A DNA stretch of 47,623 bases. Origin: a virus. Below are positions 1 to 47,623 of this stretch, piece by piece (position 1 is the first letter of the stretch; every line of letters starts with the position of its first letter). Location: positions 1-47,623 of the IMG/VR virus record IMGVR_UViG_3300036791_000741. One strand, 5' to 3'. Under the pieces are notes generated by a model. That model was given only the letters and a program-made list of their open reading frames with translations, made no database searches and was not told where the DNA came from. The translations under genes and the position numbers were made by a program.

Positions 1-127
1 GTCGGGTTTAAGTTCAATCCCGGCTCGCCCGTACCGGGCGGGGCGCTGTACGGGCAGCGTCGAGGTCCCACCACGCTGAGCCTCAAGCTCAAAGCGTGGT
101 GGGATCACCTGTCAGGTGATGCACCGC
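1..127. repeat. 127-bp terminal direct repeat, left copy
   Basis: Bases 1-127 are identical to 47415-47541; the sequences diverge from base 128 (T here, G there). Both copies lie in the 3' end of the same kind of gene. An exact 127-base identity equals a common assembler k-mer size, which suggests a branch point in a circular assembly rather than a biological terminal repeat. Confidence 0.9.
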
Positions 128-144
128 TGGTAGGTATCCTATGA
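1..144 (+). CDS. C-terminal end of small early protein (5' truncated)
   Basis: The frame is open from base 1 and ends with TGA at 142-144. It encodes the same C-terminal segment (GFKFNPGSPVPGG through WWDHLSGDAP) as the gene at 47340-47564 but with a different tail (LVGIL). Its stop overlaps the next ATG as ATGA at 141-144, the same junction style used at the other end of the window. I do not recognise the family. It is most simply an allele of the 47340 gene seen across the circle junction. Confidence 0.6.
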   Translation, partial: VGFKFNPGSPVPGGALYGQRRGPTTLSLKLKAWWDHLSGDAPLVGIL

Positions 145-641
145 CGACATGGCACGATCTCGACGGCAAGCGCATCGTCGATGTGATCGGCGACTTCACC
201 GACTACGATGCGCTGATCGACAGACTGCGCGACCGCGTCGCCGAGATCGGACTTTCCAATCGGGTGCTCGACGAGCTCACCGGGCTCGGCGAAGGCAGCT
301 CGGCGAAGTATCTCTCCGATTTACGCCTCAAGCATTTCTCGGCGGTGTCGCTGTTGCGCATCGCCAAGGTGCTGGGCGTCAAGTCGGTGATGGTGGTCGA
401 TCCGGTGCTGGTCGAGAAGATGAAACTGCAATGGGAAGCCCGCGACGGCAGGCGCGTACACCCGCCACCGCCTGCTAAGCGCTTAGGACCCAAAACAGTC
501 AGCTTTATTGCGGTCGAAATGGGCCGCCGCGGCGGAATGGCAAGCCGGCTATGGTCGCCAAAGCGGCGCAGGGCGCGGGCCAAGCATGCCGCGGCGGCCC
601 GTTGGCATAAAACTCAGGCGTGCCCTTCGAGTTCCGGCTGA
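141..641 (+). CDS. Putative DNA-binding protein with XRE-like helix-turn-helix
   Basis: 166 residues. Residues about 25-82 (GLSNRVLDELTGLGEGSSAKY, then LLRIAKVLGV) have the rhythm of a lambda-repressor-like HTH used by small phage regulators. The C-terminus is rich in Arg, Lys and Ala (GRRGGMASR, KRRRARAKHAAAARW), consistent with nucleic-acid contact. The start is fixed by the ATGA overlap with the preceding gene, so it is translationally coupled and is probably the last gene of the rightward early operon. Its 3' end overlaps the convergent gene at 614-988 by 28 bp. The HTH assignment is by eye. Confidence 0.65.
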   Translation: MTTWHDLDGKRIVDVIGDFTDYDALIDRLRDRVAEIGLSNRVLDELTGLGEGSSAKYLSDLRLKHFSAVSLLRIAKVLGVKSVMVVDPVLVEKMKLQWEARDGRRVHPPPPAKRLGPKTVSFIAVEMGRRGGMASRLWSPKRRRARAKHAAAARWHKTQACPSSSG

Positions 642-988
642 CCTTCGAAGCGCGCGATCATTTCTTTCATCAGCACGATGATGTCTTTGCGGCCGGCGCC
701 GTTGGAAATGTAATTGCAGCGCCCTTCGCGCCCCTCGAACGGAAACACCATCAGCACGAAGCCGGTCGTGCGATCGGCGCCCTTGGCGTCGCCGTTGAAC
801 ATGCCATCGAGCGCCACCGCGAGCCTGTTCATCATCTCGATGTAGTCGTCCTCGATCGGCGCATCGCCGAGCATTTCTGGCTTTCCATTGCGCTTGTTCA
901 TGGCAATTCCGCTCCTTTTTTCGAGTTCGGCGACGCGCTTGCGTAGCACGTCGTTCTCTTCGCGTAGCCGCCGCGTAATCGCGCTCAT
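614..988 (-). CDS. Hypothetical protein with N-terminal coiled coil
   Basis: 124 residues from the ATG at 988, chosen because it overlaps the TGA of the upstream gene as ATGA. The N-terminus ([25 protein letters not shown]) has heptad spacing typical of a short coiled coil. The rest contains a compact alpha/beta-looking stretch ([41 protein letters not shown]) seen in uncharacterised phage proteins. It ends the leftward early operon and converges with the 141-641 gene. Confidence 0.75.
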
Positions 989-1242
989 GATGCACAAGCC
1001 TTAACGAGGGCAGCGGTGCCGCCTATCAACACTGCGGCAGACGCCATGCCGGCGAGATAGATCGGCAGCCAAGCGAACCGTGGCTCCTTGCGGCGCTTGC
1101 CGACGATGTCGGCCATGGTCGACACACACTCGTTGCAGATGAACAGCAGCTCCCCGCAAAATGCCGGGCCGGCGATGAGCTTCGTCACCTCGTGCTGGCT
1201 CTTGCCGCAGAACGAGCAGTGCCGGGTCTGGTCTGCAGTCAT
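985..1242 (-). CDS. ClpX-type zinc finger on a membrane anchor
   Basis: 85 residues. Residues 8-45 match the ClpX N-terminal zinc-binding domain: [18 protein letters not shown] followed by ICNECV, with two CxxC pairs. In ClpX this domain dimerises and receives adaptors and substrates. Here there is no AAA+ domain; instead a hydrophobic helix (about residues 56-80, [18 protein letters not shown]) follows, predicting a membrane-anchored finger. The start at 1242 is fixed by ATGA overlap with the upstream gene. It might sequester adaptors or tether ClpXP substrates; that is inference. Confidence 0.8.
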
Positions 1243-1463
1243 CGGTGAGCTACCATTATCCAAGGAAGCGCCGTGAGCGCGGCACCAATGATCATCCCGC
1301 AAATGATGGGAATGAGCGGATGCTCATGCGGCGGGAACAGCAGCGATCGGCGCCGCTCGCGGCGATATTCGAGGACCTCTTCGGCCGCCTCGAGCGCCAA
1401 CTGTTCGGGCACGCCAGCTGAGCGCAGCGCCGCGTAGAGCTTTCCCATGACGACGACTGGCAT
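1239..1463 (-). CDS. Small membrane protein
   Basis: 74 residues from ATG 1463, which has a GGAG eight bases upstream; a GTG at 1469 overlapping the previous stop is an alternative. The N-terminal half is helical and charged ([34 protein letters not shown]). The C-terminal half is one transmembrane helix ([20 protein letters not shown]). Family unknown. It is coupled to the ClpX-finger protein and both would sit in the inner membrane. Confidence 0.7.
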
Positions 1464-1465
1464 GA

Positions 1466-1735
1466 TCACCGCTCCGAGATGAGCCGTTCGAGCGTGGCGA
1501 GGCGTGCTTCCAGCGCGGCGTTGTCGGCCTGCACGCGGTTGACGTCAGCATGGAGCGCCTCGACCTCGCCTGCCGTCACGTTGGTGAGGGCAAAGTCGTT
1601 GAAGGCGGCCTTGAGCGAGCGCATGTCCTGCTGAAGCACGACCAGCGACCGGTTGATAATCGGCAACCCGTCGAGCTGCGCCCTGATCGGCGCGAGTTCG
1701 GCCCGCAGAACGGCGCGCAACTCATCTTCGGTCAT
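1466..1735 (-). CDS. Hypothetical coiled-coil protein
   Basis: 89 residues from ATG 1735 (MTEDELRAVLRAEL), preceded by GAGGGAAGAG; a GTG at 1750 overlapping the upstream stop is possible. The C-terminal half (VEALHADVNRVQADNAALEARLATLERL) is a clear coiled coil. Probably a small accessory scaffold or regulator of unknown role, lying between two other tiny genes of the leftward operon. Confidence 0.65.
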   Translation of the reverse strand: MTEDELRAVLRAELAPIRAQLDGLPIINRSLVVLQQDMRSLKAAFNDFALTNVTAGEVEALHADVNRVQADNAALEARLATLERLISER

Positions 1736-1746
1736 TGTCTCTTCCC

Positions 1747-1908
1747 TCACAGCGTATCGATGAACTCTGCAAACGCGTCGTTGCGGCGTCTGAATATGTC
1801 CAGCAGCTCCATGTTCTGCTCGGGATTGCTGCGCAGCTTCTGCTCGTATTCCCGCGACAGGTCGCCGAGGCGGGCGGCGATGGCGCGCTGTTCTGGCGTC
1901 AGGCTCAT
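1747..1908 (-). CDS. Small hypothetical protein
   Basis: 53 residues from ATG 1908, preceded by a strong GAGGAGA ribosome-binding site. Sequence MSLTPEQRAIAARLGDLSREYEQ is acidic and helical. No family recognised. It overlaps the 3' end of the upstream gene by 4 bp. Confidence 0.6.
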   Translation of the reverse strand: MSLTPEQRAIAARLGDLSREYEQKLRSNPEQNMELLDIFRRRNDAFAEFIDTL

Positions 1909-2150
1909 CGTGTCTCCTCGCAGGTAAGGCTCTCCAGTTTCAGCATCGTAGGCCTCGTGCCCGGCACATCGAGGTCCATCCATTTACCGGCGATAAAATG
2001 CTGCCGCTCCACCCTGAGCGTATCCAGACATGCGACCTGCGTTTTGAACTCGAACCGCAGGTTGGCGGGACGGAGGAACCCTTTGCCATCGACTATCACG
2101 CCGGTGAATACCAGGCACCACATCAAGGCCGCGCATGTTGACACGGGCAT
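1905..2150 (-). CDS. Small secreted or periplasmic protein
   Basis: 81 residues from ATG 2150, chosen for its AAGGAGAG ribosome-binding site; longer in-frame starts upstream look like shadow sequence. The N-terminus (MPVSTCAALMWCLVFTGVIV) is a hydrophobic signal-like segment. The remainder is a short soluble domain (NLRFEFKTQVACLDTL, RQHFIAGKWMDLD). Function unknown. Confidence 0.6.
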   Translation of the reverse strand: MPVSTCAALMWCLVFTGVIVDGKGFLRPANLRFEFKTQVACLDTLRVERQHFIAGKWMDLDVPGTRPTMLKLESLTCEETR

Positions 2151-2163
2151 AAAATCTCTCCTT

Positions 2164-2394
2164 TCACACTTCGATGGTGCCGAGCCGGACCATGGCGCGC
2201 AGCGCGATGGCAACTGTGACCGGGATCGGTGCGCGGCCATTGGCGAAGCGGTAGACCTGTTTTTCCGACAGGTCCAACAGCGTGGCGCTCTGGCGCAGGC
2301 TGATGGCAAGCTTGGTGCATGCCGTGCGGTATTGCGTGGGCGTCATCGAGCGCCCTGGCAAAATCTGCACCGGAAGATTGCTGGCGATGTTCAT
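2164..2394 (-). CDS. Small helix-turn-helix DNA-binding protein
   Basis: 76 residues from ATG 2394, preceded by GCGAGGAGAAC. Residues about 20-65 (QYRTACTKLAISLRQSATLLDLSEKQVYRFANG) fit an XRE/Cro-type HTH: a helix ending in a turn before SEKQVYRFANGRAPIP. Likely a transcription regulator of the leftward early operon, possibly acting on the repeats at 4298-4330. Targets are not shown by the sequence. Confidence 0.75.
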   Translation of the reverse strand: MNIASNLPVQILPGRSMTPTQYRTACTKLAISLRQSATLLDLSEKQVYRFANGRAPIPVTVAIALRAMVRLGTIEV

Positions 2395-2625
2395 GTTCTC
2401 CTCGCGTTGTCGGGCGGCACCTTGCCGGGGCCGCGGATGAGATGATAGCACACGGCGGTCGCCGTGTCTGGTGCCGCATACCTCGCGGTGCGTGGGTGCC
2501 GGGCGGGCGATGCGGCTCTTGCATGCAAGCGTCGGGGCGGCAGCCCTTGCCGGGGCTGCCGCCGCACCGTTCAGCGATCTCGCACCGGAAGATTGCCGGG
2601 CATTTGCATGGAGCAAAGCCCGTGG

Positions 2626-3015
2626 TCATACCTCGTTGGCGTTCGGCTTGTAGCAAGGGCCGAGTGTCGTTTCGATCACCGCGGCCAGTGTCTCGATATG
2701 GTTCAGCGACGAGAGCGGCGCGAAGCCATTGCGCCCGCCGGTATAGTCGCGGCGCCCGTTGCAGCGGCGATACAACACGCCCGTGTCGGCGCTACCGAAG
2801 GGCTGCGACACCTGCACATAGACGTGTTCGCCATGCAGCGTCGCTTCGCCCGACACCGCGATGCCGCCCGGGTTCCAGCGCACGTCATAGGTGCCCGGCG
2901 CCAACTCGAGCGCAGCTGCCAGCGCGCGCAAACGGGCAAGCGCCATGGCGCGAAACGTACGCTTCGCATAAGCGTCATACTGTGTCGGCGCATAGAAATT
3001 GAACGGCTTTGCCAT
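2626..3015 (-). CDS. Hypothetical phage protein
   Basis: 129 residues from ATG 3015 with the shared CGCGAGGA leader box upstream. The sequence is a compact mixed alpha/beta domain (TYDVRWNPGGIAVSGEATLH, VYVQVSQPFG, VLYRRCNGRRDYTGG). The segment RNGFAPLSSL and the name-bearing motif RRCNGRRDY look conserved-phage in style, but I cannot name the family. Confidence 0.65.
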   Translation of the reverse strand: MAKPFNFYAPTQYDAYAKRTFRAMALARLRALAAALELAPGTYDVRWNPGGIAVSGEATLHGEHVYVQVSQPFGSADTGVLYRRCNGRRDYTGGRNGFAPLSSLNHIETLAAVIETTLGPCYKPNANEV

Positions 3016-3090
3016 GGTGATAGTCCTCGCGTTGTCGGCACGATTGCCGTCACTGGCGCGCGGGCGGCGCGCCACTAACTGCAATCGCGT

Positions 3091-3744
3091 TCAATGCAGG
3101 TGATACGACACGTGCTTGACGTCGTGAGACCAGCACGCCCGGCACTCGCCGCACTTGCCGTCGACGGCGCGGCATGCTTCGCCCTGTGGCGCCGCTGCAT
3201 TATGTACGCCGCTCGTTGTCGGCCATTGCGCCGACGGCGCGCCGTCGACCATGGTGGCGCTAAGCCGGATCACGAGATTGTCAGGCACGATGCCGCCTTT
3301 GGCGACATACGATTTGACCATGGCGTGTTCGCGCGTCGGCAACCAATGCCGGATGTGTGGCGTGGCAGCTGCGACGGCGCATATCTTGGTCAAGTGTTCG
3401 ACCGATTGCAAATCGCCGCTGTCATGCCAGCGATGCCAACCCTTGGAAAACGCGCCGTTGCGCCCGGTACCGCGCACATGTGCGGCGTTCAAGAGCGTCA
3501 CCATGGCAATGGTCCAGGACGGATCGGTAATGCCGGCCAGGCGCTTGGCGTGCGACATGGCGATTGATGGATATTTGTAATTGCCTTTCAGCGCATAGCA
3601 TCCGTGGCAGGTGCTACCCGGCACCTTGGCCAGCTTGGCGCCGACTTTGCAGGCATGTGCAGATATGCCGTAGGACGTGCCGGGCATTTTAGACGGGTAT
3701 CCCAATGGCCCGGCAATAGCCGTAGCCTGCTTGATCGAAAGCAT
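3091..3744 (-). CDS. GP88-like cysteine-rich phage protein
   Basis: 217 residues from ATG 3744. Features resembling the mycobacteriophage gp88 family: a Cys cluster (HACKVG, then TCHGCYALKGNY at about residues 45-58), an RWHDSGDLQS motif near the middle, and a C-terminal CGECRACW pair. The spaced cysteines could bind zinc or an iron-sulfur cluster. Function of the family is not established. Family assignment is from memory of these motifs, hence moderate confidence. Confidence 0.65.
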   Translation of the reverse strand: MLSIKQATAIAGPLGYPSKMPGTSYGISAHACKVGAKLAKVPGSTCHGCYALKGNYKYPSIAMSHAKRLAGITDPSWTIAMVTLLNAAHVRGTGRNGAFSKGWHRWHDSGDLQSVEHLTKICAVAAATPHIRHWLPTREHAMVKSYVAKGGIVPDNLVIRLSATMVDGAPSAQWPTTSGVHNAAAPQGEACRAVDGKCGECRACWSHDVKHVSYHLH

Positions 3745-3831
3745 GTGAAATCCTCGCGTGTGCCCGGCTTGCCGGCCGGGAGAGTGCTGGCACTCTGCAA
3801 AGCCGCGCGCGAAGCGCGGCAATGCGCAATG

Positions 3832-4035
3832 TCAGGATGCGGTATCGACGGGCAGGCAGCGCGCGACGCGGTAGAAGCCCGCGGCGTCCGTGATCGTCTG
3901 ATAACGGTAGTGGCGGGCTTTCTGGCCGCGCTGAAACTCGCCTAGCGCTATGGCGTTTTCGAATACCGCACGCTGGCGCGCGCCTTCTGCCGTCTTGTAG
4001 CGCTCGCGCAGCAACTTGATTTGAACCTGTTTCAT
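3832..4035 (-). CDS. Small basic hypothetical protein
   Basis: 67 residues (MKQVQIKLLRERYKTAEGARQ), strongly basic in the first half, with the shared ACGCGAGGA box just upstream of the ATG at 4035. No family recognised; could be a small nucleic-acid binder. Confidence 0.65.
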   Translation of the reverse strand: MKQVQIKLLRERYKTAEGARQRAVFENAIALGEFQRGQKARHYRYQTITDAAGFYRVARCLPVDTAS

Positions 4036-4048
4036 GGTGTTCCTCGCG

Positions 4049-4144
4049 TTAGTCGATTGTCAGTGTGTACAGCGCGGCCGCTGCGATTAGCAGCACGGCA
4101 TAGGCGCCCATGCCGCACATGAGATTGATGGCATCGCCGATCAT
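4049..4144 (-). CDS. Tiny membrane protein (31 aa)
   Basis: MIGDAINLMCGMGAYAVLLI followed by AAAALYTLTID: one predicted transmembrane helix. Its ATG (4144-4142) shares a base with the TAA of the upstream tiny gene (TAATG), a translation-reinitiation junction, which is the main support for both being real. Confidence 0.55.
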   Translation of the reverse strand: MIGDAINLMCGMGAYAVLLIAAAALYTLTID

Positions 4145-4251
4145 TAGCGTGCCAGCAATCGAGCGATCAGGATCGGCAGGTGCGTGACGGCAAGCGCCGC
4201 GATGACAACACCGGCAACTGCAATTACGAAGTATGTTGTGCTGATATCCAT
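4144..4251 (-). CDS. Tiny membrane protein (35 aa)
   Basis: MDISTTYFVIAVAGVVIAAL then AVTHLPILIARLLAR: a single transmembrane helix with a basic C-terminal tail. The ATG at 4251 follows the CGCGAGGAAGTTCC leader also used by neighbours. It is the first gene of the leftward early operon. Paired with the 31-residue membrane gene; the role could be membrane signalling or holin-like, but nothing proves it. Confidence 0.55.
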   Translation of the reverse strand: MDISTTYFVIAVAGVVIAALAVTHLPILIARLLAR

Positions 4252-4297
4252 GGAACTTCCTCGCGTTGGGCCGCCTTGCCGGGCGGCATGGGCACAA

Positions 4298-4330
4298 CAT
4301 AGGACATTACGTCCCATAGGTCAATACGTC
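4298..4330. repeat. Pair of 16-bp direct repeats, likely operator
   Basis: CATAGGACATTACGTC (4298-4313) and CATAGGTCAATACGTC (4315-4330) match at 14 of 16 positions and are spaced 17 bp apart. The first contains GGAC-ATTAC-GTCC dyad symmetry. Placement just upstream of the first leftward gene suggests regulator binding, for example by the HTH protein at 2164-2394. Confidence 0.6.
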
Positions 4331-4462
4331 TGAGAAAAGAATTTGCGAGCGCCGGCCAGCTGCGCCGTTGCGTATGCCCAACTCACACAAAAACGCGTGT
4401 CTGCCACAATCCTGTCAAGCCCTGCCCTGCCCTCGCAAGCCGTTGTGCCGCAGCGACATGCG

Positions 4463-4475
4463 CCCGGTGCTTTGC
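4463..4475 (+). repeat. CCCGGTGCTTTGC motif, copy 1
   Basis: An exact 13-bp motif also found at 9112-9124, 11351-11363 and 17601-17613, with a near copy at 29207-29219. This copy lies 69 bp upstream of the putative small terminase start. Confidence 0.6.
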
Positions 4476-4544
4476 AGCGATGAAAAGAAAATGCGAGTGC
4501 CCATGTGCCTCGCCTCGCGCGCAGACACGAACGATCGGTAGGCC

Positions 4545-5003
4545 ATGACAAACGCCCTGGAAGTGGCACAGACGAGCGACGAGAGCGAGCGCGGTCCGCT
4601 GGCAGGCCTGCCACGTGGCCGCACACGGCAGGCGATTGACCTCATGGTGTACCAAGGCGTGCCGCGCGACCTGGCAGCGGCGCAGTGTGGCATGAAAGCC
4701 AAAAGTCTCTGCGATGCCTTCCGCTTGCCGAGCGTCAAGCAATACTACATGGCGCAGTTGCAGGTGCTCAGGGATAGTGAACGCGCGCGCAACATCCATC
4801 GCCTGGTCGCCATCCGTGACGCTGCGGACAACATGCCTGCGGTGAACGCCATCAAGGCGCTCGAGCAAATCGACGACGAGGCGCGCAGCACTCAGGCAAT
4901 GCAGCGTGCACCTGGCCTGCAGATAGTCGTTGTCGCTGCGCCACAGGCATTACCTGCACAGACGCCAGCAATCGAACACAACGCTCCGCTGCCGAACACA
5001 TAG
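4545..5003 (+). CDS. Putative terminase small subunit
   Basis: 152 residues. Residues about 24-75 (RGRTRQAIDLMVYQGVPRDLAAAQCGMKAK then SLCDAFRLPSVKQYYMAQ) look like the HTH DNA-recognition domain of small terminases, which bind the packaging site and recruit the large subunit. A helical region follows (AIRDAADNMPAVNAIKALEQ), as in oligomerising small terminases. It is the first gene of the rightward structural operon, about 2.1 kb before the large terminase. A generic HTH regulator is the alternative. Confidence 0.6.
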   Translation: MTNALEVAQTSDESERGPLAGLPRGRTRQAIDLMVYQGVPRDLAAAQCGMKAKSLCDAFRLPSVKQYYMAQLQVLRDSERARNIHRLVAIRDAADNMPAVNAIKALEQIDDEARSTQAMQRAPGLQIVVVAAPQALPAQTPAIEHNAPLPNT

Positions 5004-5288
5004 GGGTAACATGTGTTCGCAACGCGCGATGTCGCTGCGCTGCAGGCACTTCGTGGCCACGCGTAGGACAGCGGCCGTGCCTATGGGCCCTCCCGCACCA
5101 CGCGCGCGTGCGAGGCACCCGGGGGGAAAATCCGGGCCTCGGGACAGGCGCTGCAGCTCCACCCACGCGAGTTTCCCGGATTTTGTTCAGGCCCAAACAC
5201 CTGCGCCGTTATAGTTTGGGCCCGGTATATTTCTGGGCCTCAGAGTTTTCGGCTTTTGGTGAGAGGTGTGCCATAAGGGGAGACGATC
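5004..5288. other. Intergenic region with two strong dyads
   Basis: 285 bp without a convincing gene. It holds a perfect 9-bp dyad, GGCCCAAAC (5190-5198) and GTTTGGGCC (5214-5222), with a 15-nt loop, and a CCCGG/CCGGG dyad near 5119-5139. Neither is followed by a clean T-run. They may be a terminator, a leader structure or part of a packaging region near the terminase genes. Confidence 0.45.
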
Positions 5289-5498
5289 ATGGCTGAGCGA
5301 TCGGTGATCACGTGCGGCCACTGCAAGTTCTGGCTGGAGAAGCAGGACCCGGTCGGGGTGTGCCGGCGCTATCCGCCGACCACGGTGAGCGCGTCGGGAC
5401 ATGTGGCGTGGCCGGTGACGAACCATGAGGACTGGTGCGGCGAGTTCGTCAGCGCGGAGCCGCCGCCGGAGAAGAGCCATGGCAAAACTCACCCATGA
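5289..5498 (+). CDS. Small Cys-rich zinc-ribbon-like protein
   Basis: 69 residues with CGHCKFW, VCRRYPP and DWCGEF: four cysteines spaced as a small zinc or redox module. This pattern (CGxCxFW...GxCRRYPP...WCGEF) recurs in uncharacterised phage proteins. RBS AAGGGGAGACGATC precedes the ATG. Confidence 0.75.
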   Translation: MAERSVITCGHCKFWLEKQDPVGVCRRYPPTTVSASGHVAWPVTNHEDWCGEFVSAEPPPEKSHGKTHP

Positions 5499-5724
5499 GG
5501 AAGCGCGGTATCGCGGCGGGCTGCTCGGGCGGCGCTGCGGCAACTGCGCGATGTTCCGCGACCTGGACATGGCGGTTCACGTGGGCGGGATGCGCGCTGC
5601 GGAGCTTACGGACAAGGGCCAGGGCCGCGATGAATATGACGAGCCGCCGAGCTGCACCGTGGTGGCGAGCCCGATCGCGCCGCGCGACCTATGTGATTAT
5701 TTCCAGGAGCTGAACAATGGCTGA
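5479..5724 (+). CDS. Small Cys-containing hypothetical protein
   Basis: 81 residues from the ATG at 5479, overlapping the previous gene by 20 bp. It has CGNCAMFRDLD, SCTVV and DLCDYF, a looser version of its neighbour's four-cysteine pattern, suggesting the pair arose by duplication or binds the same partner. Function unknown. Confidence 0.7.
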   Translation: MAKLTHEEARYRGGLLGRRCGNCAMFRDLDMAVHVGGMRAAELTDKGQGRDEYDEPPSCTVVASPIAPRDLCDYFQELNNG

Positions 5725-5899
5725 GGTGTTTGAGTTTCCCGGACCCAAGGTCGAATTGCGGCAATTGATCCTCGTCGGCGATCCGCGGCGGTCGCTTGGC
5801 CGGGACAGCGACCCGCACTGTCATGAGTGGCAGCATGGTCGCCACATCGACACTCTGGCGAGAGACGGCCGTGATCACGATCTTCGACGGCATCCCTGA
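5717..5899 (+). CDS. Possible small protein, overlapping the next gene
   Basis: 60 residues starting MAEVFEFPGPKVELRQLILV, with ATG overlapping the previous stop. The first half looks like real protein; the second half (HEWQHGRHIDTLARDGRDHD) runs out of frame through the start of the 5823 gene and looks less natural. It may be real, or the 5' part of the next gene split by a frameshift. Confidence 0.4.
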   Translation: MAEVFEFPGPKVELRQLILVGDPRRSLGRDSDPHCHEWQHGRHIDTLARDGRDHDLRRHP

Positions 5900-6173
5900 C
5901 ATTTTTGTCGAGCGTTACGACGCTCAGTTCCACCAATGGGGCGCCGAGTTTCGGACGCGGGGACGCAAGGTCGCCATCGTGTTCGACGTGCTGCCCGGCC
6001 AGGTGCCGACGATGGACGTCGAGGAGCGGCTGACGTGGTCGGGCGCCTGGCTGACCGCCGACGTCGAGCCGTTCCGCGGCCAGCAGGTGATGGTGATCCG
6101 GCCGGCCAGCGACTGGGACAAGAACCTGATCGAGATGCACTGCTGGAACCTGAAGCGGGTGATGCTGTCATAG
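5823..6173 (+). CDS. Hypothetical phage protein
   Basis: 116 residues from ATG 5823 (MSGSMVATSTLWRETAVITI); the later ATG at 5835 is possible. The core (VERYDAQFHQWGAEF, RGRKVAIVFDVLPGQVPTMD, GQQVMVIRPASDWD) is a beta-rich domain. No family recognised. It sits among small genes before the large terminase. Confidence 0.65.
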   Translation: MSGSMVATSTLWRETAVITIFDGIPDIFVERYDAQFHQWGAEFRTRGRKVAIVFDVLPGQVPTMDVEERLTWSGAWLTADVEPFRGQQVMVIRPASDWDKNLIEMHCWNLKRVMLS

Positions 6174-6197
6174 AGCGGTTGGCGCATGCCAGAGCGG
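6174..6197 (+). repeat. 24-bp direct repeat, copy 1
   Basis: Starts AGCGGTTGGCGCATGCC and ends AGAGCGG. It is repeated with one base deleted at 6886-6908, and a partial AGCGGTTGGC copy lies at 6873-6882. Both lie in short gaps between small genes upstream of the large terminase. Confidence 0.6.
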
Positions 6198-6205
6198 AAA
6201 AGACG

Positions 6206-6475
6206 ATGAGTTCGATCGAGGACCGCGTGTCGTACTTCCGCCACGCCGAGCATTGCGACCGCGGCTGTCAGATACGCGACCTCAAGGACCTCGTCGTCGA
6301 AATGTGGCGGGAAATGCGCCACCTGCGCTCTAGCCCGGCGGCGCTGCTTGAGCGTAGGCTGGCCGAGCAGGTGCGCATCAACGGCGAGCAGGCGGCGACC
6401 ATCCGCTCGCAGATCGCGATCATCCAGCGGCTGCAGTACCGGCTCGACCACCGCGAGAAGGTCCATGGCTCATAG
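6206..6475 (+). CDS. Hypothetical coiled-coil protein
   Basis: 89 residues from ATG 6206 (MSSIEDRVSYFRHAEHCDRG). The C-terminal two-thirds is amphipathic helix (LVVEMWREMRHLRS, ALLERRLAEQVRINGEQ, IRSQIAIIQRLQYRLDHR). Family unknown. Confidence 0.65.
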   Translation: MSSIEDRVSYFRHAEHCDRGCQIRDLKDLVVEMWREMRHLRSSPAALLERRLAEQVRINGEQAATIRSQIAIIQRLQYRLDHREKVHGS

Positions 6476-6484
6476 GAGGCCACC

Positions 6485-6631
6485 ATGCCGCTGAAGAAGG
6501 GAAGCTCACGCAGCGTCATCTCGTCCAACATCAAGGCCGAGAAGGCCGCCGGCCGGCCGCAGAAGCAGGCGGTGGCGATCGCGCTGTCGACGGCGGGTAA
6601 GTCGAAGAGCAAGAAGAAGCGAAGCCGGTGA
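6485..6631 (+). CDS. DUF6496-like small basic protein
   Basis: 48 residues ([20 protein letters not shown], then [20 protein letters not shown] and a Lys/Arg tail). It matches the common phage/bacterial short protein with an N-terminal MPLxxG and a [10 protein letters not shown] motif. RBS GGAGGCCACC precedes the ATG, and its TGA overlaps the GTG start of the next gene (GTGA). Confidence 0.75.
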
Positions 6632-6870
6632 CCCTCAAGGTCGTCGACCTCAAGCGCAATGAGGACCCTCGGGAGGTCATCGAGGGCCTGGAGGACCTGC
6701 TGCGGCGCGCCAAGGCCGGCGAGATCGAAAGCTACGTGGCGGTCGTCGTCCGCGCCGACGACGGCGCCTTCATGACGCGGGGGAGCGGCCACAAGAACAA
6801 GCTGGTGATGGCGGGCGCGTTGGCGTTCGCAATGCACGACTTCGTCACCGCCGGCCGCACCGAGGACTGA
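6628..6870 (+). CDS. Hypothetical phage protein
   Basis: 80 residues with GTG start at 6628, coupled by a GTGA overlap. [20 protein letters not shown] then [20 protein letters not shown]: an alpha/beta sequence typical of small conserved phage proteins that precede terminases. Function unknown. Confidence 0.7.
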
Positions 6871-6885
6871 TGAGCGGTTGGCATC

Positions 6886-6908
6886 AGCGGTTGGCGCAGC
6901 CAGAGCGG
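6886..6908 (+). repeat. 24-bp direct repeat, copy 2 (one base shorter)
   Basis: Same sequence as 6174-6197 except for a missing T. A partial third copy precedes it at 6873-6882. Repeats this close to terminase genes could be small-terminase binding sites; unproven. Confidence 0.55.
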
Positions 6909-6937
6909 CAGCGCGCTGGCCAGAGCGTGGAGGGATC

Positions 6938-7099
6938 ATGAGCGATCTGGAATATCGCCCCCATCGCTGGGTTGAGTGCGATTTTTGTCGTGGTCGCGGT
7001 TTGGTGGGGCACCCTGATGGAGACCCCGTTGTCTGTGATGGGTGCGACGGAGAAGGTGGTTTTTGGGTCCAGCCTGCTAAGGCGGATACCAAATCATGA
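6938..7099 (+). CDS. Small DnaJ-like zinc-finger protein
   Basis: 53 residues from ATG 6938 with RBS GGAGGGATC. It contains CDFCRGRG and CDGCDGEG, two CxxCxGxG motifs as in the DnaJ zinc-binding domain. In isolation such pairs bind one zinc ion. ATGA overlap couples it to the large terminase. Role unknown. Confidence 0.75.
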   Translation: MSDLEYRPHRWVECDFCRGRGLVGHPDGDPVVCDGCDGEGGFWVQPAKADTKS

Positions 7100-8592
7100 G
7101 CGGACAGTTTACGCTGCGCGCCGGCACCAAGGTCACCGAATTTTGCCTCGGTAACGGGTTCTTCGACATCATCCAGGGCCCGCTGGGCTCCGGCAAGACG
7201 CAGGCGGTGGTCGCCCGCGTCATGCGCCACATCCAGGAGCAGAAGGTCTCGCGCATCACCGGCCGGCGGATGAGCCGGTGGGGCATCGTGCGCAACACCT
7301 ATCCCGAGCTGCGCAACACCACCATCAAGACCTGGCTGGAGCCGACCCTGGTTCCCGAAGAAATCTATGGCCGGCTGAACTGGTCGCCGCCGCCGACCCA
7401 TCGCCTGCGCTTCGGCGACGTCGATGCCGAGGTGATCTTCCTCGCTCTCGACAAGCCCGACGACTACAACAAGCTGCGCTCGTTCGAGTTCACCGGCATT
7501 GCCTGGAACGAGCTGTCGTTCATTCCCAAGCCGCTGATCGACGAGGCGACCGGACGCCTGCGCTATCCCGGCCGCGCCCATGGCGGCTCCGAATGGCACG
7601 GCATGATCGCCGATACCAACGCTCCCGACGAGGATCACTGGCTCGCCATCATGACCGGCCAGGTGCCGATGCCGCCCGACCTCTCCGAGGACGAGCAGCG
7701 CGAGTACGAATGGCCCGAGGGGTGGAATTTCTTCTGCCAGCCGCCGGCCGTCCTCGAGGACCGCGACGCCCGCGGCCAGATCGTCGGCTACAACGTCAAC
7801 CCGGGCGCCGAGAACCTGGAGAACCTGCGGTCGAACTATTATCCGCAGTCGCTCAAGTCGAAATCGAAGCCGTGGATCGACTCGCGGCTGCGCAACGTCG
7901 TCGCCCTGGTGGTCGACGGCTCGCCGGTGTGGCCGCAGTTCTCGGTCGACAGCCATGTCGCCGCCGGGCCGCTGCGCCCGGTGCCGACGTGGCCGATCGT
8001 CGTCGGCCTCGACTTCGGCCGCCAGCCGGCGGCGATCTTCATGCAGATGATCGGCGAGCGGGTGTTCGTGCAATACGAGCTGCTCGGCTACAACGAGGGC
8101 GCCGTCACCTTCGCCCCCAAGGTCAAGCGTTTCCTGGAAACCCACTACGCCGGCATGGAAGTGAAGCTGTTCGGCGATCCCAAGGGCCAGGACGGCGGCC
8201 AGGTCGACGAGCGTACCGCTTACGACGTGTTCGCGGCCCACGGCATGACGGTGACGCCGTCGGGGCCGATGAACCCCAAGAAGATGATCGCGATCCGGGT
8301 CGACGCGGTCACTCATCTGCTGATGCGGATGTACGACGGTCGGCCGTGCTTCGTGCTCAGCCCGTTGTGCCGGACCCTCAAGCTGGCGATGGCCGGCCGC
8401 TATCACCTGGTGCGCGAGGAAGACGGCGAGCTGCGTCCCAACAAGGACAAATATTCGCATCCGTCCGACGCCCTGCAGTATGGCGTGCTCGGCGTCGGTG
8501 AGGGCGCCCGCATGATCGGGCTCACGTCGGCACTGACGGCAAAGCCGGCCCAGGTCTACCGCAAGCGCTCGCTGCGCAGGATTGCAGGATGA
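7096..8592 (+). CDS. Terminase large subunit
   Basis: 498 residues. The packaging motor: N-terminal ATPase with Walker A GPLGSGKT (residues 28-35), a coupling/Walker-B-like stretch (FTGIAWNELSF), then a C-terminal RNase H-like nuclease (VVGLDFGRQPAA, KLFGDPKGQDGG, KYSHPSDALQY). ATP hydrolysis drives DNA into the prohead and the nuclease cuts concatemers. Length and order fit podoviral terminases. It starts at ATG 7096 overlapping the previous stop and is followed by another ATGA-coupled gene. Confidence 0.93.
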   Translation: MSGQFTLRAGTKVTEFCLGNGFFDIIQGPLGSGKTQAVVARVMRHIQEQKVSRITGRRMSRWGIVRNTYPELRNTTIKTWLEPTLVPEEIYGRLNWSPPPTHRLRFGDVDAEVIFLALDKPDDYNKLRSFEFTGIAWNELSFIPKPLIDEATGRLRYPGRAHGGSEWHGMIADTNAPDEDHWLAIMTGQVPMPPDLSEDEQREYEWPEGWNFFCQPPAVLEDRDARGQIVGYNVNPGAENLENLRSNYYPQSLKSKSKPWIDSRLRNVVALVVDGSPVWPQFSVDSHVAAGPLRPVPTWPIVVGLDFGRQPAAIFMQMIGERVFVQYELLGYNEGAVTFAPKVKRFLETHYAGMEVKLFGDPKGQDGGQVDERTAYDVFAAHGMTVTPSGPMNPKKMIAIRVDAVTHLLMRMYDGRPCFVLSPLCRTLKLAMAGRYHLVREEDGELRPNKDKYSHPSDALQYGVLGVGEGARMIGLTSALTAKPAQVYRKRSLRRIAG

Positions 8593-8792
8593 GTGATCGG
8601 GAAGAAATCGTTCACCTGCTGTCGGTGGCGCGTCTGACGATTGGGATTGCAGCAGAGAAACCTCACATTATGACCAAAGATGACTTTGAGCGCCTGTATG
8701 ACAACTTGTGTCGCCTGAGTGAATTGCTGGACCTTCCAACCGTGCAAGAGGCACAGGCCGGTGCTCTTTATGGGCCGCCCGCTGCTGACTGA
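8589..8792 (+). CDS. Small hypothetical protein
   Basis: 67 residues (MSDREEIVHLLSVARLTIGI), helical, coupled to the terminase by ATGA. It overlaps the next gene by 23 bp. No family recognised. Confidence 0.65.
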   Translation: MSDREEIVHLLSVARLTIGIAAEKPHIMTKDDFERLYDNLCRLSELLDLPTVQEAQAGALYGPPAAD

Positions 8793-9246
8793 TGTGATCG
8801 GCGCGCCGACGCGCTGGCTCGTCGTGTTCGACCGCGAAGCGTCGTCATGGTGGGCGAGCCTCGTCGCGTTCGGCCATTACAAGCACGCCCGCGCCATCGG
8901 CTACGTCCATGAGGCCGACGCCTGGCTGTTCTACGACGTCCAGTTCGCCGGCACGATCCTGCAGATCGCCCGCGGCGACGGCGCCCGGCGGTTGATGGCG
9001 GAATGGGCGGCCGGCGCCGACGTGCTGGCGATTTCTTCCCTCCCCCCGAAAGGGGGAGGGTGGTGGCGTCCCCTGCTGTGCACCACCGCGATCGCCCACC
9101 TCATCGGCCTACCCGGTGCTTTGCGGCCCGACGCGCTGTACCGGCAATGTCTCGCCCACGGAGCTGTTCCTGTGGGAGACGCGCGCCATGGCCCTGTTCA
9201 CAGTCTCGATCACCGACCCCGGGACGTTCCCGTCGAAAGCCGCTGA
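8770..9246 (+). CDS. Hypothetical protein of the packaging/head region
   Basis: 158 residues from ATG 8770. The body (WLVVFDREASSWWASLVAFG, HKARAI-like YKHARAIGYVHEADAWLFYD, VAHLIGL-like IAHLIGLPGALRPDALYRQC) resembles a small conserved protein next to podoviral connector genes, with a papain-like flavour (W, C and H positions) that I cannot confirm. A G/C-rich hairpin (9039-9061) encoding LPPKGGG is embedded in frame between two conserved-looking blocks, so it may be an insertion. The last about 20 residues overlap the next gene. Confidence 0.6.
   Translation: MGRPLLTDVIGAPTRWLVVFDREASSWWASLVAFGHYKHARAIGYVHEADAWLFYDVQFAGTILQIARGDGARRLMAEWAAGADVLAISSLPPKGGGWWRPLLCTTAIAHLIGLPGALRPDALYRQCLAHGAVPVGDARHGPVHSLDHRPRDVPVESR
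9039..9061. repeat. Rhizobial-type G/C hairpin element
   Basis: CCCTCCCCC-CGAAA-GGGGGAGGG: a perfect 9-bp stem with a 5-nt loop. Near-identical short elements are abundant between genes in Bradyrhizobium-like genomes. Here it sits inside an open reading frame, adding a GGG-rich loop to the protein. Confidence 0.7.
9112..9124 (+). repeat. CCCGGTGCTTTGC motif, copy 2
   Basis: Exact copy, inside the 8770-9246 gene and 63 bp before the start at 9188. Here the ends pair as CCG/CGG around GTGCTTTG. Confidence 0.6.
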
Positions 9247-9406
9247 AGTCGCCTACATCCACCGCTGCCTCAATGAGGTGATCAAGGAGACCGGCCGCGG
9301 CAACGGCAATGTCCTCAGCGGCACCATCCTCAGCTACAACAACGCCGGCGTGGCCAACTCCGCGCTCGGCAGTTGGACCTACAGCGGCACCGCCACGAGG
9401 CCCTGA
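9188..9406 (+). CDS. Small hypothetical protein
   Basis: 72 residues (MALFTVSITDPGTFPSKAAE). Ends with GTILSYNNAGVANSALGSWT, a beta-rich pattern. It overlaps the previous gene by 59 bp in another frame. Possibly a minor virion protein; no family recognised. Confidence 0.6.
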   Translation: MALFTVSITDPGTFPSKAAEVAYIHRCLNEVIKETGRGNGNVLSGTILSYNNAGVANSALGSWTYSGTATRP

Positions 9407-9408
9407 TC

Positions 9409-9627
9409 ATGGGAGCCCCCAAGGCGCCGCCGCCGCAGCCCGACCCGATGCTCGACCAGCTGATGCAGACGGCGGGGCAGCAGCAGCAGGTCGCGATGCA
9501 GAGTGAGGCCGCCGGCGACACCGCCTCGCTGATGGCGCGCTACGGCGCCCGCCTCGCGCTCGGCAGCGCCGGCAGCTTCGGCCGCGCTCCTGCGATGGCC
9601 GGCTTCGGTGCAACGAGGCCAGCATGA
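9409..9627 (+). CDS. Small Pro/Gln-rich protein before the portal
   Basis: 72 residues from ATG 9409 (MGAPKAPPPQPDPMLDQLMQ then TAGQQQQVAMQSEAAGD). Low-complexity N-terminus and helical centre. ATGA-coupled to the portal gene. In podoviral modules, small proteins here are often virion-associated; unproven. Confidence 0.6.
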   Translation: MGAPKAPPPQPDPMLDQLMQTAGQQQQVAMQSEAAGDTASLMARYGARLALGSAGSFGRAPAMAGFGATRPA

Positions 9628-11231
9628 ACGCCCTCGTCGACCCGATCGCGTTCGCTCGCGACAATCCGCTGGAGGAGGAGTCGCTCTCCAAGCTCGCCGC
9701 GGCGCGCACCTGGAAATCGTATTTCGAGCTCGACCTGCGCGAGATGTATTTTTTGACCGCGCCGCACCGGCAGCGGCAGATTTCTTCGATGACGGCGCCC
9801 GGCACCATCCGCTGGATGGACTATCCCGAGCTGAACACCTCGCTGGGCTTCGACTTGTGCGGCGAGTTCGTCACCGAGATCGTCAACACCTTCATGCCGG
9901 AGGCGCAGCCGTGGTGCCAGCGCTCGAAAGGCATGTTCGTGCCGCCGGAGGTGTGGGAACAGGTCGCCGACCAGGTGCGCACCGACGACCTGGCGATCTT
10001 CGCCGCGATCCAGGCGTCGAATTTCTATTCCGAGCTGCCGAAATCCTACAATCCCGACCTCGCTTGCGGCCTCACCGGCATGTGGATCGACGTCCGCGCC
10101 TCCGCGGTGATGTGCCAGGCGCTGCCGATCCGCGAATTGGAGGTCAATCTCGGGCCCTATGGCGAGATCGACGACCGTTTTGCGGTCCGCTGGCCCTACA
10201 AGCCGCATGTTCGCAGCCTGCTCGGCGAAGAGGTGTGGGACAAGGTCCCTGCCGAGCACAGACGCTCGATCGAAGGGGGCAAACCCAACCAACGCACCGG
10301 CGTGGTGTGGGGATTTTGGCGCGATTGGCAGGATTTGGGCGACGAGGTGTGGCAGCACGTCGTGCTGGTCGACAATAAGCTCGTTCACAACGTCAAAATC
10401 CGCGGCGAGGGCTGTTGCCCGCTGGTCGTCACCCGGTTCGACCCGTCTTCGGACTGGCCGATGGGGCTCGGCCCGATGTTCAAGACGCTGCCCGACCTGC
10501 GCCAGGCCGACGAGCTGGTCGCCCGCAAGATCGAGGGCGTCGGCCGCGCCATCAACCCGCCGATCACCTATCCGAACGACGGTTTTGCGCAGGTCGAGCA
10601 AGGTATTGAGGACGGCTTCGCCTATCCGATCCGTCCGGGCTCCGAAGGCGCGGTGAAGCCGATTTATCCGGCGATCAACATGGAGCCGGCGATTTTTCAG
10701 CTCGAGGACATGGAGCACCGCATGCGGCGGCTGTTCTATATCGATTTTCCCGAGCAATCCGGTGACACCCCGCCGACGCTCGGCCAGTGGCTCGACCAGA
10801 TGGCGCGCGCTCAGCGCCGCATCGGCACCCCGGGCATGGCATTCTGGCGCGAGGGCCCGGCGGCCTACTTCACCCGCTACAAATACCTGATGGAGCGCGC
10901 CGGCGTGGTCAAACGCCTGCAGGGCAAGAATGGCGGCATGATCGCGACGACGCCGATGAACCCGGCGCAGCGTGCTGCCGAGCAGCAAGAGATCGCGACG
11001 ATGCAGCAGTGCATCCAGATTTGCGGCCAGGCGTTCCCCGAAGAGTTCAAGATGACGGTCGATGGCGGCGCGTCGATCAAGGCGATCGTCGACAAGATGC
11101 GCGTCAAGCTGCTCAAGTTTCGGCCTGACGATCACGTCCAGGCGGCGGTGCAAGGTATCGCGCAGTTGCTCAAGGGCCAGGTGCCCGGCGGCACCGCGCC
11201 GCAAGCTCCCGGCCAGTCGCCGCAGCCATGA
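9624..11231 (+). CDS. Portal (head-tail connector) protein, podoviral type
   Basis: 535 residues, the usual size for T7-type connectors, which form the dodecameric ring at one capsid vertex for DNA entry and tail attachment. Typical early sequence: AAARTWKSYFELDLREMYFL, RQISSMTAPGTIRWMDYPEL and FVTEIVNTFMPEAQPW. It starts at ATG 9624 overlapping the previous stop and is followed by an ATGA-coupled gene, then scaffold and capsid, as expected for the head module. Confidence 0.9.
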   Translation: MNALVDPIAFARDNPLEEESLSKLAAARTWKSYFELDLREMYFLTAPHRQRQISSMTAPGTIRWMDYPELNTSLGFDLCGEFVTEIVNTFMPEAQPWCQRSKGMFVPPEVWEQVADQVRTDDLAIFAAIQASNFYSELPKSYNPDLACGLTGMWIDVRASAVMCQALPIRELEVNLGPYGEIDDRFAVRWPYKPHVRSLLGEEVWDKVPAEHRRSIEGGKPNQRTGVVWGFWRDWQDLGDEVWQHVVLVDNKLVHNVKIRGEGCCPLVVTRFDPSSDWPMGLGPMFKTLPDLRQADELVARKIEGVGRAINPPITYPNDGFAQVEQGIEDGFAYPIRPGSEGAVKPIYPAINMEPAIFQLEDMEHRMRRLFYIDFPEQSGDTPPTLGQWLDQMARAQRRIGTPGMAFWREGPAAYFTRYKYLMERAGVVKRLQGKNGGMIATTPMNPAQRAAEQQEIATMQQCIQICGQAFPEEFKMTVDGGASIKAIVDKMRVKLLKFRPDDHVQAAVQGIAQLLKGQVPGGTAPQAPGQSPQP

Positions 11232-11596
11232 GTGGCATTTCAGAAGACGATCTCAAAAGCGCGATCGATCGCATCGGAATGAGCCCCGATGGTGAGCTTT
11301 TGTATCTGTGGCTGCAGCGTCGATTGACCCGCGTGCTGCAGACGACCGAACCCGGTGCTTTGCAGCAGGAAAATGGCCAACGCATTCTCGCGACCGAATT
11401 GATGGGTCACCTGTCGGCAGGGATCAACGAGGCTCATGGCGGAAGCCGCTCCGATCGCATCGTCACCTTCAAGCTCCCCGAGCGCGCCGCCGTCCGGCTC
11501 GGCGCCCGCGGCGCCATCCGGCGCGGCACCCTCCCCGGCGAGCGCGAGCCCGAGCCCGGGCACGACGGCAACCCCGGCCCCGGCGACACCGCCTGA
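11228..11596 (+). CDS. Hypothetical protein overlapping the scaffold gene
   Basis: 122 residues from ATG 11228 (ATGA overlap). The first 70 residues (MSGISEDDLKSAIDRIGMSP, LLYLWLQRRLTRVLQTTEPG) are a convincing helical protein. The last about 50 (RGAIRRGTLPGEREPEPGHD) overlap the scaffold gene's low-complexity N-terminus for 161 bp in another frame, so this tail may be unselected. Confidence 0.65.
   Translation: MSGISEDDLKSAIDRIGMSPDGELLYLWLQRRLTRVLQTTEPGALQQENGQRILATELMGHLSAGINEAHGGSRSDRIVTFKLPERAAVRLGARGAIRRGTLPGEREPEPGHDGNPGPGDTA
11351..11363 (+). repeat. CCCGGTGCTTTGC motif, copy 3
   Basis: Exact copy inside the 11228 gene, 72 bp upstream of the scaffold start. Confidence 0.6.
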
Positions 11597-12272
11597 GCGC
11601 GCCAGTTGGATACCGGAGAAGTTCTGGGACGCCGGCAAGGGTGAGACCAAAGGCACCGAGCTGCGCGCCGAGTTCGATCGCCTGACCGCGAGCGAAGCCG
11701 CCGAGGTGAGCCGCAAGGCGAGCGTTCCCACTGCCGACAAGTACGAACTCAAGCTACCGTCCGATTATCAGCTCCCCGCCGGCACGGAGTGGAGTTTCGA
11801 CACCGCCGACCCCGGCCTGATCACCGCGGCGCGCCAGTTCGCCAATGAGGCCGGCATGTCGCAAGAGGGCTTCCAGAAGCTGCTCGGCCTGTATGTCGCT
11901 TCGCGCGTCGGCGAGGACCAGAAGTTCGCCACCGCCAAGCAGGCGGAGGTCGCCAAGCTCGGCGTCAATGCGCCGACCCGGATCGACGCCGTCAAGACCT
12001 GGCTCGCTGCAATGACCGGCGACAAGGCGAAGTCGATGCTCGCAGTGCTCGACCACTCGCCGACGGCGGCGACGGTCGAGGCGTTCGAACAGCTGATGCG
12101 CGCCTTTTCCAGCCAGGGCGTGTCCGGCAGCCCCGGCGCCGCGCGCGATGCTTCGCACGGCCGCGAGCCGGCCAGGCTCAGCGATGCCGACTACGCCAAA
12201 CTGACCTTCGGCGAAAAAGAGCAATACGCCCGCCAATTTGACCAGTCGCGGTTTGCCAACGGCCGCGGATGA
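11436..12272 (+). CDS. Putative scaffolding protein
   Basis: 278 residues between portal and capsid, the classic scaffold position. Residues 1-50 are Ser/Pro/Ala low complexity; the centre and C-terminus are acidic and helical (SEAAEVSRKASVPTADKYEL, GMSQEGFQKLLGLYVASRVG, RLSDADYAKLTFGEKEQYAR). Such proteins assemble with the capsid protein and leave before packaging. The call is by position and composition. Confidence 0.75.
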   Translation: MAEAAPIASSPSSSPSAPPSGSAPAAPSGAAPSPASASPSPGTTATPAPATPPERASWIPEKFWDAGKGETKGTELRAEFDRLTASEAAEVSRKASVPTADKYELKLPSDYQLPAGTEWSFDTADPGLITAARQFANEAGMSQEGFQKLLGLYVASRVGEDQKFATAKQAEVAKLGVNAPTRIDAVKTWLAAMTGDKAKSMLAVLDHSPTAATVEAFEQLMRAFSSQGVSGSPGAARDASHGREPARLSDADYAKLTFGEKEQYARQFDQSRFANGRG

Positions 12273-12290
12273 TCTGAGGAGTAAAGATCG

Positions 12291-13250
12291 ATGCCCGTCT
12301 CCAACCTGATCACCGTGTCGGAATACGCCAAGTCGCTCGACAACACCGACGTCCGGCGTCCGCCGATTGAGATGTTCGCGGCATCGACCGATGTGTTCGA
12401 CGCGATGCCGTTCGAGGGCCTCAAAGGCTCGGTGTTTCAATTCTATCGCCAGGCGGTGCTGATGACGCCGGCGTTCCGCGCCATCAACGAGGCGTCGTCG
12501 TCCGGGCACAACTTCATCACGCCGCTGCAGGAAAGCACCGCGATCATCGATCACGACATCGATGTCGATCGCGCCATCATCGACCGTCACGGGCCGGAGC
12601 GGCGCACCTACGAGCAGCAGATGGGGATGACGTCGTTCGGTCAGCTGTGGGCGACCACCGTGATCTCGGGCGACCAGTCGATCAACCCGCGGGTGTTCAA
12701 CGGCATGCGGGTCCGTGCCACCAAGTACGGTCGCGACGTCCACAACACCGCCACCTCGGGCGGCGCCGCGCTGTCGCTGTCGAACCTCGACCAGACCATC
12801 AACCTCGTCAACAAGCCGACCCACATCATCGCGCCGTACCTGTCGCGCCCGCTGTGGATACAGCTCGCGCGCACCCAGTCGCTGTCGGGCTTCGTGATGC
12901 AGGAGTTCGACATCTCGGGCGCCAAGGGCGTTGGCGGCCTCAAGGCGAGCTACGCCGGGCTGCCGTTCTGTTGGGGCTACCCGAAGGACGATCACCCCTA
13001 CATGCTCGACTTCAACGAGGTCGCATCGGGCGGTGGCGCCGCGGTCACCGCGTCGCTCTACGTCGTGTCGTTCGGCGAGGGCCGCCTGCGCGGCCTGCAG
13101 CTGCGCCCGCTCGAAGTCCACGACATCGGTCTGCTGCAGGACGGCAAGACCTTCCGCACCCACATCAACTGGGACGTCGGCATGGTCGACGAACACAAGT
13201 ACTGCATGGCCCGGCTCGACAGCTGGACCAACGCGCCGATCGTGGCGTGA
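12291..13250 (+). CDS. Major capsid protein
   Basis: 319 residues, preceded by RBS GAGGAGTAAAGATCG. N-terminal MPVSNLITVSEYAKSLDN and the segment EMFAASTDVFDAMPFEGLKG resemble the gp7-type major capsid proteins of podovirus-like phages; the body (ISGDQSINPRVFNGMRVRAT, FDISGAKGVGGL, HINWDVGMVDEHKYCMARLD) is beta-rich, ending in the usual domain of an HK97-fold subunit. It follows the scaffold and precedes a decoration-like protein. Confidence 0.87.
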   Translation: MPVSNLITVSEYAKSLDNTDVRRPPIEMFAASTDVFDAMPFEGLKGSVFQFYRQAVLMTPAFRAINEASSSGHNFITPLQESTAIIDHDIDVDRAIIDRHGPERRTYEQQMGMTSFGQLWATTVISGDQSINPRVFNGMRVRATKYGRDVHNTATSGGAALSLSNLDQTINLVNKPTHIIAPYLSRPLWIQLARTQSLSGFVMQEFDISGAKGVGGLKASYAGLPFCWGYPKDDHPYMLDFNEVASGGGAAVTASLYVVSFGEGRLRGLQLRPLEVHDIGLLQDGKTFRTHINWDVGMVDEHKYCMARLDSWTNAPIVA

Positions 13251-13279
13251 GCGCCGCGGCCTGAACGGGGACAACGACA

Positions 13280-13756
13280 ATGGCTCTACAAGACCGCACT
13301 TATCATCGCGACATCAACCTGCAGGTCGGTGATGGCGCCGCGCCGCTCGCCGCATCGGGCTTCGCCCAGGTCGGTGGCGTCACCGGCGTCGTCGACCTCG
13401 GCGGCAACCAGGGCACCAACCCGAAGCAACAGGCGCGCTTCGACGGCGTGATGCTGGTCGACATCAGCGCGCTCAACCTCGGCGCCGGCTTCGCCTACGG
13501 GTTCAAGGTGGTCGGCTCCAACGATCCCGCCCTGGCCAGCGGCAACGCCGTGCTCGGCGCCGCCGATGTCGGCGCCGGCGCCACGCTGCCGATCCCGGGT
13601 GGCGGCACCAGCCCTGCCGCCCCGGGCTCGATCGAGATTTTCTTCACCACCAACCAGCTGGGCGTTCTCTACGAGTTTATCGGGCTCTACGTCGTCCTCA
13701 CCGGCGCCGGCTCGGCGACCTTCAGGGCCTTTGTCTGCACGCTTCCGAGGACCTGA
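13280..13756 (+). CDS. Putative capsid decoration or minor head protein
   Basis: 158 residues, beta-rich and Gly/Ala-rich (DRTYHRDINLQVGDGAAPLA, FDGVMLVDISALNLGAGFAY, SIEIFFTTNQLGVLYEFIGL). Similar Bbp16-like proteins lie directly after the capsid gene in related phages and sit on the capsid surface. The stop overlaps the next ATG (TGATG). Confidence 0.65.
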   Translation: MALQDRTYHRDINLQVGDGAAPLAASGFAQVGGVTGVVDLGGNQGTNPKQQARFDGVMLVDISALNLGAGFAYGFKVVGSNDPALASGNAVLGAADVGAGATLPIPGGGTSPAAPGSIEIFFTTNQLGVLYEFIGLYVVLTGAGSATFRAFVCTLPRT

Positions 13757-14193
13757 TGTACACCGAGCACGACATCAAGCCGAATGGCATGGTCGAAATC
13801 TGGGACCTCGGCCCGGTGCGACCGATCGCTCCCGAGGCGCCGATCGAGCCGAAGAAGACCGGGCGCAGCGCCGACGATGCCGTGGCGATGCAGAACTACG
13901 AGGACGCGCTCACCGACTACAAACGCGACCTCGCGCGCTACGCCAAGGACAAACGCGAGTTCGACGACCACCGTCTCAATGTCGCCGGCCCGATCAAGGA
14001 TGAGTGCTGGCCGCACGAAGGAAATCACCGGATCGAGGTCCAGTCGGAGCGCTGGGCCAAGACGCTGCCGCCAGGCATGAAGCCGGGCCGGGCGCATATC
14101 GAGGCCGAGCTGGTTGCGGCCAAACGCGCCGAGGAGACGGCGAAGATCAAGGAGCGCGATCCGCACATGGGCAAGGGCAAGGTCGACGCATGA
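13756..14193 (+). CDS. Hypothetical charged protein of the head module
   Basis: 145 residues, highly charged with long helices (DDAVAMQNYEDALTDYKRDL then ARYAKDKREFDDHRLN) and a Pro-rich start (VRPIAPEAPIEPKK). TGATG coupling to the previous gene. Likely a virion assembly or structural accessory protein; unknown family. Confidence 0.65.
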   Translation: MYTEHDIKPNGMVEIWDLGPVRPIAPEAPIEPKKTGRSADDAVAMQNYEDALTDYKRDLARYAKDKREFDDHRLNVAGPIKDECWPHEGNHRIEVQSERWAKTLPPGMKPGRAHIEAELVAAKRAEETAKIKERDPHMGKGKVDA

Positions 14194-14241
14194 AGCGTCG
14201 CGGCCTACGCCGTGGGTTCATCACGCTGAAGTTTTGACGGC

Positions 14242-14261
14242 CACGTTTCACGTGAAATGTG
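14242..14261. promoter_or_regulatory. parS-like palindrome
   Basis: The 12-bp core TTTCACGTGAAA (14246-14257) equals the core of the bacterial ParB-binding site parS (consensus TGTTTCACGTGAAACA; this site matches 13 of 16). The dyad extends outward with CAC/GTG arms and one mismatch. It lies in the 127-bp gap between 14193 and 14321. No ParB gene is visible in the window, so host ParB would be the candidate binder. Confidence 0.5.
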
Positions 14262-14320
14262 GGTTTCCTCCCTGGACTGGCCGCGGCGGCGTTGTCGCGG
14301 CAATTTTTTAGGAGGTCGAC

Positions 14321-14896
14321 GTGCCCACGACTGTGTATGCGCCGCTGCAGCCGGCCTCGGGTCTTGCCCGCGCCGTCACCCCGCCGAGCGGCAACGTCTA
14401 TACCCTCAACGGCGAGGGCGTGGTCGTCTCGGCCGATGTCGATACTCCGTGGTTCTTGAGCCAGGGCTTTGTGGCGGCACCGACTGCGGCGCTCTATATG
14501 CCGTTCGATGTTGCCCGCGGGATGGCCCGGCAAGTCACCAATCCCAACACCGGCAACAGCTACATCTTCAACAGCGCCGGCTTCACCATCACCGCCATTG
14601 TCGCCGCCGACCTGCCGTGGTTTCTCAATCAGGGCTACACCAAGGTTCCGGCCGGTACTGTCCTGGCCGCGCCGCCGGGGCCGAGCCAAGCCCTTCCGGG
14701 CGTCATCACCAATCCAGCCACCGGCAATTCCTACGTCGTCAATGGCCGCGGCTTTGTTGTCGCTCAAGCCGCCGATATGGGCTGGCTCACAGGCCAGGGC
14801 TTCTCGCCAGTCCTCGCCGGCACCCTCCTCGAGGCCGATGAGGAGCCCAAGGCTGACGACGAGCCGCAAACGCAAAAGGCGAAGAGAAAGACGTGA
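14321..14896 (+). CDS. Repeat-bearing virion surface protein
   Basis: 191 residues with three about 55-residue repeats. Each has the core N-P-x-(T/S)-G-N-(S/V)-Y-x-(F/V/L)-N, a Gly turn, then AD-x-x-W-(F/L)-x-x-QG-(F/Y). RBS TTAGGAGGTCGAC precedes the ATG at 14321. The end is acidic/basic low complexity (EADEEPKADDEPQTQKAKRK). The next gene opens with the same three-repeat block, so one arose from the other. Probably a capsid or tail decoration; role inferred from context. Confidence 0.7.
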   Translation: MPTTVYAPLQPASGLARAVTPPSGNVYTLNGEGVVVSADVDTPWFLSQGFVAAPTAALYMPFDVARGMARQVTNPNTGNSYIFNSAGFTITAIVAADLPWFLNQGYTKVPAGTVLAAPPGPSQALPGVITNPATGNSYVVNGRGFVVAQAADMGWLTGQGFSPVLAGTLLEADEEPKADDEPQTQKAKRKT

Positions 14897-14899
14897 TCC

Positions 14900-16948
14900 G
14901 TGGTCTCGACCGTCTTCGCACCGCCGGGGCCGGCTGCCGGGCCAGCCCGGCAGGTCACCAATCCCAACACCGGCAACAGCTACGCCTTCAATGGCCAGGG
15001 CGCGGCGGTTGTCGCTGACGCCGATGCGCCGTGGTTTTTGACCCAGGGCTACACGGCAACACCGGCCGCCGGCGCAGGCGCGGTCGTCTATGCGCCGTTC
15101 ATGCCTGACCAGGGCATGGCGCGCGTCATCACGCATCCGATCAGCGGCAACAGCTACGTCTTCAACGGTGCTGGCGCCGCTGTCGTCTCAACGGCCGACC
15201 TGCCGTGGTTCTTGAGCCAGGGCTATGTGCAATTGCCGTCCGGCACCGTGATGCAGGAGCCGCTGCAGCCGGGCTTGGCGGCTCCCGGCGTCATCACCAA
15301 TCCCAACACCGGCAATACTTACGTCGTGAACGGCCGCGGTCTTATCGTCGCCCAGGCCGCCGACGTTCCTTGGTTCACGGGGCAAGGCTTTGTCGCCAGC
15401 GGCCCCAGCGGCCCCCCGGTGCTCACCCGGTTCAGCGTCACCGCGCCGGCGACGGCGTCGACCGGTGCTGCGATCACCGTCACCGTCACCGCACTCGACC
15501 AGTTCGGCGCCACGTTCCCGGGCTACGCCGGCACTGTCCACTTCACCTCGACCGATGGCGCGGCAGCACTTCCGGCAAATTCGACGCTCACTGCCGGCGT
15601 CGGCACGTTCCCGGCGACGCTCAACACTGCCGGTAATCAGACCATCACGGCGACCGATACGGTGACCACTTCGATCACCGGCACCTCGGGCGTGATCGCG
15701 GCATCTACGCCAGCGTTCCCGCCACAGGTTGGCGGTGTTAATCCGACCCTGTTCGGCGACTTCGCCGGCAGCCAGTACTGGGCCGCGGGCGTGGTTCAGT
15801 CCAGCTTCGCCGCCTGGATGACCGCCATCGGCGCTACCTACAGCCGGGCCTCGACCGCGACCTACATGCAAGGCGGCGTCGTCAAGACCGCCGCTGCCAA
15901 TGTGATGAGGTTCCCAACCGATGCCGGTGGGGCGCCGTTGGGCATCCGGCTGACCGGGGCGGCGACCAACCTGCATCTGCACTCAGCTATCAGCGACAGC
16001 TTGGCCAGTTATTCAACACAGGGCACCGGAACGGTTCTAGCTGCGGCGCCGGGGACACCCGATCCAAGCGGCGGATCGGCGGCTATTTCCTTAACTCCCG
16101 GCGCCACCACCGGCCAAAGCGACTTCTTTTGGACCGCCGGTTGGACTGCCGTGGCTTCGACGCCCTACGCCTTCTCAGTCTTTGCCAAGCCAAATGGATA
16201 TACCAATTTCCAGCTGGATATCGATGTTTCAGGAAATCATTTTGCACAATTCTCCATGGTTGGTGCCGGTTCTGTTCTCAGCAGTACTGGCGTTACGGCA
16301 GTTATCACTGCTTTGGCAAATGGGTGGTACTTGTGTTCTATTGCCGCTCCTACACTCACAGGATCAGGTAATACTAACAGCTTAGTCTACGCCACCGGCA
16401 ATGGGACAAACCGCAACTTCACCTCCGATGGCGTTTCCGGCTATTTCTTCTGGGGTATGCAGGTTACGCAATCGACCTTCCAGGCCGACTACATCCCCAC
16501 CACCACCGCAACGGTGACGCAGGCGGCGGATGCGTTCAGCTTCCCGTTCACGCAGACGACTTATTCAGCCCTTGTCGGCACCAACGGTATTCTGTTTGAT
16601 GGTTCAGGAGCTCAACGTGCTCTTGCCGATAACAATGTCGCTGGAATTTGGGTTTTGGCAGCGACTCAGTTTGGCGCTTGGAGTGCCAGCAGTACCATCA
16701 ATGGCCCCACCATCACCAATGTACTCAACCCACACAAAACCATGATTGCAGGAAATTCCGCAAACGTAGCGGTCACATCTGATGGGTTGACGCCTTCCTC
16801 GTATCCTCAAGGTATCAATGCGTCGGCGCCCACCAGTATGACTTTGGGTGGCCCTGGAGGATTTTATGGTTCCGGAAATTACAGCCAACTCGGCATTTGG
16901 AACGGCATCGTCGCCTCGAACGCAGACTTGATAAGGCTAACCCAGTGA
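14900..16948 (+). CDS. Large repeat/Ig-like/lectin-like virion protein
   Basis: 682 residues with a GTG start at 14900. Residues 1-170 hold three repeats as in the previous gene (NPNTGNSYAFNGQG, HPISGNSYVFNGAG, NPNTGNTYVVNGRG). Residues about 178-275 form an Ig-like domain (LTRFSVTAPATASTGAAITV, AGNQTITATDT). The remainder (YSRASTATYMQGGVV, WYLCSIAAPTLTG, YFFWGMQVTQSTFQADYIPT) has the pattern of phage concanavalin-like carbohydrate-binding domains. G+C drops from about 16180 on, suggesting separate acquisition. Likely binds the cell surface. Confidence 0.7.
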   Translation: MVSTVFAPPGPAAGPARQVTNPNTGNSYAFNGQGAAVVADADAPWFLTQGYTATPAAGAGAVVYAPFMPDQGMARVITHPISGNSYVFNGAGAAVVSTADLPWFLSQGYVQLPSGTVMQEPLQPGLAAPGVITNPNTGNTYVVNGRGLIVAQAADVPWFTGQGFVASGPSGPPVLTRFSVTAPATASTGAAITVTVTALDQFGATFPGYAGTVHFTSTDGAAALPANSTLTAGVGTFPATLNTAGNQTITATDTVTTSITGTSGVIAASTPAFPPQVGGVNPTLFGDFAGSQYWAAGVVQSSFAAWMTAIGATYSRASTATYMQGGVVKTAAANVMRFPTDAGGAPLGIRLTGAATNLHLHSAISDSLASYSTQGTGTVLAAAPGTPDPSGGSAAISLTPGATTGQSDFFWTAGWTAVASTPYAFSVFAKPNGYTNFQLDIDVSGNHFAQFSMVGAGSVLSSTGVTAVITALANGWYLCSIAAPTLTGSGNTNSLVYATGNGTNRNFTSDGVSGYFFWGMQVTQSTFQADYIPTTTATVTQAADAFSFPFTQTTYSALVGTNGILFDGSGAQRALADNNVAGIWVLAATQFGAWSASSTINGPTITNVLNPHKTMIAGNSANVAVTSDGLTPSSYPQGINASAPTSMTLGGPGGFYGSGNYSQLGIWNGIVASNADLIRLTQ

Positions 16949-16961
16949 GAGGAGAATTACC

Positions 16962-17192
16962 ATGTTGACACGACCCGACGTTGGTACCCTTGAGCACATC
17001 CGCCTTTGGCTTGCCAGCAAGCCGGCCGGCGAAGGCTACGAATGGCTGTCCGAGGAATGCGCCTGGGGGCAGTATTGCATGGAACACTATGGTGTGGCGC
17101 AGGGCGAGCCCACCGCCGAGTTGCAGTTGCTCAACCGAAAGGCAAGGGAAACACCGCACACCTGGGGCGCCCTTTACGAGCGGATGTCATGA
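16962..17192 (+). CDS. Small hypothetical protein
   Basis: 76 residues with RBS GAGAGGAGAATTACC. MLTRPDVGTLEHIRLWLASK, then EGYEWLSEECAWGQYCMEHY. Family unknown; Trp- and Cys-containing. ATGA overlap with the following gene. Confidence 0.65.
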   Translation: MLTRPDVGTLEHIRLWLASKPAGEGYEWLSEECAWGQYCMEHYGVAQGEPTAELQLLNRKARETPHTWGALYERMS

Positions 17193-17599
17193 TCGATCAT
17201 ATGGGTGGTTTCGCCGACGAAGCAACGGCCCTGGCCTACCCGGAATGGGCGCAGTACCACGTCCCGGCCACTGAGAACTCGCCCGGCGGCTGGGACCCGT
17301 CCCGCTGCATCACCGATATCCTGATTTGGGACCCGGCGTTCGACCGCACCGATCCCGACACCGGTGGCATCACGCATCAGCCGTACGACATGATCTGGCG
17401 GGTGATCGTGACGCTGCCGGAAGCGTCGGACGATTTGCTGGCGTCGTCGCCGACCCAGCTGGTGATCGATCATGAGACCGGCGAAACCCTGTTGATGCGC
17501 TACTTTACCGAGGCTTCGCTTCAGCGGCTGTGGATGCAGCCGATCTTCGTCGGCTCCAAATATCCGTTTCAGAGCGGCGAAGGCGGCATGATCCCCTGA
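17189..17599 (+). CDS. Hypothetical virion-region protein
   Basis: 136 residues from ATG 17189 (ATGA overlap). Contains DILIWDPAFDRTDPDTGGIT, PYDMIWRVIVTLPEASDDLL and QLVIDHETGETLLMRYFTEA. A soluble mixed-fold protein before the tail tube genes; family unknown. Confidence 0.65.
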   Translation: MIDHMGGFADEATALAYPEWAQYHVPATENSPGGWDPSRCITDILIWDPAFDRTDPDTGGITHQPYDMIWRVIVTLPEASDDLLASSPTQLVIDHETGETLLMRYFTEASLQRLWMQPIFVGSKYPFQSGEGGMIP

Positions 17600-17600
17600 G

Positions 17601-17613
17601 CCCGGTGCTTTGC
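17601..17613 (+). repeat. CCCGGTGCTTTGC motif, copy 4
   Basis: Exact copy, intergenic, 31 bp before the tail tubular protein A start. It is followed by GCCGGC-TTTTTTGG-GCCGGC (17612 on), a dyad with a T-run in its loop. Confidence 0.65.
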
Positions 17614-17644
17614 CGGCTTTTTTGGGCCGGCGCACAAACTGGCC

Positions 17645-18349
17645 ATGTTCGAATGGCCCCTCGACAAGCTCGCTCTCATCAACTCGGCGCTGGCGCAGAC
17701 GAGCAACAATCTCGTCGCCGTGGCGGACGACGGCTCGGAAGAGTGGGATGTCTGCTCGCCGGCCTATGAGCGGGCGCTCGGCTACATCATCGAGCGGCAC
17801 CCGTGGTCATGGACCCGCACCATGGCGGTGCTGCAGCCGGCAGCGAACGCCCCGGCCGATCCCGAATGGGACACTGCTTTCAATCTGCCGGCCGATCTCG
17901 TCCACCTGATCTACATCCGGGTCGACAACCGCCCGGCGCCCTATGCGGTGATGATGGGCCCGTCGACCAGCGGGCTGCGGCCGCAGGTGGTGACCAACGC
18001 CCAGGGCGGCCCGCCGGCGCCGATCCCGCCGCAGGTGCCGGCGGCGGTGCTCGCGGCCTACATCAGCTCGTCGACCTCCGATCCGCAGTTCGCGACGCCG
18101 ATGCTGATCCTGGCGCTCGAACAGTTCGTGATCGCCGGCATCTATCGCGGCCTGCACGAGGACACCGCGTCGGCGATGGCGCAGCTCAAGCTCGCCGAGC
18201 TGACGCTGCTGCAGGCCCAGGCCCGGCACGATCAGCAGCTGCCCAAGCGCGCGTTTTTTAATTCTCGCCTGCAGGCGGCGCGCCGCATCCGTCGGCCCGG
18301 GTTGGTGCCTCCCGGCTCCAACTGGAGCGGCACTGGAACGCCGGGGTGA
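17645..18349 (+). CDS. Tail tubular protein A (T7 gp11-like)
   Basis: 234 residues. Early sequence LALINSALAQTSNNLVAVAD, then SPAYERALGYIIERHPWSWT, then NLPADLVHLIYIRVDNRPAP follows the T7 gp11 adaptor pattern: start helices that contact the portal, and a WxWA/T-type motif. The adaptor ring joins portal to nozzle. The next gene, the nozzle, confirms the context. Confidence 0.85.
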   Translation: MFEWPLDKLALINSALAQTSNNLVAVADDGSEEWDVCSPAYERALGYIIERHPWSWTRTMAVLQPAANAPADPEWDTAFNLPADLVHLIYIRVDNRPAPYAVMMGPSTSGLRPQVVTNAQGGPPAPIPPQVPAAVLAAYISSSTSDPQFATPMLILALEQFVIAGIYRGLHEDTASAMAQLKLAELTLLQAQARHDQQLPKRAFFNSRLQAARRIRRPGLVPPGSNWSGTGTPG

Positions 18350-18355
18350 TGCGCG

Positions 18356-20632
18356 ATGCCATCGACAAACATGATCACGGCGCAGCGCGACTTCTCTGCC
18401 GGCCAGGTCGATCCCAACATCAGGCGTAACGAGGATCACCCGTTCTTCAAGGCCGGGGTGAGGACCTGCATCAATTATCGCCAGCTCAACACCAAGGGCC
18501 TGGCCAATCGGTTCGGCCGCTCGGCGCAGTTCTTCGACGGCCCACGGGTCGAAGAAATTCTGATGGGCCCTGGCTTCCCGTTCGTGCTGTGCTTTGCCCC
18601 CGGCCAGCTGCAGCTGCGCCAGATGAACGGCACCGTGGTGTTCACCGCCACCGGCTTGCCGTGGACCGCGGCGAACACCAGCCAGATCGTGTGGGCGATC
18701 TTTCGCACCACCATCTACATCTGTTTTCCCGGCATGCAGCCGCGGGTGATTACCTGGGCGCAGGGCACGACGACATTCACGATTGCGCTGTATGACGTGA
18801 TGTCGATCGGCAACACCCGGCGGGCGGCGTTCTATCGCATCTCGCCGCAGGGCATTACGCTGCAGCCGATCCAAACCGGTGGCGGCCTCGGCCGCGGTCA
18901 GATCGTCAACCTGGTCACCTCCGATCCGGTGTTCGTCGCCGGCATGGTCGGCACCTACATCCGCTATGTTAATCGCGAAATACTCATCACCGCCGTGGCC
19001 GACCCGATGCACGCCACCGGCGAAGTCTGGGAGGGCCTCTTTCACGGCCAGCATTTGACATTCGGCAACTCGCCGGTGGGCGATTTGTCGGGGATCGTGA
19101 GCGTCGGCGACGTCGTCATCGGCCAGGTTTCCGGCGCGAGGGGCCAGGTGACGGCGGTCAGCGGCATCACCATTGATGTGCAGCTGCTCAGCGGGACGCC
19201 GTTTGAAGTTGGCGTCGCCGATGGCGTCACCAGTCCCGGCGGCGGTCTTGGCGCGCCGACCGCGCAGAGCTTCCTCGAACCAGCTGCGGTGACCATCTGG
19301 GACGAGGAGATCATGAATGCCTATCGCGGCTGGCCGATGTCCTGTTTTGCCGACCAGAACCGGCTCGGGCTGACCAATTTCCCTGCGGTGCCGCGGGGCG
19401 TCGTGTGGTCCGCCATCAATGCGCCGAACGATCTCTATGTGCCGACCGATCTATTCCTGACGGCGGACAACGCGATCTTCGAGTTGGCGCCGGGCCAGAC
19501 CCAGGTCTACTTCGTCGTGCCCGGCGCCGAGAGCGACGAGTTCGTGTTCGGCGACAACGCCACCTACTGGATACCGATCAACGTCCAGAACCCGCTCAGC
19601 GCGACCGGCGTGGTGGTGTTCAACCGCATCGACGAGGGTGCGGCACCGGTGCAGCCGCGGTTCTTTCGCGGCGCCATCATCTACATCAATGCCGCCGCCA
19701 ATCAGGTGCGGGCGATCGCGGCGACCGGCGCCTATAACCGGCCCTATGAGGCACGCGACCTCTCCGAGCTGCATCGGGCGCTGCTGATCGCACCGATCGC
19801 CATTGCTGCTCCCGATGGCGACAATCCGCTGTTCTCGGAGCGCTACGTCTACATCCTCAATGGCAACGGCTCGCTGGCGGTCGCCTATGTCGATATCGAG
19901 AACGGCCAGCTCAAGTCGGCGCCCGGCTTCGTCATCATGAACGGCATCGGCAACGTCACCTGGGTGGCGTCGCGCCTCGCCAATGTCTGGTTCACCACGA
20001 ACTATCCCGGCGCGACGGGCCCGATGGCCGAGCTTCTCGACCCGACCCGCTTCATGGATGCGAGCATCAACGTCAATGCGCTGCCGGCTGCGCTGGTGCC
20101 GCCGACCGGAAAGGGCCCGCTGTGGTGGGCGCCTGGTCAGCCGGTGTCGCTGCTCGACAATGGCCTGCGCCAGATGGGCATCTACCAGGTCGACGCCAAC
20201 GGCTTCATCATTCCGCAATTCATCGGCGGCGAAAATCTCGCATCGCCGCAGTTGGTCGCTGGCCAGCCGTGGACCGCGACGATCGAGCCGTTCATCCCGT
20301 CGCCCGGTCCCGGCCAGGACACCAAGCAGCGCATGATCCGCCGCCGGGTGGCCAGGATGTCGAGCTACTTCAACAACTCGACCGGCTTCCTGTTCGTGGT
20401 GATGTATTCAGGGCCGGTGCGGCCGTCGGCGCCGCCGCAGGGCACCGTGATCGGCTCGCGGCGCATCCCGACCTACCTCATGGGCGACGACGCGACCCAG
20501 TCGGCGCCGCTGCGCAACGGTGCGGAATTCTGGCGGCCCAAGGGGCGCTCCTACGATCCGCGCGTCGCGATCATCAAGGATACCGTCGGGCCGTACACGC
20601 TGTTGGAGCTTGGCACCGAGGTCACTGTGTGA
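18356..20632 (+). CDS. Tail tubular protein B, nozzle (T7 gp12-like)
   Basis: 758 residues, close to the usual gp12 length. MPSTNMITAQRDFSAGQVDP, GVRTCINYRQLNTKGLANRF and the later RGWPMSCFADQNRLGLTNFP are characteristic of the podoviral nozzle, including the early FSxG motif and the conserved FxxRLxLTxxP-type blade segment. It forms the tail tip that contacts the cell and gates DNA release. Confidence 0.87.
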   Translation: MPSTNMITAQRDFSAGQVDPNIRRNEDHPFFKAGVRTCINYRQLNTKGLANRFGRSAQFFDGPRVEEILMGPGFPFVLCFAPGQLQLRQMNGTVVFTATGLPWTAANTSQIVWAIFRTTIYICFPGMQPRVITWAQGTTTFTIALYDVMSIGNTRRAAFYRISPQGITLQPIQTGGGLGRGQIVNLVTSDPVFVAGMVGTYIRYVNREILITAVADPMHATGEVWEGLFHGQHLTFGNSPVGDLSGIVSVGDVVIGQVSGARGQVTAVSGITIDVQLLSGTPFEVGVADGVTSPGGGLGAPTAQSFLEPAAVTIWDEEIMNAYRGWPMSCFADQNRLGLTNFPAVPRGVVWSAINAPNDLYVPTDLFLTADNAIFELAPGQTQVYFVVPGAESDEFVFGDNATYWIPINVQNPLSATGVVVFNRIDEGAAPVQPRFFRGAIIYINAAANQVRAIAATGAYNRPYEARDLSELHRALLIAPIAIAAPDGDNPLFSERYVYILNGNGSLAVAYVDIENGQLKSAPGFVIMNGIGNVTWVASRLANVWFTTNYPGATGPMAELLDPTRFMDASINVNALPAALVPPTGKGPLWWAPGQPVSLLDNGLRQMGIYQVDANGFIIPQFIGGENLASPQLVAGQPWTATIEPFIPSPGPGQDTKQRMIRRRVARMSSYFNNSTGFLFVVMYSGPVRPSAPPQGTVIGSRRIPTYLMGDDATQSAPLRNGAEFWRPKGRSYDPRVAIIKDTVGPYTLLELGTEVTV

Positions 20633-20641
20633 GGGCAACCC

Positions 20642-21118
20642 ATGGGACAGCCATTGGCGGATGCCGGTGGTCCAACGGTCGGTCAGCAGGCTTCCGGCGC
20701 CTCGATGGCGAGCAGCGGCCTCAAGGCGTTCGGCGACATCTATGCCGCCCAGGGCAAGGCCGAAGGCGCCAAGTATCGGGCGGCGACGCTCGAGGCCAAT
20801 GCCCAGCGCGCCCGGGTCTCGGCGGTGCAGACCGGTGCCGCCGAGAGCCAGCAGCTCGCCACCACGCTCGGCAACATCGATGCGGTGCGGGCGGCGGCTC
20901 ATGGCGATCCGACCTCGCCGATGGCGGGCGCCTATCGCGACATGAACGAGGACCTCGGGCTCACCAAGAAGGCGATCGACGTCGACAACATCATGGCCCA
21001 GGCGCGCCAGGACGATAGCGACGCCGCCTATCTGCGCACCTCGGCGAAATACGCGCTGACCCAGGGCTACATCAGCGCCGGCTCTGATGTGCTCTCGGCA
21101 CTTTCGAAGGCGGTGTGA
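20642..21118 (+). CDS. Internal virion protein, T7 gp14-like
   Basis: 158 residues, Ala-rich and helical (MASSGLKAFGDIYAAQGKAE, AATLEANAQRARVSAVQTGA, MAGAYRDMNEDLGLTKKAID). Size, composition and position before two giant internal proteins fit gp14, which is ejected first and inserts in the outer membrane. TGATG coupling to the next gene. Confidence 0.75.
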   Translation: MGQPLADAGGPTVGQQASGASMASSGLKAFGDIYAAQGKAEGAKYRAATLEANAQRARVSAVQTGAAESQQLATTLGNIDAVRAAAHGDPTSPMAGAYRDMNEDLGLTKKAIDVDNIMAQARQDDSDAAYLRTSAKYALTQGYISAGSDVLSALSKAV

Positions 21119-24100
21119 TGGCAGAGCTTCCGCGCGTCCCGTTCCCTGACAGCACCACCCGGCCGATCAAGTACAATCTGAGCCAGGCGGACATCGCTGG
21201 CCCGTACACCGCGATTGCGCAGTCCGCCGAGAAGGTGTCGGGCGCGCTGGAGGACGTCGCCAAGCCGCTCGCCGAGGAGGCCGGACGCCAGGCGGTGCGG
21301 CGCGACGACAGCGGCAACCTGATCGTCGACCGCCTGCCGCCGATCATCGGCGAGGCGGCGGTGTCGGCACGGCTCGCCACCGCGGCAAAGCTGCAGCCGC
21401 AGATCGAGACCGACCTGCTCAAGGCGAAGCTCGATAATCAGTATGACCCGACCGGGTACGCCAAGGCGGTGGGCGCCTATAAGCCGGCGTTGCTCAAGGG
21501 CATGGACCCGGCGCTGGCCCGCGGTGTCGACCGCATGGTCGACAACACCTCGCAGCAGTACATGCGCTCGATCCTGGTCGAGAAGGACGCCCACGACACC
21601 CAGGAGTTCAAGGAGAACACGGAAGCGCAGCTCACCCGGATTAACGACCAGACCCAGGTGCTGGCGCGCCAGCAAGGCGGCGTCGAGAGCAAGGAGTACA
21701 GCCAGCTCTACCAGGAGCGCGTCACCCTCATCAACGCCCTGGCAAACAATCCCAGGCTCAAGATACCCCCGGAGAAGCGCCAGCTGATGCTGCAGCAGGC
21801 CCACGGCGATGACATGGGGCAGTCGATCGTCGGGCAGGCGATCCGCTTGTTCCAGACCAAGGCGAACAAGACCGAGGCGCAGCGTTTTCTGATGGACTGG
21901 GCGTGGGGCGAGCAGGGCAAGGACCTGCCGCTGACGCCGCGGCAGCGCGACCACTTCGTCACCGAAGGTCTCAAGTCGCTCGAAGGGATGTCGGCGGAGG
22001 ACAGCAAGGCGATCACCGCGCAGACCACCGCCATCAATGGCAGCATCAAGACCTGGATGGATAACCCGACCGGCTTCAGGGAGGAGCCCTACAACGACCT
22101 GATGACGGCGGCGGCCGCGCTGGGCAACACGACCGGCATGCGCAACCTGACGGCGTGGCGCAATTTCAAACCGGTGTTCGAAGACCTGTCGAGCCAGAAC
22201 ACCGAGGACCGGCTGCACAAGATCGAGTTGATCGAGCAGCTCATGGCAGGCTACCAGCCGGGCGCGCCGCAAGCTCCCGGCCAGTTCGGCCCGCCCAACC
22301 CGCCGGTGCCGATCAACATGAGCGATACGGCGACGGTGAAGATGTGGAACGACGCGAACGAGCGCGGCAAGGCACTGGCGGCGCACGACGTCGAGGCCTC
22401 CCACGGCGAACTCAAATACTCGATTGAGCACGGGCACCAGATTTCGCAGCAGCGGCTCGACGAGTTCGCCGAGCTTGCCGGCCTCACCCGGCGCAACGAT
22501 CTCGTCAACGATCTGCAGCCCGCCCTCGCCAGTGCGGTGAAGCGAGGTACCCTTACCTCGGAGCAGTCGAACGCGGTCATCTCTACCGCCAGGCAGTTGG
22601 CAGCGCAGACCACTGATCCGAGGGCGCAAAAGTACTTCGACCAAGTGGTCAAACAGACCGAGACGGACGAGAAGGAAAAGCAGGGCGACCCGCTGGGGTA
22701 CGCCAATATTCATTTTGGGGCGCGGCCGCCGGGCCCGCTGGCTCCCGATAAGCCTGACGCCTTTGCCGGCGAGTTGGTGGCGCGTACCGAAGGCGCCGCC
22801 ACGTTTCATCAGAGGGAGAAGACGTTTGGTGGCGTGTCCTATGTCAGCGAAGCCGAGGCGGCGCAGCTCTATCCGCAGCTCACGACCGGCCTCAGGTCCG
22901 AGGACGCGGCGAAGGCGCTCGGGGCATTCCATGCGATCCCCGACACCGATCGCCTGGCGACATTGACGCAGCCCAAGATGCGCGATGCCGTCCGCGACAT
23001 GAGCTACAGCCTCGACCATGTGCGGGTGGATGCCGCCATCGCGACGATGGAAGACCTCTACAACGCCCATCCGCACGAGTTTAAAGCCGCCTATGGCGAT
23101 GACGCCATGACCCACCTCAGCACGGCTCTCAGCCTGCAGGGCATCTACAACTCCGCAGAACGGACCGAGCTGCTGAACAAGCCGGTCGACGGGCGCACCC
23201 TGGAGGCGCGCCGCCAGATCGAAAAGGACACCAAGGAGAAGGACCTCAAAGATGTGAGGCCAGAGCAAATCCTCGACAAGTCGTTCTGGATCACGCCCGG
23301 GCCGCTTGCCCGCGCCATCGGGTCGATGCCGCTGCCGCCGGCGGATGCTTCGACTGCCAGTGCGTTCTTGAGCGAGTGGAAGGATGGCGTGGCGACCCTG
23401 GTCGGCCGCGGTTCCAAACTCGACGAGGCGAAGAAGCAGATTTCCGGCCGGATGGCGAACGAGTGGGCGGTGTCGGATGTGAACGGTGGCGCGTTGATGA
23501 AGTACGCGCCCGAGAAGTACTACAACACGCCGCCGCTGCCTGGTGATCCCGGCGGCGTGTGGATGAGCCGGCAACTCGACGAGCACATCACCTCGATCCT
23601 GGGCCCGCAGGTGTCGCCGTCGGCGTTGGGGATCGGGCTTGGCGGTGATTTGCCGCGAGCAGCGCCGGTTGCCAACTGGCGGTTCGAAAAACTCGTCGCC
23701 GACACCCAGTCAAAATATGAGGCCGAGCACGGCCTGCCGGTATCCTACGAGGTCTGGGTTACTAACATGAAGACCGGCCAGGCCGACCTGCTCCGGAAGC
23801 CGCCGACCGACGAGGCCTTCACCAACGTCGATCGTGGCAGCACGCGCTTCATCTTCAAGCCCGGCAAGAGCACCGATCTCTACTCGCCGGCGGGGGAGGC
23901 CTACGAGGCGCAGCGCATCGCCATGGAGAACGCTCAGGCGGCGCGGGCGCGGGCAGCGGTCAATATCGGCCGTCGCACGATGGGGCGGCAATATCCGGCC
24001 GATTGGGCGGGCGACCAGACGCCGGCCTTCCAGCTCGGCCCGAGGATCATGGGAGCCTTTGGCGTGAGGAATATGCGCGAGCGGGCGCGCAGCTGGCTGA

Positions 24101-24153
24101 TCGGGCCGCCGACCGACGCCAAGGCTCATGCGGAGCATCGCGATGCCCAATAA
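21118..24153 (+). CDS. Internal virion protein, T7 gp15-like
   Basis: 1011 residues from ATG 21118, which overlaps the previous stop as TGATG. Long helical protein starting MAELPRVPFPDSTTRPIKYN, with repeated acidic/amphipathic helices (ALAAHDVEASHGELKYSIEH, ELAGLTRRNDLVNDLQPAL). In T7 such proteins form the periplasmic ejection tunnel. Identification rests on order, size and composition. Confidence 0.7.
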   Translation: MAELPRVPFPDSTTRPIKYNLSQADIAGPYTAIAQSAEKVSGALEDVAKPLAEEAGRQAVRRDDSGNLIVDRLPPIIGEAAVSARLATAAKLQPQIETDLLKAKLDNQYDPTGYAKAVGAYKPALLKGMDPALARGVDRMVDNTSQQYMRSILVEKDAHDTQEFKENTEAQLTRINDQTQVLARQQGGVESKEYSQLYQERVTLINALANNPRLKIPPEKRQLMLQQAHGDDMGQSIVGQAIRLFQTKANKTEAQRFLMDWAWGEQGKDLPLTPRQRDHFVTEGLKSLEGMSAEDSKAITAQTTAINGSIKTWMDNPTGFREEPYNDLMTAAAALGNTTGMRNLTAWRNFKPVFEDLSSQNTEDRLHKIELIEQLMAGYQPGAPQAPGQFGPPNPPVPINMSDTATVKMWNDANERGKALAAHDVEASHGELKYSIEHGHQISQQRLDEFAELAGLTRRNDLVNDLQPALASAVKRGTLTSEQSNAVISTARQLAAQTTDPRAQKYFDQVVKQTETDEKEKQGDPLGYANIHFGARPPGPLAPDKPDAFAGELVARTEGAATFHQREKTFGGVSYVSEAEAAQLYPQLTTGLRSEDAAKALGAFHAIPDTDRLATLTQPKMRDAVRDMSYSLDHVRVDAAIATMEDLYNAHPHEFKAAYGDDAMTHLSTALSLQGIYNSAERTELLNKPVDGRTLEARRQIEKDTKEKDLKDVRPEQILDKSFWITPGPLARAIGSMPLPPADASTASAFLSEWKDGVATLVGRGSKLDEAKKQISGRMANEWAVSDVNGGALMKYAPEKYYNTPPLPGDPGGVWMSRQLDEHITSILGPQVSPSALGIGLGGDLPRAAPVANWRFEKLVADTQSKYEAEHGLPVSYEVWVTNMKTGQADLLRKPPTDEAFTNVDRGSTRFIFKPGKSTDLYSPAGEAYEAQRIAMENAQAARARAAVNIGRRTMGRQYPADWAGDQTPAFQLGPRIMGAFGVRNMRERARSWLIGPPTDAKAHAEHRDAQ

Positions 24154-24553
24154 GGATTTCACCGAGCGCTACAACACCGACCTCGACGAGAAGTCGGAGC
24201 AGAGCTTCCAGCGCTGGATCAAGGGCCAGACGGCTTCGCTCGGACGCGACGTCAGCAGGGACCTCAGGGACTACGACCTGCGCGGCTGGTGGCAGCAGCA
24301 ACAGCGCTATGATTACCAGGCCAAACAAAATCCCGAGGCCGATCCTCCGGTGAGTTTCATGCGGGCCGGGGTGTATGTCCCGACCGGCGATCTGTCGTCC
24401 GCTCCGAGCGGGAACATAGAGGACAGGACTGGGCAATCGGGCCCCGTTTCGAACAAGAGTGTTCCACCAAGGGACCCGGCCATGGCCACTTCCAAACTGG
24501 CCGAGGCCCTTGGAATTGGAGATATCAGGACAGGAAAGCCCAATGGCCGATGA
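24143..24553 (+). CDS. Small hypothetical protein of the ejection module
   Basis: 136 residues from ATG 24143 (MPNKDFTERYNTDLDEKSEQ), overlapping the previous gene by 11 bp. Contains TASLGRDVSRDLRDYDLRGW, WWQQQQRYDYQAKQN and MRAGVYVPTGDLSS, a pattern found in small phage proteins between internal virion genes. Function unknown. Confidence 0.65.
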   Translation: MPNKDFTERYNTDLDEKSEQSFQRWIKGQTASLGRDVSRDLRDYDLRGWWQQQQRYDYQAKQNPEADPPVSFMRAGVYVPTGDLSSAPSGNIEDRTGQSGPVSNKSVPPRDPAMATSKLAEALGIGDIRTGKPNGR

Positions 24554-25607
24554 TCAAACGCCGCCGTCGACCGACGAAGGGCCACAGCTCGGCAGCCAGC
24601 TGCCCGGTGAGTTCAAGAAGCCGAACCATCCGACGTTCTCAGACGAGAGCATCTGGCACGGCTCGGCCGGCAACGAGGGTGGCACCTGGGAGGAGCTGCC
24701 GGGTGGCGAGACGGGCGTGCATGCATACCGGTTCAAGCCCGGCGCGACCAATCTGGAGCATCACGAGCCCGACGCGCTCAAGGGGTATTTCGACAAGGTC
24801 GAGCCCGGCAACGAGCTGGTGCTGCCACAGCCGCCGGCACAACCGCCAGTGTCGCCGACGATGGGAGCCACGACGCCTGCACATTTCGCCAACGTGCGTT
24901 TCAATAATCCTGGCGCTCAATATCCAGGTGAAAGCTCGCGGCGTTTTGGTTCGACGGGGACTGCTACCATTGGCGGCGGACACCTCATTGCCGATTTTCC
25001 TTCGCCGGTTCATGGCGCAGCTTCGAATATGTTTCTGTTGTCGCAGAACTATAAGGGCATGACGATCGACAGCGCTCTGCGCAAGTGGTCGGGCGGCAGT
25101 CGTGGTGCACCGGCCGGCTACGATCCGAACCAGCGCATCGACGATAAATTGGTGAATGATCCGAAGTTCATGACTGGCTTCATGCAGGCGGTCAGTCGCG
25201 GCGAAGCCCCTGGCCACTACCCGATGGACGAGGGGCAATGGAACCAAGCTTTCAATTGGTATCAGCACGGTGGTGTGCCGGGAGGTGAGGCTGCGCGTGT
25301 CCGTTCTGGGGCACCGGTGCAGATGGCAGAGTACAAGGGCAAGGCCACGCGCGAGGAGGTCGACCAATGGCAGACGCTGGGTGGCCGCACGCCGCAGCAG
25401 ATCGAGGAGAACCTCAAGCGCGGGCCGACGCTGGTACCGAAAAGCTCGCCCGGCGTCGACCGGTTCCTCAAGGACAACCCCGACGTTGAGTACCAGGACT
25501 ACGAAGATCACTGGCTGATCCAGCCGCCCAAGACGGCGCCGCTGGTTGGCCAGGCGAAGGGCAAGACCAAGATCGCGACGACCCAGGCGACGAGGAGCAG
25601 CGTCTGA
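24543..25607 (+). CDS. Virion-associated lytic enzyme, P5/transglycosylase-like
   Basis: 354 residues from ATG 24543. Residues about 115-250 resemble the P5 family of virion muralytic domains: VRFNNPGAQYPGESSRRFGS, a G-rich turn, FPSPVHGAASNMFLLSQNYK, TIDSALRKWSGGS, then YDPNQRIDDKLVNDPKFMTG. The N-RFNNPG and W-x-x-x motifs are typical. Such domains open the peptidoglycan during DNA entry, like the gp16 transglycosylase of T7. The N-terminus (SDESIWHGSAGNEGGTWEEL) is extra. Catalytic Glu not identified. Confidence 0.65.
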   Translation: MADDQTPPSTDEGPQLGSQLPGEFKKPNHPTFSDESIWHGSAGNEGGTWEELPGGETGVHAYRFKPGATNLEHHEPDALKGYFDKVEPGNELVLPQPPAQPPVSPTMGATTPAHFANVRFNNPGAQYPGESSRRFGSTGTATIGGGHLIADFPSPVHGAASNMFLLSQNYKGMTIDSALRKWSGGSRGAPAGYDPNQRIDDKLVNDPKFMTGFMQAVSRGEAPGHYPMDEGQWNQAFNWYQHGGVPGGEAARVRSGAPVQMAEYKGKATREEVDQWQTLGGRTPQQIEENLKRGPTLVPKSSPGVDRFLKDNPDVEYQDYEDHWLIQPPKTAPLVGQAKGKTKIATTQATRSSV

Positions 25608-28600
25608 TGCCGATGGAAGCCGTCCCCGAGATGTACGGCCCGCCGCCGCAGTCGTTCAACGACCCGCCGGGGCCGTCGCCGGGCGAGCAGATTGGCGCCG
25701 GCTTTCGCGGCTCGAGCATCATCTACTCGGCGGCTCGTGCGCTGGCGATGCAGGGCTTCGAGCCGCAAGACGGCTATGCGGTGAAGTGGGACGACATCAA
25801 GGACAACCCGAGTTACGTCGCGCACGCTCCGGAATTTGCCGCCTCGGTGTCGCCGGCGCACACCGACATGATCAGGGCGCGAATTGATCACGACGAGGCG
25901 GACCAGCGCATCCGGGCGGCGTCGGGCCTGTGGGGTACGATCGGCAGCCTGGTCGGCAATATCGATCCGACGTTGTTGCTGCCCGGCCGCGTGCTGGTTG
26001 GCACGCTCAAGGATGGTATGCCGTTCGCGCGCAGCGCACTTGAGGTGGGCGCCGCCGGCGGCCTGCAGGCTGCGGCGCAGGAGCCGTTTCGGTTCGCCGG
26101 CGATCCGAGCCGCACTGGCGGTGAAGCCGCGGTGAGCATCGCCAGCACCACCATCCTCGGCGGCCTGCTCGGTGGTGCCGGGGCATGGCTGTTCCCGGGC
26201 GAGGCCGCCTCCATTGCCGGCAAGATGGACCGCGAGCGGGCCGCCGCCGATGCCCACGTGATGGGACAGCCGGCGCCGGCCGGCGCCGCCGCGACCGACA
26301 CCCGGACGATGGAAGACCTCACGCCGGTGGGCGCCTATGGCCTAGAGAAGCTCCGCGACAACGCGGTGACGCGAACGCTGCTGAAGGGGAGCCTCGCCGC
26401 GCGTCGCGCCGCCACCCGGCTCGCGGAAACCGCGGTGCTGGTCAAAGCCAACCTGGAAGGTCGCACGACGACGCTCGATGGCGAGGCGCCGATCGAGACC
26501 ATGGCGCGCACCCAGCAGCAGGCCCGAGCGCAGCAGATTTATGACGCGGTCCACGAGGGGTGGACGCAGACCGCGTTCGAGGGCGCGGTGCCGCGCGGCG
26601 CCAAGCTGCGCGACGAAATCCGTGGCCTGTGGGGCACCGACCTCACCCGGCTCGGCGGCAAGATCAGCTTTGAGGATTTCTCCAAGCAGGTCGGCGACGC
26701 GGTGATGTTCGGCGTCAAGCACGACAATCCGCTGGTGCAGCAGGCCGCCGAGAAGGCTAAGGCGGTGTTCGACGAGTATTCCGGGCGGGCCGAGCAATCG
26801 GTCGATGGCTTCAAGCGCGCTGAGCAGTATCCCGACGAGAGCTATTTTCCACACATGTGGAACAAGGCGCTGATCCAGGCGCGGCGGCCCGAGTTCGTCG
26901 ACAAGCTCACCGAGAAATACGCCACCGACCAGGCCGCCAACGCCGCGACACAAGAGCGCGTGCGCACCGTCAGGGGCTCGCTCGACCAGCGCGAAGCCAA
27001 CATCAAGAAATATACTCAGCAGTTGGAGAAGGCGCAGGAGGACCTCGAACTCAGCGAGGAGCTGCGCGACGAGGTCCGCCGCCAGAACAAGTTCGGCTAT
27101 CAGACCGCCGAGCGCATGCGCGAGAGTTCTTACGAGAACGTCGGCGGCATCCGCGAGGCGGCGCCCGAGAAAAACATCGAGAAGGCGCGTGGCGGCGCGC
27201 TGTTCGAAACTCAGATCAGGGCACGCGGCAACAAACTCGCCGAGGACGCGCTGCGACACCGCAACAAGGTGGCCGACCTCGAGGAAAAGCTGCAGAACGA
27301 GCACGCCTCGGCCGCCGCCATGCGCGCCAAGCTCGAAGAGGAGATCGGCAAGTGGCATGGCCAGTCGCACCAGGAAGCGATGTCGGCGATCAAGGCGCGC
27401 GAGAAGTACGAGGCCGAGCGCGAGGCCAAGCGCACCGAGGGCGAGCCCAAGGGTGGCCGGCTTACCAGCGCCGACGAGGCGGTCGACAAGGCGGCACAGC
27501 GCATCATGGAGAGCGCGCAGAGCAAGACGCCGCAGGAGCTGCGCGACGACGCCGAGGATGCGACTTGGCGCATCCTCGGTTCGCCCGACGGCCGGTTGCC
27601 TTACGACGAGAGCGGCGCGCAGCCGCGTATGCCTCCCGGAGCCGCGGCGGCGCTGCGCGGATCGCTCCACGAGCGCGCGCTGGACGTCAGCAATGCCTTT
27701 GCCCACGACTGGATCGAGCGCGACATCAACAAGGTGATGTCGGGCTATATGCGGACCTTCGTGCCCGACGTTCTGCTCGCCGAGCGGTTCGGCGATGCCG
27801 AGATGACCAACGAGTTTCGCAAGATCAGCGAGGACTATCAGCAGCTGATCGATGCCAATCGCGGCAACGAGAAGGAGGTCACACGGCTCGGCAAGGAGCG
27901 CGACGATGCGATCAAGGACGTCGCCATGTTGCGCGATCGTATCCGCGGGCTCTACAACATTCCCAAGAACGAGGCGCAGCGCCGTATCGGGCGGATCGCC
28001 GCCGCAGTGCGCAACTACAACGTCTGGGCCAGCATGGGCCTCGCCGCCATCTCGTCGATCCCCGACACCGCCGGCGTGATCTTCCGCTGGGGCATGGGCT
28101 CGACCTTCAACGATGCCTGGGTGCCGTTCATCAAATCGATGATGACCGACCGCAAGTATGCCAAGGAGGTGATCCGTCAGTTCCAGGTGATGCACATCGC
28201 CAACGAAACCATCACGGCGACACGGCACCACGAACTCAACGGCATCGTCGAGCCTTATGCGCAGGGTTCGACGGCCGAGCGGACCTTGCAGTACGGCGCC
28301 GACAAGATGCAGATGCTCAACTTGATGGCGCCGATGACCGATATCCAGAAGGTCTGGGCGGCGACGGTGGCTTCGACCGGGCTCTATCGCGCCGCCAAGC
28401 GGGCGGCTGAGGGCAAGGCGACCAAACTCGACCTGCTGCAGCTCGGCCAGGCCAACGTGCCGCAGCGGCTGTGGGAGACGATCGTCGAGCAATACGAAAA
28501 GCGCGGCAACGAGGTCGATGGTCATATGCTGCCCAACACCGAGGACTGGACGCACAAGGAGGCGCGTTCGGTGTTCGAGGCGGCAATCCACCGCGATGTC

Positions 28601-29206
28601 AATCTGGCGGTGGTGACGCCCGGCATCGACAAGCCGGCGTTCCTCTCTGATCCCGTGCTCGGTGTGCTGACCCAGTTCAAGAGCTTCACCGCGGCGGCGA
28701 CCACGCGCATTCTGGTTGCCAATCTGCAGCGCTCCGACGCTCATACCCTGCAAGGCGTCATCGCCTCGCTCGGGTTTGGTGTGATGGCGTACTACGTCCA
28801 TGCGGTCGCCACCGGCACGCCGTTGTCGAACAATCCGTCGGACTACCTCAAGGAGGGCATCAGCCGCGGCAACCTCACCGGCTGGCTCGACGAGGCCAAC
28901 AACTTCACCAGCAAGGCGACGCGCGGCAGGGTCGATGTCTATCGCGCTCTCGGCGCCACCCCGGGGACGTCGCGTGATGCCGGCCGCAGCGCAGTCGAAA
29001 GCCTGATGGGCCCGACTTTCGGCAAGCTGGTGAACCTGTCGCGGGCCACCGGGGCGATGGCGTCGGGCAACTACACCGCGGCCGACATCAACGCGACCCG
29101 GCGCGTTATGGGTGGCAACAATCTCTGGTTCCTCAATCGCGCGCTCACCGAGGCCGAGAAGAGCCTCGGCAACGCGCTGGGCGTCCCGCAGCAGGCGCAG
29201 CACTGA
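25607..29206 (+). CDS. Giant internal virion protein, T7 gp16-like position
   Basis: 1199 residues, TGATG-coupled to the muralytic gene. Contains a hydrophobic, Ala/Gly-rich region (about residues 100-205), an extended coiled coil (about 450-720; KKYTQQLEKAQEDLELSEEL, VADLEEKLQNEHASAAAMRA), and a C-terminal region with NYNVWASMGLAAISSIPDTA and PVLGVLTQFKSFTAAATTRI, features I associate with large podoviral ejection proteins. Likely the inner-membrane part of the DNA-ejection channel. Confidence 0.75.
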   Translation: MPMEAVPEMYGPPPQSFNDPPGPSPGEQIGAGFRGSSIIYSAARALAMQGFEPQDGYAVKWDDIKDNPSYVAHAPEFAASVSPAHTDMIRARIDHDEADQRIRAASGLWGTIGSLVGNIDPTLLLPGRVLVGTLKDGMPFARSALEVGAAGGLQAAAQEPFRFAGDPSRTGGEAAVSIASTTILGGLLGGAGAWLFPGEAASIAGKMDRERAAADAHVMGQPAPAGAAATDTRTMEDLTPVGAYGLEKLRDNAVTRTLLKGSLAARRAATRLAETAVLVKANLEGRTTTLDGEAPIETMARTQQQARAQQIYDAVHEGWTQTAFEGAVPRGAKLRDEIRGLWGTDLTRLGGKISFEDFSKQVGDAVMFGVKHDNPLVQQAAEKAKAVFDEYSGRAEQSVDGFKRAEQYPDESYFPHMWNKALIQARRPEFVDKLTEKYATDQAANAATQERVRTVRGSLDQREANIKKYTQQLEKAQEDLELSEELRDEVRRQNKFGYQTAERMRESSYENVGGIREAAPEKNIEKARGGALFETQIRARGNKLAEDALRHRNKVADLEEKLQNEHASAAAMRAKLEEEIGKWHGQSHQEAMSAIKAREKYEAEREAKRTEGEPKGGRLTSADEAVDKAAQRIMESAQSKTPQELRDDAEDATWRILGSPDGRLPYDESGAQPRMPPGAAAALRGSLHERALDVSNAFAHDWIERDINKVMSGYMRTFVPDVLLAERFGDAEMTNEFRKISEDYQQLIDANRGNEKEVTRLGKERDDAIKDVAMLRDRIRGLYNIPKNEAQRRIGRIAAAVRNYNVWASMGLAAISSIPDTAGVIFRWGMGSTFNDAWVPFIKSMMTDRKYAKEVIRQFQVMHIANETITATRHHELNGIVEPYAQGSTAERTLQYGADKMQMLNLMAPMTDIQKVWAATVASTGLYRAAKRAAEGKATKLDLLQLGQANVPQRLWETIVEQYEKRGNEVDGHMLPNTEDWTHKEARSVFEAAIHRDVNLAVVTPGIDKPAFLSDPVLGVLTQFKSFTAAATTRILVANLQRSDAHTLQGVIASLGFGVMAYYVHAVATGTPLSNNPSDYLKEGISRGNLTGWLDEANNFTSKATRGRVDVYRALGATPGTSRDAGRSAVESLMGPTFGKLVNLSRATGAMASGNYTAADINATRRVMGGNNLWFLNRALTEAEKSLGNALGVPQQAQH

Positions 29207-29219
29207 GCGGGTGCTTTGC
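29207..29219 (+). repeat. CCCGGTGCTTTGC-like motif, copy 5 (11/13)
   Basis: GCGGGTGCTTTGC, directly after the stop of the giant ejection protein and 33 bp before the fibre start. Ends pair as GCGG/CCGC around GTGCTTTG. Confidence 0.5.
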
Positions 29220-29252
29220 CGCGATAAAGCATGGCCGGCATGGTCCCGGCCC

Positions 29253-31739
29253 ATGCGCAAGATCATCCTCGCCCTGTTCGCCCTGCTCGCCCTGACGTCC
29301 CTGGTGGCCGCCCAGGGAGGGGCAGGGGGGTCGCCGCCAAATGTTCCGGCTTTGCCGGACGCCCCGCGGATAAACGACTATGACCTCAGCGGCTCGACCT
29401 GCGCCTGCTCGGTCGGGTTTGCCCTCTACGGCGACGGCACCGATGTCGACGCCTGGATCGCGGTCTCGATCAACGGCGTGCGCTATCTGTCGACGGACCC
29501 GGCGCACGGCTGGAAGCTCACCAGCGCCACCGGCTCGCTCGGCAGCATTCCCCTCCCGATCACCGACGCGGTGCTCACATTCAACGCGCCGCAAACCGGG
29601 ACGGTGGTGATCCTCGGTGCCCGCCGGCCACGACGCGTCTCCCAGTTTCCGGAGGATCGTGGCATCGATGCGCGCTCGCTCAACCAGGTCATCACCGACA
29701 TTGTCGCGCAGAACCGGGAACAGTGGGACGAGCTTGCCACCACAATACGAGGGCAGCCCGGCGAGGTGCTCTTGCCGTTGCCGAACGCGCTGGCGCGCGC
29801 CGGCATGGTGCTGGGCTTCGATGGCAACGGCCAGCCGATCGTCGAGCCGCCGGGCGGCGGCGGCGGCGGCGGCGGAGGTGCCTGCGCATCGCTGAGCACG
29901 GCCTGCACCTGGACCGCGCCGCAGTCGTTCATCGGCAACAACCTGGTGCCGATCACGACTGCCGGCTTCCAGATCGCCATCCAGAATTCATCGGTCACCC
30001 AGGGACAGATTTTCGGGCCGGTCACCGCCATCACCGGCGCGGTGTGGGACGCCGTGCAGTCTGTCGTCTACATCCCGCCCAACAGCACGATCCTCAACGC
30101 CGAGGCCTTCGGCGCCTACGTCCGCAATCGATCCGCCTCAAGCGGAATGTCCGGGGGCGGCGGCGTCGGCTATTACGGCCTGTTCACCTGCGGCGTCACC
30201 GGCACCTCGTGCTGGGCCGAGAACTATCGCATCGTCGACTGCGAGAATGTTTCATCGTGCAGCGGGATACAGAACGCCGTTCTGATCGCCGGCGAGGATG
30301 ATTTCTACGTCGGCAATACCTGTGCGGCGGGTGTGACCGGGCCGTGTGTGAGTGGCGGAAATGGTCCAACGACCGTAGGCGCCCGCAGCGTCATTCTCAG
30401 TAGCTTCATGGATCGGCAGCCAAACTTTGCCTTTGGCTGGTCGTGCTCCAACGTGTCGACCATAAGCGGTAACAATCCGCCGTTTTGGAATTCGTGCTTT
30501 TCCTCGCTCAATGGCGCAGCTGCAGTTGCCTTCTCGATCGGCTCGCTCAAGCACGTTCCGCCCTGTGCAACAGCAGGTCAAAATCCGCCCTGCCCACCAG
30601 CGCCTGTCGTGGCCAACAGTGCGAGCCAGTCGATCGCCTTTTCCTACACCGACGCCACCGGCGCATTTCAGAACTGGCAGATGTTTGTCGATGTGGCTGG
30701 GACGCTTCAGTTTCAATCAACGCAGCCCACCGCAGCGTTCAGCGTTGGCGGCCTAGAGGCGGACAAATCCCTGTTGGTTGGGCCGAGCGGCATGCCGCTG
30801 TTCGAGGTCGGAATTGGCGGCACCACCAACGTGACATTTCCGGCACTGACGGGTCCAGCGGGCTCTGCCTGCCTCGATGTCAGTGGCAACATCTTCAAGA
30901 GCGCGACATGTCCAGGCGGTGGTGGCGGCGGCGGCGGCGTCGGCTCGGTCACCAACGCCGATGGCAGCCTGACGTTCTCTCCAACGACTGGGGCCGTGGT
31001 CGGCTCGTTAAACCTCGCCCATGCTAATACCTGGACCGCGCCGCTAGCAGTTTCGCTACCTGCTCCCTTGGCCCCCGGCGCCAGTGCACTCGTTGTATCG
31101 GCAACGCAGCCTGCAGGTCCAACGGCCGCGCAGGCTGCAATCATCTACAACATCACTAGTGCCGGCAATGCCAATCAAACCAATATTGGTTGGGTGTTCA
31201 ATTATCTAGCTGGCTATACCGGTACAGCTAACACTAGTGCACTCAACATAGGCAATGCCGCAGCTTCAACTGCCAACACCCTTAATGGAGGGCCCGGGGT
31301 AAATCCGGTCAGTGGCAATATAGGTACCAGTTCCAATACTTTTGGAACAACGACTGGTTTGAACGTCGGCGACCGTGCCATTGCGTCCAATGGACAGACT
31401 AATGTTGGTTTTATAGGGCTTGCTAACGTTGCGGGGGGTGCAGGCACCACTAATTTGGGCTCGGTTGGCTCGGCTTTTAATAATGCTGGCGGGGCCATGA
31501 TTGGGGGCTACTTCAATTTGGCCCAGACCGTCACTCCAACGGTGCAGGCTGCTCTCGTGGCCGATAATGGCGTCCAGGCTGCTCCAATTGCGCTGTTCCG
31601 CAATAACGGTGCGACCGTGGCATCGGTGACCCAGACCGGCGGCTTAACCGGGACGTTGCCGGCCTCCGCTGGCGGTGGCGGCCTGTTTGTCTGCGTCGAT
31701 ACGAGCGGTGTCCTCTACAAGAAAGCGACATGCCCATGA
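29253..31739 (+). CDS. Tail fibre protein with signal-like N-terminus
   Basis: 828 residues from ATG 29253. After a hydrophobic start (MRKIILALFALLALTSLVAA) comes a segment like the T7 gp17 virion-attachment domain: LPITDAVLTFNAPQTGTVVI, then RGIDARSLNQVITDIVAQNR and EQWDELATTIRGQ. Gly runs (nine Gly near residue 207 and seven Gly near 555) separate long beta-structured Ser/Thr/Asn-rich regions, as in fibres. A cleavable-looking signal is odd for a cytoplasmically assembled fibre. G+C drops in the 31130-31520 segment, suggesting modular exchange. Confidence 0.75.
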   Translation: MRKIILALFALLALTSLVAAQGGAGGSPPNVPALPDAPRINDYDLSGSTCACSVGFALYGDGTDVDAWIAVSINGVRYLSTDPAHGWKLTSATGSLGSIPLPITDAVLTFNAPQTGTVVILGARRPRRVSQFPEDRGIDARSLNQVITDIVAQNREQWDELATTIRGQPGEVLLPLPNALARAGMVLGFDGNGQPIVEPPGGGGGGGGGACASLSTACTWTAPQSFIGNNLVPITTAGFQIAIQNSSVTQGQIFGPVTAITGAVWDAVQSVVYIPPNSTILNAEAFGAYVRNRSASSGMSGGGGVGYYGLFTCGVTGTSCWAENYRIVDCENVSSCSGIQNAVLIAGEDDFYVGNTCAAGVTGPCVSGGNGPTTVGARSVILSSFMDRQPNFAFGWSCSNVSTISGNNPPFWNSCFSSLNGAAAVAFSIGSLKHVPPCATAGQNPPCPPAPVVANSASQSIAFSYTDATGAFQNWQMFVDVAGTLQFQSTQPTAAFSVGGLEADKSLLVGPSGMPLFEVGIGGTTNVTFPALTGPAGSACLDVSGNIFKSATCPGGGGGGGGVGSVTNADGSLTFSPTTGAVVGSLNLAHANTWTAPLAVSLPAPLAPGASALVVSATQPAGPTAAQAAIIYNITSAGNANQTNIGWVFNYLAGYTGTANTSALNIGNAAASTANTLNGGPGVNPVSGNIGTSSNTFGTTTGLNVGDRAIASNGQTNVGFIGLANVAGGAGTTNLGSVGSAFNNAGGAMIGGYFNLAQTVTPTVQAALVADNGVQAAPIALFRNNGATVASVTQTGGLTGTLPASAGGGGLFVCVDTSGVLYKKATCP

Positions 31740-32002
31740 GAATGTTCATCGCTTTGCTGCTGCTGACATCGAGCGCGTTCGCGCAGCAAGTCATACCGCT
31801 CACTGATTGGCGAGCGCAGATCGACGCCGAGCTTAGCCGCATTCCGATGACGCGCGAGGCGCACGGCCAAATCATCGCAATCATGCAGAATGCCGAGCGC
31901 CAGGCGCAGCGGACACAGATGCAAGAGCAGGTCGAGAAGCAATTGCCGCCGCGGCAGCCGCCTCAAATCCCGACCTTGCCGCCGCCGAGGACCGACAAAT
32001 GA
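31736..32002 (+). CDS. Small exported helical protein, possible lysis accessory
   Basis: 88 residues from ATG 31736 (ATGA overlap with the fibre stop; an ATG two codons earlier also exists). Signal peptide MRMFIALLLLTSSAFAQ, then a helical stretch (WRAQIDAELSRIPMTREAHG) and a Pro-rich end (PPRQPPQIPTLPPPR). Next to the endolysin, this organisation would suit a spanin component, but no lipobox is present. Confidence 0.6.
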   Translation: MRMFIALLLLTSSAFAQQVIPLTDWRAQIDAELSRIPMTREAHGQIIAIMQNAERQAQRTQMQEQVEKQLPPRQPPQIPTLPPPRTDK

Positions 32003-33618
32003 AAATCGTCATCTCCAGCGGCCACGGCAAATACATCCGCGGCGCCTCGGGCTATCTCGACGAGGTTAACGAGGCGCGGCGCGTGGTCGAGGCGGTGGCC
32101 AACACGCTCGGCGCCGCCGGCGTCGGCGTGGTGACGTTCCACGACGACATCTCGGACGATCAGTCGGAAAACCTCAACCGCATCGTCAACTTCCACAACA
32201 GCCAGACCCGCGACCTCGATGTCAGCGTGCACTTCAACGCCTACCAGACGACGCCGAACCCGATGGGCACCGAGTGCCTGTACGTCACCCAGTCGACGCT
32301 GTCGGGCCAGGTCGCCGGCGCGATCGCCAAGGCCGGCAGCTTCATCAACCGCGGCGCCAAGTATCGCGGCGACCTGTTCTTCCTCAACAACACCCAGGAG
32401 CCGGCGATCCTGATCGAGGTCTGCTTTGTCGACAGCAAGGCTGATGCCAACCTCTACGGCGCCCACTATGACGCGATCTGCCACGCCATCGCCGAGGCGA
32501 TCAGCGGCCAGGACATCGGCGACACGCCGCCAGTGGAGCCGCCCGGCGAGCAGCCGCCATCGCGTCCCGAGAACCCCTACGACACTCCGCTCTCGTCGCG
32601 CCCGGTGCTTGGCATGGGCGACGAGGGTTGGCACGTGGAGGACCTGCAGACCATGCTGAACTGGGAGCTGCGGCCCTCTCCGAACCTCACCACCGACGGC
32701 GACTTCGGCGGCCTCACCGAGGAGGCGGTGATGGACTATCAGGCCACCCGCGGCCTCGACTATGACGGCATCGCCGGCGAGCAGACCTGGACCGCGCTCT
32801 ACGCGCACAAGGAGCCGCTGCCGCCGCCGCCCCACGCGCTCACCGAGGCGGAGATCGAGGACATCTGCCACATCGCCAACGAGAGCGTCATCAGCAACTA
32901 CTCGTGGGACGATCGCGGCATCGCGCCGGTCGGCTACATGCAGGGCATGGCCTGCGCCTTCGCGCAGTCGGTGAAGAAGCTCAAGACCGGCCACCCTGCG
33001 GTGCTGGTGATGGCCTCGGCGCGGACCAACAGCGACAAGGACGCGCTCAACGTCTACCGCTCCGAGTTCGACAACATGCGCATGTCGAACGAGGATGACG
33101 GCATCGATACCCTGCGCCACCTCTATGCGCTGATGCTCGGCAGCGGGATGAGAGAAAGCTCAGGGCGGCACTGCGAGGGGCGCGATCAGAGTGCTACGAA
33201 CACCTCAAGCGATACAGCAGAAGCCGGTCTCTTTCAAACGAGCTACAACGCGCACAGCGCCAGCGACCCCGAGTTCTCGAACCTGATGGCGGAGTATTCG
33301 CAATCGGCGAACAAGCCCAGCTGCTACCTCAGCCAGTTCGACGATGGGGTGAGTTGCTCGAGTTCAGAGTGGAGTTGCTACGGCAGCGGCAAGGGCTACG
33401 ACTTCCAGCAGATGTGCAAGGAGTGCCCGGCGTTCGCGGTCGAGAGCCACGGCCTGACGCTGCGAAACCTGTGCAACCACTACGGCCCGATTATCCGCAA
33501 GGAGGTCGAGCTGAAGTCCGATGCCGATCGCATGTTCAAGCAGGTGCAGGCCTACCTGGACGAGGGGCCCGCGGTGGCCAAGAAGAAGCCCGGCAAGAAG
33601 AAGGTGGCGCGGCGATGA
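31999..33618 (+). CDS. Endolysin: amidase, peptidoglycan-binding and lysozyme-like domains
   Basis: 539 residues. (1) Residues 1-170: N-acetylmuramoyl-L-alanine amidase (Amidase_3 type), with SSGHG (His 9), acidic residues 21-25, DVSVHFNA and ILIEVCFVDS supplying zinc and catalytic residues. (2) About 210-272: PG_binding_1 domain (GMGDEGWHVEDLQTML, YDGIAGEQTWTALY). (3) 285-525: a lysozyme/transglycosylase-like region with GSGMRESSGRHCEGRD and AEAGLFQTSYNAHS, in which RESSG offers a catalytic Glu. The tail is Lys-rich (KKKPGKKKVARR). Three-part architecture would give two bond specificities. Overlaps both neighbours by 4 bp. Confidence 0.85.
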   Translation: MKIVISSGHGKYIRGASGYLDEVNEARRVVEAVANTLGAAGVGVVTFHDDISDDQSENLNRIVNFHNSQTRDLDVSVHFNAYQTTPNPMGTECLYVTQSTLSGQVAGAIAKAGSFINRGAKYRGDLFFLNNTQEPAILIEVCFVDSKADANLYGAHYDAICHAIAEAISGQDIGDTPPVEPPGEQPPSRPENPYDTPLSSRPVLGMGDEGWHVEDLQTMLNWELRPSPNLTTDGDFGGLTEEAVMDYQATRGLDYDGIAGEQTWTALYAHKEPLPPPPHALTEAEIEDICHIANESVISNYSWDDRGIAPVGYMQGMACAFAQSVKKLKTGHPAVLVMASARTNSDKDALNVYRSEFDNMRMSNEDDGIDTLRHLYALMLGSGMRESSGRHCEGRDQSATNTSSDTAEAGLFQTSYNAHSASDPEFSNLMAEYSQSANKPSCYLSQFDDGVSCSSSEWSCYGSGKGYDFQQMCKECPAFAVESHGLTLRNLCNHYGPIIRKEVELKSDADRMFKQVQAYLDEGPAVAKKKPGKKKVARR

Positions 33619-33848
33619 TCGACTTCATCACCGAGGGGGCAGCCAAGGCGGTGGCGAGCGTCGCCGACAGCATGCGCAACGCGCCGGGGCTGTTGGCGAT
33701 GGTGATCCTGCAGGGCCTGACGCTCGGCGTGATCGGCTACAACAGCGTCAAGCGGCAGCAGGATATGACCGAGGAGCGCAGGCTGTTCGCGCAGGAGCGG
33801 CAGATGTTCATCGAGCAGTGCGTGATCCCGAAAGCGAAGGAGCCATGA
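33615..33848 (+). CDS. Small membrane protein, holin or spanin candidate
   Basis: 77 residues from ATG 33615 (ATGA overlap). One hydrophobic segment (APGLLAMVILQGLTLGVIGY) followed by a charged helix (KRQQDMTEERRLFAQERQMF). Position after the endolysin suggests a lysis role: a one-helix holin or an i-spanin-like protein. Confidence 0.65.
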   Translation: MIDFITEGAAKAVASVADSMRNAPGLLAMVILQGLTLGVIGYNSVKRQQDMTEERRLFAQERQMFIEQCVIPKAKEP

Positions 33849-33849
33849 C

Positions 33850-34062
33850 ATGATCGGCGCAGTGATCGGCCTCATCCTGCTGCTCGTGCTGCTCGGTGTG
33901 GTGTGGTGGGGCATCCAGCAATTGCTGCCCCTCGTCCCGATGGGCGAGCCGTTCGCCACCATCGTCCGGGTGCTGCTGGCGATCCTGCTGGCAGTGATCG
34001 TGATCTACGTGATCATCCAGCTGCTCGCGCTGGCCGGCGTTCACGTGCCGTTGTGGCGATGA
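33850..34062 (+). CDS. Two-helix small membrane protein, holin candidate
   Basis: 70 residues: two hydrophobic helices (AVIGLILLLVLLGVVWWGIQ and IVRVLLAILLAVIVIYVIIQ) joined by a short turn, the layout of a class II holin. It immediately follows the endolysin and the previous membrane protein. Confidence 0.7.
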   Translation: MIGAVIGLILLLVLLGVVWWGIQQLLPLVPMGEPFATIVRVLLAILLAVIVIYVIIQLLALAGVHVPLWR

Positions 34063-34137
34063 TCGTGCAGCCGGCGGCCTGTCACAGTGTGGGTGTATGA
34101 GCTAATCGCGTTTTGCAAAATCCTAGAGGAGGACACA

Positions 34138-34728
34138 ATGACAAGCATTCCAGTTACTATTCAGGGCGTGATGACGTACAGCGGGCTTGAAGTCGGCGGC
34201 GGTCCGATGCCCGGCGGCCCTGGTCCGGCCCATCCGATTGCGCCCGGTGGCCCGCCTCCGGGGATTTGGCCCAGCCCCGGACATCCAGCGCATCCCATCG
34301 CACCTGGTGGTGGCCCCGCCCATCCGATCGTGATCCCGCCCGATGCGATTGCACCCGGTGTGCCCGCGCATCCGATCTACATCCCGGTGTATCCCGCACA
34401 TCCGATCGTGATCCCCCCAGGGGCAATCGCGCCGGGAGTGCCGGAGCATCCGATCGTCCTGCCGCCACCCGTGAGCCCTGAGCACCCGATCGTGATCCCG
34501 CCGGATGCAATCTCCCCCGGTGTACCAGCACACCCGATCGTGATCCCGCCGGTGCCGCCGTTGGGCATCTGGGGTGACGTCAATGCGCCGACGCATCCAA
34601 TCGTGTTGCCGCCAGGCGAGCGGCCGAAGCTGGTTGAATGGACGATTGGCTGGAGCGAACAAACCGGATGGGTCGTGGTCGGCGTTCCGAACGTGCCGAC
34701 GCCGACGCCGTCCAAGCGTGGTGGCTGA
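34138..34728 (+). CDS. Pro-rich repeat protein (PAHPI(V/A) repeats)
   Basis: 196 residues from ATG 34138 with RBS AGAGGAGGACACA. At least eight copies of (P/A)-(A/E/T)-HPI-(V/A/Y) followed by IPP or APG. The last 35 residues (KLVEWTIGWSEQTGWVVVGV) form a small globular end. Similar proteins are common in podoviral late regions; function unknown, possibly a virion tether or surface protein. Confidence 0.7.
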   Translation: MTSIPVTIQGVMTYSGLEVGGGPMPGGPGPAHPIAPGGPPPGIWPSPGHPAHPIAPGGGPAHPIVIPPDAIAPGVPAHPIYIPVYPAHPIVIPPGAIAPGVPEHPIVLPPPVSPEHPIVIPPDAISPGVPAHPIVIPPVPPLGIWGDVNAPTHPIVLPPGERPKLVEWTIGWSEQTGWVVVGVPNVPTPTPSKRGG

Positions 34729-34740
34729 CGCAATCCTGCT

Positions 34741-35082
34741 TCATCGGGCTGCGATCTCAAACAGCTTCTTGAGATCGCGCCCGGAGTAGGCGACCTGCAC
34801 CGCCTCGGCGTGCATCAGCTCGGCCTCCTCCCAGGTGCAGCAGCGCGCCTGATACTGGTCGTGCTCACCGCCGAAGATCATGGTCTCGAACAGCACCGGT
34901 GGGCCGCGGCCATACTGGTGATCGAGGCCGAGGAACACCGTGCTGACCCGGGAGCCATTGGTGAGCGTGGTCTTCGCAACGCGGCGGTCGGCCTTCTGGT
35001 ACCAGCGCCCCCACGCGAACAGGTCGCTCACCGGCTTCGGCGTCTTGCCGTCGAGGATGTAGAGGCCGAGGTCTGACTTCAT
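34741..35082 (-). CDS. Hypothetical protein
   Basis: 113 residues (MKSDLGLYILDGKTPKPVSD, FAWGRWYQKADRRVAKTTLT, STVFLGLDHQYGRGPPVLFE, GGEHDQYQARCCTWEEAELM). It resembles small phage proteins often found near recombination/replication genes. ATG 35082 overlaps the upstream stop. It converges with the 34138 gene. Confidence 0.7.
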   Translation of the reverse strand: MKSDLGLYILDGKTPKPVSDLFAWGRWYQKADRRVAKTTLTNGSRVSTVFLGLDHQYGRGPPVLFETMIFGGEHDQYQARCCTWEEAELMHAEAVQVAYSGRDLKKLFEIAAR

Positions 35083-35258
35083 CCGCCCTCCACCGCGTCA
35101 GGATTGATGTCCCAGTCCGCGCTCTCGCCAGTGCCGCGCTCGTAGTCGTCCCACTTGCCGGCGGCGGCCTTCTGCCTCGCCTCGGCCTCATCCTTCGCCA
35201 CAATGCGGAACCTCACGCCCTCAAGCGTCAGGCACCCGGTCACCCAAAATTCTTTCAT
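35079..35258 (-). CDS. Small hypothetical protein
   Basis: 59 residues from ATG 35258 (MKEFWVTGCLTLEGVRFRIV), with GGAG ten or so bases upstream. A beta-rich start and a helix (KDEAEARQKAAAGKW), ending acidic. Looks like a small alpha/beta domain of unknown role; coupled to the next gene by ATGA. Confidence 0.65.
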   Translation of the reverse strand: MKEFWVTGCLTLEGVRFRIVAKDEAEARQKAAAGKWDDYERGTGESADWDINPDAVEGG

Positions 35259-35302
35259 GACAGACACTCCTGTTGCGAGCACCGATCGTCCGCCGGGACG
35301 TC

Positions 35303-35800
35303 TTAACAATCGGTTAAGGCGTTTGGCGTGGCTGCCTCCAAATCCAGGGTCATCTGACTTGAATTCTTGCGCTCGTAGCGCACCAATAAAATCGGAACAT
35401 TGACGCCTGGGAAATCCCGCACCCAGATAGGTCCTCTTTTCACGTCACGATGAACCCATAGCCATGGTGCCATGAGGTAGCAGACAGGTGCCACTCGCAA
35501 TGCCTCACGACAGAAATCTGCGCATGTCTTCATCTGACCGAGGTTCCATGGCGGATCACTGAACACCGAGGCGAAGCTGTCATTTTTGAATGGCAAATGC
35601 GTCCAGTCGGCCATGACCCCGGGCGGCCGAGGTGAGACAAATTTGTCAACGCGAACATCTCCAAATTCGCTATAGGGCCCTGAACAGACGGTTAGAAGCG
35701 GCCGTTCTACGACGACACTCGTTAGGAAATGTTCGATATTGTTATGCCATGAGAACGCCTCGACATAGCGTCCGCACATCCTCTTTTGACTGTGTTTCAT
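35303..35800 (-). CDS. Putative SAM-dependent DNA methyltransferase (DPPW)
   Basis: 165 residues from ATG 35800; ATG 35779 is an alternative, and no strong RBS is visible for either. A glycine-containing motif-I-like segment (LTVCSGPYSEFG, residues 36-47), an acidic strand end, and the catalytic DPPW at 82-85 (FSDPPWN) mark a class-I methyltransferase of the adenine/cytosine N-methylating type. Short length argues for a minimal catalytic domain. Lower G+C than its neighbours suggests acquisition. Relevant because two array spacers decode to other methyltransferases. Confidence 0.7.
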   Translation of the reverse strand: MKHSQKRMCGRYVEAFSWHNNIEHFLTSVVVERPLLTVCSGPYSEFGDVRVDKFVSPRPPGVMADWTHLPFKNDSFASVFSDPPWNLGQMKTCADFCREALRVAPVCYLMAPWLWVHRDVKRGPIWVRDFPGVNVPILLVRYERKNSSQMTLDLEAATPNALTDC

Positions 35801-35832
35801 CGGATGGCGCCGGGGTTCTTTCGTTCGACGGA

Positions 35833-35859
35833 ACAGAAGGGAAACTTTAACCCTTCTGT
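35833..35859. terminator. Nine-bp dyad upstream of the methyltransferase
   Basis: ACAGAAGGG (35833-35841) pairs with CCCTTCTGT (35851-35859) around a 9-nt AT-rich loop. It could be a terminator for leftward integrase transcription or an operator for the methyltransferase gene; no T-run follows cleanly. Confidence 0.4.
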
Positions 35860-35863
35860 CCCA

Positions 35864-36014
35864 TCCTACGCTGCGTGAACGCACCGAAAACACCGTCCTA
35901 CGGGTGTCAATGAAATCAGTTGCTTAAGGTTGGTGGAACGGCTAAATTTCGGCCAAATTCTCTAATGATTTCAATGGGCCCGTAGGACGCATAGGACGCG
36001 CATAGGACTCCTAC
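35864..36014. other. Candidate attP region (inverted and tandem repeats)
   Basis: Directly beyond the 3' end of the integrase gene. CGTCCTACGGG (35894-35904) and CCCGTAGGACG (35979-35989) are perfect inverses; inside them TGAAATCA (35911-35918) and TGATTTCA (35966-35973) are also inverses. Further TAGGA units occur at 35864-35870 (as TCCTACG), 35991-36000 and 36004-36014 (TAGGACTCCTA dyad). Repeated short boxes around an AT-rich centre fit integrase arm and core sites. The core crossover sequence is not identified. Confidence 0.5.
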
Positions 36015-37354
36015 GTTTTTGCGGTCGTCGTTGTGCCATTGCGGACTGCAACCCGACGGGCCTGAATGGCGCGCGCCTTGTCGAGCGTGCCGCGGGCATA
36101 GCGCTGCGTCATCTGGCGCGCCGCGTGGGTGCCTAGCACCTTCTGGACGTTGGCGAACTCGATGCCCTCGGCGTCGACACCCTCGGTCGCCTCGGTGATC
36201 GCGCCCGACCGCATGTCCATGCTCTGGACGCCCTTCCATCGCGGGTCGGTCCTCTCGCACACGGCGGCGATCTCCTTCCAACGTCGCCAGAACGCGAGGC
36301 GGCGCCACGGGCCGGTGACGAAGTGCGGGCCGGAGTGGACGACGACCGGGCCGATGCGCTGCTCGGGCGGGACGTTCCACAGCTCCTCCATGATCATCGG
36401 GCACAGCGTCCAGTCCGACACCGCCTTCTTCTTGAACTTTGACTTTGAGGTCGGCTTGATCATCACGAGGTCGGCGCTGACGTGCTCGCCCCACAGCAGG
36501 CCGCCGACCCAGCGATGATACTCCCGGACCAGGGCGCTCGGTGTGCGACGCACCTCACCGCGCTTGAGCGGCTCCCACTGCCCGATGACGTCGGCCTGCC
36601 GCAGCGCCGTCTCGAACTGGATCGCGGTCGCCAGCGCGATCGAGGCATAGCCCTGGCGGTGGGCCTCGGCGCGGAAGGCGTTGACCATGTCGGCGGTCAC
36701 CTCGGTGGTGCGCGCCTCGCCGATCTCGAACCGCATGAAGCTCAGGATGCCCTGCTCCTTGCCGGCGAGGCGGACACAGTCTTCGCGGGCGCGCGGCTCG
36801 GTGATGATGCCGAAGCGGAGCACGGCGCGCAGTGTTCGCATCAGCTGGTTGGAATAGCCGATGCGCTCGTGGTCGCCTGGCCGCTTGGGCGCGCGGAAGT
36901 GTTCGTACCAGTCGCGCACGTCGGCGCCGGTGACGTCGGCGATCTGGCGCATGCCGATCTGCTCGGAGAGGACGCGCATGTAGGTGGTCTGGACCTGCTG
37001 GGTATTCCATTTGCAATTGGTGTTGAACGGCGAGATGCGGTCGGTCTGGTAGCTGTTGATGAGCCAGCGCAGGGTGCCGTCGAATGCGGCCCGGTTATCC
37101 TTGGCGCCGCCGTGCGCGATGAACTCCAGTGCCTCCGCCTGCCACAGGCGGCACGACGCGGCTAGCTCGACCGGGGTGGCGTCGGCGTCGAGCTTGACGG
37201 TTTTCGGGGTGAAGCCCTTGGCCTTCGCAGCGCGCGGTGCGACCCAATATGGGACACGCTTGCCGTTGGCTCGGGGCTGCCACTCGAGGCCGGGGGCGTC
37301 TCCGGGGGCGAGGTCGCGGTGGAGGTCGGTGACTCTGGACATTCGGTTTTCCAT
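36011..37354 (-). CDS. int: Tyrosine recombinase, phage integrase
   Basis: 447 residues. An N-terminal domain (GLEWQPRANGKRVPYWVAPR) and SAM-like core-binding region precede a C-terminal catalytic domain. Visible residues: Arg in FETALRQADVIGQW, a Lys-rich beta-turn (KPTSKSKFKKK), MDMRSG in place of the usual HxLR box (first His replaced by Met), then GTHAARQMTQRYARG with the nucleophilic Tyr. It would integrate and excise the phage at attP, likely in the adjoining repeats. The start region overlaps the upstream gene by about 190 bp. Confidence 0.88.
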   Translation of the reverse strand: MENRMSRVTDLHRDLAPGDAPGLEWQPRANGKRVPYWVAPRAAKAKGFTPKTVKLDADATPVELAASCRLWQAEALEFIAHGGAKDNRAAFDGTLRWLINSYQTDRISPFNTNCKWNTQQVQTTYMRVLSEQIGMRQIADVTGADVRDWYEHFRAPKRPGDHERIGYSNQLMRTLRAVLRFGIITEPRAREDCVRLAGKEQGILSFMRFEIGEARTTEVTADMVNAFRAEAHRQGYASIALATAIQFETALRQADVIGQWEPLKRGEVRRTPSALVREYHRWVGGLLWGEHVSADLVMIKPTSKSKFKKKAVSDWTLCPMIMEELWNVPPEQRIGPVVVHSGPHFVTGPWRRLAFWRRWKEIAAVCERTDPRWKGVQSMDMRSGAITEATEGVDAEGIEFANVQKVLGTHAARQMTQRYARGTLDKARAIQARRVAVRNGTTTTAKT

Positions 37355-37596
37355 TTTTCCGGTTGATCAGGCTTCACCCGCGGGGCCGCTTCTGTGGTGA
37401 GACCGTTGCGCCGCTGAAAGAACCGCTCGACAGCCGGCCGGTAGCGGCCACCCATCACCGGATCAGACTGCGGCAGACCGATGCGCTCCAGCATCCTGAC
37501 GCGATCCTTCCAGTCGCGCAGGCGGCCGGGGCCCAGGACGAACTCGGCGATCTGCTCTTCAGAGCAATACAGAGGAAGAGGTACCCGCGTTACCAT
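37162..37596 (-). CDS. Small integrase-associated protein, possible excisionase/wHTH
   Basis: 144 residues. Residues 1-75 (MVTRVPLPLYCSEEQIAEFV, VRMLERIGLPQSDPVMGGRY) look like a compact DNA-binding domain of the type found just upstream of rhizobial phage integrases. The last about 64 residues are Ser/Pro/Thr-rich and run in a second frame over the integrase start, so they may be unselected. Its ATG lies within 30 bp of the end of the pentamer array; AT-rich sequence at 37597-37624 could hold its promoter. Confidence 0.65.
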   Translation of the reverse strand: MVTRVPLPLYCSEEQIAEFVLGPGRLRDWKDRVRMLERIGLPQSDPVMGGRYRPAVERFFQRRNGLTTEAAPRVKPDQPEKWKTECPESPTSTATSPPETPPASSGSPEPTASVSHIGSHRALRRPRASPRKPSSSTPTPPRSS

Positions 37597-37642
37597 GGTA
37601 GCATATCCAAATAATTATTAACACTTTGTTAACCTGCGGTGC

Positions 37643-37722
37643 GGTGTGCAACGGCGGGCGAGGGCTTGGCCTGGCTGGGTATGGTGCGGATCAGGAGGGC
37701 GCGACATGGCATGGCACGGCAG
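37643..37722 (-). other. Array spacer 12 (distal), 16 units
   Basis: Lies between the last intact repeat and the degenerate terminal repeat. Triplets decode to LVMMALDAIQRKLPVT, open. Confidence 0.83.
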
Positions 37723-37740
37723 GGCTGTCGCCTGTGGTGT

Positions 37741-37840
37741 GGTGCGGGTTGGACCGCGCGGGCGGGCGCCGGGATGCGTGGGTTTGGCAGGGGCAAGGTT
37801 GGGCCGGGTAGGCTTGGGTGGCCCAGGATGGGCGTGGGAT
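37741..37840 (-). other. Array spacer 11, 20 units
   Basis: Triplets decode to ITHWHKYGNCLKHIGPRGNA; 16 of 20 third positions are G/C. Reads like a His/Cys-containing enzyme segment; target unknown. Confidence 0.87.
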
Positions 37841-37858
37841 GGCTGTCGCCTGTGGTGC

Positions 37859-37953
37859 GGTGCGGGGTGGCTCGGCGCGCATGGGGCTGGCGTGGCGTGG
37901 CGCGGCGGGGCGAACCCAGGCGGGGTTGGCGCTGGCTTGCGTGGGAAAGGCAT
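37859..37953 (-). other. Array spacer 10, 19 units
   Basis: Triplets decode to MFHKSQPWSPATTSHAETA; 15 of 19 third positions are G/C. Target unknown. Confidence 0.85.
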
Positions 37954-37971
37954 GGCTGTCGCCTGTGGTGC

Positions 37972-38051
37972 GGGGTGCATCGGCATGGAATGGGTCGCGT
38001 CGAGAAGGCGTGGCATGGGGTGCCTCGGGTAGCATGGGCCGGGCTCGGGGC
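37972..38051 (-). other. Array spacer 9, 16 units: MT-A70-like
   Basis: Triplets decode to AERHYETMTFDDIMDT, closely resembling the AExHYxTMxxxEI segment of MT-A70-type adenine methyltransferases common in phages; 13 of 16 third positions are G/C. Confidence 0.9.
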
Positions 38052-38069
38052 GGCTGTCGCCTGTGGGGT

Positions 38070-38149
38070 GGTGAGCAACGCGTGGGTTTGGCACGCGTGG
38101 GTGTGGCAGACGATGGCGAGGTTGGCACTGGTAGGCGCGGCAGTGGGGC
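38070..38149 (-). other. Array spacer 8, 16 units
   Basis: Triplets decode to ATRLSQSILTHVKHVS. Codon phase is less clear here (8 of 16 third positions G/C); another frame of the joined triplets is also open. Confidence 0.75.
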
Positions 38150-38167
38150 GGCTGTCGCCTGTGGTGC

Positions 38168-38292
38168 GGGGGGCAATGGGACGCGCCGGCGTGGCGAGCC
38201 CTGGGATGACGCGCGTGGGGGAGGCAGGGCTTGGGCGGGCATGCAAAGGGGTGGCGGGCGACGGTCGGGAACGCGATGGCATGGCACGGCAA
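38168..38292 (-). other. Array spacer 7, 25 units
   Basis: Triplets decode to LVMIVRVPTFMRKLS then HAIRSTGVIP, open throughout; 21 of 25 third positions are G/C. The MIVRVPTF block (38282-38243 region) matches MIVRAPTF in spacer 3. Confidence 0.88.
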
Positions 38293-38310
38293 GGCTGTCG
38301 CCTGTGGTGC

Positions 38311-38395
38311 GGGGTGCAAAGCGCAGGTTCGGGCGGGCTTGGCTCAGCCCGGTTTGGCAGGGATTGGGCCGGCGGGCGCTGGCTGGCGCGGCGGC
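38311..38395 (-). other. Array spacer 6, 17 units
   Basis: Triplets decode to ARQSPGNLKGEKRECFT, open and coding-like (13 of 17 third positions G/C). One unit ends CT. Confidence 0.85.
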
Positions 38396-38413
38396 GGCTG
38401 TCGCCTGTGGTGC

Positions 38414-38468
38414 GGCGCGGTGGACAGCGTAGCGGCACGGGGGGCGAAGGCTCGGCGTGGCCCGGAGT
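38414..38468 (-). other. Array spacer 5, 11 units
   Basis: Shortest full spacer. Triplets decode to TGTEFPVAAPA. Two units end AC and GT instead of SC. Confidence 0.8.
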
Positions 38469-38486
38469 GGCTGTCGCCTGTGGTGC

Positions 38487-38566
38487 GCGGAGGCAAGGCG
38501 CGCGGCGGGGCGAGTGGCGCTGGGAAGGCGGGGCGGGGATTGCGCAGGGACGCGATGGATTGGGAT
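38487..38566 (-). other. Array spacer 4, 16 units: methyltransferase motif
   Basis: Joined triplets decode to INIVCNPPFSHAAALS. NPPF preceded by hydrophobic residues is motif IV of adenine-N6 DNA methyltransferases. Third triplet positions are G/C in 14 of 16. Linker dinucleotides are CC (10), GC (5) and TC (1). Confidence 0.9.
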
Positions 38567-38584
38567 GGCTGTCGCCTGTGGTGT

Positions 38585-38734
38585 GGAGCGGACAGCAAAG
38601 GAGTGGCGGGCGGCGGCCGGGCACGCAATGGCATGACGTGCCTTGGGTGGCGTGGCGGGGGTAAGGCCGGGCCCGCGCTGGCTTGGCAAGGGAAGGTCTG
38701 GGCAGGTGAGGGATGGCAAGGCCGGGCGCGGCAA
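38585..38734 (-). other. Array spacer 3, 30 units
   Basis: The longest spacer. Joined triplets are open: LARLISCRFLKSGRL, PHHKT, then MIVRAPTFCA. The MIVRAPTF block (38634-38595) is homologous to one in spacer 7. Confidence 0.85.
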
Positions 38735-38752
38735 GGCTGTCGCCTGTGGTGC

Positions 38753-38798
38753 GGGGTGCTGGGCAATGGCCAGGCGGGGCTGGCGCAGGGGCGGCGTT
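38753..38798 (-). other. Array spacer 2, nine units plus one base
   Basis: 46 nt, the only inter-repeat spacer not divisible by five; the extra base adjoins the preceding repeat. Triplets decode as TACQPWIPT when the extra A is dropped. Confidence 0.7.
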
Positions 38799-38816
38799 GG
38801 CTGTCGCCTGTGGTGT

Positions 38817-38891
38817 GGTATGCGAGGCACTGGCATGGCCGGCGGCTCGGCGGGTTGGTGCGGTTAGCAGCGCGGCGCGGTGGCTCGGCTT
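38817..38891 (-). other. Array spacer 1 (gene-proximal), 15 units
   Basis: Fifteen pentamers, the first adjoining the upstream stop codon; no repeat precedes it. Joined triplets: AAG GAG ACC GCC GCT TAA, then GCA AAC GCC GCC CGG, then ATG AGT CTC ATA. This is the only spacer with a stop triplet; it could span a gene end (KETAA stop) and the next start (MSLI). One unit ends GA instead of SC. Confidence 0.7.
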
Positions 38892-38892
38892 A

Positions 38893-39495
38893 TTAAGCCG
38901 CAACCTTCCGCGGCTTCGCTTGGGGTATTTCCTTCTTGGTTTCGCACGCCCAGCACACGACCTTGAATTGACCGTAGCGCCCCTTCCGCTGTGGACGCAT
39001 GACGCCGACACCGATCTGTCTGCCAGCGCGATCGACCAGCTCGCGCACAGTTCTCTCGGTCGCCTCTTTGAGGTCGACGTCGAGCGTGAGGTCCAATTGC
39101 CAGTCATCAAAAATAGGCCGGTGGCAGATGTGCCGGCCTTTGGTCGCCTGGTTGACAATGCCGCGGCTGTCGACGCGCCAGCCCTCCTTCGACCTGATCG
39201 GCAAAAACAGCTCGGGGATCGACAGGAAGCTGGTGACGATCGTGGTGTCTCTGGTCGACATCTGTCGCTTGCCCACCTTGATGAAGACACCGGCCGCGAT
39301 GAACGCCGCGAGCACGTTGTCGGCCGGCACCACCGGCACGCCCTTGTCGTCGGTGTAGAGCTTGGCCTCGGCATCCTCCTGGGGGGTGAGTTCTTCACCG
39401 TGGCCGGTGGTCTTCGCGCCCTTGATGAGCAGGCCCTCGTGGAAGCGATCGAAGATGATCGGCGTGATGCCTTCGATGGTGACGCTGATGAGCAT
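38893..39495 (-). CDS. Putative RAMP/Cas7-like RNA-binding protein next to the array
   Basis: 200 residues, RBS AGGAAGGA seven bases before the ATG. N-terminal strand and turn MLISVTIEGITPIIFDRF; then PVVPADNVLAAFIAAG (residues 54-69), placed like the PxSSLKG helix of RAMP proteins; a strand-helix unit DDWQLDLTLDVDLKEATERT; and a C-terminal G-rich loop, GRQIGVGVMRPQRKGRYGQF (158-177), as in RAMP/Cas7 domains. Cys residues at 124, 181 and 184. Cas7 proteins coat guide RNA in short segments with a regular step, which fits a 5-nt periodic array starting one base after this stop. It lies in the recombination operon below RecT and YqaJ homologues, so a recombination accessory role is the alternative. 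Fold assignment is by eye. Confidence 0.6.
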   Translation of the reverse strand: MLISVTIEGITPIIFDRFHEGLLIKGAKTTGHGEELTPQEDAEAKLYTDDKGVPVVPADNVLAAFIAAGVFIKVGKRQMSTRDTTIVTSFLSIPELFLPIRSKEGWRVDSRGIVNQATKGRHICHRPIFDDWQLDLTLDVDLKEATERTVRELVDRAGRQIGVGVMRPQRKGRYGQFKVVCWACETKKEIPQAKPRKVAA

Positions 39496-39528
39496 GGTGT
39501 GGTCCTTCCTGCGTTTGCGGGTTTGGTT

Positions 39529-40338
39529 TTATTGCCGGGCATCAGCCTCCCGCGTCAGCTCTGCCAGCTCCTTCATGATCGGCTTCAGGTCGTCGCGCTG
39601 ATGCGGCAGCAGGCGCTGCCACAGCACGGCGAACGCTGCGCGCCCGTGGCCCGCCGCCATGCGCGCCTCCTCCTCCAGCGACAGCTCGCGCTCGTCAGGG
39701 ACCGCCTCGTCCGTCGTTGAGTGGCTCTCAGTTTCGGACGAGGCGGTCGTCGCCGCCGATGTCGAGGTTGGTACTTGGGCCGGCGGCGAACCGTCGTCGA
39801 TGATCTCTCCGGTCTCGTGGTCGTGTGGCTGCATCACATTGGGCGCCGGCGGTGGTGGGCGACGGGCGCCCGGCACGCTGTCGACCTCGCTCTCGTCGAG
39901 GAAACCAAGCCCGCTGATCGACAACGTCACCCGGCGCTTGGCCTTGGTGATCGCCTTCATCACCGCGTTCGAACGCACCTCGCCCTTGAGCGCCGCCGAG
40001 AACGGCACGACGCCGAGGTCCTCGTCGCTGCGGCCATCGCGATCGATCGCCTTGACGTGGATCGTCAGCATGTCGTCGCGCACCTCTTGGCTGATGATGC
40101 TGATCGAGATGCCGTGTATCTTGCGCAGCTGATCGGCGGCATCGCGCTTGGCGTAGAGCGACAGTTTGCCCTGCAGCGTGATGTAGGCGAACGGCTGGGT
40201 GTGCGGGTTGAGCCCGAGCGACTGGCACAGCTGCACGTAATAGCGCGTGCGCTCCTCGGGGTTGAGCTTGGCGAGATCGCCGCGGGTGATCACGTCCTCG
40301 ATGACGTTGCCGCTGGCGGCGCGCGTTGGGACGGTCAT
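39529..40338 (-). CDS. RecT/Bet-like single-strand annealing protein
   Basis: 269 residues from ATG 40338 (RBS GGGAGGATTTG, TGATG overlap). Core pattern of phage annealases: YVQLCQSLGLNPHTQPFAYI, KLSLYAKRDAADQLRKIHGI, then SNAVMKAITKAKRRVTLSIS and GLGFLDESEVDSV. It would coat single-stranded ends made by the YqaJ-type exonuclease encoded upstream and anneal them to homologous DNA. The C-terminal 90 residues are Pro/Ser/acidic low complexity, possibly for SSB or partner binding. Confidence 0.85.
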   Translation of the reverse strand: MTVPTRAASGNVIEDVITRGDLAKLNPEERTRYYVQLCQSLGLNPHTQPFAYITLQGKLSLYAKRDAADQLRKIHGISISIISQEVRDDMLTIHVKAIDRDGRSDEDLGVVPFSAALKGEVRSNAVMKAITKAKRRVTLSISGLGFLDESEVDSVPGARRPPPPAPNVMQPHDHETGEIIDDGSPPAQVPTSTSAATTASSETESHSTTDEAVPDERELSLEEEARMAAGHGRAAFAVLWQRLLPHQRDDLKPIMKELAELTREADARQ

Positions 40339-40577
40339 CAAATCCTCCCAGGGTGGCTGCAGGTCACCATCTCGACGATCATGTTGCGGTGGTACTGCGG
40401 CAGTCCTTTGCCGGTGAGCACCTTGCCGATGTCCGCGTCCCAGATGGACTTGAACATCTCGCAGGCGATCTCATCGTCGAACAGATACTGCTCTGTGAAC
40501 GGGTGACGAATGCCGGCGTCGAGCGCGGTCGCATAGATCGTCGCGCACCAGGCCGCGATGAAACATTCTGGGATCAT
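40338..40577 (-). CDS. Small hypothetical protein of the recombination operon
   Basis: 79 residues (MIPECFIAAWCATIYATALD, HPFTEQYLFDDEIACEMFKS). Helical, Cys-containing. Its stop overlaps the annealase ATG (TGATG). Function unknown. Confidence 0.7.
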   Translation of the reverse strand: MIPECFIAAWCATIYATALDAGIRHPFTEQYLFDDEIACEMFKSIWDADIGKVLTGKGLPQYHRNMIVEMVTCSHPGRI

Positions 40578-40783
40578 TGTGCGGCCTCCCTGATCTCGAT
40601 GCGGTAGACTTCCTCGTCGGCGTCGGGTGCCTGAGCAGCCAGCGATGCGGTGCGGATGTAGACGCGCTCGCCGATCGACGGAAACGTCGGGAAGCCGTCC
40701 CAGTATTCGGGCCCGGCCGTCGAGAACAGATCGCCGGGCCGGAGGTCTCGGCCGAGCACGGGCGTCGCATTGATGCGGATCAT
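40574..40783 (-). CDS. Small hypothetical protein
   Basis: 69 residues from ATG 40783 (MIRINATPVLGRDLRPGDLF, STAGPEYWDGFP, ERVYIRTASLAAQA). Small beta-barrel-like pattern (L-x-PGDLFS, VYIRT). ATGA coupling on both sides. Confidence 0.7.
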   Translation of the reverse strand: MIRINATPVLGRDLRPGDLFSTAGPEYWDGFPTFPSIGERVYIRTASLAAQAPDADEEVYRIEIREAAQ

Positions 40784-40956
40784 TGATGTTGCCCCTTGTT
40801 CTGCGCGAGACGCAGCCGTGTCGGTAGCACGACGGTCCAATTGCAGTCGTCGCAGCAGCGCCCCTCGTTGACCGGGGAGGCGTTGTTGCCGCGTGTCCAG
40901 CCGAACGGCGTTGGCTGGACGGACTCGCGACAGATGCTGCAGGTCAAAAGGATCAT
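40780..40956 (-). CDS. Small zinc-finger-like protein
   Basis: 58 residues: MILLTCSICRESVQPTPFGW, then CCDDCNW. The CxxC and CxxC pairs with aromatic residues suggest one zinc site. Function unknown; ATGA coupled. Confidence 0.7.
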   Translation of the reverse strand: MILLTCSICRESVQPTPFGWTRGNNASPVNEGRCCDDCNWTVVLPTRLRLAQNKGQHQ

Positions 40957-41741
40957 TGTGCGCTCTCCCTGAGTGACAGGTAGCCTCTGCGATCGCGGGT
41001 GATCTGGACGCCGTAGCCGAAGCACTTCTTGGCGTCGGGCGGCACGATGTTCTTGAGCACCTTGGTGGCGTCGTCGGTGAGCTGCGCCGCGTCCTTGTTG
41101 GCCAGCCAAGTGGTGGCATTGGCCGCCCACAGGTTGTTGCCGGTCATGTCGTATTGTTTGCTGGCGTCGATCGGCGACGGCGCCGCCGGCAACGCCACCG
41201 GCGACACCCGGCGCGCGACGCAGTCCATGAACATCCGGCCGCGCCGGACCATCTCGGCGATGTAGGCGTCGTCGCGGTCGATGTACTCGACGATCGGCTC
41301 GTTGGCTCCCATGATCACCGACAGCGCGCACTGGTTGGCGCCGGTGATCTCCATCTGCCATTGCAGCTGCGGCTGATAGCGGTCGATCACCACCTCCAGC
41401 GGCTCGCGGCCGCCGACATGCTTGCACTCGATCGGGCAGCTCAGATCGGCACACCAGCCGTCGAGCGTACAGGCCGCCCAGTTGATCCTCGGATGCACGA
41501 CCACCCGGCCGCGGCTGGTCACCGGCATCTGGTTCTTCTGCTCGAACCAGTCGAGATTGAGCTGCTCGGTCGCCTCGCCGAGGCGCACCGGCCAGACGTG
41601 GCGCAGGTCCTCCTCCTCGGCCTCTCCGATCATCTCCCGGTACAGCCGGTCGATGGCGACGGGATCGCCCTTCATCAGGCAGGCGATGCGCGACCCGGTC
41701 AGCTTGCCGGCGCGCGCCTGGAGCTGCTCAGCCGTGAGCAT
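40953..41741 (-). CDS. YqaJ-type exonuclease
   Basis: 262 residues from ATG 41741, which overlaps the upstream gene's end by 14 bp. YqaJ/lambda-exo pattern: GKLTGSRIACLMKGD at the start, HPRINWAACTLDGWCAD, the catalytic IECKHVGG (Glu-x-Lys) and QLQWQMEITGANQCALSVIM. It would resect 5' strands to give 3' tails for the annealase encoded downstream. Size fits the family. Confidence 0.88.
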   Translation of the reverse strand: MLTAEQLQARAGKLTGSRIACLMKGDPVAIDRLYREMIGEAEEEDLRHVWPVRLGEATEQLNLDWFEQKNQMPVTSRGRVVVHPRINWAACTLDGWCADLSCPIECKHVGGREPLEVVIDRYQPQLQWQMEITGANQCALSVIMGANEPIVEYIDRDDAYIAEMVRRGRMFMDCVARRVSPVALPAAPSPIDASKQYDMTGNNLWAANATTWLANKDAAQLTDDATKVLKNIVPPDAKKCFGYGVQITRDRRGYLSLRESAQ

Positions 41742-41982
41742 CGACCGGCTCGGGGCTCGGAGGTGATGGCGGCGCGACATTCACCAGCTGGTCGGTCGCG
41801 ATCCTGGTGGCCGCCACCTGCGTCAGCAGCCAGACGCTGCCGTCATCGCACAGCGCCATCGCCAGGAAGGGGCTGCCCTGCGGCAGCACCGCGATCTGGA
41901 TCACCTTGCGCGGCGCCGGCTGCGCCTTGTGCGCTGGGGCCGACTTGTTTTTTGCGGCAAAAGTTTTGGGCTTCGATTTCAT
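41728..41982 (-). CDS. Small basic hypothetical protein, first gene of the leftward operon
   Basis: 84 residues from ATG 41982 (RBS GGAGGGC). N-terminus rich in Lys/Ala/Pro (MKSKPKTFAAKNKSAPAHKA), then a beta-hairpin-like stretch (IQIAVLPQGSPFLAMALCDD). A putative operator lies about 100 bp upstream. Confidence 0.65.
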   Translation of the reverse strand: MKSKPKTFAAKNKSAPAHKAQPAPRKVIQIAVLPQGSPFLAMALCDDGSVWLLTQVAATRIATDQLVNVAPPSPPSPEPVDAHG

Positions 41983-42080
41983 CGGGTTGCCCTCCTCGGG
42001 TGCCGCCGGCCCGGCTGGAACCTCCGTGCGAACACAGGGAGCCCCGAGGGGGCACCGGGCCGGCGGCTCTGTCGTCTTAT

Positions 42081-42093
42081 CCAACTCAATTGG
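42081..42093. promoter_or_regulatory. Operator-like dyad OL
   Basis: CCAACTCAATTGG, with half-sites CCAACT and CCAATT around a central C. It resembles the perfect CCAACTGAGTTGG at 43125-43137 and lies upstream of the leftward recombination operon, where a phage repressor would act. Confidence 0.6.
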
Positions 42094-42248
42094 AAAGGTC
42101 AAACGACAGTCGTGACTGGGCCATCAAATTATTTTGCAACTGACGGGCAAAATTGGTCAGTCTTGTTGTAGACACTTCCGAACTTCGGTGGGATCATCGC
42201 ACCGTCATCGAAATTATATTGAGCCGTCGTACTGGGAAGGAGCACCCC

Positions 42249-42752
42249 ATGCACTGCGGTTTTGTGCGTGCCAAACGGAACATCGACTACACGCCGCACG
42301 GCACGGTCAGGAAGGGCGAGCTGGGCATCATTGTCGGGGACGACGGCCATGTGCGGTGGCTGAAAAAGCATCGCCGCATGACGGACTGGGGCAATCAGAC
42401 GTTTCCAGAAACAGATGAGATCGAGCGCGTTCGTGCCCCGCTGTGCATCACGCGGTGGCAGCTGGCGGCTGCGGGCTTCGTATTTTGCGGCCTGCTGTTC
42501 GCGGCATTCCTGCTGCCACGACCGTTCTATCTGCCGGCGCTTCACACCACCAGGACCGGCCACGCCCTGGAGCAGTGGTACATGGGCCACCATCCACCGC
42601 ATTTGTTTGAACGTGTCGTGGTCGGCGCCAACGGCACGACCTGGCTCGTCACCTTTGAGCGGATTGATGGCCACAAACTGCGGGTGGCGGCGCGCTACGA
42701 ACTCACGCCGGCTCAGGTTGAGGTGGAGCTGCGGCGTCTAAATGCGTCTTAG
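42249..42752 (+). CDS. Single-pass membrane protein
   Basis: 167 residues from ATG 42249 with a strong RBS (GGAAGGAGCACCCC). The soluble N-terminus (KRNIDYTPHGTVRKGELGII, DDGHVRWLKKH) includes a small SH3-like pattern. A transmembrane helix follows (LAAAGFVFCGLLFAAFLLPR), then an outside domain. It overlaps the convergent repressor gene by 50 bp. Possibly a lysogeny-conversion or superinfection protein; unproven. Confidence 0.65.
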   Translation: MHCGFVRAKRNIDYTPHGTVRKGELGIIVGDDGHVRWLKKHRRMTDWGNQTFPETDEIERVRAPLCITRWQLAAAGFVFCGLLFAAFLLPRPFYLPALHTTRTGHALEQWYMGHHPPHLFERVVVGANGTTWLVTFERIDGHKLRVAARYELTPAQVEVELRRLNAS

Positions 42753-43038
42753 CGATGGCCTGCATCTGCTTCGTCATGGTCATCGAGTGTTTGGTGTTGC
42801 GGTAGATGTAGTCCATCGAGATCATCGGGAACAGTTCGCACAGCTGGCGCGCGGTGCGCCAGTACATCGCGTAGCCCTTCTCGTAGTTTATCCAGGTCGA
42901 GTAGTTGACGGCGACGCCCTTCGCGTTCAGCCAGCGCTGAAACTCGGCGGCCTTCATGCCGGTGGACTGTCGGATCGCCCGCACACGCTCGCCCATGTCG
43001 GGCTCGACGGCCTCGTCGCCATTCGAGTACAGCTTCAT
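42703..43038 (-). CDS. CI-like repressor (XRE HTH)
   Basis: 111 residues from ATG 43038 (RBS GGAAGG). HTH at about residues 17-66: MGERVRAIRQSTGMKAAEFQ, AVNYSTWINYEKGYAMYWRT, then ARQLCELFPMISMDYIYRN, a standard XRE layout ending with the Tyr-rich segment of this subgroup. Divergent from the Cro-like gene with dyads between them, as in a lambda-type switch. No protease or dimerisation domain follows, so inactivation is unlikely to be by self-cleavage. Confidence 0.8.
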   Translation of the reverse strand: MKLYSNGDEAVEPDMGERVRAIRQSTGMKAAEFQRWLNAKGVAVNYSTWINYEKGYAMYWRTARQLCELFPMISMDYIYRNTKHSMTMTKQMQAIAKTHLDAAAPPQPEPA

Positions 43039-43150
43039 CAATGTTCCTTCCCGGTTCCATCGGGACTCAGACCTTAACATCCAATTTAATTTGATGCGAG
43101 AGAAACTTTCCGGCCTTGCACAGTCCAACTGAGTTGGCTATAGCTGGCCG
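43039..43150. promoter_or_regulatory. Switch region with operators
   Basis: 112 bp between divergent repressor and Cro-like genes. CCAACTGAGTTGG (43125-43137) is a perfect dyad around a central G; CCAATTTAATTTG (43081-43093) is a weaker related site. GGCTATAGCTGG just before the rightward start may contain a -10 element. Confidence 0.65.
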
Positions 43151-43399
43151 ATGGGAAAGAACCTGCGCACGGCGCGAACCGTCATCGCCGCCCTCGGCGG
43201 CACGCCCAAGGTCGCCGCCCTCACCGGCGCCAAGTACTCGCGCGCCTTCAACTGGCTGAGCAAAGGCTACTTCCCGTCCTGGACCTACCTGCTGATCACC
43301 AAAGCGCTCGCCGAGCGCGGGCTCACCGCATCCCCCAGCCTGTGGCCGGGCATGGAGAGGCCCGCCGACCAACCCTCGACCCGGCACGGTCATGCATGA
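43151..43399 (+). CDS. Cro-like small regulator
   Basis: 82 residues (MGKNLRTARTVIAALGGTPK, VAALTGAKYSRAFNWLSKGY, FPSWTYLLITKALAERG). The xxGGTxKVAALTG...AxxNWLxKGxFP pattern is that of YdaS/Cro-type HTH proteins. It opens the early rightward operon opposite the repressor. Overlaps the GcrA-like gene by 8 bp. Confidence 0.75.
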   Translation: MGKNLRTARTVIAALGGTPKVAALTGAKYSRAFNWLSKGYFPSWTYLLITKALAERGLTASPSLWPGMERPADQPSTRHGHA

Positions 43400-43838
43400 C
43401 TGGAACGAAACCGAGATCGGCGACCTGCGGCGCCTGTGCGCCGAGGGCTGCAGCGCGCGCGTAATCGCCGACTGGCTCGGCATCACCCGCAACGCCGTCA
43501 TCGGCAAGGTCGCGCGCATGGGCCTGCATCTTCCCGGGCCCGAGCCCAAGCCGAAGTCGAAGGGCAAGCGCAGCCACCATCGCAAGCCACCGCCGCCTCA
43601 GGCTATCCCGGCGCCGCGCGCCAGGTTTCCCGAACCCAGCCGCACCAAGCATGGCCAGCCCGAGCTGCACGCCTCGCCCTGCCTGATCACCGACCTGACC
43701 GAGAACGCCTGCCACTGGCCGATGTGGAACCACCAGGAGCGCGACATCCGGGCGAAGCTCTACTGCGGCGGCATGGCGGTCGAGGGCTCGAAGTACTGCC
43801 CGCACCACGCCTGGCTCAACGCGCGAGGAGCGTCATGA
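43392..43838 (+). CDS. gcrA: GcrA-family cell-cycle regulator homologue
   Basis: 148 residues. Residues 4-48 match the GcrA DNA-binding domain (WNETEIGDLRRLCAEGCSAR, then ITRNAVIGKVARMGL). A Pro/Lys linker follows, and the C-terminus retains the Cys/His segment (CHWPMW at 107-112, LYCGG, KYCPHHAWL at 135-143) used to bind sigma-70 domain 2. In alphaproteobacteria GcrA activates promoters carrying CcrM-methylated GANTC sites. Phage copies could redirect host transcription. ATGA coupled to the next gene. Confidence 0.87.
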   Translation: MHDWNETEIGDLRRLCAEGCSARVIADWLGITRNAVIGKVARMGLHLPGPEPKPKSKGKRSHHRKPPPPQAIPAPRARFPEPSRTKHGQPELHASPCLITDLTENACHWPMWNHQERDIRAKLYCGGMAVEGSKYCPHHAWLNARGAS

Positions 43839-44410
43839 CGCGAAAATCTGACGTCGTTGTTCAGCTGCCCAATGGGCGCTCGCGCGAACATTGGGCTGGC
43901 CTCATCACCAACGCATGGCGGGAGCAATTGCCCAGCATTTTCGAAACCGGAAATCTTCTGGAGGCCGCGAAGTGTGAACTGCCACACGGCGAATTTCTAA
44001 AGATGGTGAAAGAGCGCCTGCCGTTCAGCCGACAGGTGGCTCACAGATTGATGGTCATTGCGGACAGTGACAACCTGCGAAATGTGGACGTGCATCCACA
44101 TTTACCCGTCGCCTGGACCATTTTGTACCAGCTAACAAAACTCACGGAGGAGCAATTTGACAAGGGTATCAAGAGCGGTGCCATTCATCCCGCAATGGCG
44201 ACTAAGGAGGCGCGTGCGTTACGTGGGCTCGAACCACGTAAAAAAAAAGACAGCGCGGGGACCACAATAGCTCAATTGCGCGAAACCCTAACCCCGCTGC
44301 TGCTCGCACTGCCCAAAGATGAACGACGATTGGAAATTACCAGGATTATGGGTGCGGCTGATATGAGCACCCACGACTGGGTAAACACAATAACACTTGG
44401 GAGGAGATAA
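43835..44410 (+). CDS. DUF3102-like helical protein of the low-GC module
   Basis: 191 residues from ATG 43835. Central region LLEAAKCELPHGEFLKMVKE then RLPFSRQVAHRLMVIADSDN resembles the DUF3102 pattern: an L-x-x-AK-x-x-LPHGxFxxxxxxxLPFSxRTAxxLMxIA core. The C-terminus is Lys-rich then helical. It precedes the GHKL ATPase gene by 4 bp, so the two are likely one module. G+C is visibly below that of neighbouring genes. Confidence 0.75.
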   Translation: MTRKSDVVVQLPNGRSREHWAGLITNAWREQLPSIFETGNLLEAAKCELPHGEFLKMVKERLPFSRQVAHRLMVIADSDNLRNVDVHPHLPVAWTILYQLTKLTEEQFDKGIKSGAIHPAMATKEARALRGLEPRKKKDSAGTTIAQLRETLTPLLLALPKDERRLEITRIMGAADMSTHDWVNTITLGRR

Positions 44411-44413
44411 CTC

Positions 44414-45940
44414 ATGGCCACCAGAAGCAAACTCATGACTACCAGCAGCATGTATAGTATTACGCCGAAACCGGCGATGTTGCGTGGTATACAAAATCAA
44501 CGATGGACGCCGACCGGTGCACTGGCCGAACTGATTGACAACTCGTTTGGTCCCGGCCGAGGCAATGCGACAATCGTGTCAATCGTCTATGACACGGTCG
44601 ATCGCACCTTAACGGTCACCGATAACGGTCAGGGTATGGAATATATCGGCCGGCTTTTCCAGCTCGGAAACACTATTGGTCGCACGGTTGGCGACATCGG
44701 TTATTTTGGGTCCGGCGGCACACAAGCTATCATTTGGCTGCCAGAGTTTGTGTCGGTTGCGACCGAACGCGACGGTATGGTGATGCAAGATAGTATTCGA
44801 TGGGCCGATGTGTTTGAGCTTGACGATTTTGCCGATGTGGCAGTTTCGAACGTATGGCGTAAGGGTTCGTTGGGATTGCCGCAAGGGCACGGCACTGTCA
44901 TCAAGATGAAGTTGCTAAAAAGCCGCAAGCTGCACATTGGAAACTTGGTTCGCGACCTGTCACGGCTGTTTGCTCCTGGCTTGCGCCGAGGAAAGACCAT
45001 TACCTGGGTTCAAGCGAGGAGCGGGGACATAGTTGATGAGCGCAAGCTGGATGATCCATTCGAGGTGAAGGCTGCTCCGGAAAATACGGTGCGCTTCAAC
45101 ATTGTTGTAGAGCATGGCGACGAACATCTGCCGGTTCGCGGGGTCGTGTCGTTCGATGACAGCGTGTCGCACGCCGACTCTGTCATTCACGTCGGTTTTG
45201 TATATCGCGAAATCATGCGCACACGGGATTGTTTCCGGTCGGATGATGAAGCCTTCGATGGCATAGGTGTGTCCGGTTGGCTCGATCTTGGTGATGGATG
45301 GCAGCCTTATCTATCGACCACTAAAGACGGTTTCGATAATCAGCCTCTTTATGATGCTCTTATGGAGCATGTGTTTGGTCATATTCGGGACCTTCTCATC
45401 AAAGCCCAACGCAAAGCTATCAATTTCGAACTCGACAATATTGCGGTTGGACTACAAATGACGTTCGAAAACATCTCGAAAATGAGAGTGAGCGTTCGAC
45501 GTGAGCCGGGGGCTGGCGAGCCCGGCGGTATACCTGGCGAGGGCGAGGGCGGCGGCGGCGGTGAGCATAAACCGCAACCCCACGATGACGGCAAGAACAA
45601 GAAGGATGCCGCTGCTCACATTCGCCTGGTCCCAGAGAATGACGACAAAATGAAGGGCGCGCTCGCGCGGGCTGGTTGGGACGCGGTTGGTATTTTTGTA
45701 GACCTCAATGAAGAACACCCTTATGTGCGCGAGGCAATGAGGCGTCCAGTTAACAGGCCAGCTCTTCATCACATGATTATTGCAGAAATCGCTGCATTAT
45801 TAGCCGGCGATTGCGATCTCCTTAATAAGGCGTTTAGAAAATCAGTTGTTAACGAGTTGGACGGTTGTGATGGGCAGGAAAAAATCCGCAAGCTCATCCG
45901 ATATCTGATCGACAGTGTTCCGGAAAAAAGCGCGGCATAA
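44414..45940 (+). CDS. GHKL (Hsp90/MORC-like) ATPase
   Basis: 508 residues with the Bergerat ATP fold: N-box ELIDNS (residues 39-44), G1 box DNGQG (70-74), G2 box GYFGSGG (96-102), and a later GTVIKM strand. A Gly-rich linker (near 370-385) leads to a C-terminal helical region (AALLAGDCDLLNKAFRKSVV). Such ATPases clamp on nucleic acids or proteins; MORC-like forms occur in bacterial defence loci. No nuclease domain is visible. Lower G+C, and paired with the DUF3102-like gene: may be a lysogen-encoded defence or a replication factor. Confidence 0.82.
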   Translation: MATRSKLMTTSSMYSITPKPAMLRGIQNQRWTPTGALAELIDNSFGPGRGNATIVSIVYDTVDRTLTVTDNGQGMEYIGRLFQLGNTIGRTVGDIGYFGSGGTQAIIWLPEFVSVATERDGMVMQDSIRWADVFELDDFADVAVSNVWRKGSLGLPQGHGTVIKMKLLKSRKLHIGNLVRDLSRLFAPGLRRGKTITWVQARSGDIVDERKLDDPFEVKAAPENTVRFNIVVEHGDEHLPVRGVVSFDDSVSHADSVIHVGFVYREIMRTRDCFRSDDEAFDGIGVSGWLDLGDGWQPYLSTTKDGFDNQPLYDALMEHVFGHIRDLLIKAQRKAINFELDNIAVGLQMTFENISKMRVSVRREPGAGEPGGIPGEGEGGGGGEHKPQPHDDGKNKKDAAAHIRLVPENDDKMKGALARAGWDAVGIFVDLNEEHPYVREAMRRPVNRPALHHMIIAEIAALLAGDCDLLNKAFRKSVVNELDGCDGQEKIRKLIRYLIDSVPEKSAA

Positions 45941-45944
45941 GGAG

Positions 45945-46214
45945 ATGGCGAGCGACCTGTTCGGTCCCGTTCCGCTGCCGCATAAGACCGCGGTTCGAGA
46001 ACGGCTGCTCGCTTTACGTTGCGGTGCTGAGCTTAATTACCAACGAGCCTATGGGCTGACGCGCGCTATTCCGAACAGGCCTGCGAACTGGCAGGCCAAC
46101 GTTCGCGATGAGCTCCACCGGCTTTGGCACAGAGGCTACTTCACCCGGCGCGAGGAAAGCACCGGCATGATCTACACCCGCACCAACAAAAGGGAGGACG
46201 ACAATGGCCAGTGA
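45945..46214 (+). CDS. Small winged-helix-like protein
   Basis: 89 residues from ATG 45945 (a GTG at 45915 is an alternative because GGAG touches this ATG). Sequence MASDLFGPVPLPHKTAVRER, ANWQANVRDELHRLWHRGYF then TRREESTGMIYTRTNK suggests a winged helix ending in a wing hairpin. Likely DNA-binding; overlaps the next gene by 11 bp. Confidence 0.65.
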   Translation: MASDLFGPVPLPHKTAVRERLLALRCGAELNYQRAYGLTRAIPNRPANWQANVRDELHRLWHRGYFTRREESTGMIYTRTNKREDDNGQ

Positions 46215-46554
46215 CATCCCGATGCCGCGTGATCTCACCCCGGAGCGGCCAGCACCGCCTGACCGTTCGCCCTATGCGCCGAAGCACGAGCGGATGGTGC
46301 TCGACGCCGTCGAGAAGACGCTCACCACCTCGCCGGCCAATCACGGCGGCAGCATCGACTACGGGCCGCTAGAGACCATCAAGACCCAGCTCAAGCGCCT
46401 CACCCACCGGCAGATGCACGAGGTGGTCCGCGAAATCTTCGCCGCCAAGGAGAAGGCCGGACGCGGCGAGGGCAACAAGTCGGTCGACGCCGCCTCGACC
46501 ATCACCAAGGGCGAACTGGCCGACGTGCTCGATCGCTTCGCCTATGGCGACTGA
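46204..46554 (+). CDS. Hypothetical phage protein
   Basis: 116 residues (MASDIPMPRDLTPERPAPPD, YAPKHERMVLDAVEKTLTTS, LKRLTHRQMHEVVREIFAAK). Pro-rich start and helical body. Position upstream of the replication gene suggests replication or regulation; no family recognised. Confidence 0.65.
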   Translation: MASDIPMPRDLTPERPAPPDRSPYAPKHERMVLDAVEKTLTTSPANHGGSIDYGPLETIKTQLKRLTHRQMHEVVREIFAAKEKAGRGEGNKSVDAASTITKGELADVLDRFAYGD

Positions 46555-46559
46555 GGCCG

Positions 46560-47084
46560 GTGAGCAGTCGCCCGTGGATGCCGTTCTATCCCGGCGACTT
46601 CACCGCCGACACTCTGCATTTGAGTGACGCCGAGGTGGGCAGCTACGTGCTTCTGATCGTCCATTACTGGGCCCATGGCGGCCTGCCCAACGACGACGGA
46701 CGGCTCCAAGCAATTGCTCGGAGCGACGATAAAAAATGGCTCAAAACTCGTGAAGCACTTGCTTCGTTTTTCTATGACGGCTGGCATCACAAGCGGATCG
46801 ACCACGAACTTAAGAAGCAGCGGATAATATCGGCAAAACGGGCACTTGCCGGTCACAGAGGAGGCCTCAAGTCGGGCCTGACGAGGCTCGTTTCCGAGCG
46901 GGTTCCAAAACGAAGCAAACGGCAAGCAACTACAACCACATTTGCTAAGCCTTCCTTTGTGACTGAGTCAGAGCGTGCCGGGCCGCCGCAAGCGGCCAGC
47001 GATGAAGCGGAGCGGGTGAAGCGGCCAGCGGACTTGACCCGCGCCGAGATCGACCAACAGCTGGCGAACAGGAGAGGGAAATGA
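46560..47084 (+). CDS. DUF1376 replication-initiation-like protein
   Basis: 174 residues with a GTG start at 46560. N-terminal MSSRPWMPFYPGDFTADTLH, then LSDAEVGSYVLLIVHYWAHG and GLPNDDGRLQAIARSDDKKW is the DUF1376 signature of YdaU-type phage proteins, found beside helicase loaders. The C-terminal half is basic low complexity (KRSKRQATTTTFAK). It would act in replication initiation. ATGA-coupled to the next gene. Confidence 0.8.
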   Translation: MSSRPWMPFYPGDFTADTLHLSDAEVGSYVLLIVHYWAHGGLPNDDGRLQAIARSDDKKWLKTREALASFFYDGWHHKRIDHELKKQRIISAKRALAGHRGGLKSGLTRLVSERVPKRSKRQATTTTFAKPSFVTESERAGPPQAASDEAERVKRPADLTRAEIDQQLANRRGK

Positions 47085-47347
47085 CCACGACCAAAAAGCG
47101 CAAAGTCGCGAAGTCCAATGGCAGCTTCACCGCCTACACCGACCACGACCGGCTGAAGAAACTCACCACCGAGAGCACGATCCTCGCCGAGTATCGCCGC
47201 CTCAAGCTGCAGCCGGTGACGGCCGGCCGGCTGCTGCTGTCGCCCGCCTTGGTCGAGGTGCTACAGACAATGGAACTCGAGGCGCGTGACAAGCCCCAGG
47301 ATATGCCTGGGCACCCTGTGGGCCAGCATGGTGGCGGCGATGCCTGA
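47081..47347 (+). CDS. Small basic hypothetical protein
   Basis: 88 residues (MTTTKKRKVAKSNGSFTAYT, DHDRLKKLTTESTILAEYRR). Lys-rich N-terminus. Overlaps the next gene by 8 bp. Function unknown. Confidence 0.65.
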   Translation: MTTTKKRKVAKSNGSFTAYTDHDRLKKLTTESTILAEYRRLKLQPVTAGRLLLSPALVEVLQTMELEARDKPQDMPGHPVGQHGGGDA

Positions 47348-47564
47348 ACAACGCATGGGCGGCCTCGTACCGGAGAGTACGAGGCCTTGGGATGGTCACC
47401 TCTCGCCCGGTGCGGTCGGGTTTAAGTTCAATCCCGGCTCGCCCGTACCGGGCGGGGCGCTGTACGGGCAGCGTCGAGGTCCCACCACGCTGAGCCTCAA
47501 GCTCAAAGCGTGGTGGGATCACCTGTCAGGTGATGCACCGCGGAACCGGAGCCAGCTGGCATGA
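47340..47564 (+). CDS. Small early protein, full-length counterpart of the left-end fragment
   Basis: 74 residues from ATG 47340 (MPEQRMGGLVPESTRPWDGH). Its residues from GFKFNPGSP to SGDAP are identical to the left-end gene fragment; it then ends RNRSQLA. Contains palindromic DNA (ACCACGC...GCGTGGT) in the shared part. ATGA overlap with the next gene. Confidence 0.7.
   Translation: MPEQRMGGLVPESTRPWDGHLSPGAVGFKFNPGSPVPGGALYGQRRGPTTLSLKLKAWWDHLSGDAPRNRSQLA
47415..47541. repeat. 127-bp terminal direct repeat, right copy
   Basis: Identical to 1-127. The sequence continues for 82 bp past the repeat, into a different gene from the one found at the left end. Confidence 0.9.
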
Positions 47565-47623
47565 AACTCGTGCTGTCCGAAAAACTCGAGGCCGGCCGTG
47601 TCGACCGCGGCCGGCTGGCATCG
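47561..47623 (+). CDS. Truncated gene at the right edge
   Basis: ATG 47561 in an ATGA overlap; the frame MKLVLSEKLEAGRVDRGRLAS is open to the window end. It takes the place occupied at the left end by the 141-641 gene, so the two are alternative downstream genes. Too short to classify. Confidence 0.5.
   Translation, partial: MKLVLSEKLEAGRVDRGRLAS

Follow-up and report, generated by a model that had tools for sequence, protein, structure and literature searches.

The DNA analysed here, called the window, is the whole 47,623-nucleotide stretch of IMG/VR record IMGVR_UViG_3300036791_000741, a virus record that includes genes for terminase, head and tail. On its minus strand, an open reading frame at 38893-39495 encodes 200 amino acids from ATG to TAA and is preceded by a ribosome-binding site rated as good (GGAAGG, read directly from the sequence). 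The TAA stop codon occupies 38895-38893 and GGCTT, the last unit of an array of pentanucleotides, ends at 38891, which leaves a gap of one base; both the reality of the frame and the one-base distance had been given in a first-pass annotation made from the sequence alone, and both were confirmed. The features of the locus are as follows.

37618..37632, AT-rich inverted repeat TTAACACTTTGTTAA, between the array and the next gene
37633..38891, guide array of 12 guides, pentanucleotide units GSNNN on the plus strand (NNNSC on the gene strand)
37643..37725, guide 1, 16 units
37736..37843, guide 2, 21 units
37854..37956, guide 3, 20 units
37967..38054, guide 4, 17 units
38065..38152, guide 5, 17 units
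38163..38295, guide 6, 26 units, decodes to the DNA-methylase-like peptide GMTPVDLIAWDSLRIKVGTRTIIT
38306..38398, guide 7, 18 units
38409..38471, guide 8, 12 units
38482..38569, guide 9, 17 units
38580..38737, guide 10, 31 units, decodes to VAQKVGARTIIVLWWGNRPLFKNLHEINRA
38748..38801, guide 11, 10 units plus a single additional base
38812..38891, guide 12, terminal, no internal separator, one phase slip
37726..38811, separators, 11 identical 10-nt copies of TGTCGCCTGT (plus strand), the first at 37726 and the last at 38802-38811
38886..38900, small hairpin CGGCTTATTAAGCCG at the junction of the array and the vipr stop codon
38893..39495, minus strand, vipr gene for a 200-residue single-RRM RAMP, a Vipr homologue (P0001) by match to phrog_4652, profile match to PDB 36pp and Foldseek matches to RAMP proteins

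The array, which adjoins the vipr gene and is approximately 1.25 kb long, holds 10 to 31 units per guide between separators. Part of the separator (CCTGYGGTGCGG) also stands before guide 1, and 11 copies of GGCTGTCGCCTGTGG occur in the array, spaced by 5n+3 except in the last case. Such regularity far exceeds what chance would give. Among its 205 units, read on the plus strand, position 1 was G in 96% and position 2 was G or C in 96%, while positions 3 to 5 were near maximal entropy. When runs were scored in windows of ten units with dinucleotide shuffles as the control, 126 windows contained at least 9 of 10 units in phase as opposed to a shuffle mean of 1.66 (maximum 10), and no in-phase run of this quality (at least 9 of 10) was found elsewhere in the analysed stretch. 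An Rfam search of the array revealed no ribozyme and no known RNA, a similar search of the relatives' loci revealed nothing beyond one tRNA, and the separator, when searched in IMG/VR, gave only six isolated chance matches without arrays. The AT-rich inverted repeat at 37618..37632 is a possible operator or promoter region, judging by its sequence; a promoter scan of this region found no sigma-70 consensus. Open reading frames of 341-637 amino acids were noted across the array on both strands (37629-39542); these are unlikely to be genes and are open through the composition of the array.

The predicted AlphaFold model of the 200-residue protein (mean pLDDT 82, pTM 0.75) contained each of the elements that the first-pass annotation had read from the sequence, namely an N-terminal strand (the first strand, residues 2-9), a PxxN helix (residues 58-71, which hold the motif PADN) and a C-terminal G-rich loop (residues 162-176, between helix 147-161 and strand 177-185). 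Foldseek comparison of this model with the PDB gave 64 matches at E<=1e-3, and the best 50 of these, the ones listed, were all RAMP subunits of CRISPR complexes, with types III-A and VII foremost; matches to chains of Csm3/Cas7-type RAMP subunits had E values of about 1e-5 and a probability of 1.00. The RAMP/Cas7-like fold claimed earlier was supported by this structural search (50 of 50 listed PDB matches) as well as by homology with Vipr. P0001 matched phrog_4652 (E=1e-15), a family without assigned function in PHROG that was also matched (E=1e-96) by the candidate Vipr of phage SUSP1, the gene for which was located by means of its gene pair and flanking arrays. The profile of the window family matched PDB 36pp, an entry named "SUSP1 Vipr protein", at E=1.7e-19, the single window protein matched it at E=1.2e-4, and BLASTP of the window protein against Vipr indicated 35% identity over 60 amino acids. 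By homology and predicted fold, the window protein is a relative of SUSP1 Vipr, a single-RRM RAMP with a G-loop.

The description of VIPR (Viral Interference Programmable Repeat) dates from 2026 and presents it as possibly ancestral to CRISPR RAMPs (PMC13142463). According to this preprint, phage RAMP proteins (Vipr) act with guide RNAs in which GGY and NN alternate, and dsDNA is read with one base skipped per repeat. The published systems are those of phage SUSP1 and of a Pseudomonas fulva prophage (type II), for both of which RNP formation, dsDNA binding and repression were reported (PMC13142463, PDB 36pp). Two earlier proposals, that pairing of a Cas7-like protein with a 5-nt periodic guide would be natural and that silencing might proceed by binding without a nuclease, coincide with the mechanism given there (PMC13142463). 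Like VIPR, the window has a phage-encoded single-RRM RAMP of about 20 kDa with an adjoining guide array in which tandem pentanucleotide units alternate fixed and hypervariable positions. The window differs from the published systems in its unit (GSNNN or NNNSC with a free third position, as opposed to GGY/NN), in the number of units between separators (10-31, as opposed to 9-16 repeats per published guide; PMC13142463), in the joining of 12 guides by a 10-nt separator into one tandem array, and in that no vap accessory gene was recognised beside its vipr gene. The RAMP fold, the G-rich loop and a presumed filament on guide RNA are shared with Cas7/Csm3 of class 1 CRISPR systems (types III-A and VII), although sequence identity to these proteins is only about 10% and the window guides have a 5-nt period. 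Class 1 CRISPR-Cas loci carry a cas operon as well as near-identical repeats, 20-40 nt long, with unique spacers, whereas in the window only a 10-nt separator is repeated; CRISPR repeats, Cas5, Cas6, Cas10 and adaptation genes were not found, and no cas family was matched among the window proteins scanned.

The gene is clustered with genes for an exonuclease (YqaJ) and for a protein that probably acts in annealing but has no family match, an arrangement that could suit an ordinary phage recombination or ssDNA-binding factor beside an array with a role merely as DNA (a recombination site or low-complexity sequence, for instance). This explanation appears very remote, since the recombination genes are not conserved beside homologues while arrays are, since the fold and the PDB relative are those of guide-RNA-binding proteins, and since the variable positions in relatives decode to alleles of phage genes. 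The reading of the array as a recombination site was rejected on account of the arrays beside homologues and of the RAMP fold. A further suggestion of the first-pass annotation, that the protein might recruit the exonuclease of its operon, was dropped because the YqaJ neighbour is not conserved beside vipr homologues.

Arrays flank the gene in about 32 of 36 homologous viral loci from IMG/VR, and arrays of GGNNN units lie beside it in all four characterised phages (Mycobacterium phage Quico and Gordonia phages Trine, Pipp and UmaThurman). Homologues routinely without an array, which would have refuted the RAMP-array association, were thus not what was found. A search for GGCNN runs matched 22 of 25 records, with a low count for the reversed-pattern control. 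The closest relatives, loci L015 and L016 (62-63% identity), formed one clade with the window in the tree (support 0.994), and this clade sits next to loci with GGC arrays.

Several observations were made on individual loci. In L016, a second, shortened Vipr copy of 59 amino acids (5425-5601, plus strand) with a guide before it was 56% identical to the C-terminal half of the window Vipr, including the G-loop, and is possibly a mini-Vipr or a remnant, as far as its sequence allows. Guides of Gordonia phage Trine (L003:4433-4641) are separated by a tRNA-3'-half-like sequence, GGTTCGACTCCCCGGGGGAGCAC, which suggests processing by tRNA enzymes; annotated gene 40 of this phage starts across the array. 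Pipp gene 43 (L010:3581-3850) coincides with a guide array at 3572-3817 and UmaThurman gene 40 (L011:3478-3801) with one at 3450-3800, and these annotated hypothetical proteins are probably not genes. The terminase of Microcystis phage Mwe-JY08 (L013, PP395640) was 44% identical to that of the window, and an end protein of this phage resembles those of rhizobial phages; on such sequence resemblance, its stated cyanobacterial host may deserve a check. Within the window itself, a DUF3102 protein is followed by a 508-residue protein with a GHKL ATPase domain (HATPase_c_3) at 43436-45940 on the plus strand, a pair that is unusual beside phage genes.

Comparison of cleanly phased arrays indicated that the unit of the window clade departs from that of other relatives. 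Among GGY relatives, position 2 was G in 85-100% of units, position 3 was C or T, and the entropy of position 3 was mostly 0.4-1.2 bits; automatic phasing was blurred in actinophage loci whose guides overlap. For the window, L015 and L016, the base at position 2 was G or C (0.64-0.79 as opposed to 0.19-0.29) and position 3, the "skip" position, was free (1.72-1.85 bits), so that the strict GGY/NN consensus was not met. This variant unit, GSNNN/NNNSC, was limited to the window clade. The unit is new, while the VIPR kind itself was already published in 2026; the claim made here is of a variant and not of a typed VIPR member, and the preprint allows, beside the GGY/NN consensus, "a related consensus" (PMC13142463).

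If units are taken as GGY/NN, the GG strand in the window clade is opposite to the gene, unlike at other loci, and an array antisense to vipr was initially assumed from the GG motif on the plus strand. The evidence on strand splits, however, and two readings remain. In one, the RNA corresponds to the GG strand, is antisense to vipr and has an invariant 5' leader, and the AT-rich, -10-like sequence at the 5' end of the GG strand counts in its favour. In the other, the RNA corresponds to the gene strand, its units are NNNSC and its invariant element is a 3' tail, as in the published systems; in favour of this reading, guide ends abut the ribosome-binding sites of genes in the same direction, and a T-rich stretch follows one hairpin. 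The invariant element at one end of each guide is accordingly 5' or 3' depending on the strand. Guides in the phage of L016 were split between genes in the two orientations (11 versus 14), and a promoter and terminator scan with RNA folding of the separator gave no pointer to the strand. Of the earlier statement that the gene lies directly upstream of the array, adjacency was upheld; "upstream" presupposes transcription of the array from the gene strand, and the transcribed strand is unresolved.

Guides were decoded by concatenation of unit positions 3-5 and translation. Decoded peptides of the window were mostly open in frames with position 3 as the wobble base, which is weak evidence alone, and a stop-codon permutation test of the window guides had no power (p=0.70). 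The peptide of guide 6, GMTPVDLIAWDSLRIKVGTRTIIT, aligned with phage DNA methylases (ICPPVDLIAWDNLQMGMGYRTRRR), one of which is at a locus (L051) assigned to PF01555; two methylase loci were fetched with an 8-residue seed from this peptide, and only the extension of the match is independent evidence. A KVG(A/T)RTII stretch was common to decoded guides 6 and 10. Searches of the decoded peptides against phages, viral contigs, Pfam and PHROGs gave relatives for guide 6 alone, a DNA pattern search for guide 6 gave no match, and searches of genome contigs with the Vipr clade alignment and the decoded peptides gave no confirmed relatives. For the guides of the window itself, searches gave no exact DNA target, and these guides matched nothing in the window sequence.

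More informative pairs were noted in relatives, where a register of three target bases per unit, as in VIPR, was confirmed. Among 26 guides in about 75 kb examined of the phage of L016, 7 matched a gene at a distance of 105-298 nt when one nucleotide was skipped per unit (p<1e-6); no guide did so at skip 0, 1 did so at skip 2, and shuffled unit order gave 0-1. One decoded peptide, EALLKGKGGK, was identical to the neighbouring protein (12 of 12 over the whole guide) and another, IGVGVMRPERKRQYGQYLV, resembled IGIGVMRPERKRQYGQYVV of the phage's own Vipr. For the seven guides, NN matching was best (up to 20/20) within the neighbouring gene of the phage itself, and under the published code, with the third base unread, some own genes would be bound. 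This could mean that the main task of guides is to repress nearby genes of the same phage and so set the timing of expression. Such autoregulation is considered improbable, though less so than the recombination explanation, because the third base specifies the correct amino acid but departs from that of the phage's own gene in 49 of 65 cases (identical in only 16), as expected for the allele of another phage, because sister-clade guides described below fit the allele of the other phage better, and because the window guides match nothing in the window. Since the amino acid was kept yet the own wobble base mostly differed, the L016 guides carry a synonymous allele of the neighbouring gene, presumably that of a rival.

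Retention of the amino acid, which was noted in 33 of 37 split-box codons of the L016 phage (permutation expectation 21.4 +/- 2.75, p=1.5e-4), is also the basis for stating, from sequence comparison, that the third variable base in the window clade is target-derived. The same system might nevertheless operate with its two-base code unchanged, the third position being merely relaxed in this clade and unread. The third-position base in the GGY sister clade is constant and independent of the target, and the NN positions alone were validated experimentally in the published work on VIPR (PMC13142463). This remains possible but is rather unlikely, inasmuch as an unread, drifting base would not for long keep the amino acid as observed in L016.

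Cross-phage targets of the GGY sister clade, in a scan limited to retrieved loci, were found in 5 windows, as opposed to none at skip 0, at skip 2 or with shuffled units. Two guides, beside the same VRR-NUC-like gene (family assigned by eye), were reciprocal.

L024:1329-1398, minus strand, guide beside the VRR-NUC-like gene
L042:1303-1362, minus strand, guide beside the VRR-NUC-like gene

The L024 guide fitted the L042 allele at 27 of 28 positions and its own allele at 21 of 28, and the L042 guide fitted the L024 allele at 17 of 18 as opposed to 12 of 18 for the best match in L042. The excess of neighbour matches in the sister clade overall was weaker (17 as opposed to 2-6 shuffled at p<1e-5). 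From these pairs it is inferred that a gene's neighbouring guides are retained in order to silence the alleles of that gene in rivals. The main text of the preprint reports targeting of satellites, prophages and other VIPRs, and not this allele pattern (PMC13142463).

We consider it highly probable that the locus belongs to a phage-borne VIPR variant clade in which Vipr, arranged along guide RNA from the array, silences matching genes, likely alleles of rivals. The 200-residue RAMP would assemble along guide RNA from the adjacent array, with each 5-nt unit covering three target bases, the variable bases pairing and the two fixed bases held by the protein. Binding of the RNP to dsDNA of matching genes would then silence them without need of a nuclease. 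Expression, processing and silencing at the window locus are inferred, in the absence of expression data. The likely role, by extension from relatives, would be repression of competing phages' alleles while the phage's own diverged allele is spared, and silencing of rival phages' alleles is the most likely function of the window system, although its guides have no exact target. Exclusion of markers by homing endonucleases in T-even phages follows a comparable logic, in that the factor is encoded beside the locus whose rival allele is attacked. Relatives' guides likewise lie beside the targeted gene and the own allele would be spared by divergence, but VIPR is RNA-guided and presumably silences, as opposed to protein-coded cleavage, and the likeness is an analogy of logic and not of membership.

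Whether the code itself has changed is judged about evenly balanced. The normally skipped base would then be read as part of a contiguous triplet per unit, with RNA-guided allelic exclusion of rivals' synonymous alleles and sparing of the own allele by its wobble bases; physical reading of this base is an inference. Reading it would sharpen the distinction of self from non-self in the window clade. The locus indicates that the VIPR repeat code is not fixed, with the third position freed and apparently target-derived, and, if the third base is read, a single protein family would have passed from a gapped code to one of contiguous triplets. The natural guide-target pairs of relatives, including the reciprocal pair, make discrimination of self from non-self by VIPR directly testable.
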